A stretch of 64,000 bases of DNA from Runella sp. (lineage in GTDB: Bacteria > Bacteroidota > Bacteroidia > Cytophagales > Spirosomataceae): NCBI RefSeq assembly GCF_027484545.1, contig NZ_JAIXST010000129.1, positions 1 to 64,000 of the forward strand. The letters are read 5' to 3'. A program made the position numbers and the translations under genes. The first letter of the stretch is position 1. Each line of letters starts with the position of its first letter. Shown here one piece after another: positions 1 through 64,000 of the stretch. The notes beneath the pieces were generated by a model. It was not told where the DNA came from. It saw only the letters and a list, made by a program, of their open reading frames with translations, and did no database searches.

Positions 1-1011
1 ATAGTGAATGTTTTTAGTGGAAAAGTCACGAACGTTTTTATTGACCATCCCGCTGCCCACAAACGCCGCTATTTTAATAAAACGATGGATTCCTTTGCGG
101 TATTCAGCCTGAAAAGCCACCATATTTTTATCTCGATATCTTCCCTGTACCATGCCACGCATCAGGTTACTTCCACCCAGCCGGGGTAATTCGCGGAGGG
201 GTACATCTCCCCAAGAAAAATTACCCAACATCTGAAAACCAAGAAATTGATTTTTAGGAAATTCAAAGTATTTACGGCCATCTACGAGCATTTCGTTGAA
301 GCTATATTCGCTCTGTAATTGATGGTTATGCGGTACATAACTTAATTCTAAAAACCATCCTTTGGTAGGACTGAAGGGATTGTCGCGAAAATCAAAAATA
401 AGATTGGGGCCAATTCCCGAGGTATGACTGCTGGCGCGTCCTCGCACATCGTTGAGTAAGTCGCCGGTCGAGTGGTTAAAGTTGATATTTCGTGTTGCGC
501 TTATCTGAACTTGTAAACCTGCAAAAACATTAGGAACAATTTTACGTAAGAATTCTCCCTGAAAATAAGTACGGGAATAAAACATAGTAGTAGGGCTATC
601 TAAGTTTAGTACTTCGTTGCCGATACCCCAGAAATATTCCGAGAAATCAGTATGCCCTGCTTGTCCGCGTAATAAATACTTTTCGTTTTGGGTATAAATT
701 TGCCAGACGGGTTCAAAGACCAATTGTCTCCGAGTACTGTAAGTAGCTACCAGCCAGGCAAATGAATCCCTCGTTGGAATACTGTCTTTGGGGTGGCCGG
801 TATTGAAAAAATAGTCTATTGAAAAACCTGCTCGCAGCCCTGTTTCCGGTGAACTTTGAAAGATAGGCATTGGAATGACCTTTACTTCATGGTTTACGAG
901 CGAATCAGGATGGAATTTTTGCAGCCACTTTGGTTGATTTTGGGCGTAGGATACATACCCGCACAGAACAGCCAAAATGACATTACGGAAATGGATAAAA
1001 TAGCGAGGCAT
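1..1011 (-). CDS. Outer-membrane surface antigen (BamA/Omp85 D15-like barrel), 3' end beyond window
   Basis: My reverse-strand translation from ATG at 1011: MPRYFIHFRNVILAVLCGYVSYAQNQPKWL...GLRAGFSIDYFF...FDFRDNPFSPTKGWFLELSYV...LGGSNLMRGMVQGRYRDKNMVAFQAEYR; the RDN..P..G and GG...RG motifs are typical of D15/surface antigen barrels. Not in the ORF track because it runs off the edge. Confidence 0.8.
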   Translation of the reverse strand, partial: MPRYFIHFRNVILAVLCGYVSYAQNQPKWLQKFHPDSLVNHEVKVIPMPIFQSSPETGLRAGFSIDYFFNTGHPKDSIPTRDSFAWLVATYSTRRQLVFEPVWQIYTQNEKYLLRGQAGHTDFSEYFWGIGNEVLNLDSPTTMFYSRTYFQGEFLRKIVPNVFAGLQVQISATRNINFNHSTGDLLNDVRGRASSHTSGIGPNLIFDFRDNPFSPTKGWFLELSYVPHNHQLQSEYSFNEMLVDGRKYFEFPKNQFLGFQMLGNFSWGDVPLRELPRLGGSNLMRGMVQGRYRDKNMVAFQAEYRKGIHRFIKIAAFVGSGMVNKNVRDFSTKNIHY

Positions 1012-1090
1012 GGTAAGCTGTGGAAATACTGGGTATCTCTACAATACAATCAAACTAAAGATTTTGTTCAGAATAGTAGAAGGATTAGGC

Positions 1091-2119
1091 TTACTTCAAA
1101 CAGCGATTGACTTCTTCCAGCCAAATCGCCTGCCCTTGGCAGTTCCAATGCGTATCGCTGAGGCTATAAGCTTCTTCTGAGTGTTGAGAAAATGGTGTCC
1201 AAGTGTCAATCAAAGGTGTTTTGAGCATGGAGTGCTGTTGCACCCGTTCCACGAGGTGATTATAGTGTCCCATTTCGGGGGCAACAATACTGGTTTTGTT
1301 AGGAATGATTGAAAGATAAACTTCGTCAAAACCCTGTTTTTTATAATAATCCTTGGCTTGATTCACTTGCTGAATAAGTTTTTGTAACTCGCTGTCAGGC
1401 AGATAGTTGAACGAAGAAGTGATGCGGGTGGAATCGGTATCCCAACAAAATAGAATGTTCTTTTTGTCAGGCGATAAGGCTACCTGGTCGTTGTGGCGGC
1501 CAAACCAACTAAGATTAATCGCCGCTTTCCACTCTTTGAAACGAAGAAATGCATCTCCTGAAAATAAGAAACTTGTCAAGGCTTCTTCACTTTCTTTGAG
1601 GGTTTGCTCCGCTTCGTTGTATAACGCAAGGAAGAAATCAGAAACGTGCCCTTCATTGACTTTTTGCGAAGGTGAGGTGGAGCGCAGTCCATTTTCAACG
1701 GTGAACTGATGAACCGGCACAGCGAAATGTTCCCGAAAATGCCTTTCTACCGTTTGAAGCACTAAAATATTGCGCTTGGCGGTGTCCAATGAGATGTTGA
1801 GCGAGTCGTTCCAGTGGATTCTTAGATAGCCATTTGTGTTGAAGTCGTCGGCATTGATGCGTTCTTTTTCGGTAAAACTGTCACCAATGATATAGAGTGC
1901 TGTGTTGTTTTTTGAGCGATTTCCTGCAAATTTTTTCGGGCACGCCTCCGTCGTTTGTTTGAATTGTGCCAAATTGGAAAGGCGATACAAATCACCGAAG
2001 CGATAAGAGTCTTTGGTCAATCCCCATTCGAAAGCCGTTCGGCGAAGTGTTGGATTACAGCCCACCACCCAAAGAAGAGAAAAGAGGATGAGAATACTGT
2101 ATTTGGCTATTTTGTTCAT
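1091..2119 (-). CDS. Putative lipoprotein, SGNH/AlgX-like (O-acetyltransferase-associated) hydrolase-like protein
   Basis: ORF 342 aa; N-terminal hydrophobic segment with Cys (LLWVVGC); YIIGDSFTEKE and DTHWNCQGQ resemble GDS/DxHW motifs of AlgX/DHHW proteins. Confidence 0.55.
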   Translation of the reverse strand: MNKIAKYSILILFSLLWVVGCNPTLRRTAFEWGLTKDSYRFGDLYRLSNLAQFKQTTEACPKKFAGNRSKNNTALYIIGDSFTEKERINADDFNTNGYLRIHWNDSLNISLDTAKRNILVLQTVERHFREHFAVPVHQFTVENGLRSTSPSQKVNEGHVSDFFLALYNEAEQTLKESEEALTSFLFSGDAFLRFKEWKAAINLSWFGRHNDQVALSPDKKNILFCWDTDSTRITSSFNYLPDSELQKLIQQVNQAKDYYKKQGFDEVYLSIIPNKTSIVAPEMGHYNHLVERVQQHSMLKTPLIDTWTPFSQHSEEAYSLSDTHWNCQGQAIWLEEVNRCLK

Positions 2120-2133
2120 AGATGCTTAGCCTG

Positions 2134-4860
2134 TTATCTAATCTTCAATGACCAAGTTTGTAATTTTTTGTTGGCATAGCTGTAAATCAACAGCTTGTTG
2201 TAGCCTTCCACTAAACTCACCCGAACTGGTATTTCGCTTGGGAAGGGCTTGTCGCCAATCTGGTTGCCTTTTAAATCGTATAGCGTTGTATAATTACCTG
2301 ATTTTACGCTCAGGAACTTCACTTCCGAACTTAAGAAATGGTATTGTACCTGGTTCTGATCTTCAATGAGTCCTTTGGCCGAAAACAACTCGTTGCCACG
2401 TTTATCCAATACCGCAAATTGGGTTTCCGATTCACGGAATAAGATCCAATCCCGGTTGTTGGTGGCGGCTCTGGCCCGAAAATAGGAGGTAGGGTCTGAA
2501 CGGAACAGTTGTCTTTTATTGGTGATTTTACCTCCCAATGTGATTTCAAACAATTCACCGTATTTGCTTACTCCAAGAAGGTCAGTCGTGCCGTTTTCAG
2601 GCATAAACACCCCAAAAAAGGGTCCGAAGAAATTAGTTTTAAGGTCTAATTTGTACGGTTCGGGTATTACCCCTGTTTCACTGATTAATCCTACCTGACC
2701 AGAAGCCTGCGTAAAGAGAAAATGGCGTTTACCTTGGTATTCCACTTCATGAATAGGCAATAATAAATCGACAAAGGGACGCGAACGGTTCAGAAGTACA
2801 GGAGGTTGGCTGGGGCTGTTCCAGAGATATAAAAAACCTCCCGTGTCTATCACCAAGAATCTAAAACTTCCTTCAATCCCACTTTCAAGTCGTTGAAAGC
2901 TGCGTATGCTGCGACCTACTGGCAGGCGTACGGGTGGGAGCGTCATGTAGCGTTGACGGTCATCTTCATCTACCACATTCAGGCTTTTTTCGGTGGCAAA
3001 AACGTATTGCAATCGGCCAATGCTAAGGAAGTCAACGGAGTAAATGTCGCCAATAATCGGAGCATCCAATTGCGTCATTTTTCGTTTTTTCTCTTCGGCA
3101 AAAGGATTTTGCATTTCGCGGGAGGGTGTCACTACTACGATTTTTTCCAAATCGCTCGGGTAATTACGAACGATATAGATACCACCCGCAGGAGCCGGTT
3201 CAAAGGCCTGTTCCTGTTGCAGGAATACTTTATTGAGGGTTTTGGCACTGGCAGATTTGCTCAAACGGCCAAACGTCAGTGAAGAGTATGCTCGTTCGTT
3301 TTTGTAAGCAGATTGAAACACCAACTGGTCAAAAGGATGCTTTTCAGTAATGTCATAGTTGAGATTATTGAAAAGATAATTCATAAAACCAGTTCCCATG
3401 TACTCTTTGCTTTTGCGCGGATTGATGGCGAAAGTGAAATTGGAAGCTCCAAGTGTTTTTTCCAGAAAAGTATTATGAATAGATGAGTTGGCCCAAGTTC
3501 GTTGGTATTCTAAATCAATGAGATAATCTTTTAATACCTGTGAATCGTTGGCGTAAACCACAAAGTTTTTGTGAAACGCTACATACGTCTTTGGAAAGCC
3601 CTTAAAGAGTCCGCCAAACAACACAGAAGGAAGTTCAAACCAATCAATAGTGTAGACATATCCTCCCTGAAACGGCTCATAAGGAAAGCCTTTGTTTTTA
3701 TTGAAAAGAATAGATAAACGCTTAAAAAACCTTTCAAGGCCGTTTTTGGGCTGCACCTGTTGCAGCAAAATCTGGCCTTTGGTAAGCACATTGTTAGGCT
3801 CTAACTGACACAAGATCAGTTCTTTATTGATACTCCGATAAAAAGAATCTAACCGAGCATTTCCCAACAATGTCAACAGGCTTTTTCGAGATTGATTTAC
3901 TGAATCAGTTGAAATGTTGCTTAACTGAGGGCGGAGCTTGCGAATGAACGTAAGTCCATCGTCGAAGCCTAAACGGAACATAATTGCCGTATTGTTGGGA
4001 ATAAAAAAAGCACTTTTTAAGGTGCTTGCTTTTTGATTGTTAAGTGCTTCCAGATAGCCTTCCAATTTTACTTTTTTGCCTTTGGAGACCAACGTAGGAT
4101 TCTTTAAAGAGAATAATTTGTCCAAATGCAAACCTTCAGTTCCGGGTAAAAATGATAAGAAATAGAGTAGCGCTGCGTCAGGATTGGTGGAAGCTTCATT
4201 GCGGAGTGCTTCAGAAAGCAAGACGTTATCCATGTATACGCTCAATTCGCTTCCTTCCTGTTTGATACTTTCAAAACGGCTGGTATTGGTAGCGCGGAGT
4301 GGGCTTCTGGCAAATCGTATCCAATCTTCGAGCACATCACCGGAAGCGCAGGAAACTAAAAAATTATTAAAGAAAGTATAGGTAAATAAAGGCTCCGAGT
4401 TGGGGGTGGTAACGTCATAAATTTTCTGTCCGCTATGGATATGAGACGTTACACGTGCTTTGGAGGAAGCAGGCCCTTCCAGCCAATTATAGCTCTGGAA
4501 GGCTTCGAGGGGTAGGAAAACCAAATAAGTAAAGCGCCCTCCTGATGTTTTTTGCAGCACATACGTGATGGAACGGCCTTTGAGTAGTTGCTCGGGGCGG
4601 TTAGTTTCATCCGATAGTAATCGGAACATATCAATCTGGCGAGCGGCCAAATTGAATAAAGGCACTTCGCGCATCTCAATACCACCTTTTTGAACTTTGT
4701 AGGTGGTATCTTGTAAACGCTGACTTTGAACTAAAAAGAAGGTGTTTTCAGGGAGCAATTTCCAGACTGAAGCCGAGTACATCTGCCACCTCTGAAATCC
4801 CCACCACCCGGCAAATAAAACCGTTAATGAAATTCCAACGATTAAGCCTCTTTTTCTCAT
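2134..4860 (-). CDS. Large hypothetical protein, N-terminal TM anchor, possible C-terminal beta-propeller
   Basis: ORF 908 aa, single N-terminal hydrophobic helix; family not recognised with certainty. Confidence 0.6.
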   Translation of the reverse strand: MRKRGLIVGISLTVLFAGWWGFQRWQMYSASVWKLLPENTFFLVQSQRLQDTTYKVQKGGIEMREVPLFNLAARQIDMFRLLSDETNRPEQLLKGRSITYVLQKTSGGRFTYLVFLPLEAFQSYNWLEGPASSKARVTSHIHSGQKIYDVTTPNSEPLFTYTFFNNFLVSCASGDVLEDWIRFARSPLRATNTSRFESIKQEGSELSVYMDNVLLSEALRNEASTNPDAALLYFLSFLPGTEGLHLDKLFSLKNPTLVSKGKKVKLEGYLEALNNQKASTLKSAFFIPNNTAIMFRLGFDDGLTFIRKLRPQLSNISTDSVNQSRKSLLTLLGNARLDSFYRSINKELILCQLEPNNVLTKGQILLQQVQPKNGLERFFKRLSILFNKNKGFPYEPFQGGYVYTIDWFELPSVLFGGLFKGFPKTYVAFHKNFVVYANDSQVLKDYLIDLEYQRTWANSSIHNTFLEKTLGASNFTFAINPRKSKEYMGTGFMNYLFNNLNYDITEKHPFDQLVFQSAYKNERAYSSLTFGRLSKSASAKTLNKVFLQQEQAFEPAPAGGIYIVRNYPSDLEKIVVVTPSREMQNPFAEEKKRKMTQLDAPIIGDIYSVDFLSIGRLQYVFATEKSLNVVDEDDRQRYMTLPPVRLPVGRSIRSFQRLESGIEGSFRFLVIDTGGFLYLWNSPSQPPVLLNRSRPFVDLLLPIHEVEYQGKRHFLFTQASGQVGLISETGVIPEPYKLDLKTNFFGPFFGVFMPENGTTDLLGVSKYGELFEITLGGKITNKRQLFRSDPTSYFRARAATNNRDWILFRESETQFAVLDKRGNELFSAKGLIEDQNQVQYHFLSSEVKFLSVKSGNYTTLYDLKGNQIGDKPFPSEIPVRVSLVEGYNKLLIYSYANKKLQTWSLKIR

Positions 4861-4863
4861 AGT

Positions 4864-4891
4864 AGTTTACCGTTTACGGTTAAAAGTTGAA
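4864..4891 (-). repeat. Heptad array upstream of ORF 2134..4860
   Basis: Minus strand TTTCAAC TTTTAAC CGTAAAC GGTAAAC, ending 4 nt before the ATG. Confidence 0.7.
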
Positions 4892-4907
4892 AATGGCATC
4901 TACTGCT

Positions 4908-4974
4908 TACCGCATGGGCCCGCGACGGCCGGGGCACGGTAAGCCGTCGCGGGCTCATGCGGTACCGTGTCCCG
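4908..4974. repeat. GC-rich overlapping inverted repeats (A-B-A'-B')
   Basis: A TACCGCATGGGCCCGCGACGGC (4908-4929) / A' GCCGTCGCGGGCTCATGCGGTA (4943-4964), 1 mismatch in 22; B CGGGGCACGGTA (4930-4941) / B' TACCGTGTCCCG (4963-4974), 1 mismatch in 12. Confidence 0.85.
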
Positions 4975-4997
4975 TGTAAACACCCTACCAGTTCAAT

Positions 4998-5741
4998 TTA
5001 TGCCTTGATTGCTCTTACTTTGCTATTCAATTCTAAACGGAAGTGAAGCAATTCTTTGAAACTTTGAATACAAACCTGAATAAGTTTCCAGCGCAGAATC
5101 GAAACTGTACCCGTTAGACGCTCTTTGTGCGTAATAGGTATGTCGAACGTGTTCTCTCCTGCTTTCTTTGCCATAACCGCCAAGAAAATATTGGGAGCAA
5201 ACGGCTCAGGATTAGGTAGTTGTGCTAAGAGTTTTTTGAGATAGCTTCCTTTTATAAGTCGGAAAGGAATGTTGGCATCATTGATAAACGTGCCGTATAC
5301 AAAGAATATGGTGTATTTTAGAATCCGGGTAATAATCAATCGGGCACCCGCATCGTGACGAATTTGACGATAGCCCATTACAAAATTGGATTCATTTCGC
5401 TTTTCCCACAATTTTTTAACGTCGTCGGTTATAAACTGATCATCGCTATCGGTTTGAAACACCCATTCAGAGTTAAGTTCAGCAGCTTTACGGTAGCCAT
5501 TTACGACGGCATTTCCGTGTCCGCCGTTCGGCTGATGTACTACAAGCAGGTTTTTAATGTTGGGAGCAATGCGGTCAAGAATGACTTTCGTACCATCTTT
5601 AGAGCCGTCATTGATTACAATTAATTTAGTTTCTTTGCCTGGGAAAGTATTTGTGAGGAAGGAAGTCCACATATCTACTACCTGCTCAATACATTCTTCT
5701 TCATTATAAGCAGGCATTACAATCGAGAAATAAAGGCTCAT
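4998..5741 (-). CDS. Glycosyltransferase family 2
   Basis: MSLYFSIVMPAYNEEECIEQVV...LIVINDGSKDGT...VFQTDSDDQF: GT-A/GT2 motifs. Confidence 0.9.
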   Translation of the reverse strand: MSLYFSIVMPAYNEEECIEQVVDMWTSFLTNTFPGKETKLIVINDGSKDGTKVILDRIAPNIKNLLVVHQPNGGHGNAVVNGYRKAAELNSEWVFQTDSDDQFITDDVKKLWEKRNESNFVMGYRQIRHDAGARLIITRILKYTIFFVYGTFINDANIPFRLIKGSYLKKLLAQLPNPEPFAPNIFLAVMAKKAGENTFDIPITHKERLTGTVSILRWKLIQVCIQSFKELLHFRLELNSKVRAIKA

Positions 5742-5888
5742 TAGTTAATTGGGGATTTGTGATTAGCGAATTGCACAATTTGAATAACCTGTACATTAAT
5801 TTGCCCGCAAAACTACTCAAAAAAAGGCGTTTGGCCTACGTTTGACCGGGAAGGATTTATTTTATGGACATCAAACATCCTGCCAATT

Positions 5889-7010
5889 TTAAGGCGCATA
5901 CTTGTCTTTGAGGTTATTGATGGGCTTTTCAATCAGATACCAGGATACAGTTGCCACTACTGTGGTAAGTAAAAAAAGTATCATAACCTGTAGTATGTGC
6001 ATCTCTTGGAAGCCTTCAATAGTACGGCCTAATTTGTTGAAAAAGCGAACAACTGGATGATAGGCCGGGGAATGATAGTGGTTATAGACAAAGTTGTGAT
6101 AAACGTATAATCCATAACTGATTTTGCCCAAATAATTGCTGATGGGGTGTTCTAAAAACCATTTAAACCATCCTTTGTAACCAATAATGGCACCACCAAG
6201 CAGGAACATAAAGAAAATAGAGGCAAAAAAACGCTCCCAAATGTTGATATACAGATTTTGATTCTGAGTAACGCCGGCTTTGGTCAATTGAGCTGAAAGT
6301 ATAAAAATGACGGCCAATGCTCCGAAACTTAATCCCAAATACAGGCGATTGCTGAATAATTTTTGAAAAAAAGGACGATGGTACAATTGTGAATAGGCCA
6401 TCAACGCCCCAAATCCAAAAGCATCTAAGGCAGTTGGCATGGTCACGTAAGAAACATACCAAGGTTGGTTAGTCAGCAGAAAATAAGCCCGTAATAAAAC
6501 ACTGAACGCAATCAAAATCCCAAAAAATGAAACTATGTAGCGACGAGGGATAAAGAAAATCAGTAGAGGAAAGAAAATATAAAACTGTTCTTCAACGGCC
6601 AATGACCAAAAGTGGTCGGTCACTCCCAACCATGTTCTTTCAACAGCAATGTAAATGTTGGATGCATACAGAATTTGCCATAATTCTTTTCCACGTACCG
6701 AAGGGTCACGCAGAATCCACAAAACAAATAGAGAAAGGTAGTAGATGGGAAAAATGCGTAGGGTACGACGTATGTAGAATTTTTTCAGGTAATCTCCTAA
6801 ACCACCCTCTTTTCCGTAATTTTTATCTTTGCTGCTCAACAAAATCCGGGCAATGAGAAAACCACTCAAGACAAAAAATAAATTGACTCCCAATTTTCCG
6901 AATGGTAGCGTATGAGGTTCGGGCATCCAGTGATCCCATAACACCAAAGCCACGGCCATAAAACGCAATCCATCTAATTGAATGAGATAATTGTCCTGAT
7001 GTTTCACCAA
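5889..7010 (-). CDS. Acyltransferase 3 family (OafA/YrhL-like)
   Basis: QLDGLRFMAVALVLWDH...LGVNLFFVLSGFLIARIL: acyltransferase_3 signature; multi-TM. Confidence 0.92.
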   Translation of the reverse strand: MVKHQDNYLIQLDGLRFMAVALVLWDHWMPEPHTLPFGKLGVNLFFVLSGFLIARILLSSKDKNYGKEGGLGDYLKKFYIRRTLRIFPIYYLSLFVLWILRDPSVRGKELWQILYASNIYIAVERTWLGVTDHFWSLAVEEQFYIFFPLLIFFIPRRYIVSFFGILIAFSVLLRAYFLLTNQPWYVSYVTMPTALDAFGFGALMAYSQLYHRPFFQKLFSNRLYLGLSFGALAVIFILSAQLTKAGVTQNQNLYINIWERFFASIFFMFLLGGAIIGYKGWFKWFLEHPISNYLGKISYGLYVYHNFVYNHYHSPAYHPVVRFFNKLGRTIEGFQEMHILQVMILFLLTTVVATVSWYLIEKPINNLKDKYAP

Positions 7011-8623
7011 TTTGTCTTAATGTTTTGTTTCTCGGTTTTTTCAAAGGTTACTACTTCGCAATCGGCATTTTCCAGATACAGCTTTCCTTGGCGGTCATAA
7101 TGGAGCCAACGAACGCGGTATGTGCCTGCTTCTACTTCCTGAGCCGAAACGGTGGCGGTAGAGCCTTTTATAAAATAGCGATTGTAGTTGAAAATATTTC
7201 GGAATGAATGTTTACGAGCCTGCGAGGTAGGAAATACGTATTGATAGTTGGAATTTGACAAAACGATGTAAAGACCTCCGTCACGTAAGTCGTAAAGACG
7301 ATAGTTGGGTTGCGAAAGCTTGAGCGTATTGTTGACCACTTGACACGCTTTTCCGCTTACGATGCTATCCTTGGGAAGGACGATATTTTCTAAAAATAAC
7401 TTAGGAGCCTGATAAATGGAACCTGAAACAGGACCGTCATTGCGCCAATTGAAACTGCTGCTGATGTTGTACTTCCGTAATTGGATAGCGTCGTATAAAT
7501 GGTAATGCTGATTGCAGGCATACAAATACGCTGCTCCCACCACAAAAGTCACTGTCAGTACCTCCCTGAATACTGAGCTGACCAGTCTTGTCAAATAGGC
7601 AATATTAAAGCTGAGCAGTAGCGCTGAATACAGTTTATAGCGGCTCGTCAGCATTATTTCTGCGCCTAAGCCCGTCCGTGAATAAGTAACGATGAGCCCG
7701 GTGGCCAGTGCAAACAACACGCCGCCCAGATAAAAATAATCGAAGGAGTCCAGTGCAAAATTGCGCTTCCAATAACTTCTCAATATATAAAGCAACATAC
7801 TCAAGCTCACAAACAAAGTCAATCGACCCATCCAAATGGGCATTTGATAAGGGAAATTACCAAAAGGCAAACCTTCAGCCAAGGAGCCGCAAAACAATAC
7901 ATAGCTGTGAAGCATGGCTCTAACATCCCCGGAAGCACTCAAATCGGTGGGTGGACTTTGGTAGTCCCAAAAGTAAAGGGTAATACTGAAAATGCTGAAT
8001 GCAAGCCAAATAGCTGTATTTTTCCAACGTTTCTGGAGCAATAAAATGCCTAATGCCAATGGAAAAATAAAAAGCCCGTTTCCGCTCGTAAACATTCCCA
8101 TAAAGGCCGTAGGCAACGCCCACCACCAGTATTTATCAGCGCGACTGAGTCTCCAAAACGTAAGCATGGCCCAGGCAACTACCCAACTATTTTGGATAGC
8201 AGCCATGCCCCAAAAGGCATTTTCCCAAAAAGCCAGCGAAAACCAAAAGGTAGCGATGGGCAAAGCATACCACACAGCACCCGCCAGGGGTTTAAAAAAA
8301 CGAGTCAGCAACCACCAAATCAGCAATAGAGCCAGATTCCCAAAAAACATCAAGTGCTCGTAATTGATGCGACCAAAGATTTTGTAGTCAATGATGGCAA
8401 CTAAACGGGTAAGCGCAACGCGGTGCTCGTTGTGTTGTCGGTAAAGCTCATAGAGTTTGCCCCCAAAGCTATCGGCCATTTCAAAATTCAGGATGGTTGC
8501 TTTGAAGGCATGGTCATCCCATTTTGGAATATTGATGGCATAGCGATTCCAAAGCTGATAATAGACAAAAATCAGCGCAAAGGTGACGATTAAGGAAGCG
8601 AATGCTCGTTTGTTCATCAGCAC
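7004..8623 (-). CDS. Multi-TM membrane protein, GT-C-like candidate (paralogue of 9659..11368)
   Basis: ORF 539 aa, many TM helices, N-terminal INIPKWDDHAF after TM1 resembling the GT-C first-loop Asp; similar layout to 9659..11368 (VPQGDDFEL). Confidence 0.6.
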   Translation of the reverse strand: MLMNKRAFASLIVTFALIFVYYQLWNRYAINIPKWDDHAFKATILNFEMADSFGGKLYELYRQHNEHRVALTRLVAIIDYKIFGRINYEHLMFFGNLALLLIWWLLTRFFKPLAGAVWYALPIATFWFSLAFWENAFWGMAAIQNSWVVAWAMLTFWRLSRADKYWWWALPTAFMGMFTSGNGLFIFPLALGILLLQKRWKNTAIWLAFSIFSITLYFWDYQSPPTDLSASGDVRAMLHSYVLFCGSLAEGLPFGNFPYQMPIWMGRLTLFVSLSMLLYILRSYWKRNFALDSFDYFYLGGVLFALATGLIVTYSRTGLGAEIMLTSRYKLYSALLLSFNIAYLTRLVSSVFREVLTVTFVVGAAYLYACNQHYHLYDAIQLRKYNISSSFNWRNDGPVSGSIYQAPKLFLENIVLPKDSIVSGKACQVVNNTLKLSQPNYRLYDLRDGGLYIVLSNSNYQYVFPTSQARKHSFRNIFNYNRYFIKGSTATVSAQEVEAGTYRVRWLHYDRQGKLYLENADCEVVTFEKTEKQNIKTNW

Positions 8624-8625
8624 AA

Positions 8626-9549
8626 TTAGTGGATGAGTGAAGGGGTGAATGAGTGAATAATAGAGGCAATATTTGCTGCATCCAATCCCGATTGTGTCTG
8701 ATGATAACTTTGGCTGCCGTAACGCCCGTTAGGGTATCCCTGCGCGGTCAGTGATTTGAAATTTTTGGGATGAATACCGGCTTCTAAAAGTTTGACCGAA
8801 AGTTGTTGCGCCAATCCGCCAATACTGACGTGTTCTTCCACTACCAAAATATTTTCCACTTTTCGTAAAGCTTCGGCAGTAGCGTTAGTTAGTTCAAGAG
8901 GAAGAGTAAGAGCCGTATACACGTCACATTCAGCTTGCAATCCCACTTGGATCAGCGCTTTCAGTACATTGGCAACAATAGGCCCTAAGGCAACAATTGC
9001 CGTTTGAGCATTGGCCGAGTGACTTATTTGTTTCAATGACCCCGAAAGTTCAGCACCTTCAGGAGTGAGCGAGCCTACGCCAAGGCGCAAATAGGCGGGG
9101 TGTTTTTCGTGGAGAATTTGGGTTAAAACGGGCTCTACTTCATCGCTGAAGGCAGGAATCCACGTTTTTACGTTTTGCAGACTGCTCAAACAGGCCAAAT
9201 CTTCAATGGCGTGGTGTGTGCTGCCCATGATGCCGTATCCGTATCCACCGCCGTTCCCTACCAAAAAAACGGGCAGATTATGCAGGCAGGCATCGTTGCG
9301 AAATTGTTCCAGACAGCGATAAACTACAAACGGCGCAATGCTGTAGCAAAACACTTTGTAGCCTTTGTAGGCCATCCCTGCTGCTACACCTACCATATTT
9401 TGCTCGGCTACGCCGGCGTTGATAAAACGTTTGCCCAGTTTTTTCTGGAGATTCTCAAGGGCATTATATCCCAAATCGCCCGTAATGAACACGACGGATT
9501 CATCGGCAAGTGCTAACTTTTCTATAGCGGCTGAAAATTCTTTACGCAT
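8626..9549 (-). CDS. Transketolase C-terminal subunit (split transketolase)
   Basis: VFITGDLGYNALE...RFINAGVAEQNMVGVAAGMA...MGSTHHAIEDLA...TWIPAFSDEVEP: transketolase pyr + C-terminal domains. Confidence 0.92.
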   Translation of the reverse strand: MRKEFSAAIEKLALADESVVFITGDLGYNALENLQKKLGKRFINAGVAEQNMVGVAAGMAYKGYKVFCYSIAPFVVYRCLEQFRNDACLHNLPVFLVGNGGGYGYGIMGSTHHAIEDLACLSSLQNVKTWIPAFSDEVEPVLTQILHEKHPAYLRLGVGSLTPEGAELSGSLKQISHSANAQTAIVALGPIVANVLKALIQVGLQAECDVYTALTLPLELTNATAEALRKVENILVVEEHVSIGGLAQQLSVKLLEAGIHPKNFKSLTAQGYPNGRYGSQSYHQTQSGLDAANIASIIHSFTPSLIH

Positions 9550-9658
9550 AACTTTATATATCCTTTTGAGTAACCTCAGTCAATGAAGGAGTACTAAGAA
9601 GTTGATGAAACAGGTACAAATTAAGCGAAATTCAAAAGGCTACCCAAATCCGGTTACA

Positions 9659-11368
9659 TTAGTGGGTAATATTACTTTCTTGAATTGCGTCAAAAGTGAA
9701 GGGCTGCCAACGGATTGTCAACACTTTGTTTTGTTCGGTTGCAATACCGATTTGATACTTGCCGGTGGGAAAATGCCTGTATGTTAAACTCGCGTGAAAA
9801 ACAGGGTAGTAATAGCTTTGCCCAAGTAAAAAAAATCGAATACTTCGCCGATTATATAACGTATGAATAAGGTAGGTAGTTGATTTTTCTTTGTTTTTGA
9901 ATGCAATGTAACAGTCCTTTCCCCACCCAAAATGATTGACGGAATCGGCTTTACCTTCAATCGATACTGTTTTTTTATTCTCTAATTTGCTGATTTTTAA
10001 ACCCTTAATCATTTCTTCTTTATCAATTGTTCGGCTAAAGGGAGATTGTGTGATAGTATACCCCAAGTTGCTTTTAGCCTGCTCCATAACAACTCCCGAC
10101 GCTCTTTCCCAATAAGAAGTATCGCGATAAATGAACCATTCATGGGCAGTAGCCCAATTGTACTGACCTGAAATATAAATACGCTTATATTCTGAAAATA
10201 CAGCATAAAAATTGAAATAAGAAAGAAGCCAAAATCCTATCAAACCGCCCAAAAACAGACTATATAAGTTGGTACGCTGTTTTAGAAAAGGAAGCAACGA
10301 CAGATAGCCTAAAACCAAAACTGCTACTGAATTGATGCGATAACGGTTGATATACAGCAGTAATTCGTCTTTATTAACTCTCGAAAAGCAAATCAGCAAT
10401 CCGGTTAAAACAAAAAAAGTAAATCCTCCAAACAAAAAATCGGATAGTGAGGAATTGGGCGTGCGCAAAGAAATAAAAAGAGATTTGAATGAACGATAAA
10501 AAACGACGCAGGCAATGATTAAAACGATTCCACCACCGACTAAAGACTCGATGTCGGTAGAGGTCAGAAATTTAGGCCAAGATTCATCCCAATTAAGTGC
10601 CGAGCCGAGAAAGACCAAAAAATTGGCAAATACATAAAAAGGATGTGTAATAATGTTTTGAAAAGGATTATTACGGCTTTGTATTTGCACATACTCCTGA
10701 AAATAAAAGCCTATGATAAGTGCAGAGATTGCAATCCAAATCAAGGTATATTTCCACCGTTTTTGTATGACTAATAATCCTAATCCTGCCATTAAAACCA
10801 CAATGCCGTTGCCAAACGTATACGTACAAAGTGCGGCACTGGCAAGAGCTAACCAAAAGTGCAGACTGCGACGAGTGGATAACCAATGAATAGTAAGGAT
10901 GGCAAAAAAAGAAACGGAATTATAGGCCAACGTAGCCGCAGGCCACAAAACTCCATCGTACGAATAGCAGGGCTGAAAAATAATCAGCGAAATGGGCAAC
11001 AGATAGAGTAATGAATAGCCTGCCGTTTTCAGTTGCTTCCAACACACTATGAAAATACCGAGCAGCGACAGATTTCCCAGTAAAATAATTAAGTAAAACG
11101 AGACTTGACCCGTTAGCAGATATTGTATGAGTACAACAATTCGTGTATAAAAAAGGCGATGCTCAACAAACTGCGCCGTTAACAAAGATATTTTTTGGGC
11201 GTAATCATTTCCTGCCGAAACATACTTGGAAAGAAAATGAAGGATTAGTTCAAAGTCATCTCCCTGAGGCACATTTACGGCAAAGTATCCCAGAAAAATA
11301 CAGAATACGGCGATAGGAAAAAGTAAAAATACCTTGATTAGGAGTGGATAACCACTTATTTTTTTCAT
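9659..11368 (-). CDS. Multi-TM membrane protein, GT-C-like candidate
   Basis: ORF 569 aa, many TM helices; paralogous layout with 7004..8623. Confidence 0.6.
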   Translation of the reverse strand: MKKISGYPLLIKVFLLFPIAVFCIFLGYFAVNVPQGDDFELILHFLSKYVSAGNDYAQKISLLTAQFVEHRLFYTRIVVLIQYLLTGQVSFYLIILLGNLSLLGIFIVCWKQLKTAGYSLLYLLPISLIIFQPCYSYDGVLWPAATLAYNSVSFFAILTIHWLSTRRSLHFWLALASAALCTYTFGNGIVVLMAGLGLLVIQKRWKYTLIWIAISALIIGFYFQEYVQIQSRNNPFQNIITHPFYVFANFLVFLGSALNWDESWPKFLTSTDIESLVGGGIVLIIACVVFYRSFKSLFISLRTPNSSLSDFLFGGFTFFVLTGLLICFSRVNKDELLLYINRYRINSVAVLVLGYLSLLPFLKQRTNLYSLFLGGLIGFWLLSYFNFYAVFSEYKRIYISGQYNWATAHEWFIYRDTSYWERASGVVMEQAKSNLGYTITQSPFSRTIDKEEMIKGLKISKLENKKTVSIEGKADSVNHFGWGKDCYIAFKNKEKSTTYLIHTLYNRRSIRFFLLGQSYYYPVFHASLTYRHFPTGKYQIGIATEQNKVLTIRWQPFTFDAIQESNITH

Positions 11369-11408
11369 TTAGTATAAATCTGAACGATATATAAGGAAGG
11401 TCAGACGT

Positions 11409-13388
11409 TTACTTCTTTCTCTGTTTCACCAAGGTCATAATCTCTTCAGAAGTGCGGAATGTTTTTTCTCCTTTTTGAATTTTAGTGCGTATGAATTTGG
11501 GTCGTTTTTTAGTCTCTTCAAAAATCTTGCTGATGTATTCGCCGAGGAATGAAATGCCCAGCAGCGTTAAACCGCCAAATAATACAATTAGAATAATGAC
11601 GGTAGTAAAACCTTGTGGTGTATCAGGGGCAAAAAAGTATTTGGCCAAAATCTGGTAAAAAATCCCCAGAATAGACAAACCTGTGAGCATAAAACCGGCG
11701 TAGCTCATCAATTCCAACGGAGCAAAACTGAAGGAGAAAATAGCTTTCTTAGCCCACCAGATATTTTTGTGCCAGTTGTTGGTCGAAACTCCAAACATTC
11801 GTTCCGGGCGGACATAATCCACCCCGGTTTGTTTAAAACCTACCCATGCCCGGAGACCTCGTAAAAATTGTTCCGTTTCGGGCAAAGCCACCAATTCTTT
11901 AACCACCTTGCGGTCAATCATCGAAAAGTCACCGGCGTCTCGTGGAATAGGTACGTAGCTGAGGTTTTGAAAAATCTTATAGAACGTCTTGTAGAAAAAG
12001 TGAATATGGGGTTTCATTTCGCGTTGCACCCGTACCCCGTATACTACATCGAAGCCATTGCTCCATTTTTCATAAAACTGCGGAATAATCTCGGGGGGGT
12101 CCTGCAAATCGCCGTCCATGAGCACTACGGCATCGCCCGTTGAAATCTCCATGCCGCTCAAGAAAGCGGATTGAGAACCAAAATTACGCGAGTGAGTAAT
12201 TCCAATCACATTGGAATCTCGCTGACAAATCGCGTTGATTACTTCATCCTGATTATCCGGAGAGGCATCGTTGACAAAAATGATTTCGTAACGTACTTTG
12301 AGTTCATTAAATGTTTTTACCAACCGCTCGTACATAAACGGAATGGCTTGAGCATCTTTGTAACAGGCAATAATGGCCGTAATGACCGGATTGAGTTTTG
12401 GATTAGTAAAAGCCGGCAATATATCAGCTTCGTACTCATGAGCTTCCTGCCATTCTTTAGTTAAACGTAGTCCATTGCTCAATGAAGTGCGAGCTTGCCA
12501 GCCCAGATCTTTTTGAGCTTCGGATGGGTCTCCGTACCAGTCGGCTAAGTCCCAACCACGGTTGGGCATACTGCCCCAAGTGGGAGGCTGAGTCTGACCG
12601 AAGGTTTGACCCGAAATGTCTACCAACTCGCGCATAGTGGTTTTTTGCCCGGTGGCGATGTTGTATGATTTACCTGAAATAGTGCTGTTGACTTGTAATG
12701 CTGCGTCCAAAAATGCCTCTATGCAGTCGTCTGCATAGACAAAATCGCGACTGATATCGGGCGAAACGAGCGGAGGGTAGTTGCCTTTCCGTGCTTCTTC
12801 CACCAATCTTGGAATCAGGCGATCAGGTTCTTCCCAAGCACCATAAATCGAATAGAGACGTAAATTAAGAGCTTTACGCTGATGAACTTTAGCATAAAAC
12901 TCAATCAAATAAGCCGCCGAGACTTTAGAAACGGCATAGTGGCTATTGGGTTTTACGGCATCGGTTTCTTTGGGAGCAGTGCAGTTGAAGCCATATTCAG
13001 AACTACTGCCGGCGTGAATATAAACCGTTTCGTCGGTGCAACTTTCGAGAATATTGACCGTACCGATAACGTTGGTTTCGTAGGTAAGATTGATGTTTTT
13101 TTGCTTACTGTAAGCACCATAAGCCGCCAAATTGAAGACGGTGCGGGGCTTGTACTGTTCAAAAATCTGTTCAACGGAGTTATTGGATAAAATATCGCAA
13201 TGGACGATATTTTCAAACGGCACATCCAACAGTTTCAGCCGCCAAGCTTTGGTAGCATCGTGGGTGAGGGCATAGACATCCTTCCGAACGCTGAAAATAT
13301 CTTTAAACAAATTGGCTCCGATGAAGCCACTTGCCCCATAAACGAAAATAGGGCCTTTGAGTTGGTGTATTTTATCTTGGTAAATCAA
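11409..13388 (-). CDS. Bifunctional fusion: NAD-dependent sugar epimerase/dehydratase + polyprenyl-phosphate GT2 with C-terminal TM helices
   Basis: N-term VYGASGFIGANLF...SSSEYG...YAVSKVSAAYL (extended SDR); from ~aa 330 ITAIIACYKDAQAIPFMYERL...EIIFVNDASPDNQ...DAVVLMDGDLQDPPE (DPM1/GtrB-like GT2) then two TM segments. One uninterrupted ORF. Confidence 0.92.
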   Translation of the reverse strand: MIYQDKIHQLKGPIFVYGASGFIGANLFKDIFSVRKDVYALTHDATKAWRLKLLDVPFENIVHCDILSNNSVEQIFEQYKPRTVFNLAAYGAYSKQKNINLTYETNVIGTVNILESCTDETVYIHAGSSSEYGFNCTAPKETDAVKPNSHYAVSKVSAAYLIEFYAKVHQRKALNLRLYSIYGAWEEPDRLIPRLVEEARKGNYPPLVSPDISRDFVYADDCIEAFLDAALQVNSTISGKSYNIATGQKTTMRELVDISGQTFGQTQPPTWGSMPNRGWDLADWYGDPSEAQKDLGWQARTSLSNGLRLTKEWQEAHEYEADILPAFTNPKLNPVITAIIACYKDAQAIPFMYERLVKTFNELKVRYEIIFVNDASPDNQDEVINAICQRDSNVIGITHSRNFGSQSAFLSGMEISTGDAVVLMDGDLQDPPEIIPQFYEKWSNGFDVVYGVRVQREMKPHIHFFYKTFYKIFQNLSYVPIPRDAGDFSMIDRKVVKELVALPETEQFLRGLRAWVGFKQTGVDYVRPERMFGVSTNNWHKNIWWAKKAIFSFSFAPLELMSYAGFMLTGLSILGIFYQILAKYFFAPDTPQGFTTVIILIVLFGGLTLLGISFLGEYISKIFEETKKRPKFIRTKIQKGEKTFRTSEEIMTLVKQRKK

Positions 13389-13394
13389 AATAGT

Positions 13395-14216
13395 CTAATT
13401 TGTCACGCCGTAGGCGTCTAAAACATCGTTTTTCGCTTGTTCGTATTGCGCATCACTCATGGGCAAATAATGCCACTCCATGCGATTTTCCATGTAGGAT
13501 ACTCCTTTTCCTTTGACTGTGTGCGCAATGATAACCTTAGGCAAACCATTGGAACGCTTTTTTACAGTCTCAATCACTTCAATCAATTCAGCAGGGTTAT
13601 GCCCGTCGGCCTCAAAAACGTCAAAACCGATGGCTCGCCACTTGGCGGTATCTGCGGAATCACCAAAAACATCGGCGGTGTTTCCAAAGCCCTGCAAACC
13701 GTTTTTATCAATGAGAACAATCAAATTATCCAACTGATTCTGAATAGCATAATGTGAAGCTTCCCAGGTAGTTCCTTCGTTTGTTTCGCCGTCAGACATG
13801 AGCACGTAGGAAAATGACTTTTCGCCTGAAAGTTTGTTGGCGTGGGCAATACCGGTGGCAATGGGCAAACCATGACCCAGAGAACCCGTAGCAAAAGGGA
13901 TACCTGCGTGTTGATTGGGAGCGGGGTGGGCGGGTAAACTGGTACCATCCAGATAAAATGTTTCCAGTACCTCGTCCGAAATTTCACCTAAATGGTTGAG
14001 GGCTACGTACAAAGCCGCCGCTGCGTGTCCTTTGGAAAGCAGAAAGGAGTCTTGAGCACGTTTTTGGTTAATTAAAGCGGCAATCAATAAATCAATGCAA
14101 CTCAATGAGCAACCAATATGGCCCGCATTGGCTTTTTTATACAAACCTAAGACTTTGAGACGAAGCTCGCCACTGAGTCTTAAATAGTCTGTTGCGATGG
14201 CGTGTGTTTCGACCAT
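13395..14216 (-). CDS. Transketolase N-terminal subunit (split transketolase)
   Basis: GHIGCSLSCIDLLIAAL...LSKGHAAAALYVAL...GSLGHGLPIATGIA...MSDGETNEGTTWEA: TPP-binding domain. Start overlaps upstream stop (TAATG). Confidence 0.93.
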   Translation of the reverse strand: MVETHAIATDYLRLSGELRLKVLGLYKKANAGHIGCSLSCIDLLIAALINQKRAQDSFLLSKGHAAAALYVALNHLGEISDEVLETFYLDGTSLPAHPAPNQHAGIPFATGSLGHGLPIATGIAHANKLSGEKSFSYVLMSDGETNEGTTWEASHYAIQNQLDNLIVLIDKNGLQGFGNTADVFGDSADTAKWRAIGFDVFEADGHNPAELIEVIETVKKRSNGLPKVIIAHTVKGKGVSYMENRMEWHYLPMSDAQYEQAKNDVLDAYGVTN

Positions 14217-15991
14217 TAGTATCTTTTTCCTTTCAAATCTGTGAGTTCAATTACCGTACCGTCTGCTTTTTTCAAACGTATCTTATCTACATTGACGGTG
14301 TCTAACTTTTGCACAAAGATACCGTCTTTTGGCAAATACAGGTTAAAATATTGCGCATCTACCACCGAATAAGGCAGATAAGTCCTGTCCATGGGATTGT
14401 CAAACTTTGCCAACGGAGCTGGTAATAAGAGCGTATCCCCCTTTTGATAGAGCTTTTGAGCTTTTTGAGCCGCGGCGTAATGAGGGTTGGGTTGCCGAGG
14501 TTCGGTACGGTAGTTGTACTTGGGCGAACGGTCGGCGTAAATGATTTGTAGGGTTTGGATTACAAAAAACAGTTGAATTCCGAGCAGTATCATAATGCCC
14601 AACTTTAAGCTGTTTTTTGCCTCCCGTAATCGCCCTAAAGCAATGCTTGCCAAAATGATTACGTAAGGAAACGAAAATCCAGAGTAACGTTGAGTTAGGC
14701 CATACGTATGTCCACTTCTTACCGCGTTAAAGATAAGAAATGCCGTTGGAACAATCCCGATAATGAGTAAGAACCAAAGGTGTTTTTTGGAGTAAACAGC
14801 ACTTTTGCCAACCAAGATTTCCGTTGTCAAATAAGTTATGAAAACACCCGATGATAACACCCAAAAGCCAAGCGTTTTGTCTTTAAACAGGAATGAACTT
14901 AGCCCTAAGCTAATGACCGATGCAATAATGAACCAATTGGATTTAGGATGTTTTCGTTGCGAAAAGCGGTACGACAGAATGAAGAGCAAACCAATGATGA
15001 ATGCCAAAACTATATTTTTTTTTCCTTCTAATTTATCAACCAACCCATTGGTAAATATCCACATATCACTAAAAATGGGCAGACTTTTTTGAAACACATT
15101 GCCAAACGTGGCGGGCAGAATTATTCCATACGGATTATTATACGGTCGATTTAGCGCACATTCAAGGTAGACTTTGGATTGGTGATTGAGGCTGAAAAGC
15201 GTGTATTGTCCGCCACCGTAGATAAGCCACCACGCGAGCCCTGAAACTGCAAAAATTCCCGCGACTCCAAAGGCAACCCAACTTTTGAATTTGCGAACGA
15301 AGAAGAGAACATAAACTCCGTGCGCCAATAAAACAGAAGCGACTAAAAAGTGTGAATAAAGTCCTAAAAGTGCCGAAATACCGTACCAAATGTACCATTT
15401 TAAAGCAGATTCTTTCTTCTCATCGGCTTCCAAAGCACGAAGGAGACAGTAAGAAGCAAACAATGTCAAAAAGAAGGTCAGTGAGTAATTGCGAGCCTGT
15501 TGGCTATAAGCAATAAAAAAAGGTTCAATAGCCGCTAATGTTGCAGCCGTCAAAGCTAATCCGTTGGATTTGAAGAAATGTTTGGTAAAAATAAAAAGTA
15601 AAAAGACCGTCAGAACACTAAAGAGAACGGATAAAAGCCGGGCTGAAAAGTCAGAAATACCGACAATGTTGAGCCAGGGATGTAACAATAGATAGTAAAA
15701 GGAGCTATTGCCAATGTCACTGCGGGTCATAGCTTCGTAGTAATCAGGCAATTTTTTCTCGTGCCAAAATTCTTGGTTTGTATAGACTAATTTTCCTTTG
15801 CCAAATACCTCTTTTTGGTTGCCTCCATCCAAAACAATGCCCTGGCTGACCACCATGGTGGACTTTTCGTCAAACCAAATACCGTGAGCGTCCAAATGAT
15901 AAAGACGAAGGCCCAAAGCCAGTGCTAAGATAGCTATGAGGCAATAAGAAGTGTACTTGTCGAAGAAAGAAGCTGTTTGCTGTAATGCCAT
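14216..15991 (-). CDS. GT39-like (PMT/ArnT-type GT-C) glycosyltransferase
   Basis: LGLRLYHLDAHGIWFDEKSTM...SARLLSVLFSVLTVFLLF: GT39 first-loop DE motif and TM pattern. Confidence 0.85.
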   Translation of the reverse strand: MALQQTASFFDKYTSYCLIAILALALGLRLYHLDAHGIWFDEKSTMVVSQGIVLDGGNQKEVFGKGKLVYTNQEFWHEKKLPDYYEAMTRSDIGNSSFYYLLLHPWLNIVGISDFSARLLSVLFSVLTVFLLFIFTKHFFKSNGLALTAATLAAIEPFFIAYSQQARNYSLTFFLTLFASYCLLRALEADEKKESALKWYIWYGISALLGLYSHFLVASVLLAHGVYVLFFVRKFKSWVAFGVAGIFAVSGLAWWLIYGGGQYTLFSLNHQSKVYLECALNRPYNNPYGIILPATFGNVFQKSLPIFSDMWIFTNGLVDKLEGKKNIVLAFIIGLLFILSYRFSQRKHPKSNWFIIASVISLGLSSFLFKDKTLGFWVLSSGVFITYLTTEILVGKSAVYSKKHLWFLLIIGIVPTAFLIFNAVRSGHTYGLTQRYSGFSFPYVIILASIALGRLREAKNSLKLGIMILLGIQLFFVIQTLQIIYADRSPKYNYRTEPRQPNPHYAAAQKAQKLYQKGDTLLLPAPLAKFDNPMDRTYLPYSVVDAQYFNLYLPKDGIFVQKLDTVNVDKIRLKKADGTVIELTDLKGKRY

Positions 15992-16304
15992 AATCAGACG
16001 TTATAGCCGCAAATTTATTGAAAAAAGCTTGGGAAGTTACGATGTTTAATGAGTCACTTTCTAATAAAAAATACTCTTATTATACAAAGCAAATGAAAAT
16101 AAGCCAAGTTTGCGCTCTTGATTTTAGTAAATAATCCGACTGGAAAACAAAAGAATAGCGCTTTGAATTTGTGTGAAAAGAAGTACTCAAAAAAACATTA
16201 AAACAGTTTGTAGTACTGTTGGTTTAATATACAGTATTTGTGGTACGTCAATTGCTTTATACTACTTAAAGAAAAATTTTAAAAACCATTTCGTTTCTAC
16301 TTGT

Positions 16305-18044
16305 ATGAGTTTTCAAATCAAAGAACAACCCATTGTTTATGATGTTTGCATTGTAGGTTCGGGGGCAGGTGGTGGCATGGCAGCCAAAGTGCTGGCAGAA
16401 GGAGGTGCTAAAGTAGCGCTGATTGAAGCAGGACCTTGGTATGACCCCGCTGACCCAAAATACATCACTCAACTTAAAAATCCCTGGGAATCGCCTCGGC
16501 GTGGGGCGGGCAATCATCGTCCTTTTGGCGATTTTGATGCGGCTTGGGGTGGTTGGGAAATAGATGGCGAACCCTATACGCGCAAAAAAGGTACTGAGTT
16601 TGACTGGTTTCGGTCGCGCATGATTGGCGGTCGCACCAACCATTGGGGGCGTATTTCGCTTCGTTTCGGACCACTGGACTTTAAACGAAAAGATGTAGAT
16701 GGTTTGGGCGATAACTGGCCAATCGGTTACGAGGATGTAAAGCCTTATTATGACAAAGTAGATAGGCTGGTAGGTGTATTTGGTAGCGTTGAAAATATAC
16801 CCAACGAACCCGACGGAATCTTCTTGCCTCCTCCTAAGCCGCGTTTGCACGAATTAATGATAAAGAAAGCAGGGAAGAAATTGAATATCCCCGTGATTCC
16901 ATCGCGACTTTCAATTTTGACCAAGCCTATCAATAATGAGCGCGGCTCCTGCTTTTATTGTTCTCAGTGTAGTCGCGGTTGCCAGGCGTATGCCGATTTT
17001 TCATCGTCTTCAGTATTGGTAAAACCTGCGATTAAAACAGGAAACGTAAAAGTATTTACCAACGCGATGGCTCGCGAGGTACTTACCGACAAAGAAGGCA
17101 TTGCAACAGGAGTATCTTACGTAAATAAAGACAATGGACAGGAATATACAGTACGCGCCAATGTCATTGTATTGGCAGCCAGTGCCTGCGAGACAGCACG
17201 GTTGCTGTTGAACTCAAAATCATCACGTCATACCAAAGGGCTCGGAAATTCCAGTGGGGTATTGGGTAAATACCTACATGATTCGACAGGAGCAAGTCGC
17301 AGTGCATTTATGCCGCATTTGGTAGATCGTCAACGTTACAACGAAGATGGAGTAGGGGGAGCCCACATCTATTCTCCTTGGTGGCTCAACGACAAAAAGT
17401 TAGACTTTCCACGAGGTTACCACATTGAATATGGCGGTGGTATGGGAATGCCCGGCTATGGTTTTGGGTTTGGAATGGAAAACACCAATGGCAAGTATGC
17501 GGGCAAAGATGGTAAAATCAAACCAGCAGGAGGCTATGGTCTTGGATTGAAAGAAGATTATCGTCATTTCTTTGGCGCAAATGTCGGAATGTCAGGTCGT
17601 GGTGAGGCGATAGCTCGCGAAGATAATTTCTGTGAAATTGACCCCAACGTAGTGGATAAATACGGGATACCGGTATTGCGTTTTCAGTACAAATGGTCGG
17701 ATTACGAAATCAAGCAAGCCAAACACATGCAGGATACTTTTGAAGAGTTATTGTTGGAAATGGGCGGGATTTTGAATGGTACAAAGCCCGGACCGGAATC
17801 CAACTACGGCTTGGCTGCTCCCGGGCGTATTATTCACGAAGTAGGAACTACGCGGATGGGCGATGATCCGTCAAAATCAGTGACGAACCGTTACAGCCAA
17901 TTGCACGATTCGCGCAATGTGTTTGTCGTAGACGCAGGTACATTTGTGTCGCAGGCTGACAAAAATCCTACTTGGACGATTTTGGCGATGTCTATGCGTG
18001 CCTCAGAATATATCATTGACCAACGTAAAAAAGCAAACCTATGA
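16305..18044 (+). CDS. GMC family FAD oxidoreductase
   Basis: YDVCIVGSGAGGGMAAKVLAEGGAKVALIEAG; C-term VVDAGTFVSQADKNPTWTILAMSMRASEYI. ORF track starts at 16173; MSFQIKEQ at 16305 is the more likely start. Confidence 0.9.
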   Translation: MSFQIKEQPIVYDVCIVGSGAGGGMAAKVLAEGGAKVALIEAGPWYDPADPKYITQLKNPWESPRRGAGNHRPFGDFDAAWGGWEIDGEPYTRKKGTEFDWFRSRMIGGRTNHWGRISLRFGPLDFKRKDVDGLGDNWPIGYEDVKPYYDKVDRLVGVFGSVENIPNEPDGIFLPPPKPRLHELMIKKAGKKLNIPVIPSRLSILTKPINNERGSCFYCSQCSRGCQAYADFSSSSVLVKPAIKTGNVKVFTNAMAREVLTDKEGIATGVSYVNKDNGQEYTVRANVIVLAASACETARLLLNSKSSRHTKGLGNSSGVLGKYLHDSTGASRSAFMPHLVDRQRYNEDGVGGAHIYSPWWLNDKKLDFPRGYHIEYGGGMGMPGYGFGFGMENTNGKYAGKDGKIKPAGGYGLGLKEDYRHFFGANVGMSGRGEAIAREDNFCEIDPNVVDKYGIPVLRFQYKWSDYEIKQAKHMQDTFEELLLEMGGILNGTKPGPESNYGLAAPGRIIHEVGTTRMGDDPSKSVTNRYSQLHDSRNVFVVDAGTFVSQADKNPTWTILAMSMRASEYIIDQRKKANL

Positions 18045-18670
18045 AACGCAGAGATACGCTGAAAGCCTTGTCCCTGAGCGCAATCACGGCGACAATCGCA
18101 GGTACGGAAGCTCACGCAGATGTACCTAAAAAGCCCGTTGCACCCCCTTCATTATCTGATTTTAAAAACGGTAAAAGTGCTGCCGAATTGGCTCGTGATG
18201 CCAAAATTGCTGCCGAGCCCTTTTTTAGTGTCCACGAAATGCAAACCATACGCTTACTGGCTGATTTTATCATTCCTGCCGATGGACAATTTGGGGGAGC
18301 TACCGAAGCAAAAGTGGGTGATTTTATTGGGTTCATTGTAAAAGACATGCCGCAACACCAAACGCCTATGCGAGGCGGATTGGTATGGTTGGATACGCAA
18401 TGTGCAAAACAATTCGGAAAGAAATTTGTAGCTTGTACAAAAGACCAACAAATTAAAATGTTGGATCAAATTGCTTATCCTGAGCAGGCCAAACCGGAAA
18501 TGAGTCAGGGAGTTGCCTTTTTTAATTTGATGCGAAATCTGACCGCTACGGGATATTTTACTACAGAAGTAGGTTTTAAATACTTGGGCTACGTAGGCAA
18601 TCGCCCCAACGCTTGGGATGGTGTGCCCGCAGAAGTTTTAAAGAAGTATAAATTGAGTTACGATTCTTAG
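18041..18670 (+). CDS. Gluconate 2-dehydrogenase subunit 3 family protein, Tat-type signal
   Basis: MKRRDTLKALSLSAITATIAGTEAHA; EMQTIRLLADFIIPADGQFGGA; ATGA overlap with the GMC gene. Confidence 0.88.
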   Translation: MKRRDTLKALSLSAITATIAGTEAHADVPKKPVAPPSLSDFKNGKSAAELARDAKIAAEPFFSVHEMQTIRLLADFIIPADGQFGGATEAKVGDFIGFIVKDMPQHQTPMRGGLVWLDTQCAKQFGKKFVACTKDQQIKMLDQIAYPEQAKPEMSQGVAFFNLMRNLTATGYFTTEVGFKYLGYVGNRPNAWDGVPAEVLKKYKLSYDS

Positions 18671-18698
18671 ATAATTTCAATAAATTGTTGGATTTTTT

Positions 18699-18732
18699 AA
18701 TAGCGGATACAATTTTTGTTCCGCTATTTTGT
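18699..18732 (+). terminator. Hairpin terminator candidate
   Basis: AATAGCGGATACAA-TTT-TTGTTCCGCTATT (13 bp, one bulged T) followed by TTTTGTT. Confidence 0.6.
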
Positions 18733-18757
18733 TATTTTACGGAAATACCTCAAAAAA

Positions 18758-20236
18758 ATGCAATTTTGGGAAAAATCGTACTCTGGTTCAGTTTCTCTTT
18801 TTCAACCGCTATTGCTTCTGAAAAAAGCAAAGCGGTCATCTCTTTTTTGTTTTTTTTTAGGAAGTACTGCTTTAGCATCGGCCCAACAAATTGCTGATAA
18901 TCAATGTGATAATCAACCTGGAGTTGGAAGTGGCGGGATGCGTATTACGGATCCCGTTGGTTGTATTCCGCAAACAGTCAAAGTAGCTAATAATCAAATC
19001 GGATCTACGAAAAGCCGATATATCTACGATTATAAAGGAGGAAATCCAAACAATTCACAAGTATATAAAACTGATACTGTTACGAGCTTTACATATACAA
19101 AGCCTGGGCTTTATATCATCATGCAACTGTCGGAAAGTGCTTTTGGTCAACCCCTTCGAAGTTGTCAGCGAGTTACTATCCAAGACCCGATTCCCCCTAC
19201 GTTTAGAGTTTTACCTTGTGAAAATGGGAAAGTTACCCTTACTATTTCCAATCATGACCTTACCCAATACGAAGAGTATGTGATTGAATGGGGAGATGGA
19301 AATGTGGCGATTATTAATCGGCTGAATTTATCGGCTCAGTACCAGTACAAAGACCTTTCTCCGAAGCAAATCAGTGTACAGGGACGCCACAGCGTTAGCA
19401 AATGCGGCGGCAAAAGTGCCCGGACGGTATCGCTTGAAATCGGTACTCAATCTGCTGTTTTGTCAAAATTAGAAGTCCTTGATGCAAATACGGCCGAATT
19501 AACAATCTCCAATCCTAATCTTTTTGATTTGGAATTGTATCGTCAGGATGGGGCAGGTCAATTTCAAACCACAGGGAAAGTTCTTAAAAATGCGGATGAA
19601 AAAACAAAAGTTGCCATTGATACAACTAAACTCTTTTGTTATAAACTCAAGCCCCGCGACAGTTGCATCGCTTCTTTGGAATCCAATGTTTTGTGCGTGA
19701 GCTACCTTATAGCTACTCCTGATATTTCTCATAATACCATTGCTGTGGAGCCCTACCGTTATCCTTCGGAAATTACGAAAATGAGAGTGTTTCGTAACAA
19801 TTCTCCATGGTGGACCCCTAATTTTACTGACTTATTTCGGGAGGATAATCAAGCTGAATGCGGAAAAAAAACCTGTTACCGCCTGCAATTGGAAACGCGC
19901 AACGGTACTGTTTTGTCAAATACGGTCTGTATCGACCCTCCGCCGGCATTGTGTGTTACCTTGACCAATGTCTATGTACCCGATGCTTTTACACCCAATG
20001 GTGACGGAGTCAATGACTTTTTTGAAGTAAAAGGAGAGGCAACAAGCGAAATCCAAGTTCTGATTTATGACCGTTGGGGAACACCTGTTTTTCAAAACAG
20101 CATTAATGTTCGACATTGGAATGGGACTGTCAATGGACATCCTGCCCCATCAGGAGCATATTTTTATCGTATCAGTGTGACCGATAAAATAGGTCGTAAT
20201 TTTGTCAAACGAGGATCCTTTGCTTTACTTCGGTGA
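18758..20236 (+). CDS. T9SS type B secreted protein (gliding motility-associated C-terminal domain)
   Basis: C-term VYVPDAFTPNGDGVNDFFEVKG...LIYDRWGTPVFQN...WNGTVNGHPAPSGAYFYRI...KRGSFALLR = CHU_C type B sorting domain. ORF track start 18716; 18758 preferred. Confidence 0.92.
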   Translation: MQFWEKSYSGSVSLFQPLLLLKKAKRSSLFCFFLGSTALASAQQIADNQCDNQPGVGSGGMRITDPVGCIPQTVKVANNQIGSTKSRYIYDYKGGNPNNSQVYKTDTVTSFTYTKPGLYIIMQLSESAFGQPLRSCQRVTIQDPIPPTFRVLPCENGKVTLTISNHDLTQYEEYVIEWGDGNVAIINRLNLSAQYQYKDLSPKQISVQGRHSVSKCGGKSARTVSLEIGTQSAVLSKLEVLDANTAELTISNPNLFDLELYRQDGAGQFQTTGKVLKNADEKTKVAIDTTKLFCYKLKPRDSCIASLESNVLCVSYLIATPDISHNTIAVEPYRYPSEITKMRVFRNNSPWWTPNFTDLFREDNQAECGKKTCYRLQLETRNGTVLSNTVCIDPPPALCVTLTNVYVPDAFTPNGDGVNDFFEVKGEATSEIQVLIYDRWGTPVFQNSINVRHWNGTVNGHPAPSGAYFYRISVTDKIGRNFVKRGSFALLR

Positions 20237-21257
20237 GGATAAAGTTATCGAAGTCGTTTGTATCGAATTTTACCTGAACGGGCCAATAATAAAATTGAGG
20301 TTTCATGAATGACAATTTTACCAAAATCGGCTTGATTTTCACCCAATCTTTTTCGGTGGTAAGAATCGGATTGTCTTCAGAAATCTTAGCCCATTTACGT
20401 ACTTCTTCTTCTGTAAAAGCGTGGTGGTCACCCATTGCTGAATGTCCTTTTAACGTAAAAAAATCGGATGCAGCCTGCTCAAAAGTGCGGGGCTGAGCTA
20501 TGCCGGATACCAGCCAGCAGGTTGAATTATACTCTAAATGGGGGTTGGAATCAAAGTAAGGGATAGGTAAAGCATAGTCAAAGGTCGAGAAGAAAATAGG
20601 AGTGTTAGGTTGAGTATAACGGTGTATCTCTTTTATTATCTGTGATTTATCTTCTTTAGTAAGCTCAGGACATTTGGTGACAATGACTGCATTCGCACGT
20701 TTTGCTCCCTGTTTGGATTCTCTCAAAAGCCCCATTGGAAGTATATGGTCATTGTAAAATAAACGCCCGTAATCAGTTAACAACAAATTAAGATTGGGAA
20801 GTATAGCACGGTGCTGAAAGGCATCATCCAATAAAATAATTTGGGTATCAGGTGTTCTAAGTTCAATTTCCTGTAAACCCTGAGCACGCTTTTCGCATAC
20901 ATATACGGGAACTTTGTCCCCAAACTTTCCATAAAGTTGAAGAGGCTCATCACCTATCTCATTGGCGGTAGAGCTGTTGCTGGCCTGACCAAACCCTTTG
21001 GTCTTACGACCATAGCCACGACTTAAAATGGCTACTTGAAAGTGTGAATTCAGTAAACGAACTAAATACTCAATGTGTGGAGTTTTGCCCGTTCCGCCTA
21101 CTGTTAAATTGCCAATATTGATGGTATAAATAGACGACCGGTATACTTTTTTTACGCCTTTGTCGTATGCATAATTACGGAGAGAAGTAATAAGACCATA
21201 AAGTAAACTGAAAGGCCAAAGTACCCACTTCATATCATTTGATAACTTTCTTAACAT
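20205..21257 (-). CDS. lpxK: Tetraacyldisaccharide 4'-kinase
   Basis: TINIGNLTVGGTGKTPHIEYLVRLL...AILSRGYGRKTKGF...GDEPLQL: LpxK P-loop and motifs. Confidence 0.94.
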   Translation of the reverse strand: MLRKLSNDMKWVLWPFSLLYGLITSLRNYAYDKGVKKVYRSSIYTINIGNLTVGGTGKTPHIEYLVRLLNSHFQVAILSRGYGRKTKGFGQASNSSTANEIGDEPLQLYGKFGDKVPVYVCEKRAQGLQEIELRTPDTQIILLDDAFQHRAILPNLNLLLTDYGRLFYNDHILPMGLLRESKQGAKRANAVIVTKCPELTKEDKSQIIKEIHRYTQPNTPIFFSTFDYALPIPYFDSNPHLEYNSTCWLVSGIAQPRTFEQAASDFFTLKGHSAMGDHHAFTEEEVRKWAKISEDNPILTTEKDWVKIKPILVKLSFMKPQFYYWPVQVKFDTNDFDNFILTEVKQRILV

Positions 21258-21329
21258 TTTCTTAAACTGACTTTGGCAAAGTAAGGTATTTTTCTCTAAA
21301 TTGTGCGCTTGCTTACCCCAAACAGTTAA

Positions 21330-22445
21330 TTGCCAATGCCCTTACAAATTCATTATCAGCCATATAAACTGAATTTTCGGTTTGAAGCGGGGACTTCGCG
21401 AGGCATTTTGACGGAAAAAATATCGTGGCTTATTAAAATTTATGACGATAGCCAACCAACACTGGTTGGAATGGGGGAATGTGGACCGTTAAGTGGGTTA
21501 AGTATTGATGATCGACCTGATTTTGAGGATAATTTACAGCAATTCTGCCAAAATTTTAATCGCCTTGACCTCGAAATTTACAGTTGGAATATTTCTATTA
21601 TTCTTGACCAACTCATAGGTACTGCCTGGCCTTCCATACGATTTGGGTTTGAATCGGCCATGCTTGACTACCTGAATGGCTGTAAGAGAGTACTTTTTCC
21701 AAACGATTTTGTAAATAACGGACGTCTAATCCCCATCAATGGATTGGTATGGATGGGAAGTCAGGATTTTATGCTGCAACAGGTGGAGGAGAAAATTGTA
21801 ACGGGATTCAATACCATCAAATTGAAAATAGGAGCTATTGATTTTGAACAGGAATGCAGCATTTTGGCACATATTCGGCGTCATTTTTCGGCTCAAGAAA
21901 TTACGCTGAGAGTAGATGCCAATGGAGCTTTTAATGGGACAAATGTACATGAGCGACTCCAACGACTGGCCGAATTTGATATTCATTCCATTGAACAGCC
22001 CATTCAGCCAAAGCAACTGGAATTGATGACTGAGCTTTGTGAAACATCTCCCGTACCTGTGGCTCTTGACGAAGAATTGATTGGTAATTATGATTATGCT
22101 GCCAAACGCCGCTTGTTAAAAAACCTGAAACCACATTACGTTATCCTAAAGCCTACGCTTTTAGGCGGTTTTGAAGCCACACGCGAGTGGATTGAAACAG
22201 CTCAACGACTTGATATTGGCTGGTGGATTACTTCTGCGTTGGAGTCAAACATTGGATTGAATGCCATTTCACAGTTTACTGCAGAATTCGACAATCCGCT
22301 TCCCCAAGGTTTAGGTACAGGTCAGTTGTATAATAATAACATTCCCAGCCCTTTGTTGATCGAAAGAGGGTATCTTCGCTATGATTCTCAGCAATCATGG
22401 GACTTTAGTGTGCTGAATTCCAGTCGCATTTCTACTAATGCTTAG
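21330..22445 (+). CDS. menC: o-Succinylbenzoate synthase (enolase superfamily)
   Basis: GILTEKISWLIKI...GECGPLSGLS; TIKLKIGAIDFEQE...LRVDANGAF...SIEQPIQPKQ...ALDEELIG. Confidence 0.8.
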   Translation: MPMPLQIHYQPYKLNFRFEAGTSRGILTEKISWLIKIYDDSQPTLVGMGECGPLSGLSIDDRPDFEDNLQQFCQNFNRLDLEIYSWNISIILDQLIGTAWPSIRFGFESAMLDYLNGCKRVLFPNDFVNNGRLIPINGLVWMGSQDFMLQQVEEKIVTGFNTIKLKIGAIDFEQECSILAHIRRHFSAQEITLRVDANGAFNGTNVHERLQRLAEFDIHSIEQPIQPKQLELMTELCETSPVPVALDEELIGNYDYAAKRRLLKNLKPHYVILKPTLLGGFEATREWIETAQRLDIGWWITSALESNIGLNAISQFTAEFDNPLPQGLGTGQLYNNNIPSPLLIERGYLRYDSQQSWDFSVLNSSRISTNA

Positions 22446-22567
22446 TGCTTCAGAATTTCAATTATTTTCAATGCCCATTTTCAACGAAGGGTGTTGAGTA
22501 TTTGCTCAATGAAACTATTTTCTTTTCAGGTCGTTTTATAATTATAAGGTACTAATTTAAAAACACC

Positions 22568-23260
22568 ATGGAAGAAAACAATAAACTCGACAGAATCATT
22601 GAAGCTCGAATGAAGCTGAAAGCTCGATTTGAGGACAAAATGCAGAATACGCCTTCAATGGCTGATGCCCGTCCGCAGGGACAAGGAGAACTTAATCGTC
22701 ATGGGATGCCAAATACACCTGTGGGACAGACTTTGACAACCAAATGGCCTGTTTTGGATTTAGGCTACCAACCCAATGTAACTCTTGATCGTTGGCGACT
22801 TTACATAGATGGGGAAGTCGAAAATCCTATGATTTTGACTTGGGATGATTTTATGTCACTGCCTCAAACCGAAGATGTGTCTGATTTTCACTGTGTTACT
22901 ACGTGGTCAAAATTGGATATGTCGTGGGTGGGAGTTCGTTTATTAGATTTGGCGGCTTTGGTACGGCCTAAAGAAACCGCAACACATTTAATGTGCTATG
23001 GCTACGATACATACACTACGAATGTATCGCTTGAGGAAGCTCTCAAACCTGATGTTCTTTTAGCGCATACCGTCTATGGAGAACCGCTTCCCAAAGAGCA
23101 CGGTGGACCGGTGCGGATGATAACGCCGCAATTGTACGCTTGGAAAGGCTCAAAATGGATAAAAAGAATTGAATTTTTGTCTAAAAACAAACGTGGTTTT
23201 TGGGAAGAACGAGGTTACTCAAATACGGCTTACCCTTGGCGTAATGATAGATACAGCTAA
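22568..23260 (+). CDS. Sulfite oxidase-like molybdopterin-dependent oxidoreductase
   Basis: DFHCVTTWSKLDMSWVGVRLLDL...HGGPVRMITPQLYAWKGSKWIKRIEFL: Oxidored_molyb domain. Confidence 0.9.
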   Translation: MEENNKLDRIIEARMKLKARFEDKMQNTPSMADARPQGQGELNRHGMPNTPVGQTLTTKWPVLDLGYQPNVTLDRWRLYIDGEVENPMILTWDDFMSLPQTEDVSDFHCVTTWSKLDMSWVGVRLLDLAALVRPKETATHLMCYGYDTYTTNVSLEEALKPDVLLAHTVYGEPLPKEHGGPVRMITPQLYAWKGSKWIKRIEFLSKNKRGFWEERGYSNTAYPWRNDRYS

Positions 23261-23373
23261 GAGGAGTGTCGAATTAAGAATGTCGAAGTAGGAAATTTTT
23301 GCGTGTCTTACCTCTTAATTCTAATTTCCTTTCTCTTCAAGAAGTTAATAAAACAACGGAATTCCTAATTAGA

Positions 23374-24822
23374 ATGATTTTAGAAGTAGTTTCTCAATTG
23401 ACAGAAACGGCTCAAGCCGTTATATATCTTTTTCGCCAAGACGATACTCTGAAAGCACGTTTGGCCTCATTTTCAAACGCCGATTTGTTGACAGAGGATT
23501 TTAAAGCCGAAGCAAAACAGGTTCATGTTTTGTACGAGGGTTCTCGAAAAGTGTTTTTAATCGGTTTGGGTAAATCTCCTAAAGAGGCTGATTTTGTTAA
23601 AATTTTGCGGTCATTTTTTTACAAACAAAAGAAAACCCTGCCCGATACTATCGGTCTCAGTTTAATAAAAGGCGGCATTGAATTTCAATGGGTGGAAGCA
23701 ATCGCGAATGGTTGTATAGTAGGTAGTTATGATTTGGGGTTATACAAAACAGATAAAAGTGCGGAGTTCAATTTCTTTGAACGTACTCCTAAAATTCAAT
23801 TGGAAACAGCGGAATCAGGCATTGAATCCATCATAGAATCGGCACGAATCGGCGAGATGACCGCTTTGACACAAATTCGTGTCATGGATTTGATGAATGC
23901 ACCTTCCAACAAAAAGAATCCGTTAGCATTGGCCGATTGGGCAGTGGAGTCGGGGCAAAAATACGGCTACTCAGTCGCTATTTTCGACGAAAAAAAGTGT
24001 GAAAAAATAGGATTAAAGGCACTTGTGGCAGTGAGTAAAGGAAGCAAAAATCCTCCCTGTTTTATAGTTATGGAATATACTCATCCACAGGCCACGCAAA
24101 AAATAGGCTTAGTTGGGAAAGGAGTAACTTTTGATACAGGAGGGATTTCGCTCAAACAATCCACCAACATGCACTACATGAAGTCCGACATGGGAGGAGC
24201 GGCAGCAGTGTTGGGAACCATTGAATTGGCAGCCAAACTTCAATTACCTGTTCATTTAATTGGAATAATTCCCACTACTGAAAATAGTATAGATGGCCTT
24301 TCCATCAAACCCGGCGATGTCATTGGAAGTTATTCGGGTAAAAGCATCGAAGTAATTGATACAGATGCCGAAGGGCGACTGATTTTGGCGGATGGACTGA
24401 GTTATGCGAGACAAAACTATGAATTGGATTGTATCGTAGATTTGGCTACGCTGACGGGGAGTTGTGTAGCTACTTTAGGGTATGCCGCCGCTGGGTTATT
24501 TACGAATAACGAATCACTTGCCCAAAGTCTTTACGAAAGTGGAGTACAAACGGGCGAAAAGCTATGGCGGCTTCCGCTGTGGGATGATTACAAAGACGAA
24601 CTGAAATCGGACGTAGCAGATGTTAAGAACTTTCATGGAAAACCAATCGCCGGTGCCATTGTTGCGGCTAAATTTTTGGAAGTGTTTGTGGATGAACACG
24701 CTAACTGGGCGCATTTAGACATTGCGGGAACGGCTTTTGGTGATTCGGAATTTGGAACTATGAAGTCTGCAACGGCTTACGGAGTTCGTCTTCTGACTCA
24801 TTGGTTACGACGTCAAGTTTGA
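23374..24822 (+). CDS. pepA: Leucyl aminopeptidase (M17)
   Basis: VGKGVTFDTGGISLK...MKSDMGGAAAVLG...NTDAEGRLILADGL-like (IDTDAEGRLILADGL). ORF track start 23299 is non-ATG; ATG at 23374 preferred. Confidence 0.88.
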   Translation: MILEVVSQLTETAQAVIYLFRQDDTLKARLASFSNADLLTEDFKAEAKQVHVLYEGSRKVFLIGLGKSPKEADFVKILRSFFYKQKKTLPDTIGLSLIKGGIEFQWVEAIANGCIVGSYDLGLYKTDKSAEFNFFERTPKIQLETAESGIESIIESARIGEMTALTQIRVMDLMNAPSNKKNPLALADWAVESGQKYGYSVAIFDEKKCEKIGLKALVAVSKGSKNPPCFIVMEYTHPQATQKIGLVGKGVTFDTGGISLKQSTNMHYMKSDMGGAAAVLGTIELAAKLQLPVHLIGIIPTTENSIDGLSIKPGDVIGSYSGKSIEVIDTDAEGRLILADGLSYARQNYELDCIVDLATLTGSCVATLGYAAAGLFTNNESLAQSLYESGVQTGEKLWRLPLWDDYKDELKSDVADVKNFHGKPIAGAIVAAKFLEVFVDEHANWAHLDIAGTAFGDSEFGTMKSATAYGVRLLTHWLRRQV

Positions 24823-24951
24823 TAGTTAGTATTTGGTATTTCAGTAGCGTTCTGTTAGTTTTAGGCGTAAAATAGTTTGGTCTCAAAAGTGAGTCACTTT
24901 TCAATACGTCCAAATTCATAATTACAAATCTTTTAATTTGCAAAAACTACT

Positions 24952-26772
24952 ATGAAGATACTATTACGCTGTGTTTGTGTCGTTTCGCTGCTATTTGGGT
25001 TTAATGCGGCCTATTCCCAGCAAGTGCATCAACGTTGGGAAGTTGGTGGCGGACTTGGTCTGTCGGGTTACTTAGGTGACCTCAACAAATCGGATTTCTT
25101 TTCCAAAGACCCCAAATTAAGCGGCGGTGTGTTTGGTCGTTATCATTTCAATAGAAGCTGGGCTTTGCGAGGTGCATTAACATTTGGTAAACTGTCGGGA
25201 AGTGATGCCAATTTTGATGACCGAAAAGTACGGGGATTTAAAACCAGCTCTCCTCTTACTGACTTATCGGCGATTGTTGAATACGATTTTTTGGGAAAGA
25301 ACCGCTTTCGATACGATTCTACTTCTTTTCAAGTACGTTTTAAGCGTAAACTATCCCCTTATTTATTTACAGGTGCAGGTTTAGGTTTTACGAATCCTAA
25401 GCCTGATTTCACAGGTACAGCTTCTACTTCTGCTGCTTATAGACAAGGTGCAATTGCAGATCAGGCAGCGAGTTATTCTAAATCTAATTTCGTGATTCCA
25501 TTTGGAGTAGGTGTACGCTATGACCTTGCTGAGCATTGGGTATTGGGAGTGGAAGCGGGTTTTCGATTGGCATTTTCTGATTATTTGGATGGTGTAAGCC
25601 AAGCTGCAAATCCGGGTCGTGAAGACCGCTATAAACTGTCTACACTTTCTATTGCGTATCGTTTTGATAAAAAAGATACGGATCGCGACGGTATTCCTGA
25701 CGAAAAAGATGCCTGTCCTAAGGAGCCCGGTTCTGTAAAAATGAATGGTTGCCCCGACAAAGATAACGACGGCGTGGCTGACAAAGATGATGATTGTCCC
25801 GATACTTTTGGACTTGCTTCACTGAAAGGGTGCCCGGATGCTGACGGTGATGGTATTCGTGATAAAGATGATGCCTGTCCTGATGAAGCAGGACCTATTT
25901 CTTTGCAAGGCTGTCCTGACCGCGATAAAGATGGTATTGCCGACAAAGATGATGCCTGTCCTGATGTTGCCGGTTCAGCTTTATTAAAAGGCTGTCCTGA
26001 TCGTGATAAAGACGGTATCGCTGACAAAGACGATGCCTGTCCGGATGTAGCCGGTCTTCCGCAATTTAGTGGTTGTCCTGATACTGACGGTGATGGTTTA
26101 CCTGATAAAGATGATGAGTGCCCAACTATAGCGGGCAAAATTGAGCTGAAGGGTTGTCCCGACGGAGATAATGATGGCATTGCTGATAAAGACGATGCCT
26201 GTCCAACAGTGGCAGGGGTAGCCATGTTTGCAGGGTGTCCAGATACTGACTCAGACAGTGTGGAGGATGCCAAAGATCGTTGTCCTGATATAGCCGGTAA
26301 ACCTGAATTTGAAGGTTGCCCTGATGCTAAAACATTGAAGGCAATCATTAAAGCGGCAGAGCAGAAAGCGCGCCTTGAAGCAATAGCCGCTAAAAAACAA
26401 GGGGTTAAAATTGACGAGTCGCAAAAAATAATGGATGTGCGTGTTGACCCTATTTTGTTTGAAACCAATAGCGCTGTTATTCAATCGGTCTATAAAGCTA
26501 CGTTGGACAATATTGCAGATTTAATGGCTAAAAACCCCAGTTATAAAATTCGCATATCGGGTCATGCTGACAATGTAGGACCTGATGATTACAACCGTAA
26601 ACTTTCAGAAAAGCGGTCGAAAGCTTGTTTTGATTACCTGCAATCCAAAGGAGTAAGTGCAACTCGAATGGCTTTGATAGGTCTTGGAGAAGGCGTTCCT
26701 GCTGCTGATAACCAAACCGAAGAAGGTCGTCAGCGTAACCGACGGGTGGAAGTGGAAGCGTTTCGTCAGTAA
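24952..26772 (+). CDS. DUF6089-type barrel + thrombospondin type-3 repeats + OmpA C-terminal domain
   Basis: Signal peptide; DxDxDGxxDxxDxCP repeats (eight GCPD-bounded units, ~25675-26335); C-term RISGHADNVGPDDYNRKLSEKRSKACFDYL = OmpA. Confidence 0.93.
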   Translation: MKILLRCVCVVSLLFGFNAAYSQQVHQRWEVGGGLGLSGYLGDLNKSDFFSKDPKLSGGVFGRYHFNRSWALRGALTFGKLSGSDANFDDRKVRGFKTSSPLTDLSAIVEYDFLGKNRFRYDSTSFQVRFKRKLSPYLFTGAGLGFTNPKPDFTGTASTSAAYRQGAIADQAASYSKSNFVIPFGVGVRYDLAEHWVLGVEAGFRLAFSDYLDGVSQAANPGREDRYKLSTLSIAYRFDKKDTDRDGIPDEKDACPKEPGSVKMNGCPDKDNDGVADKDDDCPDTFGLASLKGCPDADGDGIRDKDDACPDEAGPISLQGCPDRDKDGIADKDDACPDVAGSALLKGCPDRDKDGIADKDDACPDVAGLPQFSGCPDTDGDGLPDKDDECPTIAGKIELKGCPDGDNDGIADKDDACPTVAGVAMFAGCPDTDSDSVEDAKDRCPDIAGKPEFEGCPDAKTLKAIIKAAEQKARLEAIAAKKQGVKIDESQKIMDVRVDPILFETNSAVIQSVYKATLDNIADLMAKNPSYKIRISGHADNVGPDDYNRKLSEKRSKACFDYLQSKGVSATRMALIGLGEGVPAADNQTEEGRQRNRRVEVEAFRQ

Positions 26773-26794
26773 ACTTGACTAATAAATCACATTA

Positions 26795-26864
26795 CAAAAA
26801 TCGGACCGCCGATGCGATCGAATGGAATATGTCCTGTTCGACCGCATCGGCGGTCTGATTTTTG
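26795..26864. terminator. Bidirectional terminator-like hairpin
   Basis: CAAAAATCGGACCGCCGATGCGATCGAA (26795-26822) pairs with TTCGACCGCATCGGCGGTCTGATTTTTG (26837-26864): 28-bp stem with two wobble-compatible mismatches, A-tract left and T-tract right. Confidence 0.8.
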
Positions 26865-26892
26865 CGTTACAGATTGGAAATCTCACTTCATT

Positions 26893-27639
26893 ATGCGGCA
26901 ATTTTTGAAGTATTTTCTTAGTCTGCTCTTGATGCCCCTTTTAGCCAAAGGACAGGACCGTTTGGAAGTCGGTAGTTTTTTGGGTGGAGCAGGCTATTTA
27001 GGTGACTTAAATAAGTCCGATTGGGCTTCAAAAGAACCCAAAGCAGCATTTGGATTTTTGGCTCGGTATAATCTTTCGGATTATATTGCCTTAAGAGCCT
27101 CGTTTTTGCATGGAAAATTGTCTGGACGTGACAGTCATTATCCTGACCGTGCTTTTCGAAATTTTTCCACTGTTTCACCCATAAATGAACTGACATTACA
27201 AACTGAATGGCATATATGGCCGTTGATACAACCTCGAACATCCCATTTTTTCAAGCCTTCCTTTTCACCTTTTTTATTTGCAGGAGTAGGAGTTGCTATT
27301 ACTAATCCACAGCCTGATTTGAAAAATATGCTCGTTGAGAAACCTGAGTTTGTGAAAGGGGCAGAAATTGACCGAAATGCTAAGTTCAGTTCTGTGCATG
27401 GAACTATCCCTTTTGGGGCCGGTTTTAAGTATAGACCTCACTACCAATGGACGTTTACCGTAGAGGCAGGTTTTCGGTTGACATTCTCCGATTATTTGGA
27501 CGGAATCAGCTTTGCAGCCAACCCTGAGAAATCTGACCGGTATCAATTTTGGGGCGTAACTGTAGCCTATCGTTTTCGCAGGCAACCGTTTGGGTTAAAA
27601 AAACGCAACCCAATGAAATGCGATATAATACAGGAATGA
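26893..27639 (+). CDS. DUF6089-type outer-membrane beta-barrel (paralogue of N-terminus of 24952..26772)
   Basis: MRQFLKYFLSLLLMPLLAKGQDRLEVGSFLGGAGYLGDLNKSDW...FGFLARYN...FGAGFKYRPHYQWTFTVEAGFRLTFSDYLDGIS aligns with the preceding ORF. ORF track start 26812 lies inside the hairpin. Confidence 0.88.
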   Translation: MRQFLKYFLSLLLMPLLAKGQDRLEVGSFLGGAGYLGDLNKSDWASKEPKAAFGFLARYNLSDYIALRASFLHGKLSGRDSHYPDRAFRNFSTVSPINELTLQTEWHIWPLIQPRTSHFFKPSFSPFLFAGVGVAITNPQPDLKNMLVEKPEFVKGAEIDRNAKFSSVHGTIPFGAGFKYRPHYQWTFTVEAGFRLTFSDYLDGISFAANPEKSDRYQFWGVTVAYRFRRQPFGLKKRNPMKCDIIQE

Positions 27640-27669
27640 GTACTTTTAACTTTCTTATTCTCGACTTTT

Positions 27670-28518
27670 ATGAAAAATATTCTTCTCCATCTTCGAATTC
27701 CTTTTTCTTTTTTTCTTCTACCAATTTATTTGTTTGCATTGAGTCAATCACCTGCTGTGGATGCTGCAAAAGCAGGGTGGGTATTTTTTATTTTGCACTT
27801 TATGCTTTTTCCTGCCAGCAATGCCTACAACAGTTACTATGACAAAGATGAAGGCAGCATTGGTTTGCTGGAAAACCCTCCTCCTGTGACAAAAGAACTG
27901 CTTTATACTGCTTGGGTTATTGATGTATTGGCACTGATTTTGGGTTGGATGTTTGTTGGTGAATTTTTTGTCATCTTCCTATTAGTATACGGTCTGATTT
28001 CCAAAGCATACAGTCACCCTGCGATACGGCTCAAAAAATACCCCGTAATAAGCTGGTTTGTCGTTACACTTTTCCAGGGAACGCTTACCTATTTAGCAGT
28101 TTATCAATCAATAACTGCTGATTTTCAAATGAGCCAATTAACTGATTTTGATATTCTTTTGCCGGCGTTCATCTGTACCTCAAATTTATTGGCGATTTAT
28201 CCCCTAACACAAGTATATCAGCATGAAGAAGACGCTCGTCGCGGGGATATGACCATGAGTCGATTATTAGGAATTCGTGGTACCTTTCTCAATGCGGTTT
28301 TCTGGTTAGGACTCTCGGGAGTGGGTTTTTTAGTCTATTTTGGCTTTACTTTCGTGATAATTTTGCTGTCGCCTCTACTCGGCTTTTTTGGATGGTGGAT
28401 GTTGCAAGTTTGGAAAGACGAATCCAAAGCAAACTTTAAAAATACGATGTGGCTAAACCTATTAGCTGGGGTTTGTTTAACTATTTTTTTTGGTGCATTA
28501 TGTTTTTTGAAACATTGA
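27670..28518 (+). CDS. UbiA-like prenyltransferase family membrane protein
   Basis: LFPASNAYNSYYDKDEGSIGLLENPPPV (NxxxD-like) and second Asp-rich HEEDARRGDMTMSRLLG; multi-TM. Confidence 0.8.
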   Translation: MKNILLHLRIPFSFFLLPIYLFALSQSPAVDAAKAGWVFFILHFMLFPASNAYNSYYDKDEGSIGLLENPPPVTKELLYTAWVIDVLALILGWMFVGEFFVIFLLVYGLISKAYSHPAIRLKKYPVISWFVVTLFQGTLTYLAVYQSITADFQMSQLTDFDILLPAFICTSNLLAIYPLTQVYQHEEDARRGDMTMSRLLGIRGTFLNAVFWLGLSGVGFLVYFGFTFVIILLSPLLGFFGWWMLQVWKDESKANFKNTMWLNLLAGVCLTIFFGALCFLKH

Positions 28519-28575
28519 TTTTCAAATGGTTGGACTCTTTTGTTAAAAAAATATGAATTTTTTTCGGCCACATAC

Positions 28576-28606
28576 TTGCGTCATATAGCTAAAGGGACTA
28601 CTTTTG
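28576..28606 (+). promoter_or_regulatory. Bacteroidetes-type promoter for tRNA genes
   Basis: TTG (28576-28578) - N20 - TACTTTTG (28599-28606), matching TTG/TAnnTTTG. Confidence 0.7.
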
Positions 28607-28658
28607 CACCACCAAATAACACTTGGTCAGCCCAAAAGTTAGGCATAGATACATAAAT

Positions 28659-28731
28659 GCGAAAGTAGCTCAGCTGGTAGAGCGCGACCTTGCCAAGGTC
28701 GAGGTCGCGGGTTCGAACCCCGTCTTTCGCT
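28659..28731 (+). tRNA. tRNA-Gly(GCC)
   Basis: GCGAAAG...CTTTCGC acceptor; CGACC-TTGCCAA-GGTCG anticodon arm; GGTTCGAACCC T arm; no encoded CCA. Confidence 0.96.
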
Positions 28732-28733
28732 CA

Positions 28734-28762
28734 AAGCACCGCCGAAAACGGTGCTTTTTTTG
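28734..28762 (+). terminator. Intrinsic terminator between the two tRNAs
   Basis: AAGCACCG-CCGAAAA-CGGTGCTT followed by TTTTT. Confidence 0.8.
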
Positions 28763-28782
28763 TCGAAAAGAATATACCACCC

Positions 28783-28868
28783 GCCGGGGTGGTGGAACTG
28801 GTAGACACGCAGGACTTAAAATCCTGTGAGCCGAAACGCTCGTACGGGTTCGATTCCCGTCCCCGGTA
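28783..28868 (+). tRNA. tRNA-Leu(UAA)
   Basis: GCCGGGG...CCCCGGT acceptor; CAGGA-CTTAAAA-TCCTG anticodon arm; long variable arm; 86 nt. Confidence 0.96.
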
Positions 28869-28887
28869 CCTAAAGTACAAAAAAGAG

Positions 28888-28926
28888 AAGCCTAAAACGT
28901 TGTAAAAGAGCGATTTAGGCTTTTTT
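28888..28926 (+). terminator. Intrinsic terminator after tRNA-Leu
   Basis: AAGCCTAAA ... TTTAGGCTTTTTT. Confidence 0.8.
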
Positions 28927-28938
28927 ATTTGCCTTTGT

Positions 28939-29128
28939 TGGATCAAGACCAAAAGTTGTGGAGTGCGTTGGGTTTTTTTAGGTTTGTGCCTTTAATCAAA
29001 TTCGGCTTATTTTGGAAAGTTACCTTGCTTTAGTAGATTATCTCGGATCAAAGCCAAAATTTGTGGAGGACGTTGGATTTTTTTAAGTTTGTGCATTTAA
29101 TCAAATTCAGCTTTTTTTGGAACGTTAC
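28939..29128 (+). repeat. Two-copy 85-bp direct repeat (28939-29023 and 29044-29128), each with a TTG-N20-TAnnTTTG promoter
   Basis: Gapless hand alignment, about 12 differences in 85; TTG 28956/TAGGTTTG 28979-28986 and TTG 29061/TAAGTTTG 29084-29091. Confidence 0.85.
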
Positions 29129-29225
29129 TTACCTATCGTACGTAAGAACTTCTGCCTTTTTTTGTTGTGTTTGGCAAGATTCATGCTTTCTTTTGCGTTG
29201 AGTAAGAATCAACCAAAGCATCCTC

Positions 29226-30176
29226 ATGAAAAAAACAATACAACAACTCACCTTCTTTTTACCCTCTGTAAACTTCAAACTACAAATTTTAACATCAATA
29301 TTGCTCACATTTTGCCTTCTTTCTGCTTCTTACAATCTTCAGGCACAACGCGAGGTTCAGTATTCGCAATATCTGGTTAATCCGTTATCTATCAATCCGG
29401 CGGTAACCGGTGTTCGTGAAAATTTTCATTTCAATGCGATACTTCGCCGTCAGGTGATTCCAGGCGTTCAAAGTTTGCCCATTACCCAATCGTTTGCCAT
29501 GGACGGCAGCGTTGGAAATGGGAAAGTGGGTTTAGGACTACAGGGGTTGAATGATCGGGTTTCTTTCAATACCGCCGTTTTTGGAAGCATTAGCTATATT
29601 TTCAAAATTTCTGACTACCAAAAAATTTCGATAGGAGCGTTAGGGGGAATCAACGTTTTACCTTCCCGCAACATTATCAGTACGGGAGGAAGTATCAATA
29701 AAGCCCTTGCCAGCGCTGGAGTGGGAATTTATTACCAGGATGAGACGTTTTTTGGAGGGGTATCTATGCCGGAAGTACTTAAACAACAATACGAATACAA
29801 TAACACCAGCGGTTTGCTCAACTACCAACGACCTATATTTGTGCAGATAGGTCTAAAAAAAGAGTTGACAGAAGATATCAAATTGACACCATCTATATTA
29901 TTGACCAAACCCGAAAACAGTAAAATAAGGATGGATGTAAATGCTCTTCTTAATTATAAAACCCGTTTTATGGTGGGGGCATCAATTCGATTTGGTACAA
30001 CTACGTACTGGCAAGGATTGCTTGCGTACGACTTTTCTAAGAACATTCGCATTGGATATACCTACAATTCGCGCCGAGTGGAAGATTTTAATGGACAGAC
30101 ATCTTCTATTTCCGGGGTAGGTAAAGGGATTCACGAAATTGTTTTTACACTTCAGCCCAATCCCCGTTCCGAGTAG
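29226..30176 (+). CDS. Type IX secretion system membrane protein, PorP/SprF family
   Basis: LQAQREVQYSQYLVNPLSINPAVTGVRENFHFNAILRRQ...: PorP/SprF signature. Confidence 0.93.
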   Translation: MKKTIQQLTFFLPSVNFKLQILTSILLTFCLLSASYNLQAQREVQYSQYLVNPLSINPAVTGVRENFHFNAILRRQVIPGVQSLPITQSFAMDGSVGNGKVGLGLQGLNDRVSFNTAVFGSISYIFKISDYQKISIGALGGINVLPSRNIISTGGSINKALASAGVGIYYQDETFFGGVSMPEVLKQQYEYNNTSGLLNYQRPIFVQIGLKKELTEDIKLTPSILLTKPENSKIRMDVNALLNYKTRFMVGASIRFGTTTYWQGLLAYDFSKNIRIGYTYNSRRVEDFNGQTSSISGVGKGIHEIVFTLQPNPRSE

Positions 30177-30200
30177 ATTTTTGCTAAAACTATACGATTT

Positions 30201-30234
30201 TTGCAACTTATTACAAATTCATAAGCTAACTTTG
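30201..30234 (+). promoter_or_regulatory. Putative promoter upstream of sucA
   Basis: TTG (30201) - N23 - TAACTTTG (30227-30234). Confidence 0.5.
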
Positions 30235-30260
30235 CCCGATTGAAACTAAGTGGTTTTTAA

Positions 30261-33032
30261 ATGGAAAAATACTCATATATAGCGAATTCGGAAGCAGCGT
30301 ACATAGAGGAGCTGTACCAAAAATTCCAACAACAACCTGACTCAGTGGACTTGAGTTGGCAACGATTTTTTGAAGGTTTTGAATTTTCAATTAAATACGG
30401 AGAGAATAAACCTAAAGTAAACGGAAATGGCTCTGCAACGGTAGAAAAGCCCGTTTCAGCCAACCATACTCGCAAAGAAATGGAGGTGGTGCACCTCATC
30501 AGAGGCTATCGCCAACGGGGGCATTTGGCCTCACAAACCAATCCGCTCGGGCCGCGTAAAAATCGGTACCCGGAGTTGGAATTGAAAGATTTTAACCTTT
30601 CAGATGCCGATTTAGATGCTGTATTTGAAGCGGGTATTGAGGTGTTTGGACGTGCCGCAACTTTGCGGGAAATTGTAAATGCGCTTCAAAAAGTCTATAC
30701 AGGAAAGATTGGTTTTGAATACCAATACATCCGTGATCGTAAAGCAAAAAGCTGGCTTCGGAAGAAAATTGAAAATGAATATCTCAATTTCAACCCGACC
30801 ATCGAGCAGAAAAAACGTATTCTCGAAAAATTGAATGAAGCGGTTACGTTCGAGAATTTTTTGCATACTAAGTTTTTAGGTAAAAAACGTTTCTCATTGG
30901 AAGGTGGAGAGGCTACAATTCCTGCATTGGATGTGGCCATCAATCTTGGTGCAGAACTGGGCGTGGAGGAAGTAGTCATAGGGATGGCCCATAGAGGTCG
31001 TCTCAGCGTACTAACTAACATTCTTCAGAAGCCGTATGAGCAGGTATTCAATGAATTTGAAGAAAACGTCGTTTTGGACGAATTCAGCGATGGCGATGTA
31101 AAATACCACATGGGGTACGAAAGTCAAATCGAAACTCCCACAGGAAAACGCGTGAGCCTCAAATTAATGGCCAACCCCTCTCATTTGGAGGCTGTCAATC
31201 CTGCAGTGGTAGGTTATGCCCGTGGCCGTGCCGATGAGCATTACAGTCACATTGCGGGCCAGGATAAATACGACCCCGTTCTGCCTATTTTGATTCACGG
31301 CGATGCGGCCGTAGCTGGGCAGGGTATTGTATATGAGGTGACGCAGATGTCAAACTTGCCTGCTTATTACACAGGAGGCACGCTTCATTTTGTCATTAAT
31401 AATCAAATCGGGTTTACAACTGACCACGAAGACGACCGCTCTTCCATTTACTGCTCAGATATTGCCAAAATTGTAGACGCTCCCATTTTTCACGTCAACG
31501 GCAATGACCCGGAAGCGGTGGCTTTTGTGATGAAAGTCGCTATTGAGTTTCGTCAGGAATTCAACCGTGATGTGTTTGTGGATATGGTTTGCTATCGTAA
31601 ATATGGCCATAACGAATCGGATGAGCCGCGTTTTACGCAGCCTACCATGTACACCAAAATTTCTCAGCAGCTTAACGGCCGGGATTTATATTTGAAAGTG
31701 TTGACCGAGCGCGGAGAATTGGATGCGCAAATTGCGGACCAAATGCGGGCTGAACTGGAAGGTGAATTGCAGGATTTATTACAGAAAGTAAAACAAAAGC
31801 AACTTCCTTACGAACGCCCTAAATTGGAACGCGATTGGGCGGAATTGCGTCGTTCGGTTCCCGAAGATTTTGAAGAATCTCCCGCAACAGGAATTTCGAA
31901 GGAAGTAATTGAAAAAATAGGAAATGCGCTTACTTCGTTGCCCGAAGGTTTCAAAGTATTGAAGCAAATCGAGAAAGTGATTGAAGAACGCAAGCAGATT
32001 TTTGCGGGCGAAAAGCCTTTCAACTGGTCGGCAGGTGAGCTTTTGGCGTATGGGTCTATTCTTACGGAAGGAAAAACCGTGCGGATGACCGGGCAGGATG
32101 TACAACGCGGTACTTTTTCGCACCGTCATGCCGTTTTGCACGATTCAGAAACCAACTCCAATCACAACAGTTTGTCTTATGTAGGTGAAAGGCAAGGCAA
32201 GTTTGAAATCTACAATTCGTTACTGTCGGAATACGGGGTAATGGGTTTTGAATACGGCTATGCCATGGCTAACCCTCATGCTTTGGTCATTTGGGAAGCT
32301 CAATTTGGAGACTTTGTCAACGGAGCTCAAATCATGGTGGACCAGTTTATCGCTGCTACTGAATCAAAATGGAATGCAATGAACGGCTTGGTAATGCTTT
32401 TGCCTCATGGGTACGAAGGACAGGGCCCTGAGCACTCAAGCGCCCGTCCGGAGCGCTTTCTGATGCTTTCGGCAGAGTACAATATGTACATTTGCAACAT
32501 CACGACGCCGGCGAATTTATTTCACATGATGCGTCGGCAATTGGCATTGCCCTTCCGTAAGCCTTGTATTCTGATGTCGCCTAAATCGATGCTTCGCAGC
32601 CCAGTAGCGGTTTCTCCGATGAGCGATTTTGTTGAGGGGACTCGTTTTCAGGAAACCATCGGTGATACCTATGTTGAACCCAAAAAGGTAAAACGCGTGT
32701 TGTTGTGTACCGGTAAACTCTATTGGGATTTATTGGATAAACAACAAAAGGACAGTCGTAAGGACGTCGCCATCATTCGGGTAGAACAGTTGCATCCATT
32801 CCCCAAGAAACAAGTGGAGGCTTATTTGGCTCAATACAAAAAAGCCGAGGTACTATGGGTTCAGGAAGAACCGGAAAATATGGGATATTGGTCGTATATT
32901 TTGCGTGAGTTTCCCGAAATTGGTTTAGGAAAAGTAATTGCCCGCAAAGCCAGTGCTTCACCGGCTACGGGATATATGAAAGTTCACGCCAAAGAACAAA
33001 CCGAACTCATTGAACAGGCTTTTCAGCTATAA
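30261..33032 (+). CDS. sucA: 2-oxoglutarate dehydrogenase E1
   Basis: NSEAAYIEELYQKFQQQPDSVDLSWQRFFEGFEF; GMAHRGRLSVLTNIL; LLPHGYEGQGPEHSSARPERFL. Confidence 0.97.
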   Translation: MEKYSYIANSEAAYIEELYQKFQQQPDSVDLSWQRFFEGFEFSIKYGENKPKVNGNGSATVEKPVSANHTRKEMEVVHLIRGYRQRGHLASQTNPLGPRKNRYPELELKDFNLSDADLDAVFEAGIEVFGRAATLREIVNALQKVYTGKIGFEYQYIRDRKAKSWLRKKIENEYLNFNPTIEQKKRILEKLNEAVTFENFLHTKFLGKKRFSLEGGEATIPALDVAINLGAELGVEEVVIGMAHRGRLSVLTNILQKPYEQVFNEFEENVVLDEFSDGDVKYHMGYESQIETPTGKRVSLKLMANPSHLEAVNPAVVGYARGRADEHYSHIAGQDKYDPVLPILIHGDAAVAGQGIVYEVTQMSNLPAYYTGGTLHFVINNQIGFTTDHEDDRSSIYCSDIAKIVDAPIFHVNGNDPEAVAFVMKVAIEFRQEFNRDVFVDMVCYRKYGHNESDEPRFTQPTMYTKISQQLNGRDLYLKVLTERGELDAQIADQMRAELEGELQDLLQKVKQKQLPYERPKLERDWAELRRSVPEDFEESPATGISKEVIEKIGNALTSLPEGFKVLKQIEKVIEERKQIFAGEKPFNWSAGELLAYGSILTEGKTVRMTGQDVQRGTFSHRHAVLHDSETNSNHNSLSYVGERQGKFEIYNSLLSEYGVMGFEYGYAMANPHALVIWEAQFGDFVNGAQIMVDQFIAATESKWNAMNGLVMLLPHGYEGQGPEHSSARPERFLMLSAEYNMYICNITTPANLFHMMRRQLALPFRKPCILMSPKSMLRSPVAVSPMSDFVEGTRFQETIGDTYVEPKKVKRVLLCTGKLYWDLLDKQQKDSRKDVAIIRVEQLHPFPKKQVEAYLAQYKKAEVLWVQEEPENMGYWSYILREFPEIGLGKVIARKASASPATGYMKVHAKEQTELIEQAFQL

Positions 33033-33091
33033 AACTATATTTGATCACTCAAAATGTTATTTGTGAATATGATCTTTAACAATTAAACTTC

Positions 33092-33126
33092 AAATAACGA
33101 TTAACAGATAACAATTAACGGGTAAC
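33092..33126 (+). repeat. Heptad array NNNTAAC x5
   Basis: AAATAAC GATTAAC AGATAAC AATTAAC GGGTAAC, 5 nt before sucB ATG (33132). Confidence 0.85.
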
Positions 33127-33131
33127 AGAAA

Positions 33132-34727
33132 ATGTCACAGATCGAAATAAAAGTACCTACCGTAGGAGAGTCCATCACAGAAGTGACGATTGGTTCTTGG
33201 GTAAAAAAAGACGGTGAGAACGTCAAACGCGACGAAGTAATATGCAGTTTGGATTCAGACAAAGCCTCTTTTGAAGTGGTTTCTGAAGCAGATGGTATGC
33301 TGCATATTAAAGCTCAGGAAGGAGATGTATTGCCCATTGGAGGATTGATTTGTACGGTTGAAACTTCTGCGAATGGTGTGGCTGCTCCTGCGGCAGCCGT
33401 CGCTGCACCCGCACCGGTTGCAGCTTCTGCGGCACCGTCTCCTGCTCCCGTACCTGCGTCTGCTCCGGCAGCCGCTGCGAAGGTTGTAGAAATGAAGGTG
33501 CCGACAGTGGGGGAATCTGTAACGGAAGTTACCATAGCCAATTGGAATAAAAAAGACGGAGATACCGTTCAATTAGACGAAGTTCTTTGCGAATTGGAAT
33601 CTGATAAAGCTACCTTTGAACTTCCTGCTGAAGCTGCCGGAACCCTGCGAATTGTAGCCGAAACAGGCGCTACTTTACCTATCGGTGCCGTTATTTGCCG
33701 TATCGAAGTAGGTGGCGTTGTTGCTCAGCCAACGGCTGTGAATGGACCACAACCTCCCGCAGCAGAAACGGCAACTGTGCAGCAGGCAGCAAGTTCCGGA
33801 AACTATGCTACGGGACATCCTTCTCCTGCCGCCGCAAAAATTTTGGCAGAAAAAGGAATCGAAGCGGCCAATGTATCGGGTAGTGGAGTAGGTGGAAGAA
33901 TAACAAAAGAAGATGCAGATAAAGCTTCGGCAAGCAGTGCGCAACCTACCGCACCGACTCCACCGCCAACGCCAATGCCTGTTACTCCTCCTGCTGCACC
34001 TGTCAGTCAGCCGGCGGCTACTGAAAAAGTGGGACAACGTAGGGTAAAAATGACTTCATTGCGTAAGACGATTGCCCGTCGTTTAGTGGCAGTGAAAAAT
34101 GAGACGGCTATGCTTACTACCTTTAATGAGGTAGACATGAAGCCAATCATGGAGTTAAGAGCTAAATACAAAGACAAATTCAAAGAAAAGCATGGTGTAG
34201 GTTTGGGTTTTATGTCTTTCTTCACCAAGGCCTGTGCCGTGGCATTGAAAGACTTCCCGGTGGTAAATGCGTACATTGATGGAGATGAAATTGTTTATAA
34301 TGACAGTGCTGACATTGCCATTGCAGTTTCAACGGAACGCGGCTTAGTGGTGCCGGTAGTGCGTCATACCGAGAAAATGACTTTCTCTGAAATCGAAAAA
34401 GAAATTATTCGTTTGGCAGGTTTGGCACGTGATAATAAGTTGACCATTGACCAAATGACGGGAGGAACCTTCACCATTACCAATGGCGGTATTTTTGGTT
34501 CGATGCTTTCTACTCCCATTATCAATGCGCCCCAATCGGCTATTCTTGGAATGCACAATATCGTTGAACGTGCCGTAGTGGTAAATGGTGAAATAGTGAT
34601 TCGCCCCATTATGTACGTAGCTCTCAGTTACGACCACCGTATTATTGACGGCAAGGATTCGGTTAGCTTTTTGGTTCGTGTAAAACAAATTTTAGAAGAC
34701 CCGACACGGTTGTTGTTAGAAGTTTAA
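33132..34727 (+). CDS. sucB: Dihydrolipoyllysine succinyltransferase E2 with two lipoyl domains
   Basis: Two KVPTVGES(I/V)TEVTI...SDKA(S/T)FE lipoyl domains, Ala/Pro linkers, PSBD, C-term [18 protein letters not shown]. Confidence 0.95.
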
Positions 34728-34743
34728 TAAAATCAATGCTAGT

Positions 34744-34779
34744 GCAAAGACGCTTGAAAAGGCGTCTTTGCTGTTTTTT
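34744..34779 (+). terminator. Intrinsic terminator after sucB
   Basis: GCAAAGACGC-ttgaaaag-GCGTCTTTGC then TG TTTTTT. Confidence 0.8.
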
Positions 34780-34789
34780 GAAATAAGGA

Positions 34790-35047
34790 ATGGGTAAATT
34801 TGAGAAATTGATTTTTAAACTTCTTTCGGGTACTTCGGACAAAAACTTTACTTTCGACGAACTTAGAAATGTATTATTACATTTGGATTTTGAAGAAAGA
34901 ACCACTGCTGGGAGTCATCATATATTTAAGAAAAAAGGAATTGTAGGGATTATCAATTTGCAACGTGACAAGAATAACCAAGCAAAACCTTACCAAGTCA
35001 AACAAGTAAGAGATTTTATTGTCAGTAATAAAATAACGACTCAATAA
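34790..35047 (+). CDS. HicA-type toxin
   Basis: MGKFEKLIFKLLSGTSDKNFTFDELRNVLLHLDFEERTTAGSHHIFKKKG...YQVKQVRDFI: HicA dsRBD-like with GSHH. Confidence 0.85.
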   Translation: MGKFEKLIFKLLSGTSDKNFTFDELRNVLLHLDFEERTTAGSHHIFKKKGIVGIINLQRDKNNQAKPYQVKQVRDFIVSNKITTQ

Positions 35048-35259
35048 TGGCTTCAAAATACGAAATAATTATTTATTGGAGTCAGGAGGATGAGGCATTC
35101 TTAGCCGAAATTCCTGAATTAAAGGGGTGTATAGCTCATGGAACGAGCTATGAAGATGCGTTAAAAAATGTTAATCAGGTAGCTTCTGAATGGCTCAAAA
35201 TCGCTCAGGAAGAAGGGTGGACTATTCCTGTGCCAAAAGGCAGGTTGATTTTTGCTTAA
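35047..35259 (+). CDS. HicB family antitoxin
   Basis: YEIIIYWSQEDEAFLAEIPELKGCIAHGTSYEDALKNV: HicB-like; 1-nt TAATG overlap with hicA. Confidence 0.9.
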   Translation: MASKYEIIIYWSQEDEAFLAEIPELKGCIAHGTSYEDALKNVNQVASEWLKIAQEEGWTIPVPKGRLIFA

Positions 35260-35270
35260 AACTTTTATCT

Positions 35271-35462
35271 ATGCAATGGGAATATTTACAAGTGTACGTT
35301 AGTTTAGAGGAGTTAGAACAGTTTCAGGAAAAATTAGACGAATACGGAGAGAAGGGTTGGGAGTTAGTGTCTATGATTTCAATAGAAACCAAAGGTTGGT
35401 TAACAAGCCACTCTGAGACCTCAGGTCTATAGGCCGTTTTTAAGAGGCCCAAATCAAAATGA
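35271..35462 (+). pseudogene. DUF4177 family protein with in-frame TAG at 35430-35432
   Basis: MQWEYLQVYVSLEELEQFQEKLDEYGEKGWELVSMISIETKGWLTSHSETSGL-[TAG]-AVFKRPKSK-TGA in the same frame; AVFKRPK is a DUF4177-like ending. Confidence 0.65.
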
Positions 35463-35520
35463 TTAATAATATTCATATTCAATTTTATAGTTGAAATCTC
35501 TATTAAATTTATAACTCACC

Positions 35521-36924
35521 ATGCAATACGACGTCATCGTAATCGGTTCAGGGCCTGGCGGCTACATTTGCGCTATTCGTTGTGCGCAATTGGGCTTGAA
35601 AACGGCTATTATCGAAAAATATAAAACCCTCGGAGGTACGTGTCTCAATGTAGGCTGTATTCCTTCCAAGGCATTGCTTGATTCTTCCGAGCATTATTAC
35701 AACGCTTCTCACTCTTTTGCCGAACATGGCATCAAACTCGAAAATCTTCAGGTTGATTTTGCGCAGATGATAGCTCGTAAGGCTGAAGTTGTGAACCAAG
35801 TATGCAAAGGGGTTGAGTTCCTGATGAAGAAAAACAAGATTGATGTTTATCAAGGGATGGGCTCTTTTGTGGATAAAAATACTGTGAAAATCACAAAGGA
35901 AAGTGGAGATATTGAAATGATTGCGGGTAAGAACATTGTCATTGCCACCGGGTCTAAACCTTCATCGTTACCGGGGGTAGTCATTGATAAAAAACGCATT
36001 ATCACTTCAACCGAAGCGTTGACTCTTCAGGAAATTCCGAAACATCTTATTGTAATCGGAGCGGGAGTGATTGGAGCCGAGTTGGGCTCAGTCTATGCCA
36101 GAATTGGTGCGAAAGTAACTTTTATTGAATACGCTCCTGCCATGATTCCAACCATGGACGCCACCATGGGTAAAGAACTGCTGCGTACTGTAAAGAAATT
36201 AGGTGCTGATTTCTATTTTAGTCACAAGGTAAAAACGGTTGAGAACACGGGCGATGAAGTAGTTATTACTGCTGAAAACCCAAAAGGTGAAATCGTAACT
36301 TTTACAGGTGATTATTGCCTTATGAGTGTTGGACGCCGCCCTTATACCGATGGACTAGCCCTTGAAAATGCAGGTTTAGCCGCTGATTCACGCGGTAAAA
36401 TTGAAATAGATGAGCATACGCTGCAAACGAAGGTTCCTAACATCTACGCGATCGGTGACGTGATTCGGGGCGCTATGCTGGCTCATAAGGCGGAAGAAGA
36501 AGGTGTGTTTGTAGCGGAAACAATCGTTGGACAAAAACCGCATATTAATTATCTGTTGATTCCTAACGTGGTCTATACATGGCCGGAAGTAGCGGGAGTA
36601 GGTTATACCGAAGACGAGCTCAAAGCCAAAGGAATTGCTTATAAATCAGGCTCATTCCTTTTTAAAGCGCTTGGACGCGCCCGTGCCAGTATGGACATTG
36701 ACGGTACCGTAAAAGTGTTGGCGGATAAAGAAACCGATGAGATTTTGGGAGCGCATATTATTGGCCCACGCGCTGCTGATATGATAGCAGAAGCTGTGGT
36801 AGCAATGGAATATCGTGCATCGGCAGAAGACGTGAGTCGTATGTCGCACGCGCATCCTACCTATACTGAAGCTTTCAAAGAAGCGTGTTTGGCTGCCACA
36901 GGCAACCGTGCTTTGAATGCATAA
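35521..36924 (+). CDS. lpdA: Dihydrolipoyl dehydrogenase
   Basis: VIGSGPGGYICAIRCAQLGL...GGTCLNVGCIPSKALL...HAHPTYTEAFKEA. Confidence 0.97.
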   Translation: MQYDVIVIGSGPGGYICAIRCAQLGLKTAIIEKYKTLGGTCLNVGCIPSKALLDSSEHYYNASHSFAEHGIKLENLQVDFAQMIARKAEVVNQVCKGVEFLMKKNKIDVYQGMGSFVDKNTVKITKESGDIEMIAGKNIVIATGSKPSSLPGVVIDKKRIITSTEALTLQEIPKHLIVIGAGVIGAELGSVYARIGAKVTFIEYAPAMIPTMDATMGKELLRTVKKLGADFYFSHKVKTVENTGDEVVITAENPKGEIVTFTGDYCLMSVGRRPYTDGLALENAGLAADSRGKIEIDEHTLQTKVPNIYAIGDVIRGAMLAHKAEEEGVFVAETIVGQKPHINYLLIPNVVYTWPEVAGVGYTEDELKAKGIAYKSGSFLFKALGRARASMDIDGTVKVLADKETDEILGAHIIGPRAADMIAEAVVAMEYRASAEDVSRMSHAHPTYTEAFKEACLAATGNRALNA

Positions 36925-36938
36925 AGTAAAATTAGTAG

Positions 36939-36977
36939 CCTCGGTAAATGATATTTCAAATGTGTCATTTACCGAGG
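36939..36977. terminator. Perfect 13-bp hairpin between convergent lpdA and mcrC-like genes
   Basis: CCTCGGTAAATGA ... TCATTTACCGAGG. Confidence 0.7.
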
Positions 36978-36979
36978 GT

Positions 36980-38245
36980 TTACTCTAAAAAGGTTTTTAT
37001 CTTCGCCATCTCATTGGCTAAAGAATTTGTGATATTGAACGGAATTGCCGTAAGCGTTAGCTGTTCGTCATAACGGAAAGGTGGGAGCGGAGTTTGAAAT
37101 GATTCATGCGCAGGATAGATTAGGAAAAGAGCATCAGCGTTGTATTTTTGGCCATAAGCATACAGTTGGTATAAATCAGCCTGCTCAATACTTTGCTTTG
37201 GAGCGTTTGGCTCAATCCACTTCCATTTCATATCCAGCACTATCGTTCGATTCCCTTTTCTCAGCACCAAATCAGGGCGTAAATTAAATTGCTTTTTACC
37301 TGCGTGATCGTCTATCAGATAATGTAAAGTGTCTTGATAAACTACGTCAAAATCCGTCAAATAGGCTTTAAATCCTTTAGCCACGTAGTTTTCAAAAAGC
37401 CGTTCTGTCGGGAACAGTAAGGAGTCATTAGCCTCCTTCCCTGAGGTAGCCCAAGATTGTTGTTGGAGCAATACTTTAGCCCATTGAAGCGCCTTTTCAT
37501 AGCGCTTGAAATTCCTCATCAATCCTTTACTCTTTTCAAAATCAGCATCTATATTCTCCGAAACAGTTACTTCATCCCATGCAAATCGCAACTGCCGCAA
37601 TCTTGTTTGATTGGGCAAATGTCTGCTTCGTTTTACTAAGAATAAAAGACACGTTTTTAAGAGTTGATTGGGTAAAATAGCTGCCGAAAATTCATCATGG
37701 GCTACGTACAAAGTTTCGGGGTGTGCGTGATTTTGACGATTAAGAAGCCACTTCCCGCGTAAAAAAGGTTGGTTATCTTCTATGGTTATGTACGATTTCT
37801 GAATTCCCTGTCTTGTCAATTTTTCCATTTCAGCAATAAAAGCCGATATGAAAACTTCCCAAAGCGGCAAATTAGCGTGGTGTAAATGAGCCTGTGTGAG
37901 TGTATGAAAGGGTAAATCAGGAACGTAGCGCAGCATTTTCAACAGACACATTCTGGCTTGGACCGGATTGTCGTTGCGAACTACTTTTGGTAAAATTTCG
38001 ATTTGAGTACCGTCAGAAGTTTCCAGTAAACCAACTTGTTTTTTTATCCGAATACATTCCCGGCTTTTTTGAATCGTAAAACTTAGGACGGAATCGGCAT
38101 TTGCCTTAAACGTAAGTTGTTTCAAAAACGCAAACGTAGATTCGGAAACAAAAATGTCCGATAATGTGTTAACCCGTTCAGAAAGAGGGTAATCGCTCCC
38201 TCGTCTGATAGAACCATACTCTGAAATAATAAAATGTTGAGGCAT
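36980..38245 (-). CDS. McrC-like restriction subunit (no adjacent McrB)
   Basis: VGLLETSDGTQIEILPKVV...KMLRYVPDLPFHTL...LPLWEVFISAFIAEMEKLTRQGI...LRGKWL...LRPDLVLRKGNRTIVLDMKWKW (PD-(D/E)xK core). Confidence 0.88.
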   Translation of the reverse strand: MPQHFIISEYGSIRRGSDYPLSERVNTLSDIFVSESTFAFLKQLTFKANADSVLSFTIQKSRECIRIKKQVGLLETSDGTQIEILPKVVRNDNPVQARMCLLKMLRYVPDLPFHTLTQAHLHHANLPLWEVFISAFIAEMEKLTRQGIQKSYITIEDNQPFLRGKWLLNRQNHAHPETLYVAHDEFSAAILPNQLLKTCLLFLVKRSRHLPNQTRLRQLRFAWDEVTVSENIDADFEKSKGLMRNFKRYEKALQWAKVLLQQQSWATSGKEANDSLLFPTERLFENYVAKGFKAYLTDFDVVYQDTLHYLIDDHAGKKQFNLRPDLVLRKGNRTIVLDMKWKWIEPNAPKQSIEQADLYQLYAYGQKYNADALFLIYPAHESFQTPLPPFRYDEQLTLTAIPFNITNSLANEMAKIKTFLE

Positions 38246-38299
38246 ACGGGTGCTTTCTTTAGGAATTGCGTACTATGAGGTTTTTAGATACAAACGCTA

Positions 38300-38330
38300 T
38301 TGCTAAATTAGTAAAAATCAATTACCTTTG
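38300..38330 (+). promoter_or_regulatory. Putative promoter of rimP-nusA-infB
   Basis: TTG (38300-38302) - N20 - TACCTTTG (38323-38330). Confidence 0.65.
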
Positions 38331-38394
38331 CACCGCAATTGTATGATGGATGATTATTGAGGGGAGTCAAATTCCCCTTTTTTGTTGGCAAAAA

Positions 38395-38862
38395 ATGAAC
38401 GTAAAAGAAAAAATCATCGCTTTACTTTCCACGCTTTTGGAAGATGATACCTTTTTCATAGTTGAAGTACAGGTATCACCTTCCAAAATCAGGCCGAAAG
38501 TAACTGTATTGATAGACAGCGATGCCGGAATAAGTATTGATGAATGTGCTGAGATTAGCCGCAAATTAGATGATTTGATTGAAGCCGAAGAATTGATCCC
38601 TCACGCATATACACTTGAAGTTTCGTCGCCAGGAGTAGATTATCCATTGGCCATGCCGCGTCAGTTTCGCAAAAATATTGGCCGTACATTACGAATTGTA
38701 TTGAAAGATGGAATAGAGAAAAAAGGGCAACTTCAATCGGCGACGGAGGAGGGATTTATGTTGCTGGAAGAAGTAAAAAAGAAGAAAAAAGACCAATTAC
38801 CTGTTGAGCTGTTCTTTGCATACGCTGATATTTCCAAAGTAGAAGTACAGATAAAGTTTTAA
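38395..38862 (+). CDS. rimP: Ribosome maturation factor RimP
   Basis: GISIDECAEISRKLDDLIEAEELIPHAYTLEVSSPGVDYPL; ATG at 38395 preferred over 38350. Confidence 0.93.
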   Translation: MNVKEKIIALLSTLLEDDTFFIVEVQVSPSKIRPKVTVLIDSDAGISIDECAEISRKLDDLIEAEELIPHAYTLEVSSPGVDYPLAMPRQFRKNIGRTLRIVLKDGIEKKGQLQSATEEGFMLLEEVKKKKKDQLPVELFFAYADISKVEVQIKF

Positions 38863-38911
38863 AATAAAGCATTAATAACCGCAACGGCGGATCGTCGCGA
38901 CCGCGGTGTAT

Positions 38912-38932
38912 CGTTAACAAATAACTATTAAC
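38912..38932 (+). repeat. Heptad array NNNTAAC x3 upstream of nusA
   Basis: CGTTAAC AAATAAC TATTAAC, 14 nt before ATG. Confidence 0.8.
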
Positions 38933-38946
38933 TCTTTCGTAAGAAA

Positions 38947-40191
38947 ATGGATAGTGTAGTATTAATAGAATCGTTTGCCGAGTTTGCTCGCTCCAAAAAC
39001 ATTGATCGTCCAACGATCATCAAAGTCCTGGAGGAAGTGTTTCGCACGATGATTCGTAAAAAATATGGTACAGATACCAATTTTGACGTCATTATCAACC
39101 CCGATAGCGGTGATCTTGAAATGTGGCGTACTCGTGAGATTGTAGACGACAATTCAGAAGATATTTGGGAACCCGATAAAATTCCTTTGACCGAAGCCCA
39201 TAAAATTCAGGATGACTTTGAAGTTGGGGAAGAAGTGGCTGAAGAAGTAAAGTTGGAAGACTTCGGACGTCGTATGGTGCAGACTGCTCGCCAAACGTTG
39301 ATTCAAAAAATCAAAGATTTGGAAAAAGAGTTGTTGTATATCAAATACAAAGACATGGTTGGCGACCTTCTCACGGTAGATGTGTATCAGATGCTCAAAA
39401 ATGAGATTATCTGTTTAGACTCGGAAGGAAACGAACTTGTATTGCCAAAACAGGAACAAATTTTTAAGGACAAGTACCGTAAAGGAGAACCCGTAAAAGT
39501 AGTAATTCATAAAGTTGAATTAAACAACGGTACGCCTCGCATTACGCTTTCACGTACGTCACCGGTATTTTTGGAAAGATTGTTTGAAACGGAAATTCCC
39601 GAAATTTATGACGGACTTATTAATATTCGTAAGATTGTTCGGGAGCCGGGAGAAAGAGCGAAAGTAGCCGTAGAATCTTACGATGATCGCATTGATCCGG
39701 TAGGAGCCTGTGTAGGGATGAAAGGTTCGCGGATACACACAATTGTGCGGGAATTGAACAACGAGAATATTGATGTTATCAATTATACCGAGAATCTTGA
39801 ATTGCTTATCCAACGGGCACTGAGTCCTGCCAAAATCACTTCCATGGTGATAGACCGCGAGACGAAACGAGTATCGGTTTATTTAAAACCTGACCAAGTA
39901 TCTTTAGCAATTGGTAAAGGAGGTCAGAATATTAAATTGGCGGGCCGTTTGGTAGGAATGGAGATAGATGTATTCCGTGATGTAGAAGGTCAGGAAGACG
40001 AAGAAGATGTTGATTTGAGCGAATTTACGGATGAGATTGACGAATGGATGATTGAGGAATTCCGTAAAATTGGTTTGGATACCGCTAAACAAGTGATTAG
40101 CATCAGCAAGGAAGAACTGATTCGCCGTACAGACCTTGAAGAAGAGACAGTGGATGAAATCTTAGAAATTTTGCGTCGAGAGTTTGAATAA
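38947..40191 (+). CDS. nusA: Transcription termination/antitermination factor NusA
   Basis: S1/KH domains: VAVESYDDRIDPVGACVGMKGSRI...LAIGKGGQNIKLAGRLVG. Confidence 0.97.
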   Translation: MDSVVLIESFAEFARSKNIDRPTIIKVLEEVFRTMIRKKYGTDTNFDVIINPDSGDLEMWRTREIVDDNSEDIWEPDKIPLTEAHKIQDDFEVGEEVAEEVKLEDFGRRMVQTARQTLIQKIKDLEKELLYIKYKDMVGDLLTVDVYQMLKNEIICLDSEGNELVLPKQEQIFKDKYRKGEPVKVVIHKVELNNGTPRITLSRTSPVFLERLFETEIPEIYDGLINIRKIVREPGERAKVAVESYDDRIDPVGACVGMKGSRIHTIVRELNNENIDVINYTENLELLIQRALSPAKITSMVIDRETKRVSVYLKPDQVSLAIGKGGQNIKLAGRLVGMEIDVFRDVEGQEDEEDVDLSEFTDEIDEWMIEEFRKIGLDTAKQVISISKEELIRRTDLEEETVDEILEILRREFE

Positions 40192-40312
40192 AAGGAGTAT
40201 TGAAACTTAAAATGCCCAATACTAACGTGGTTTTAAGCCTTGTTTAGTTGTATATATGTCCATTGTTGATAAATAAATCTGTATCTTTGGACTAATTTTT
40301 AAGGTTTTTCCC

Positions 40313-40333
40313 AAATAACGAATAACCAATAAC
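40313..40333 (+). repeat. Heptad array NNNTAAC x3 upstream of infB
   Basis: AAATAAC GAATAAC CAATAAC. Confidence 0.8.
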
Positions 40334-40334
40334 C

Positions 40335-40348
40335 CGTACTTCGGTACG
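40335..40348 (+). promoter_or_regulatory. cUUCGg tetraloop hairpin in infB leader
   Basis: CGTAC-TTCG-GTACG, perfect 5-bp stem, 12 nt before ATG 40361. Confidence 0.7.
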
Positions 40349-40360
40349 AACATTTCCAAT

Positions 40361-43300
40361 ATGTCGGAAGAAAAAAGTATGCGCCTTAGCCAAGCGGCTC
40401 GAATACTCAACCGTAACCACGCTGCGGTAGCGAGTATTTTAGCGGCAAAAGGGTATAAGGTGGACAACAATCCCAATACCAAATTGAACGCAGAACAGCT
40501 TGAATTCTTAGCAAAGGAATTCAGGGCTGAGGCGTTATTGGGGGGAGGCACACCCAAAAAAGAAGAAGTAGCCGTGCCTCAATCTAAGCCTGATGATAGC
40601 CCTGTATTGTATTTCCGTACTTCACAGGCCGCTGCTGTCAATACAAAACCCACTGTTGCAGAGCCACAGCCTGAACCGGTCGGAAAGGAGTCTGAACATG
40701 CTGAAACATCACCTATTGGTTTAAAAGTAGTTGGTAAAATTGATTTGGATGCTCCCAAAATCGTTTCGCCTCCACCTGCCCCCAAACCTGCGGAAATACC
40801 AAAACCTGTGGTGCCTGCTGTGGTTGAAGAAAAGAAAATAGAACCTCTGGTAGTTCCTGTAATTGAAACGACCAAAGAAATTGTTCCAGAAGTAGTTGCA
40901 GTCGTGCAACCAGTGTCGACACCTGTGGTTGAAGTCAAACCAACCCCTGTGCCTGAGCCTAAACAGGAAGTAAAACCTGCGGAGGAATTACCAAAACCGG
41001 TGGTAGAGCTGCCGCAGCCAAAGCCTGTAGAAAAAGTTGCGACACTTGTAGAAGAGATTTCTGCGCCTGCTGTGGAAGCACCTAAAGTTGTGGAAGTACC
41101 TAAAGAAGAACCCAAACCGGAACCGATTAAAGTACCTGTTGTAGAAAATAAAATTGTGGAGAACAGACCAGAATCTCGGGAGCAAAGACCTCCCCGCAGA
41201 GAAGAAGGTTTCAGACCGCAGCAGGAACAACAGCCTGCCAATAGGAATTCAAGGCCGCAACAACCGACCCCGCCTGCTCAAAGAAAGCCTGAGCCACCGA
41301 AAGAAGTGCCAGTAGTTGAGCCAGAGGTGGAGCCTATGCTGATTGAAGCAAAAGCAGATCCGTTGAAAGGGTTGACAATTTTAGGAAAAATTGAACTCCC
41401 TACAGAACGCCGCAGTAATGACAATAGCGCCGCTAATAGGGATAAAGATAAAAAACGTAAACGTAAGCGAGTTCGTAAAGGAGAGAAAGTAATAGAGAAT
41501 GCACCTGCTAACAGAGGGGCAAGACCTGGCGATAAGCCAGCGAACGCTCCCCGTGATGGAGGTAATTCAAGACCTGTTACTCCTGCACATCCTGTTTCTA
41601 ATACTACTCCTGCCACGGGTACTAATGCGAATGCCGCTAATAACAATGCAAATGCAAAGAAACCAGCTACAACTACCGGAGGTGGTGGAGCGAACAAAAA
41701 AGGTGGAAACAATAACCGACGTGAGCGAAAAGACGAAATTACGCAGAAAGAAGTTGCAGATTCAATAAAGGCGACTAATGCCCGCTTGAGTGGAGGAACG
41801 AGAGGTAAAAACTTTGGCGCGGATAAACGACGTGAACGTCGTAAAGTGCGTGCTGAGGCCGAAGAAGGACGCTTAATGCAAGAGCAGGAGGATGCAAAAG
41901 TGCTCAAAGTAACTGAGTTTATCTCGGCAAATGAACTTGCTTCTCTGATGGACTCTTCTGTGCAGGAAGTTATATCTGTGTGTTTAAGCATGGGGATGTT
42001 TGTCTCTATCAACCAACGTTTGGATGCAGAAAGTATTTCGCTTATTGCCGACGAATTTGGTTTTGAAGTCTCATTTATCTCAGCCGAAGAAGAAATTCAG
42101 GGCGATGTTGTATTAGAGGAAGATGCCGAAGAAGATCTTTTGGAGCGAGCGCCTATTGTGACTATTATGGGTCACGTTGACCATGGTAAAACATCGTTAC
42201 TTGACTATATCCGTCGTACTCGCGTTGCTGCGGGTGAAGCGGGGGGCATTACCCAGCACATTGGTGCTTATAGTGTTAAAACAGAAGGCGGTCGCCGAAT
42301 TGCTTTCTTGGATACGCCGGGTCACGAAGCCTTTACAGCCATGCGTGCTCGGGGAGCTAAAGTGACTGACGTAGTTATCATCGTAATTGCGGCCGATGAC
42401 TCAATCATGCCTCAAACCCGTGAAGCAATCAATCATGCTCAGAATGCGGGAGTTCCTATTGTATTCGCCTTTAGTAAAATAGATAAGCCAGGTGCTAATA
42501 CTGAAAAAATTCGTGAAGCTTTGGCAAACATGAACATTCTGGTAGAAGAATGGGGAGGAAAATACCAAACGCAGGAAATTTCTTCTAAGTCCGGAGTAGG
42601 TATTGCTGAGTTACTCGAAAAAGTATTGCTTGAAGCAGAATTACTGGAATTAAAAGCTAATCCTAATCGTCGTGCTTCGGGTACAGTAATCGAAGCTTCA
42701 CTTGATAAGGGCCGAGGTTATCTGGCAACAATTTTGGTACAAACAGGTACGCTGAAAGTAGGGGATGTTATCATCGCCGGAGCGCACTATGGACGTGCTA
42801 AAGCAATGTTTGATGCTACAGGCACTCGTCTCAAAGAGGCAAGACCATCTACTCCCGTACAGCTGTTGGGCTTAAATGGAGCGCCACAAGCGGGAGATAA
42901 GTTCAATGTAATGGAGAACGAACGCGAAGCCCGCGAAATTGCGAATAAGCGTGAGCAAATCATGCGTGAGCAAACAATCCGTACTCGTAAGCACATTACC
43001 TTAGAAGAAATTGGACGTCGTAAGGCAATTGGAACGTTCAAAGAACTAAACATTATCATCAAAGGTGATGTGGATGGTTCAGTAGAAGCCCTTTCAGATT
43101 CGTTGCTTAAACTTTCGACTGAAGAAGTTCAGGTCAATATTATCAATAAGGCCGTTGGACAAATTGCCGAATCTGATGTCAATTTGGCGATAGCTTCTGA
43201 TGCCATCATTGTAGGTTTCCAAGTGAGACCTTCAAATAATGCTAAGAAATTGGCTGAGCAGGAGCAAATAGAGATTCGTCTTTACTCGGTCATTTACGAT

Positions 43301-43651
43301 GCCATCAATGAGGTCAAAGACGCCATGTTAGGTATGTTGGAACCAACGATGGAAGAAGCAATCGTCGGAAATGCGGAAGTACGTGAGGTCTTTAAGATTA
43401 GCAAAATCGGTACCGTTGCTGGTTCTTACGTCACAGATGGTATCATTAAACGAAATAATAAAGTTCGGGTGATACGTGATTTTATTGTTGTGCACGAAGG
43501 CGAAATTTCGCAGCTTAAACGCTACAAAGATGACGTTAATGAAGTGAAATCAGGATTTGAATTCGGTGTCAGTATCAAAGGTTTAAATGATATTCAAATA
43601 GGAGATATTATTGAAAGCTTTGAAATGAAGGAAGTTAAACGGACACTTTAG
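40361..43651 (+). CDS. infB: Translation initiation factor IF-2
   Basis: [20 protein letters not shown]...[17 protein letters not shown]; long Pro/Val/Glu-rich N-terminal linker. Confidence 0.98.
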
Positions 43652-43663
43652 TCATCAACTATT

Positions 43664-43712
43664 CATAAATCAAACAGGCTTTTGGAGACCCCAAAAGCTT
43701 GTTTGATTTATG
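43664..43712 (+). terminator. Hairpin after infB
   Basis: CATAAATCAAACAGGCTTTTGG ... CCAAAAGCTTGTTTGATTTATG, 22-bp stem with one G.U. Confidence 0.75.
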
Positions 43713-43834
43713 AGCATCTTTTTTAAACTACTTTTGAAACACTATTGTTGCTCATTAAATTTGACACTAAAATGGAATAGGTTGTCATATTTTTGCAGGG
43801 AATGTTATATTTGTATTAGTTTTTAACCTAACCC

Positions 43835-44800
43835 GTGGAAGAAATTCATTCTGATATTGCACATAGTATCCCACAACGCCCCCCGTGGCGTAACGTGATG
43901 TTGCTGCTTGGATTAGTATTGTTAGGTATGTCATTGGGTAATCTACTGGCTATGGCAGCTATCATGGCATTGAGTATGCCGCAGGGAGGGATGGGTTTAG
44001 AAGATGTTTCTCAAATGCTCCAAAACCCTCAACAGTTCCCAAATTCCTGGTGGTATTTGATGTTGTTACAGGCGATTTCTCATCTTTTTACTTTTTTGAT
44101 TCCGGGCGTGATCTATTGGCGTTGGTCAGAGCAGCATCGAGTCGAAGAATTTGTGCGTCGACCTTTACCTTCCTATTTGCTTCTCGCAATTGCCCTCTTA
44201 ATTGTTTTGGTATTTATGCCATTCAACAGCTGGATTATTGAATGGAATGGAAATCTTCATTTGCCGCAAGGTTTGCAACGAATTGAGGAATGGATGCTTC
44301 GTAAAGAAGATGAGTTGGCTACTATGACACGGTTTTTAACCAATTTCAGTACTGGAGCAGAGTTAATAGTGGCTTTGGTGGTCATTGCTATTATACCGGC
44401 TGTTGGGGAAGAAGTGCTGTTCAGAGGCATTATTCAACGAAAGATATTCCATAAAATCGGTGATATGCACGCCTCTATCTGGGCAACAGCGGCCTTGTTC
44501 AGCGCTATTCACCTGCAATTCTATGGATTTGTACCAAGAATGCTTTTGGGAGCTATGTTTGGATATATGTATGCTTGGACACGAAATTTATGGACTCCTA
44601 TTTTTGCCCATTTTATAAACAATGCAGCCACCGTCGTGATTGTGTTTTTATCTCATCAACAGGTAATTAATTTTGATATTGAGAAGTCCGATTCTGCTGT
44701 TTCGTGGATAGTCGCCTTGATTTCATTAGCGCTTACCGCCGGATTACTTCTTAATCTAAAAATGATTTCCCAACGTAGCGCTGCAATCAATGGTATTTGA
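43835..44800 (+). CDS. CPBP family intramembrane metalloprotease (GTG start)
   Basis: VGEEVLFRGIIQRKIF...ATAALFSAIHLQFYGFVPRMLLGAMFGY...PIFAHFINN. Confidence 0.93.
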   Translation: MEEIHSDIAHSIPQRPPWRNVMLLLGLVLLGMSLGNLLAMAAIMALSMPQGGMGLEDVSQMLQNPQQFPNSWWYLMLLQAISHLFTFLIPGVIYWRWSEQHRVEEFVRRPLPSYLLLAIALLIVLVFMPFNSWIIEWNGNLHLPQGLQRIEEWMLRKEDELATMTRFLTNFSTGAELIVALVVIAIIPAVGEEVLFRGIIQRKIFHKIGDMHASIWATAALFSAIHLQFYGFVPRMLLGAMFGYMYAWTRNLWTPIFAHFINNAATVVIVFLSHQQVINFDIEKSDSAVSWIVALISLALTAGLLLNLKMISQRSAAINGI

Positions 44801-45002
44801 TAATTGGGAAAAAATCTTTGAAACGAGCTTTCAACACCGCGCCGAAATCGTCCGAGATTACTTAGAGCAGCAAGGATTTTCTGCGGTTATCATCAATAAA
44901 CAGGACAGCAGTTATCATTTTGGAAAATACGAGTTGTATGTTCCTGTGAAAGATGCTATCATTGCTAAAACAATTGTAGTGAATGAAATCTCCTTTGAAT
45001 AA
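44790..45002 (+). CDS. DUF2007-like small protein
   Basis: FETSFQHRAEIVRDYLEQQGFSAVIINKQDSSYHFGKYELYVPVKDAIIAK; overlaps both neighbours. Confidence 0.75.
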   Translation: MVFDNWEKIFETSFQHRAEIVRDYLEQQGFSAVIINKQDSSYHFGKYELYVPVKDAIIAKTIVVNEISFE

Positions 45003-45816
45003 TCTTTCCAATCTTCAACAACGTATTATTGCTGCCATTTTTGGCGTAGCCATTATTTTATCTGCGATTCTCTACAGCGAATGGACGTTTATAGTACTCT
45101 TTTGTGCCATCAGCGTACTGACGCAATTGGAGTTTTATAAACTGCTTGGTTTGGATGGAAATCAACCGCTTACTTATTATGGAACTATGTGTGGCGTTTT
45201 TATTAATATCATTACTTTTTTGATTGAAAAAGAAGTAATAAGTTTTCAAAACTACTTCTTAATCAGTCCATTAGTGACTATGATATTTTTTATTAAGCTA
45301 TATAAAAAACGAGACCTTAAACCATTTCAGAATATTGCCTTTACATTTTTGGGTATTATTTACGTTGCTCTTCCTTTTTCACTTTTGAGTGTGTTGGCTA
45401 TGCGAGGAGGTATATACAATTATGAAATCGTACTTGGATGTTTATTTCTGCTTTGGGCTACGGATATAGGAGCCTACTTTGCCGGTACTTATTTCGGAAA
45501 GCGTAAATTATTTGAACGGGTATCGCCTAAAAAATCGTGGGAAGGAGCTGCGGGAGGGGCTTTATTTGCAGCCATAATCGCCTTTATATTAGGAGTTTAT
45601 TTTAAGACTCACCGCCCCTGGGAATGGTACTGTATTGGAGCGTTGATGGTCGTATCAGGTACTTTGGGAGATTTGGTTGAGTCACTATTTAAACGCAGTA
45701 TCGCTATCAAAGATTCAGGCAGTACAATTCCCGGACATGGTGGATTTCTGGACCGATTTGATGGATTATTACTTTCTACCCCTTTTATTGTGACGTTTGT
45801 TAAAATTTTTTCGTAA
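44983..45816 (+). CDS. cdsA: Phosphatidate cytidylyltransferase
   Basis: LWATDIGAYFAGTYFGKRKLFERVSPKKSWEGAAGG...GDLVESLFKRSIAIKDSGSTIPGHGGFLDRFDGLL. Confidence 0.96.
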   Translation: MKSPLNNLSNLQQRIIAAIFGVAIILSAILYSEWTFIVLFCAISVLTQLEFYKLLGLDGNQPLTYYGTMCGVFINIITFLIEKEVISFQNYFLISPLVTMIFFIKLYKKRDLKPFQNIAFTFLGIIYVALPFSLLSVLAMRGGIYNYEIVLGCLFLLWATDIGAYFAGTYFGKRKLFERVSPKKSWEGAAGGALFAAIIAFILGVYFKTHRPWEWYCIGALMVVSGTLGDLVESLFKRSIAIKDSGSTIPGHGGFLDRFDGLLLSTPFIVTFVKIFS

Positions 45817-45874
45817 GATACAAGTTAGACTTTATAAGAAAGATACCGTTACCTGTCAATTTCAAAAGTAGATT

Positions 45875-46603
45875 ATGCAACAAAAAATTACATACAGTCT
45901 TTTCACTTGGGTAACAGTCTTACTGATTAGTGCCTTGGCCTTGCAGGAAGTACAGGCACAGGGGCAGGTGAAAAGCATCATGTTTACGGGGCGGGTAGTG
46001 GGTGTAAAAGGAACTCAGACTCTTGGAAAAGCCTATATCTTAATTCCTCGTGCGGGACGAGGTACACTTGCCGACATAGAGGGGTATTTTGCTTTGCCCG
46101 TTTTTCCGGGAGATAGTGTGGTTTTCAGTTATTTGGGTTACCAAAAGCAATACCATATCATTCCAAAACGACACATGGAAGAGTCTTATTCGGCCATTAT
46201 TTTGATGAAGGAAGATGTTAAAACGTTGGCAGAGGTGAAAGTATACCCTTATGCGACGGAAGAGGAGTTTAAGAAGGCATTTATATCTATGAAATTGCCT
46301 GATGAATTTGAGCGCGACAATTTGGAAAGGAACACCCGTCAGGAATTGTTGATGCAAATGGCGGCTGCTACGCCTTTGAGTGCCGCAGGGAATTATCGAA
46401 ACTTCATGGATCAGCAGATATTTGGCCGGGAAAATGCCGCCAACCGAAGCTTTACAACTACTATGCCCTTTTTAAATCCATTTGCGTGGGCGAGTTTCAT
46501 TAAGTCGGTCAAAAATGGAGATTTGAAAAAGAAAGAATACCGCGAAATTCTTAAACAGGCTCCCCGCGAAAATATTTCACGTCAGGATATTTTGAAAAAA
46601 TAG
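45875..46603 (+). CDS. Carboxypeptidase-like regulatory domain protein
   Basis: FTGRVVGVKGTQTLGKAYILIPRAGRGTLADIEGYFALPVFPGDSVVFSYLGYQ. Confidence 0.8.
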   Translation: MQQKITYSLFTWVTVLLISALALQEVQAQGQVKSIMFTGRVVGVKGTQTLGKAYILIPRAGRGTLADIEGYFALPVFPGDSVVFSYLGYQKQYHIIPKRHMEESYSAIILMKEDVKTLAEVKVYPYATEEEFKKAFISMKLPDEFERDNLERNTRQELLMQMAAATPLSAAGNYRNFMDQQIFGRENAANRSFTTTMPFLNPFAWASFIKSVKNGDLKKKEYREILKQAPRENISRQDILKK

Positions 46604-46616
46604 TAATCGGCACTTT

Positions 46617-47492
46617 TTAATACTCAATGTAGTTTTTTAACGCCATCGCAGTGCCATCAAACACCGCAAACGTATTGTAGTTTATCCAATCGCCAAGAAT
46701 CAGCATTCGACTTTCACTATTGACTGCTTGGTCAAATTCTATGTGCCGGTGGCCAAAAATGTAAAAATCACGGTGCTTTTTACTTTCTTCCTCTTTAGCG
46801 TACAGTAACAGCCATTCCTTGTCTTCGCCAAGAAAGACGGGTTGTGCTTCTTTGTCGTGTTTCTTCCAACTGTGCTGGGCCCAGGATTGCCCTAACCAAA
46901 GCGCCCAATCGGGATGCATTAAATTCCCAAATGCCCAACGCGCCAATTTACTCTCAAATACCTTTTGGAGTAATTTATAGTTGTAATCGCCCGGCCCTAA
47001 TCCGTCTCCGTGTGCGATTAAAATGTTTATGGTTTGAGTTGTTGACTGTTCAGGGTTTTCTGTAAACTGTAAACTGTAAACTTTAGACTGTGAACTGTGA
47101 ACTGTAAACTCTAACGGTCTTCGGAACGTCTTTATATTGAGTTCTTTTTCGAAATAATCAGTCATCCACATATCATGGTTGCCTGGAAAGACAATGATTT
47201 CTATCCCGGCATCGGTAAGTTCTCCTAATTTCCCCAAAAAACGTACAAAACCGCGAGGAACCACTCGTTTGTGTTCGTACCAAAAATCAAATAAATCTCC
47301 TACTAAGCAAATCATCTGAGCGTCGTGGCGAATGGATTCCAACCAGCGTACTAATCTGCGTTCACGTTTCAAACTTTCAGTATGATTGGGGGCACCAAGA
47401 TGAAAATCGGAAGCAAAATAAATTTTCTTTTCCGGTAAAAGTGTTACTTCTAATTGTTGAAATGACATGAGAGGCTTTTGAAATTCGGACAA
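46617..47492 (-). CDS. lpxH: UDP-2,3-diacylglucosamine diphosphatase (LpxH-like)
   Basis: KIYFASDFHLGAP...LVGDLFDFWYE...VFPGNHDMWM...LIAHGDGLGPGD...FGHRH: metallophosphatase motifs. Confidence 0.88.
   Translation of the reverse strand: MSEFQKPLMSFQQLEVTLLPEKKIYFASDFHLGAPNHTESLKRERRLVRWLESIRHDAQMICLVGDLFDFWYEHKRVVPRGFVRFLGKLGELTDAGIEIIVFPGNHDMWMTDYFEKELNIKTFRRPLEFTVHSSQSKVYSLQFTENPEQSTTQTINILIAHGDGLGPGDYNYKLLQKVFESKLARWAFGNLMHPDWALWLGQSWAQHSWKKHDKEAQPVFLGEDKEWLLLYAKEEESKKHRDFYIFGHRHIEFDQAVNSESRMLILGDWINYNTFAVFDGTAMALKNYIEY
47060..47115 (+). repeat. Eight degenerate heptanucleotide copies (CTGTAAA) inside the lpxH coding sequence
   Basis: ctgtaaa x3, ctttaga, ctgtgaa x2, ctgtaaa, ctctaac; encodes EFTVHSSQSKVYSLQFT. 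Confidence 0.9.
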
Positions 47493-47553
47493 AAATACGG
47501 AGATTACTTTACAAGATTTTTCCTAATTTTACGACTCACACAAGCAAATTTTC

Positions 47554-48060
47554 ATGGAAACACCTATTCTCACTAAGTCAGAAATATTTGAAAAAATAGC
47601 CGCTCAATTGGGTGAACAAGGATTTAAGGTTGTAAATCAAGATCAAACTCGCCCTTGGGGAGGTTTTTTTGTATTGGACGAATCTCAAACCCCTCAGTTT
47701 GCATCTACTTATTTTCCGACAGTTGAGCTATCAAGTCTTCAGATTACTCAAAAATTGAGTCCCAAAATTTTGGTTGTAGCACCCGAAAAGCGGCTTTCGT
47801 GGCAGTATCATCACCGTCGTGCGGAAATTTGGCGGGTAGTTTCGGGAATTGTAGGCGTGGTAACAAGCGATACAGACGAAGAAACGCAAGTGAAAACGTA
47901 TCAGCCCGGAGAATTAATTACACTCCGTCAAGGGGAGCGCCACCGTTTGGTAGGGCTTACTGAATGGGGTGTTTTGGCTGAGATTTGGCAACATACTGAC
48001 CCAGAAAACCCTTCGAATGAAGATGATATTGTACGCGTACAAGATGATTTTGGAAGATAA
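47554..48060 (+). CDS. Cupin / phosphomannose isomerase type II-like protein
   Basis: RPWGGFFVLDE...LVVAPEKRLSWQYHHRRAEIWRVVSG...LRQGERHRLVGLTEWGVLAEIW. Confidence 0.8.
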   Translation: METPILTKSEIFEKIAAQLGEQGFKVVNQDQTRPWGGFFVLDESQTPQFASTYFPTVELSSLQITQKLSPKILVVAPEKRLSWQYHHRRAEIWRVVSGIVGVVTSDTDEETQVKTYQPGELITLRQGERHRLVGLTEWGVLAEIWQHTDPENPSNEDDIVRVQDDFGR

Positions 48061-48590
48061 TGGAAAATTTAAAATACCCCGTTGGACGTTTTGAGTTTGG
48101 CAAAACGTACAGTAAAGCCGAAACTCAGGCCCAAATTCAAACCATAAGTGCTTTACCTTCTAAGCTGTTTAATATCGTCAATGTATTGACGGAGGCGCAG
48201 TTGGAAACTCCCTATCGCCCTGAAGGCTGGACCGTTCTCCAAACGGTTCACCACATAGCTGACAGCCACATGAATGCCTATATCCGTTTTAAGTTGGCTC
48301 TAACAGAAGATAATCCCAATATAAAGCCTTATGAGGAAGCGCTATGGGCCGAACTTGCGGACGGGAAAGCTGCCCCGGTGGATTGGTCGCTTCAATTACT
48401 CAAATACGTTCATTTACGCTGGGTGATGTTGTTGAATTCTCTTACGGAGGCAGATTTAGAGCGCACTTATTTCCATCCCGAAAGTAAATTGGTTTATCCT
48501 TTACATCAAGTGGTGGCGATGTATGCCTGGCACAGCGAACATCACTATGAGCACATCCATCAACTTTGTATCCGACAAGGTTGGATATAA
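48060..48590 (+). CDS. YfiT/BstA-type DinB-superfamily metal-dependent protein
   Basis: YRPEGWTVLQTVHHIADSHMNAYIRFK...YAWHSEHHYEHI. Confidence 0.85.
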   Translation: MENLKYPVGRFEFGKTYSKAETQAQIQTISALPSKLFNIVNVLTEAQLETPYRPEGWTVLQTVHHIADSHMNAYIRFKLALTEDNPNIKPYEEALWAELADGKAAPVDWSLQLLKYVHLRWVMLLNSLTEADLERTYFHPESKLVYPLHQVVAMYAWHSEHHYEHIHQLCIRQGWI

Positions 48591-48674
48591 GGCCAATTAG
48601 GAATATTCAGCGGTCAGCAAATCTTTTTGTTTGGTTTTACGTTAAGCTATTAACCATTAATTTAAATTGTAATA

Positions 48675-49115
48675 ATGCCTTCTGCATCTACATCTGATAA
48701 TATCCTTATGCGGGTATTAAAGTCCGTTTTTTTTAAAAGTGCTACGGGGAAAGCCAGTCGTTATGCCCGCAATACGGGTAGTCTTATGCAGCTTTTACGT
48801 GATGTCCTTAATAAGACCAATGCCCTGAAAGGAGCAGGGTACGACGCATTTCGTGAAAAAATTGCTTTATTGGCACGCCTGTTAAAGGCGTACGTAAAAG
48901 GAGAGTATCGAACCGTGCCTTGGAAAACGCTTACGCGAATTATTGCAGTTTTAGTATATTTTCTTTCGCCTATAGATGTGATCCCCGATTTGTTGCCTGT
49001 GATTGGATTTACAGACGATATCGCTTTGGTCGTTTGGCTTTTCAATGCCATTGCTGATGACTTAAATGCGTTTCGTCAATGGGATACGGAGCGAAATACT
49101 GTCTCCATTGACTGA
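48675..49115 (+). CDS. YkvA family (DUF1232) protein
   Basis: VPWKTLTRIIAVLVYFLSPIDVIPDLLPVIGFTDDIALVVWLF. Confidence 0.88.
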   Translation: MPSASTSDNILMRVLKSVFFKSATGKASRYARNTGSLMQLLRDVLNKTNALKGAGYDAFREKIALLARLLKAYVKGEYRTVPWKTLTRIIAVLVYFLSPIDVIPDLLPVIGFTDDIALVVWLFNAIADDLNAFRQWDTERNTVSID

Positions 49116-49293
49116 TATTCTGCGAAATAGTTGTTATTTTTGCAGAGTAAAACCTTAAAAAAGGGTTAAAATTAAAAAAGATAAGGTAGACGTTGGCCTT
49201 ATTTCGTTTTATTGATGTACTAATTAGTTGTTGGTAGATAGATACCTATTTTCAAACAACGGATAAATAAATAATCACTAACTGAATTTTCCA

Positions 49294-49494
49294 ATGAATA
49301 TGCTTTCGATTTTTTTGATTTTAGGTTTAGGAGGACAGGAAGTCATTCTAATTGGCCTGATTGTATTGCTCCTTTTTGGCGCGAAAAAAATCCCTGAACT
49401 TATGAAAGGCTTAGGGAAAGGTATTCGCGAGTTTAAAGATGCTTCTAAAGAGGTGAAGGACAGTATCGAAAAAGGATTGGACGAGACTCGTTAA
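49294..49494 (+). CDS. tatA: Twin-arginine translocase TatA/TatE subunit
   Basis: [41 protein letters not shown]. Confidence 0.94.
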
Positions 49495-49580
49495 TTCTTT
49501 TAAAATGGATTCTAATTGACTATCCCGGATAGATGATAGTGCAGTAGGATTGTAATCTTTCTTAATTTCAATCAGAATCA

Positions 49581-49616
49581 GCAGTAGCCGAAAGACTACT
49601 GCGGATTTTTTATTTT
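49581..49616 (+). terminator. Intrinsic terminator after tatA
   Basis: GCAGTAG-CCGAAAGA-CTACTGC then GGATTTTTTATTTT. Confidence 0.7.
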
Positions 49617-49666
49617 GTACCATTCCTGTTTTAACGTCAACCTGCATTGGTTGAAACCCTTTTATT

Positions 49667-51133
49667 GTGAACTATAATTATTCCTCTCTTAGTGAAGTAC
49701 AGGCAGACCTTCGAGTCGGTGCGGTTACGTGTCGTCAGCTGGTGGCGTATTATCTGGAGAATATTGGAGAGAAAAATGCGGTACTAAATGCTTTTTTGGC
49801 AGTTTATGATGAGGAAGCACTTCAAAGAGCAGATGAAATAGACCAAAAGATAGCGGCAGGAACGGCAGGACGGCTGGCTGGCATGGTCATAGGAATAAAA
49901 GACGTATTGTGTTATAAAGATCATGGTCTGCAGGCAGGGAGTAAAATTTTAGATGGCTTTGTATCTCAGTTCACGGCCACGGCAGTGCAACGGGTATTGG
50001 ATGAGGATGCAATTATCATTGGACGCCAAAATTGCGATGAGTTTGCAATGGGGTCTTCCAACGAGAATTCGGCTTTTGGTGCAGTACGCAATGCCGCCGA
50101 TATTTCGCGGGTGCCGGGTGGTTCCTCAGGTGGCTCGGCAGTGGCAGTACAGGCAGATATGTGTTTGGCATCGCTCGGCTCTGATACAGGAGGTTCAGTA
50201 CGTCAGCCGGCAGCCTTTTGTGGCTTGGTCGGTTTAAAACCAACTTACGGACGTATTTCCCGTTGGGGATTGATTGCCTATGGTTCTTCGTTTGACTGTA
50301 TCGGCCCCATTACAAAAAGCGTGGAAGATGCTGCTTTGTTGCTTGAAATTATGGCAGGTCCTGATGAATTTGACAGTACAGTTTCACAACAATCAGTTCC
50401 CTCTTATTCACTTCTTATAGCTTCTTCTCAATCTTCACAAGCTAACTTATGTATCGGATACTTGCGTGAAGGGGTAGAAAGTGAAGCCCTTCAACCTGAA
50501 ATTAAGCAGGCTATGCAGTCAAAATTGGATTGGCTACGCGAGCAGGGTCACGTTGTAGAGGCAGTCGACTTTGATTTACTGCCTTATATTTTACCTACTT
50601 ACTACATTTTAACAACGGCAGAATCAAGTTCAAATCTTTCCCGATTTGATGGGGTTCGTTATGGTCATCGGAGTAGTAAAGCAAATGATTTGATGTCTTT
50701 ATACAAGAAATCACGTAGTGTAGGTTTTGGGAGTGAAGTAAAACGTCGGATTATGTTGGGTACGTTTGTGTTGAGTGCCAGCTATTATGATGCGTATTAT
50801 ACCAAAGCCCAAAAAGTACGACGTTTGATGAAAGAACAAACGGACCGACTTTTTGAAAAATATGATTTTTTAGTGATGCCCACAACGCCTACAACGGCTT
50901 TTCCGATTGGTGATAAGACCGAAGACCCGTTGCAGATGTATTTGGCAGATATATTTACAGTTCAGGCCAATGTGGTAGGAAATCCCGCGATTTCGATACC
51001 TAACGGAACAGATACCCAAGGAATGTCGATGGGATTGCAAATGATAGGTAAACCTTTTGGTGAAGCTGAACTGTTGGCATTTTCTAAATATGTAATCGAA
51101 GGAACACAGGTAGGTGTTGATTCTTCGTTTTAA
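49667..51133 (+). CDS. gatA: Asp/Glu-tRNA amidotransferase subunit A (GTG start)
   Basis: GMVIGIKDVLCYKDHG...SRVPGGSSGGSAVAVQADMCLASLGSDTGGSVRQPAAFCGLVGLKPTYG. Confidence 0.96.
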   Translation: MNYNYSSLSEVQADLRVGAVTCRQLVAYYLENIGEKNAVLNAFLAVYDEEALQRADEIDQKIAAGTAGRLAGMVIGIKDVLCYKDHGLQAGSKILDGFVSQFTATAVQRVLDEDAIIIGRQNCDEFAMGSSNENSAFGAVRNAADISRVPGGSSGGSAVAVQADMCLASLGSDTGGSVRQPAAFCGLVGLKPTYGRISRWGLIAYGSSFDCIGPITKSVEDAALLLEIMAGPDEFDSTVSQQSVPSYSLLIASSQSSQANLCIGYLREGVESEALQPEIKQAMQSKLDWLREQGHVVEAVDFDLLPYILPTYYILTTAESSSNLSRFDGVRYGHRSSKANDLMSLYKKSRSVGFGSEVKRRIMLGTFVLSASYYDAYYTKAQKVRRLMKEQTDRLFEKYDFLVMPTTPTTAFPIGDKTEDPLQMYLADIFTVQANVVGNPAISIPNGTDTQGMSMGLQMIGKPFGEAELLAFSKYVIEGTQVGVDSSF

Positions 51134-51214
51134 TTGAATAGGAATTTTTCCTTTTACTATAGCCATTGAAAACTCATTGTAAAATGTAAAACCTAACGAG
51201 AAAACAACAAAACA

Positions 51215-52675
51215 ATGATGGAATTGAAGCGAATTGTGAGCGTAGGGATGTTGTCGGGACTATTTTTGATTGGAGCAACCGAGTTCGCCCGTACGCAAGA
51301 GGTAGAAATAGACACCAGCAGTGTAGAAGAATTGGTACAAGTCGAAATCATGGCTGACTCGACCGTACCTGAGGCATTGATAAGAGAGCGCTTGGCGAAG
51401 TTGGAGAGTGAGATTCCATTACGTTATCATAAAGTTACGCATCAGTTTGTTGAATACTTCATTTATCGCAAGCCCAGTTTCGTAAAACGAATGCTGGAAC
51501 AAATGAATTTGTTCTTCCCACTTTACGAACAAATGCTCGAAAAGTACGATATGCCCAAGGAACTGAAATTCCTGTCGTTGATTGAATCAGGGCTGAACCC
51601 ACGAATTATTTCGTACGCAGGAGCGGGAGGCTTGTGGCAATTTATGCCTGCTACAGGGCGTGAATATGGAATGAAGCAGGACGATTACATCGATGAACGT
51701 TTTGATCCCGTAAAAGCTACCGATGCTGCTTGCCGTTATTTAAAAAGACTTCACAAAGCGTTTGGCGATTGGGAAATGGCATTAGCGGCCTACAACGTAG
51801 GCCCGGGGAACGTGAAAAGAGCAATGCGCCGCTCGGGTTCAAGTACGTTTTGGGGAATTTATAATTTTCTTCCTAAGCAAACCCGTCATTATGTGCCGCA
51901 ATTTGTAGCGATGACCTACATGATGCATTACCACGCGGATCATGGTATTTTTGCCGAAACCCCTGATTATCCCACTCTCTCAGATACAGTTCAGATTTCG
52001 GGCTATTTCAACCTGCATACGTTTGCCAAATTAAGTAACATCACTTTTGAGGAACTCTACAAACTTAATCCTCAACTGATTAATACAGAATTGCCTTCGT
52101 ACGTAAAAGATTATGTGCTTCGAGTACCAAGCCATGATTTTGAATATTTGAAGGAAAATCGTTTGGCTATTTGGGATTCTGCGGCTAAGTCACCCTTCCA
52201 ATCCCAATTGGCTTTAGCTTCTAACGAAGAAGACGGTACTGACAGTGCTTTGGCTATCAAAAAGGTAGGTGGGCTTGTAGCGGCAGGTGATGAAAATGAT
52301 GACCCCGAGACAATTATCACGCGTCAAACCAAGAAAATGTACCATACGGTACGCAAAGGGGAGACACTGGGAAGAATAGCGAATCGTTACGGAGTAGATA
52401 CCTACGACTTGAAGCGCTGGAATCGGATGCGGAGCAATACGGTGATACGCGGAAAGAAACTGGTGATTTATAAAGAGTCGAACAAAGCCGTTTTAGCTAA
52501 TCTTGCCCCTGCTAAAGCAAAAGGTAAAATAAAAATGCGTTATCACCAGGTTCAGTCGGGAGATACGCTTTCTACAATAGCAGAACGGTACGGCATCAAC
52601 ATCAACCGTCTCAAAAAAATAAATCGACTTAGAGGTAATACTGTACGGAAAGGACAAAAATTGATTGTTGGATAA
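51215..52675 (+). CDS. MltD-like lytic transglycosylase with LysM domains
   Basis: LSLIESGLNPRIISYAGAGGLWQFMPATGREYG...ALAAYNVGPGNV; two LysM repeats (YHTVRKGETLGRIANRYGV, YHQVQSGDTLSTIAERYGI). Confidence 0.94.
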   Translation: MMELKRIVSVGMLSGLFLIGATEFARTQEVEIDTSSVEELVQVEIMADSTVPEALIRERLAKLESEIPLRYHKVTHQFVEYFIYRKPSFVKRMLEQMNLFFPLYEQMLEKYDMPKELKFLSLIESGLNPRIISYAGAGGLWQFMPATGREYGMKQDDYIDERFDPVKATDAACRYLKRLHKAFGDWEMALAAYNVGPGNVKRAMRRSGSSTFWGIYNFLPKQTRHYVPQFVAMTYMMHYHADHGIFAETPDYPTLSDTVQISGYFNLHTFAKLSNITFEELYKLNPQLINTELPSYVKDYVLRVPSHDFEYLKENRLAIWDSAAKSPFQSQLALASNEEDGTDSALAIKKVGGLVAAGDENDDPETIITRQTKKMYHTVRKGETLGRIANRYGVDTYDLKRWNRMRSNTVIRGKKLVIYKESNKAVLANLAPAKAKGKIKMRYHQVQSGDTLSTIAERYGININRLKKINRLRGNTVRKGQKLIVG

Positions 52676-52686
52676 CAATTCAGAAC

Positions 52687-52763
52687 GTTATTGGTTATCC
52701 GTTAAACGTTATCAGACCTCATTTATGCATTTTCAAATACACCGATAACTATTAACGGATAAC
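52687..52763. repeat. Inverted pair of heptad arrays upstream of hemJ
   Basis: GTTATTG GTTATCC GTTAAAC GTTATCA (52687-52714) and CGATAAC TATTAAC GGATAAC (52743-52763). Confidence 0.8.
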
Positions 52764-52772
52764 TCATTATCA

Positions 52773-53306
52773 ATGGCTCTTTTTTACTTCAAAGCCTTCC
52801 ACATTGTGGGAGCCGTAGCTTGGTTTGCAGGCTTGTTTTACTTAGTTCGGATATTTGTATATCACGCAGAAGCTGACCAAAAACCGGAACATTTACGGCA
52901 GCCCTTTAAAGAGCAATTTGGGCTCATGGAATGGCGTGTTTACAAAATTATTTGTAATCCTGCCATGATGCTCACTTGGACATGTGGGCTTATCATGACT
53001 TTCTTGAACCCCAGCTATTGGCAGATGGGCTGGTTCCAAGCTAAATTCTCACTTCTTATTTTGCTGACGGTTTATCATATTTGGTGTAAACGTATTATTA
53101 TCAAACTGGAAAAAGGCGAAAAACCCTTTGATTCCTTTCAGTTTCGTCTTCTCAATGAGCTCCCTACGCTCTTTCTATTAAGTATTGTTCTGCTTGCTGT
53201 TTTAAGAGACATGCTCAATTTCTTATACGCTTTCGGTGGGGTATTGGTCTTTGGGGTATTGCTGTTTGTATTTGCCAAAGCGTATCGAAAGCGGCGGGAG
53301 GGGTAG
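52773..53306 (+). CDS. hemJ: HemJ-like protoporphyrinogen oxidase (UPF0093)
   Basis: FKAFHIVGAVAWFAGLFYLVRIFVYHAEA...WMEWRVYKIICNPAMMLTWTCGL-like. Confidence 0.9.
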   Translation: MALFYFKAFHIVGAVAWFAGLFYLVRIFVYHAEADQKPEHLRQPFKEQFGLMEWRVYKIICNPAMMLTWTCGLIMTFLNPSYWQMGWFQAKFSLLILLTVYHIWCKRIIIKLEKGEKPFDSFQFRLLNELPTLFLLSIVLLAVLRDMLNFLYAFGGVLVFGVLLFVFAKAYRKRREG

Positions 53307-53363
53307 ACGGCTTTGACTTTATTTGCCTAAAATTTTCTCTCGAAACCATAATTTGGTAATTAA

Positions 53364-54143
53364 ATGGCTGTAAATCTTTGGACAAAGGATGAATTGATAT
53401 TGGCTCTTAATTTGTACCTGAAATTACCTTTTGGTAAAATGGACAGCCGAAATTCTGATGTAATTCGCCTTGCCAAGTTGATTGGAAGAACGGCTAATGC
53501 TGTGGCTATCAGACTCACTAATTTTGCAGCTGTTGACCCCTATCATCAGGCAAGAGGAATAAAAGGAATGGATGGCGGCCGAAAGCAATGCCAACCGATT
53601 TGGGATGAATTTGTTGAAAATAGGGAAAGTTTACTGTTTGAAAGTGAGCGAATTTTAGCCGAAAAAGAGAATTTGACCCTTGAAGAAAAATTTGAGGGAC
53701 TGTTTAGAGATATTAAAGACCTGAAAGGAGAAACAAAGATTCGAGAAGTCAAAATGCGAATCAATCAGAATGTATTTAGGCAGATTGTTTTGTCAAATTA
53801 TTCAACAAAATGTGCGGTTTCTAACATTGATATTCCGGATTTGTTAGTAGCAAGTCATATTATTCCATGGGCGGTTAATGAAAATGAAAGGTTGAATCCT
53901 GAAAATGGAATTTGCCTTTCCAGTCTTTATGACAAAGCTTTTGACAAGGGATTGATAGGAATCACTGAACAGTTTTCGGTGGTTATTTCTAAAGACTTAA
54001 AAATGAATGCCAATAAAGATTACTACCAAAAATACTTCGCTGAATTAGAGAATAAAAAGTTACTGCTTCCCATAAGGTATCTGCCTAAGAAAGAATTCTT
54101 ACAGTTTCATTTAGATACCGTTTTTAGTAAACGGAATAATTAA
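53364..54143 (+). CDS. HNH endonuclease domain protein
   Basis: VLSNYSTKCAVSNIDIPDLLVASHIIPWAVNENERLNPENGICLSSLYDKAFDKGLIGI: HNH_2-type core (SHIIPW...N.ENGI.L...HD/YDKAFD). Confidence 0.88.
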   Translation: MAVNLWTKDELILALNLYLKLPFGKMDSRNSDVIRLAKLIGRTANAVAIRLTNFAAVDPYHQARGIKGMDGGRKQCQPIWDEFVENRESLLFESERILAEKENLTLEEKFEGLFRDIKDLKGETKIREVKMRINQNVFRQIVLSNYSTKCAVSNIDIPDLLVASHIIPWAVNENERLNPENGICLSSLYDKAFDKGLIGITEQFSVVISKDLKMNANKDYYQKYFAELENKKLLLPIRYLPKKEFLQFHLDTVFSKRNN

Positions 54144-54162
54144 AGTTTCCAAAACTTGTCTT

Positions 54163-55518
54163 CTACAGCCCAATTTGGGTTTGAAACCAATCCAAATAGT
54201 TGTCAATTTGAGTAGCTAAATAGTAAGGTAAATTCAGCAAATAATAGGGCTTGCCTTCAATGGAACTACTATTTGTAATGGTTACTTCTCCAGCATAAAA
54301 CCGTACCGCCATGGTATGAGGTGCTAAATCCATAAACTGATGCAGGGATTTTAAACGCCCGTCTGTACCTGATTTTACTTCGATGGGTATCAATTTTCCC
54401 TGATAGGGATATAGGAAATCAATTTCGGCAGTCGAGCTATTTTTTTCCTTGACCCAAAAATGCAGGCTACCTAATGCTAAGTATTGTTTGGACAAAATCT
54501 CCTGCCCAATTAAATGTTCAATCATTGTCCCCTGATATACACTGTTCAAATCGGTTGTTCCAAGTATATCTATTTGAATTCCCGCCAAATAATTCATCAG
54601 TCCCGTATCAAGCACCTGTAAGCGAGGAGATTTTTTAAGGTCCGGATTAAAAGGTAAAATGGCAGACGTTTCGGGATAAATCAATTGCACCAATAAAGCT
54701 TTTTCTAAGGTTCGTAATGCTTCGCCCATTTCTCTTGATTTGTAAGGAGAATTGCCAAACCCTTCAAACTTGATGCGTTTGCCGGCTTGCCCGAAAGCCG
54801 CACTCATGGCATGTCGGATGTGCTGAGTCTGACTTCCTGAATGCGCGTATTTCTCTACATCATCTGAGTAAGACGTAAGAAGGGCGTCATAAATAGGCGA
54901 TAGGGCTGTTAAATCTCTAAACTGACTATAATGCTGTACTACTTCGGGCATCCCGCCAATTAATGCATATTGATGAAAAAGCTGCCGCATTTTGATGTGA
55001 GCAAAACTTGGAATCGGCACATTTTCGAGTTGTTCGAGCGCGGTTTTTTCGTTTATTGCTGCTAAAAACTCGGGAAACGAAGCGGGTCTTACTACTTTGT
55101 ATTCTACTCTTCCTACCGGAAAACTTATGTGCTTATCAAAAAGTGTTTCAAGCATACTGCCTGCCGCAATGACTGCTATTTCGGGAGCGGATTCATAAAA
55201 AAATCGAAGAATTTGGAGCGCTTTAGGAACGGCCTGAATCTCATCTATAAATAGTAACGTTTGTTCTTTTTTGCTTATTAACTGATTTTTTGCGAAAAAT
55301 AAGGTTTGTAATAATAGTTCAATTGAACTGAAATTGTCAAAAGGCAGGCGGTCTTCAGGCAGTTCCAAATTCAGATAAATGTATTGGGAAAATTGTTGAG
55401 CAAATTGATTAACAACCGTAGTCTTTCCCACCTGTCTTGCTCCTCTCAAAACCAGAGGTTTACGAGCGGGCTTTTTCATCCAATCAGTTAACTCTTTCAG
55501 TAGTTTTCTTTGAAACAT
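54163..55518 (-). CDS. AAA ATPase with DUF4143 C-terminal domain
   Basis: RKPLVLRGARQVGKTTVVNQFA (P-loop), LLFIDEIQAVP; C-term KNSSTAEIDFLYPYQGKLIPIEVKSGTDGRLKSL (nuclease-like DUF4143). Confidence 0.93.
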   Translation of the reverse strand: MFQRKLLKELTDWMKKPARKPLVLRGARQVGKTTVVNQFAQQFSQYIYLNLELPEDRLPFDNFSSIELLLQTLFFAKNQLISKKEQTLLFIDEIQAVPKALQILRFFYESAPEIAVIAAGSMLETLFDKHISFPVGRVEYKVVRPASFPEFLAAINEKTALEQLENVPIPSFAHIKMRQLFHQYALIGGMPEVVQHYSQFRDLTALSPIYDALLTSYSDDVEKYAHSGSQTQHIRHAMSAAFGQAGKRIKFEGFGNSPYKSREMGEALRTLEKALLVQLIYPETSAILPFNPDLKKSPRLQVLDTGLMNYLAGIQIDILGTTDLNSVYQGTMIEHLIGQEILSKQYLALGSLHFWVKEKNSSTAEIDFLYPYQGKLIPIEVKSGTDGRLKSLHQFMDLAPHTMAVRFYAGEVTITNSSSIEGKPYYLLNLPYYLATQIDNYLDWFQTQIGL

Positions 55519-55525
55519 GACACAG

Positions 55526-55602
55526 AATTAGGGTAAAAAATACTTTTTTATGTAACAAAATTAGGGTAAATATTATGAAAATTTGTAATGAAATTAGGGT
55601 AA
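55526..55602. repeat. Three AATTAGGGTAA iterons at 33-bp spacing
   Basis: AATTAGGGTAA at 55526-55536, 55559-55569, 55592-55602, directly upstream of the DUF4143 ATPase start. Confidence 0.9.
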
Positions 55603-55699
55603 TTGATTACTTTTAGAAAATATTGCGATAAATCTGACCCTTTTTTAGCAGATGCGCGCTGTAAATAGTTACTTTGTCTAAACTCAAATTAGAAATATC

Positions 55700-56686
55700 A
55701 TGACACGTTGGGGAATTATCGGACCAGGGCGCATTGCGCATAAATTTGCTCAGGATTTGATGCAGGTAGCTGACGCTAGGCTAATGGCGGTGGCGTCACG
55801 AGATCTGGGGCGGGCGCAACTGTTTGCCCGCGAATATGGCGCTGAATATACCTACGGTAGTTACGAAGAAATCATCCAATGTCCCGAATTGGATGCGGTT
55901 TATATTGCTTCACCGCACATTGGGCATTTTGAACATACCCTTCTTTGTCTCAACGCTGGTATTCCTGTTTTGTGTGAAAAACCCTTTGCTATGAATACCG
56001 CTCAGGTAAGTGAGATGATTCACGTAGCCCGCGGAAAAAACGTGTTTTTGATGGAGGCATTGTGGACTCGTTTTTTGCCTACAACCCTTAAAACGCTTGA
56101 AATCATTGCGTCGGGGGCGATTGGGAAAGTATTGGGAGTGAAAGCGGATTTTGGTTTTAAAGCACCGTATGATGTAGATAAACGTACTTTTAATAAAGAC
56201 TTAGGCGGCGGAGCACTGTTAGATATTGGCATTTATCCGTTGTTCCTGTCTTACCTTATTTTAGGAAAACCAACCAAAATCACCGCTCAGGCCATTTTTG
56301 GAGTTACCAAAGTGGATGAATCTACCGGAATGACGCTGACGTATACGGATGAAAAGTTTGCCTTTCTGGATTGTACTTTTATGGCCAATACGCCCTGTGA
56401 GGCCTTTATATACGGCGAAAAAGGAAGCATTGCCATTGCTTCACGTTGGCACGAAAGCAAGTCTGTGACGGTCACTTACGACGATGAAACGACCGAAACA
56501 TTTCCTTTTGACCGTCCGACGTGGGGGTATCAATATGAAATAGAAGAGGTGAATGCGTGTTTGGCAGAGGGTAAATTGGAAAGTGATAGTTGGACTTTGA
56601 GAGACAGTATGAATTTGATTGCTCTGCTGGATGCAGTAAGACAGGAGATTGGGTTGATTTATAAAGATTTTGATAAAATCCTTTAA
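55700..56686 (+). CDS. Gfo/Idh/MocA family oxidoreductase
   Basis: RWGIIGPGRIAHKFAQDL...YIASPHIGHFEHTLLCLNAGIPVLCEKPFAMN. Confidence 0.94.
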   Translation: MTRWGIIGPGRIAHKFAQDLMQVADARLMAVASRDLGRAQLFAREYGAEYTYGSYEEIIQCPELDAVYIASPHIGHFEHTLLCLNAGIPVLCEKPFAMNTAQVSEMIHVARGKNVFLMEALWTRFLPTTLKTLEIIASGAIGKVLGVKADFGFKAPYDVDKRTFNKDLGGGALLDIGIYPLFLSYLILGKPTKITAQAIFGVTKVDESTGMTLTYTDEKFAFLDCTFMANTPCEAFIYGEKGSIAIASRWHESKSVTVTYDDETTETFPFDRPTWGYQYEIEEVNACLAEGKLESDSWTLRDSMNLIALLDAVRQEIGLIYKDFDKIL

Positions 56687-56692
56687 AAAATT

Positions 56693-57400
56693 ATGCAGCC
56701 TGATTTGCGCTATCTTTATGTACCCATTCCTACCTTGCTTTCGGCCTGTTTTGCTTTATTGGTAGTTTTACTCGTTGTAGGTATTTACTATGCCGTTCGT
56801 AGTGTTGCTAAAAAGAAAATGCCTTTCATCTTTTTAGGATGTCTGCTGTGGCTATGTTTACTTTATGTTTTGGCTCAAAATTCATTTTTTCTGGAATTAC
56901 AGGCCGTGCCGCCGCGATTTTTAGTTGCCGTGCTGCCTCCTTTCATTTTCATTGGAGGAGTATTCGTGTCACGTAAAGGGCGACAATTTATGGAAGGTTT
57001 ATCGCTTCGTCACCTGACTTGGGTACATACGATACGGATTGGGGTTGAACTCTTATTATTTCAATTGTTTGTAGTCGGACAGATTCCGCAAATCATGACG
57101 TTTGAAGGGCGGAATTGGGATATTTTGGCCGGGTTGACTGCTCCAATGATGGTATTTATGGTTTTTCGCCAAAAGAAATGGTCATCGAAGGCATTGTTGT
57201 GGTGGAATATTTTTGCCTTAGGTTTATTGATTAATATCGTGACGACTGCGGTATTGTCGGCTCCGTTTCCATTTCAACAATTGGCCTTTGAGCAACCCAA
57301 TGTCGGCGTTTTGAAACCGACGTTTATTTGGCTTCCAGGTTTTGTGGTACCTGTAGTGTTGTTTTCGCATTTGGCGGCAATTCGGCGGCTTTGGAGGTGA
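56693..57400 (+). CDS. Hypothetical multi-TM membrane protein
   Basis: ORF 235 aa with several TM helices; no family recognised. Confidence 0.65.
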   Translation: MQPDLRYLYVPIPTLLSACFALLVVLLVVGIYYAVRSVAKKKMPFIFLGCLLWLCLLYVLAQNSFFLELQAVPPRFLVAVLPPFIFIGGVFVSRKGRQFMEGLSLRHLTWVHTIRIGVELLLFQLFVVGQIPQIMTFEGRNWDILAGLTAPMMVFMVFRQKKWSSKALLWWNIFALGLLINIVTTAVLSAPFPFQQLAFEQPNVGVLKPTFIWLPGFVVPVVLFSHLAAIRRLWR

Positions 57401-57405
57401 TAGGT

Positions 57406-57455
57406 ACAGATTGTAAATCTGTGGTCAGATTTCATCAGGATTACAAATCCCGATG
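57406..57455. repeat. REP-like pair of small palindromes
   Basis: ACAGATT-GTA-AATCTGT (57406-57422) and CATC-A-GGATT-ACA-AATCC-C-GATG (57433-57455). Confidence 0.6.
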
Positions 57456-57475
57456 AGCATTACGAGCATTTTGAT

Positions 57476-59185
57476 TTAAGCCATGGGCAACTGAAACCAA
57501 AAACGACTGCCGCTGCCCAATTCGCTTTCAACGCCGATGTGTCCATTTTGAGCGTCAATAAATTCTTTGGAAATCGCCAATCCAAGCCCTGTTCCTGTCT
57601 TGGATTGGCCGTTGGTAGGTACTTGAAAATACCGGTCAAAGATGCGTTGTTGGTATTTACTCTCAATGCCTTTCCCTTCATCTTTTACCGAAAATTCAAC
57701 CTGTTTTTTCCCTTCATCTATCTTTGCAGAGATTTCGATAACGGACTTTTCAGGGCTGTGGCGAATGGCATTGGAAAGAAAATTCATCAATACCCAAGCC
57801 GTTTTGTCTAAATCAGCCTGAATTGCCGGTAAAGTAGGAGGGAGGTTGATTTGTAATGCAATCTGTTTTTGTTCGGCCACAAATCGTACAGCGTTAAGGG
57901 ACATTTCGACGAGTTCGTGAGGTGCAACCGCTATCAAATTAAGCTGAATATTACCCGTTTCAACCTGCGATAAATCAAGCAATTCGCCCGTGATATTGAG
58001 TAGCCGTTGGCTGTCGTCGCGGATGTGGGTCAACAGGTTTTTTTGTTCTTCATTCAAAGCCCCCACTCGTTCGTCCTGTAAGAGTTTCAAACTCATTTTA
58101 ATGCTGGAAATTGGCGTTTTTAACTCATGCGAAACCGTGGCAATAAAATTGGTCTTGGCTTCGTCCAGGTCATGAAAAGGAGTAATATTTTTCAAAATTA
58201 TAACCCGTCCGATGCGTTGATCCTCATTTTTTACCTCAAACGTTTCTTTGGTAAAATAGCTTTCACGTTCATTGGCAAAAATCTTGAGAGGTTTGGCGGA
58301 AGGTTCATCGTTGAGCAAGGTACGCAATAAATCATTTTTTAAGGCAATGTCTGGAGCGTAACGACCTATAATTTGGCGAATATCCAATCCCAATATTTCG
58401 GAAGCTACTGAATTGATAAACAGGATGTTGCTGTTTTCGTCCAGCCCTACAATCGCGTCATTCATTTGGTTAATGATGGTCTCGGTGCGGCGTTTTTCAA
58501 AAATCATCCGCGCGAGATTGCTGTGCTCGTACTCATCCAATTTCCGGGCCATTTGGTTGAAGGCTTGTGCCATTTCACCAAATTCGTCTTTACGATCCAC
58601 GCCCAAACGTGATTCGTAATTTTTACGGGTGATTTCGCGCAAACCTTCGGTGAGCTGTTGGATAGGCTCGGAAATGGTACGCGGAAAATTGATTATAAAC
58701 GAGAAGGCTACCAAGGCACATATCGTAGCAATAAGCACCATGTAAGAGTACACTTCATCGGCTGTTTTTTTGACCTGTGCATTTTTGCGCACAATAGCCT
58801 GCATATTTACATCGGAAATTTTAGCTAACTGTTTGTTGATGAGATAAATTCGGCTACTGTCGCGAGTTTGTCTGAACGCATTGAAGTGGCTTCGGAGCTG
58901 TTGAGTAGCTTCAGATTCCCCCACTTCAGTCAGGTTTTGCTCCTGTTTCAGAAGGTTATTTTCAAACAGAAGTACGTCTTCATTTTTCCACGCGTTTTCA
59001 TCAATTACGTTCCGCATATTGCGAACATACTCCAAGGAGATGTAATTGTCTTTCAAAATCTCCTGTGCTTCGTTGGAGAGTTTTTTGAGATACCACGCTC
59101 CTAAAGTGCCGAGCAATAATATCACCGCAAACAAAAAGGTAAGCGCTAAACGAAGTTTGGTTTTTAGTTTCATGACCCTACCCAA
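57476..59185 (-). CDS. Sensor histidine kinase (TM-HAMP-PAS-HisKA-HATPase), KdpD-associated
   Basis: TVSHELKTPISSIKMSLKLL (HisKA); VKDEGKGIESKYQQRIFDRYFQ, GTGLGLAISKEFIDAQNGHIGVESELGSGSRFWF (HATPase). Confidence 0.94.
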   Translation of the reverse strand: MGRVMKLKTKLRLALTFLFAVILLLGTLGAWYLKKLSNEAQEILKDNYISLEYVRNMRNVIDENAWKNEDVLLFENNLLKQEQNLTEVGESEATQQLRSHFNAFRQTRDSSRIYLINKQLAKISDVNMQAIVRKNAQVKKTADEVYSYMVLIATICALVAFSFIINFPRTISEPIQQLTEGLREITRKNYESRLGVDRKDEFGEMAQAFNQMARKLDEYEHSNLARMIFEKRRTETIINQMNDAIVGLDENSNILFINSVASEILGLDIRQIIGRYAPDIALKNDLLRTLLNDEPSAKPLKIFANERESYFTKETFEVKNEDQRIGRVIILKNITPFHDLDEAKTNFIATVSHELKTPISSIKMSLKLLQDERVGALNEEQKNLLTHIRDDSQRLLNITGELLDLSQVETGNIQLNLIAVAPHELVEMSLNAVRFVAEQKQIALQINLPPTLPAIQADLDKTAWVLMNFLSNAIRHSPEKSVIEISAKIDEGKKQVEFSVKDEGKGIESKYQQRIFDRYFQVPTNGQSKTGTGLGLAISKEFIDAQNGHIGVESELGSGSRFWFQLPMA

Positions 59186-59192
59186 TAGTTCT

Positions 59193-60326
59193 TTAACTTA
59201 TCACTACTAAATCAATGTCTGTATCGGAGACTTTTCGCAAAAGTCTAAAAAACAGCGAATTGCCTGTTAAGTTTTTCCAAAAATTACCGTGCGGTTTGCC
59301 GATACAAACGGTGGTAATGTTGTGCTTTTGGGCCGTATCAAAAATGGTTTGCGCCACTTCATCGCTCTTCACTCTGATTACTTCCGCGCCTAGTTCAGTG
59401 GCCAATTTAAAATTATTGATTAAATGGCGCTGAGTGGTCAATCCGATTTTATCGGTATCTTCTCCTGAAGTTTGAACGTACAGTACATACCATTTCCCTT
59501 GGTAATAACTGGCCAAACGAGCGGTCTTCCTCAGGATTTTTTTTGCAATTTCATGGTTGGAGCTAATGCAGGCTACAAATCGTTCTGCTCTGAACGTTGT
59601 ATTTCTCGGTACTTCCAGCTCTACTTTCCGCTCCACCTGCGACGCCACTTCTTTCAGCGCCAATTCGCGAAGCTGTAAGATTTTGTCCGACTTAAAAAAA
59701 TTAGTAAGCGCCGTTTCAATCTTAGTACGGTCATAGATTTTTCCTTCTTTCAGACGGGTAATAAGCTCAGCGGCGGTAAGGTCAATGTTAACCACTTCAT
59801 CGGCTTGCTGCAATAAGCTGTCAGGCACTGTCTCTTTAACTTCGATGCCTGTAATTCGAAAAACATCATGGTTTAGACTTTCGAGATGCTGAATATTAAC
59901 GGCTGAAATTACGTTGATTCCCGCATCTAAAATGTCAATTACATCCTGCCAGCGCTTCTCGTTTTTTGAACCCTGAATGTTGCTGTGCGCCAATTCGTCC
60001 ACAATTACCACTTCCGGGTGAAGGTTCAAAATGGCCTGCAAATCCATTTCTTCCAGTTCTTTTCCCCGATAAAAAACCGTACGGTGCGGAATGAGCGGCA
60101 AGCCTTCCAGCAACGCGTGAGTATCGGCGCGGCGGTGGGTTTCAACAAAGCCGATTTTGATGTCCACGCCGTTGCGAAGAAGCGAGTGGGCTTCCTGCAA
60201 CATTCGGTACGTTTTGCCTACGCCCGCACTCATACCAATATAGACTTTAAATTTCCCCCGCTTTGATTTCTTAATCAAATCGAGGAAATATTGGGCGTTT
60301 TGTTCGGTTTGCTCAGGCATAGACAA
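59193..60326 (-). CDS. KdpD N-terminal sensor domain + Usp-like domain, without histidine kinase
   Basis: RGKFKVYIGMSAGVGKTYRMLQEAHSLLRNGVDIKIGFVETHRRADT...VIVDELAHSNIQGSKNEKRWQDV; ends after Usp-like domain at aa 377. Confidence 0.93.
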   Translation of the reverse strand: MSMPEQTEQNAQYFLDLIKKSKRGKFKVYIGMSAGVGKTYRMLQEAHSLLRNGVDIKIGFVETHRRADTHALLEGLPLIPHRTVFYRGKELEEMDLQAILNLHPEVVIVDELAHSNIQGSKNEKRWQDVIDILDAGINVISAVNIQHLESLNHDVFRITGIEVKETVPDSLLQQADEVVNIDLTAAELITRLKEGKIYDRTKIETALTNFFKSDKILQLRELALKEVASQVERKVELEVPRNTTFRAERFVACISSNHEIAKKILRKTARLASYYQGKWYVLYVQTSGEDTDKIGLTTQRHLINNFKLATELGAEVIRVKSDEVAQTIFDTAQKHNITTVCIGKPHGNFWKNLTGNSLFFRLLRKVSDTDIDLVVIS

Positions 60327-60336
60327 ATAGTTTGAT

Positions 60337-61443
60337 TTAAAATGAGATCGCCAGAGAAGTGGTTAGAGTAAAAGTATGGTTTGTCGGTTGACCTTCTTTT
60401 TCAAAAACAGCGTCCTTACTATTTATACGACGGGCTTCAATACGCCATAGGGCATTGGAAATAGGTGCGTAATCAAGATTAACGGAGTAGCCCGTGGTTT
60501 GGAAGCCCTTTGGGGTAGGTGTGGCAATGACCAATCCTTTCCTGTCGGTATAATTTTCAATACGCCCCGCAACGCCCACTTTTGAACTCAATTGGTATTT
60601 TAAAATTGCCACCCAACTTGCCCAGGCATCGTAGGTCGATGACCCCGTTTGCCGTTGGTCCACGCCATAATCAAAGTCGGCAGTAAGTCCCAATTTTTCA
60701 GATAGTTGAAATATGCCGTAGAGGTTATGAAAAAAACGAGTTCGATTGGAATTGTCAGGCCTGCCTCCCAAAAACGTACTTGAGTTTAGCGTAACTTTGC
60801 CCGTAGGTTTAAACGTGATTTGAGTACCCACTGCCAACCGCGTATTGCCATCGGTCCGCCGCATTTGTTGCCAACCGTTGAGGACCAAACCCGATAAGAA
60901 CCATTTTTCATTGTCGGATGTATAACCGATTTTGGCTCCTGTTTCGTAGTAAGGCGTATTGTCGGCCATGAGACTGCGGGTAAGTGTCCAACAATCTTTT
61001 GATATGGCGCTCTCAAAACCGATATGTGAGGCAAAAACACCCGCATCAAGCCATACATTTTTCGTTTTTGAGAGTTTGATTCCTGCATTGGCTTCAAAAA
61101 TGTTACGCAATGTTCCCGGTTCGGCGGCTAAGTTGGCATTGGCGTACGTACCGACCATCAGGGCTACATTTCCACGAATGCGTTCGTCGGCATAAGCGGC
61201 TTTGATAAAACCCAGATTGACGTTAAATTCATTGTGTCGATTATGACTGTACACAAACGGCGGTCGGTCATTTGTTGCTGGTTGATTGAAATCATAACTG
61301 TAATAGCCTTCTACGTAGCCGCTTACGGTAAGTTTTGCGGTGGAATCGGTGGTTTGAGCCACTAAAGGTATGCACAGCACACAGGCTAAGGTGGTGTTTA
61401 CTGACTTTTTCATGGTACTTTCTGATCTGTGGAATAAAAGCAA
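60337..61443 (-). CDS. Outer-membrane beta-barrel porin-like protein in kdp operon
   Basis: Signal peptide, TAKLTVSGYVEGYYSYDFNQPATNDRPPFVYSHNRHNEFNVNLGFIKA...; terminal aromatic ..LTTSLAISF. Confidence 0.8.
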   Translation of the reverse strand: MLLFHRSESTMKKSVNTTLACVLCIPLVAQTTDSTAKLTVSGYVEGYYSYDFNQPATNDRPPFVYSHNRHNEFNVNLGFIKAAYADERIRGNVALMVGTYANANLAAEPGTLRNIFEANAGIKLSKTKNVWLDAGVFASHIGFESAISKDCWTLTRSLMADNTPYYETGAKIGYTSDNEKWFLSGLVLNGWQQMRRTDGNTRLAVGTQITFKPTGKVTLNSSTFLGGRPDNSNRTRFFHNLYGIFQLSEKLGLTADFDYGVDQRQTGSSTYDAWASWVAILKYQLSSKVGVAGRIENYTDRKGLVIATPTPKGFQTTGYSVNLDYAPISNALWRIEARRINSKDAVFEKEGQPTNHTFTLTTSLAISF

Positions 61444-61475
61444 TCGAGATATATTCGCCTATTGGTTACTTAAAA

Positions 61476-62039
61476 TTACTTCAAGTTATCCAAGGCGATA
61501 TTTAAGGCCAGGATGTTCACTTTTGAGGGACCGAATAAGCCTAAAAAAGGCCCTTCGGTATGGGTTTTAACCAATTCTTTGACTTTCCCTTTGGGCAGGT
61601 TTCTGACCTTTGCAATTCTGGCCACTTGAACTTCAGCACCTTGGGGCGATAAATCAGGATCAAGACCGCTACCCGAAGCGGTGACGAGTTCAGAAGGAAT
61701 GTCTGATTTTTGGACGGTTGGGTTATGTACTAAAAACGTATCAATCCGAGCCTGAACTTGTGCCAAATAATCAGGATTGGAAGGGCCTTTGTTAGAGCCA
61801 CCCGAACCGGCGGCATTGTATTCTACCGCCGATGGGCGCGACCAAAAGTACTTATCTTCTGTAAATTTCTGACCGACTTTGGCAAAACCTACGACTTTGC
61901 CATTAACAGCAACGGTTTCGCCGCGGCCATTTTCAGGAGCAAATTGAGCAAATCCCCAGACAATCAGAGGGTAAATGACTACTAACAATACAAACGTAGC
62001 GAGCGTCATCAGTATGGCGGGAACAATGTGTGTTTTCAT
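61476..62039 (-). CDS. kdpC: K+-transporting ATPase subunit C
   Basis: FTEDKYFWSRPSAVEYNAAGSGGSNKGPSNPDYLAQVQARI...SGLDPDLSPQGAEVQVARIAKVRNL. Confidence 0.97.
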   Translation of the reverse strand: MKTHIVPAILMTLATFVLLVVIYPLIVWGFAQFAPENGRGETVAVNGKVVGFAKVGQKFTEDKYFWSRPSAVEYNAAGSGGSNKGPSNPDYLAQVQARIDTFLVHNPTVQKSDIPSELVTASGSGLDPDLSPQGAEVQVARIAKVRNLPKGKVKELVKTHTEGPFLGLFGPSKVNILALNIALDNLK

Positions 62040-62072
62040 TTTTTGTGTAACTTTGAGAAAATAAAATTTGAT

Positions 62073-62330
62073 ATGGAAACGATCATTAAAGTGCGTCCTT
62101 CAGAACTAAATGCGAGCTTTTTGGAAAAATTGCAACACTTTTTAAAGGGAAACGACAATTACGAAATCACCATTCAAGTGGCAGAAAAACCCTCAGCCTC
62201 ATTTTTACGTTCCGAAACTCAGGAGCAATACAAAGCGCGACTGGATAAAGCGATTGGTAACATTGAAAAAGGGGAAAATGTAGTTTCGTTTTCTTTTGAT
62301 GAGTTTGTCAAACTATCCAAATCGCTCTAA
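62073..62330 (+). CDS. Putative antitoxin partner of the downstream YoeB-like toxin
   Basis: 85 aa METIIKVRPSELNASFLEKLQHFL...; 3 nt upstream of toxin; ATG at 62073. Confidence 0.75.
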   Translation: METIIKVRPSELNASFLEKLQHFLKGNDNYEITIQVAEKPSASFLRSETQEQYKARLDKAIGNIEKGENVVSFSFDEFVKLSKSL

Positions 62331-62333
62331 TTC

Positions 62334-62591
62334 ATGCGGAATATTTATTTTGAGGCCGATGCTTACAAAGACTATGTCGAGTGGTCGTATGAAAACCGCG
62401 AAATTTTTAACAAAATTAATGACCTGATTATTGATATTACTCGTGACCCGTTTAAAGGTCTGGGTAAACCTGAACCATTGAAAGGAAATTGGTCGGGTTA
62501 TTGGAGCAGGAGAATCAACGGCGAACATCGTTTGATTTATAAAGTTGATAATGAAAAAGTGTCTGTCGTAAGTTGTCATGGTCATTATTGA
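62334..62591 (+). CDS. Txe/YoeB family addiction-module toxin
   Basis: YKDYVEWSYENREIFNKINDLIIDITRDPFKGLGKPEPLKGNWSGYWSRRINGEHRLIYKVDNEKVSVVSCHGHY: YoeB signature incl. C-terminal HGHY. Confidence 0.95.
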   Translation: MRNIYFEADAYKDYVEWSYENREIFNKINDLIIDITRDPFKGLGKPEPLKGNWSGYWSRRINGEHRLIYKVDNEKVSVVSCHGHY

Positions 62592-62595
62592 TTAT

Positions 62596-64000
62596 TTAAA
62601 ACAGGCTCCCTACCAGTAAATCAATTAGTTTAATACCAATAAAAGGCACAATCAAACCTCCCAAGCCATAAATCAGCAAGTTTCGACGTAATAATGCACT
62701 TGCTCCAATGGGCTTATATGCTACCCCTTTGAGCGCCAACGGAATCAACATAGGAATAATAATTGCGTTGAAAATCACTGCTGATAAAATCGCACTTTCG
62801 GGACTGGCCAAGTGCATGATATTGAGTGATTGCAAGGCGGGAATGGAAGTCATAAACAGGGCCGGAACGATGGCAAAATACTTGGCGACGTCGTTGGCAA
62901 TGGAAAAGGTAGTGAGTGTACCGCGCGTCATCAACAACTGTTTGCCAATTTCCACAATTTCAATGAGTTTGGTGGGGTCGTTGTCCAAATCCACCATGTT
63001 GCCCGCTTCTTTGGCGGCCTGCGTTCCGCTGTTCATTGCGACACCTACATCGGCTTGGGCTAAGGCAGGGGCGTCGTTGGTACCATCGCCCATCATGGCT
63101 ACGAGTTTGCCGCTTGCCTGTTCGGCTTTGATATAGTTCATTTTATCTTCCGGCTTCGCTTCTGCGATAAAATCATCCACACCGGCTACGTTGGCAATGT
63201 ATTTGGCCGTCAGTGGATTGTCACCCGTCACCATTACTGTTTTTACGCCCATTTTACGCAGACGCTCAAAACGTTCCTGAATACCGGGTTTGATAACATC
63301 CTGTAATTCAATCACTCCCAACACTTTATCATTTTCAGATACGACCAGCGGCGTACCGCCATTCGTGGCAATGACCCGAACTTGTTCGGCAGTGTCTTTC
63401 GGGAATTCGTTCCCTGCCCGTTCGACCATATTTCTAATTGAATCCTGAGCGCCTTTCCGAATCTGGACGTGATTGGGCAAATTGACACCCGATGAACGCG
63501 TTTCGGCGGTGAACTTTATCATTTCGGCGTTTTGGGGCATGGCAGGAAGTTTTTGCCCTTTTTGCTGCCCCAACTCAAGAATTGATTTTCCCTCGGGCGT
63601 ATCATCGGCCAACGATGAAAACAGCGCAGAAGTAATAAACCGATCCTGACTGATGCCCGCCGTTGGCCAAAAATGCGTGGCCTTGCGGTTTCCGATGGTG
63701 ATGGTTCCTGTTTTGTCTAAAAGTAGGGTGTCAATATCGCCTGCGGTTTCAACGGCCTTTCCTGATTTGGTAATCACGTTGGCCCGTAGGGCGCGGTCCA
63801 TTCCTGCAATCCCGATGGCGGAAAGTAAACCACCAATGGTTGTTGGAATCAAACAGACAAATAGCGAAATGAACGCCGAAATGGCAATGGGGGTATTGGC
63901 GTAATCGGCAAAGGGCTTGAGTGTAACGCAGACGATGACGAAAATAAGCGTAAAGCCTGCCAATAAGATAGTTAAAGCAATCTCGTTTGGTGTTTTCTGA
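62596..64000 (-). CDS. kdpB: K+-transporting ATPase subunit B, 5' end beyond window
   Basis: [16 protein letters not shown]...[59 protein letters not shown]; frame stays open to 64000 ([21 protein letters not shown] by my reading). Confidence 0.97.

Follow-up and report, generated by a model that had tools for sequence, protein, structure and literature searches.

Why should five copies of a seven-nucleotide unit, NNNTAAC, stand directly before the start codon of sucB? We took up this question in a window of 64,000 nucleotides from the draft genome of a Runella sp., in which the five-unit array (33092..33126, plus strand) ends 5 nt before the sucB ATG at 33132. Three further arrays, each of three units and on the plus strand, lie upstream of nusA (38912..38932; ATG at 38947), infB (40313..40333; ATG at 40361) and hemJ (52743..52763; ATG at 52773). 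A sequence-only reading of the window had listed these four; their coordinates and strand were all borne out, as was the remark that each of them carries TAA in all three frames, from which it had proposed a cassette stopping translation just before the start codon; its other suggestions were an A-rich landing site for ribosomes and a dispersed repeat family. It had also listed some looser relatives. The 7-periodic NNNNAAC stretch before ORF 2134..4860 (4864..4891, minus strand) is present, at most as a degenerate relative; the leaders at 51179 and 5747, by contrast, do not convince as 7-periodic arrays.

What that reading overlooked is the partner of the hemJ array. A four-unit TAAC array, 52687..52711 on the minus strand, reads GTTANNN in the sense of the genes and lies 11 nt past the stop codon of a LysM gene. 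This stop-side arm is the inverted counterpart of the start-side arm of hemJ, and together they make up an intercistronic inverted-heptad element (52676..52772, plus strand) with a predicted hairpin (MFE -20.9 kcal/mol). In the gap between sucA and sucB the sole possible trace of a stop-side partner is a weak one, a single GTTA (GTTATTTG, 33056..33059, plus strand). When Rfam covariance models were run against the window, two tRNAs alone reached the gathering score, and the arrays matched no known RNA family. A small hairpin, CGTACTTCGGTACG, was seen directly 3' of the infB array (40335-40348); across Runella infB leaders its stem is constant and its loop variable (TTCG, TTTA, CAAG, TTTG).

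The heptad unit and its frequency

The arrays are in large excess over chance. In the intergenic DNA of the window, triple-unit matches (overlapping ones included) number 8, where dinucleotide-preserving shuffles give 0.01; for a 1.19 Mb sample of the same genome the corresponding figures are 86 and 0.08. As this sample was partly picked for arrays, the unbiased figure is the genome-wide one, 118 matches to TAACNNNTAACNNNTAAC (three spaced TAAC cores) in about 7.1 Mb, against 9 for the reversed control. In the 143 kb of intergenic DNA within the sample, TAAC cores of the same orientation are spaced by 7 nt 174 times, by 14 nt 103 times and by 21 nt 40 times, against about 8.5 at other spacings. 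No comparable spacing peak was found in this DNA for TAAT, TAAG, TGAC, TAGC or TGAT.

The triplet between two cores is not random either, with R at the second position in 160 of 171 cases and W at the third in 164 of 171. The commonest triplets are GGA, GGT, AAT and GAT, and TGA accounts for only 9 of the 171. Neighbouring triplets are nevertheless independent of each other (8 identical vs 7.6 expected; nucleotide identities 107 vs 124 expected). The repeat unit is TAACNRW, and the units are independent draws from one consensus. Since adjacent units resemble each other no more than random ones do, recent replication slippage is unlikely, and we rejected it.

Several other small repeats were noted in the intergenic DNA of this genome. 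Weaker 7-periodic signals exist with other 4-mers (GAAT, TACT, GAGT, TCAC). Small G+C-rich repeats (CGCAACGGCGG, CGCACGGGCGG, GGGGCCGCCCGCGCGG) adjoin TAAC arrays at positions 38880-38907 of the window and at L032:8168-8256, L053:9647 and L067:4632, and CGCACGGGCG is present in 15 intergenic regions. A recurrent hairpin of variable loop, GTGCTTTAGCAC, also adjoins TAAC arrays, as if it were a companion element (L052:10810, L053:9647, L067:4632, L068:1145, L076:266, L078:3710).

Polarity at gene edges and pairing of the arms

Genes were called by a simple codon-usage script, by which some start sites will have been misplaced. The arrays are nearly all intergenic: 2 of 69 arrays of at least three units fall inside called genes, both in antisense. 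Within 35 nt of a start codon, 62 arrays point head-out, that is, toward the start, and 6 tail-out; within 35 nt of a stop codon the figures are 65 and 4 (binomial p<1e-11 in each case). An array is thus directed toward the nearest gene edge, be it a start or a stop, and control spacings give next to no polarity signal there. Base composition at gene edges was considered as the cause of this orientation and rejected, the stop side being insufficiently skewed. The strand bias relative to downstream starts that had been put forward as a test is therefore real, and so are the start-side arrays, but the stop-side arrays, equally common genome-wide, had been missed. On the stop side the sense strand reads GTTANNN, mostly beginning 2-17 nt past the stop codon, and on the start side the array heads lie mostly 5-15 nt upstream of the start. 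Co-directional gaps, mainly those of 60-150 nt, hold 67 of 88 arrays; 25 of 222 co-directional gaps of this length contain them, a density that is inflated because the sampled stretches were partly picked for arrays, which should leave the orientation unaffected.

These observations leave very little room for a cassette whose task would be to halt translation, whatever its frame, ahead of a start codon. Three units do place TAA in every frame, but enrichment is confined to 7 nt and its multiples, when spacings of 4, 5, 8, 10 or 11 nt would do just as well; a C is required after TAA, and neither TAAT and TAAG nor, with the other stop codons, TAGC and TGAC can substitute. Half of the arrays stand behind stop codons, pointing into the antisense strand of the gene. 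Upstream of genes lacking an array, three-frame stops are in no excess (29% vs 35% in shuffles). The sister genus, as described below, moreover has a parallel element built on CAAT/ATTG. On all these grounds we rejected the cassette, to which we give next to no credence.

An A-rich, unstructured initiation site, to which bS1 or a cold-shock protein might bind and which would bring in ribosomes without use of a Shine-Dalgarno sequence, is a better candidate for the start-side arrays. The position of their heads suits it, and initiation in Bacteroidota relies on unstructured leaders with A-rich motifs, of which bS1 is the suggested reader (PMC6847099); S1, Csp or Csr have also been proposed for TAACTGA repeats by MacGregor 2015 (PMC4679880). 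As an idea for the start-side arm it is conceivable, but it leaves the fixed spacing unexplained, and also the stop-side arms, which are as numerous and have the opposite sequence on the sense strand. The starts of divergent genes also have leaders, and yet they are poorer in arrays (5 of 266 edges vs 29 of 509, p = 0.015). In the sister genus it is a T-rich arm that precedes the start. An initiation leader is, in our view, an improbable explanation.

The placement of arrays on both sides of a gap points instead to a paired layout. A common one, in co-directional gaps of 60-150 nt, is stop-[GTTANNN]k-loop-[NNNTAAC]m-start. In the source genome both arms occur in 12 co-directional gaps vs 1.4 expected, whereas arrays at both ends of one gene are in no excess (2 vs 1.2 expected); this makes the gap the unit rather than the gene, and we rejected a gene cassette flanked by arrays. 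The order of the arms is nearly absolute. A pattern search independent of gene calls, in which overlapping matches within one element are counted separately, gave GTTA..TAAC over TAAC..GTTA in a ratio of 33:0 in the source genome, 225:1 in 13 Runella genomes and 44:3 in a genome of another family (G051).

Gaps with one arm (37) are more numerous than gaps with two (13), and the two kinds fold differently. Two-armed gaps are much more stably folded than their shuffles (mean z -4.2), whereas single start-side arms show no extra folding over shuffles, and a hairpin as the account of all arrays was rejected for single arms. In the source genome, arms paired slightly better with their own partner than with swapped ones (p = 0.01); the same comparison gave p = 0.10 in genome G001, and first, smaller tests had given p = 0.31 and 0.15. 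Arm complementarity beyond what the degenerate consensus provides is weak in this genus.

Gain, loss and a parallel in a sister genus

The comparison across related genomes that the sequence-only reading had suggested upholds its notion of a dispersed heptanucleotide family. Array excess was found in all 12 other Runella genomes tested, and in a few other, scattered families of Bacteroidota; the GTTA..TAAC pattern occurs in 64 of 297 sampled genomes of the phylum, with high counts clustered in few families. What the genomic comparisons have shown, at the level of sequence, is a family of inverted-heptad repeats, dispersed and polarised, that has its centre in the gaps between cistrons. That the arrays of the window belong to such a family, whatever its role, is in our estimation very probable.

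Individual sites turn over. The source genome belongs to Runella, its NusA being 95-96% identical to that of named species of the genus. The elements at sucB, hemJ and nusA, for which orthologous leaders were compared, have been gained or lost between species without obvious harm. The gap between the LysM gene and hemJ is the clearest hairpin case: a strong hairpin (-21 to -27 kcal/mol) is kept in three Runella lineages, with triplets that differ among them (TCC/GGA vs ATT/AAT); in R. limosa, G001 and G010 an 11-nt spacer stands where the element would be. The maintained pairing should be read with care, as template switching between inverted repeats could rewrite one arm from the sequence of the other and thereby resemble compensatory change. 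The hemJ element does not resemble an intrinsic terminator, its stem being A/U-rich with no U-run behind it.

The infB array is shared by other Runella but eroded; in several species the TAAC core has changed and the triplets have been retained. This looks neutral and argues against selection on the core at that site. It tells in particular against an array of binding sites for a DNA- or RNA-binding protein that would read a degenerate heptad with polarity. Such a protein would suit units that look like independent draws from TAAC N R W at fixed spacing, and an outward polarity indifferent to gene direction would fit a signal in double-stranded DNA. But the proposal names no candidate protein, and the arrays favour co-directional gaps over divergent promoter regions; we hold it to be at least as improbable as the initiation leader.

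A parallel comes from a sister genus within the same family (genome G020), where the corresponding search gave 44 hits, representing about 40 elements, that read CAATGNA..stem..TNCATTG. Each of the 8 separate loci that were read begins shortly after a stop codon; 5 lie before a co-directional gene, 2 at convergent gene ends, and 1 is unclear. The arms pair far better with their own partner than with swapped arms (z -7.6), and the arm in front of the next start is the T-rich one, so that the point in common with Runella is neither TAA stops nor A-richness but a heptad hairpin. Leaving descent aside, the CAAT/ATTG family appears to be a parallel to the TAAC family in design. By eye, the first element of this genome follows a gene end resembling that of the LysM gene next to hemJ, and at L282:1477-1585 a stop codon is immediately followed by a near-perfect intergenic palindrome of heptads, each arm of which exceeds 40 nt.

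A possible role between cistrons, and known relatives

We tentatively favour the explanation that the arrays are arms of a dispersed intergenic inverted-heptad element with an RNA-level role between cistrons. The sequence support for the element is the strict 7-nt unit, the outward polarity, the arm order, the excess of paired arms, the independence of units, the gain and loss between species, and the sister-genus parallel. The complete element fills the gap between two co-directional genes: a spacer of 2-17 nt separates the stop codon from [GTTAWYN]k, another of 15-60 nt lies between the two arms, and [NRWTAAC]m ends 5-15 nt short of the start codon. As mRNA it would form an A/U-rich intercistronic hairpin, the base of which touches both the upstream stop codon and the next start codon, and it is in this intact, two-armed state that it may act. 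On this reading, a ribosome reaching the stop codon of the first gene would open the GUUA arm as it terminates and leave the UAAC arm unpaired before the next start, and the two neighbouring genes would in this way be coupled. Single arms would then be remnants, or simple unstructured leaders.

A functionless family of inverted heptads, spread by recombination or a template-switch process and tolerated in short intercistronic gaps, stays a serious rival of the RNA-level role, and a quite possible one. It would account for the turnover among close relatives, in some of which the hemJ site is empty, for the erosion of the infB core, for the frequency of one-armed arrays, for the presence, within one genome, of minor heptad families built on other cores, and for the sporadic occurrence over the phylum. 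However, fresh copies should have identical units, and those observed are unlike their neighbours and nonetheless keep the core and the NRW pattern; the arm order across Runella and the tight distance to the stop codon also call for a cause. It is rather unlikely that the RNA-level role extends across Bacteroidota to a whole class of intercistronic elements, in which polarised degenerate heptads have a core particular to each lineage (TAACNRW in Runella, CAATGNA in the sister genus) and the order of the arms is selected because the hairpin couples translation of the neighbours.

Heptanucleotide intergenic repeats recur in unrelated bacteria, and the papers that we found hold no accepted explanation for them. 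That arrays are polarised at both gene edges, that the arm order is almost without exception and that neighbouring units are unlike each other are sharp, testable facts, which speak against both recent slippage and a purely leader-based function. They also help to place the Runella family among known repeats. BIME/REP and ERIC are intergenic palindromic repeats that conserve a specific palindrome of fixed sequence, accompanied in REP/BIME by a guide tetranucleotide and a RAYT transposase gene. Like them, the Runella elements are short inverted repeats in intercistronic gaps and at gene ends; unlike them, they conserve no more than the heptad period and a core of 4 nt, and we noticed no conserved palindrome. 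The STRR heptanucleotide repeats of cyanobacteria are dispersed tandem copies of period 7 that are explained by slippage. The Runella arrays have the period and the dispersal in common with these and with long simple-sequence repeats (Mrazek 2007, as cited in PMC4679880), but, in contrast to STRR slippage copies, adjacent units in them resemble each other only as much as random units do.

The only directly relevant work that our search of the literature on heptads in Bacteroidetes found is that of MacGregor 2015 (PMC4679880), so that the leader-associated form, which the sequence-only reading had not known, was already published. It describes direct repeats of the heptamer TAACTGA in Beggiatoaceae, Cyanobacteria and some Bacteroidetes, which are intergenic, mostly of 2-6 units, and in many cases end within nucleotides of a start codon; they follow no functional gene class and are sporadic over phyla (PMC4679880). 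The Runella arrays share with them the TAAC-core heptad and the intergenic location. However, the TAACTGA unit is exact, related heptamers or one-base variants being rare as direct repeats (PMC4679880), whereas the Runella units are TAACNRW, differ from their neighbours and seldom contain TGA. Moreover, of 170 TAACTGA repeat sets, 147 are directed at a start codon and 12 at a stop (PMC4679880), whereas the Runella arrays are shared equally between starts and stops, with arms paired as GTTA..TAAC. The best reading is thus that the Runella family is a new variant of MacGregor's (2015) TAACTGA repeats, from which it differs in the degeneracy of its unit and in its equal use of stop edges.
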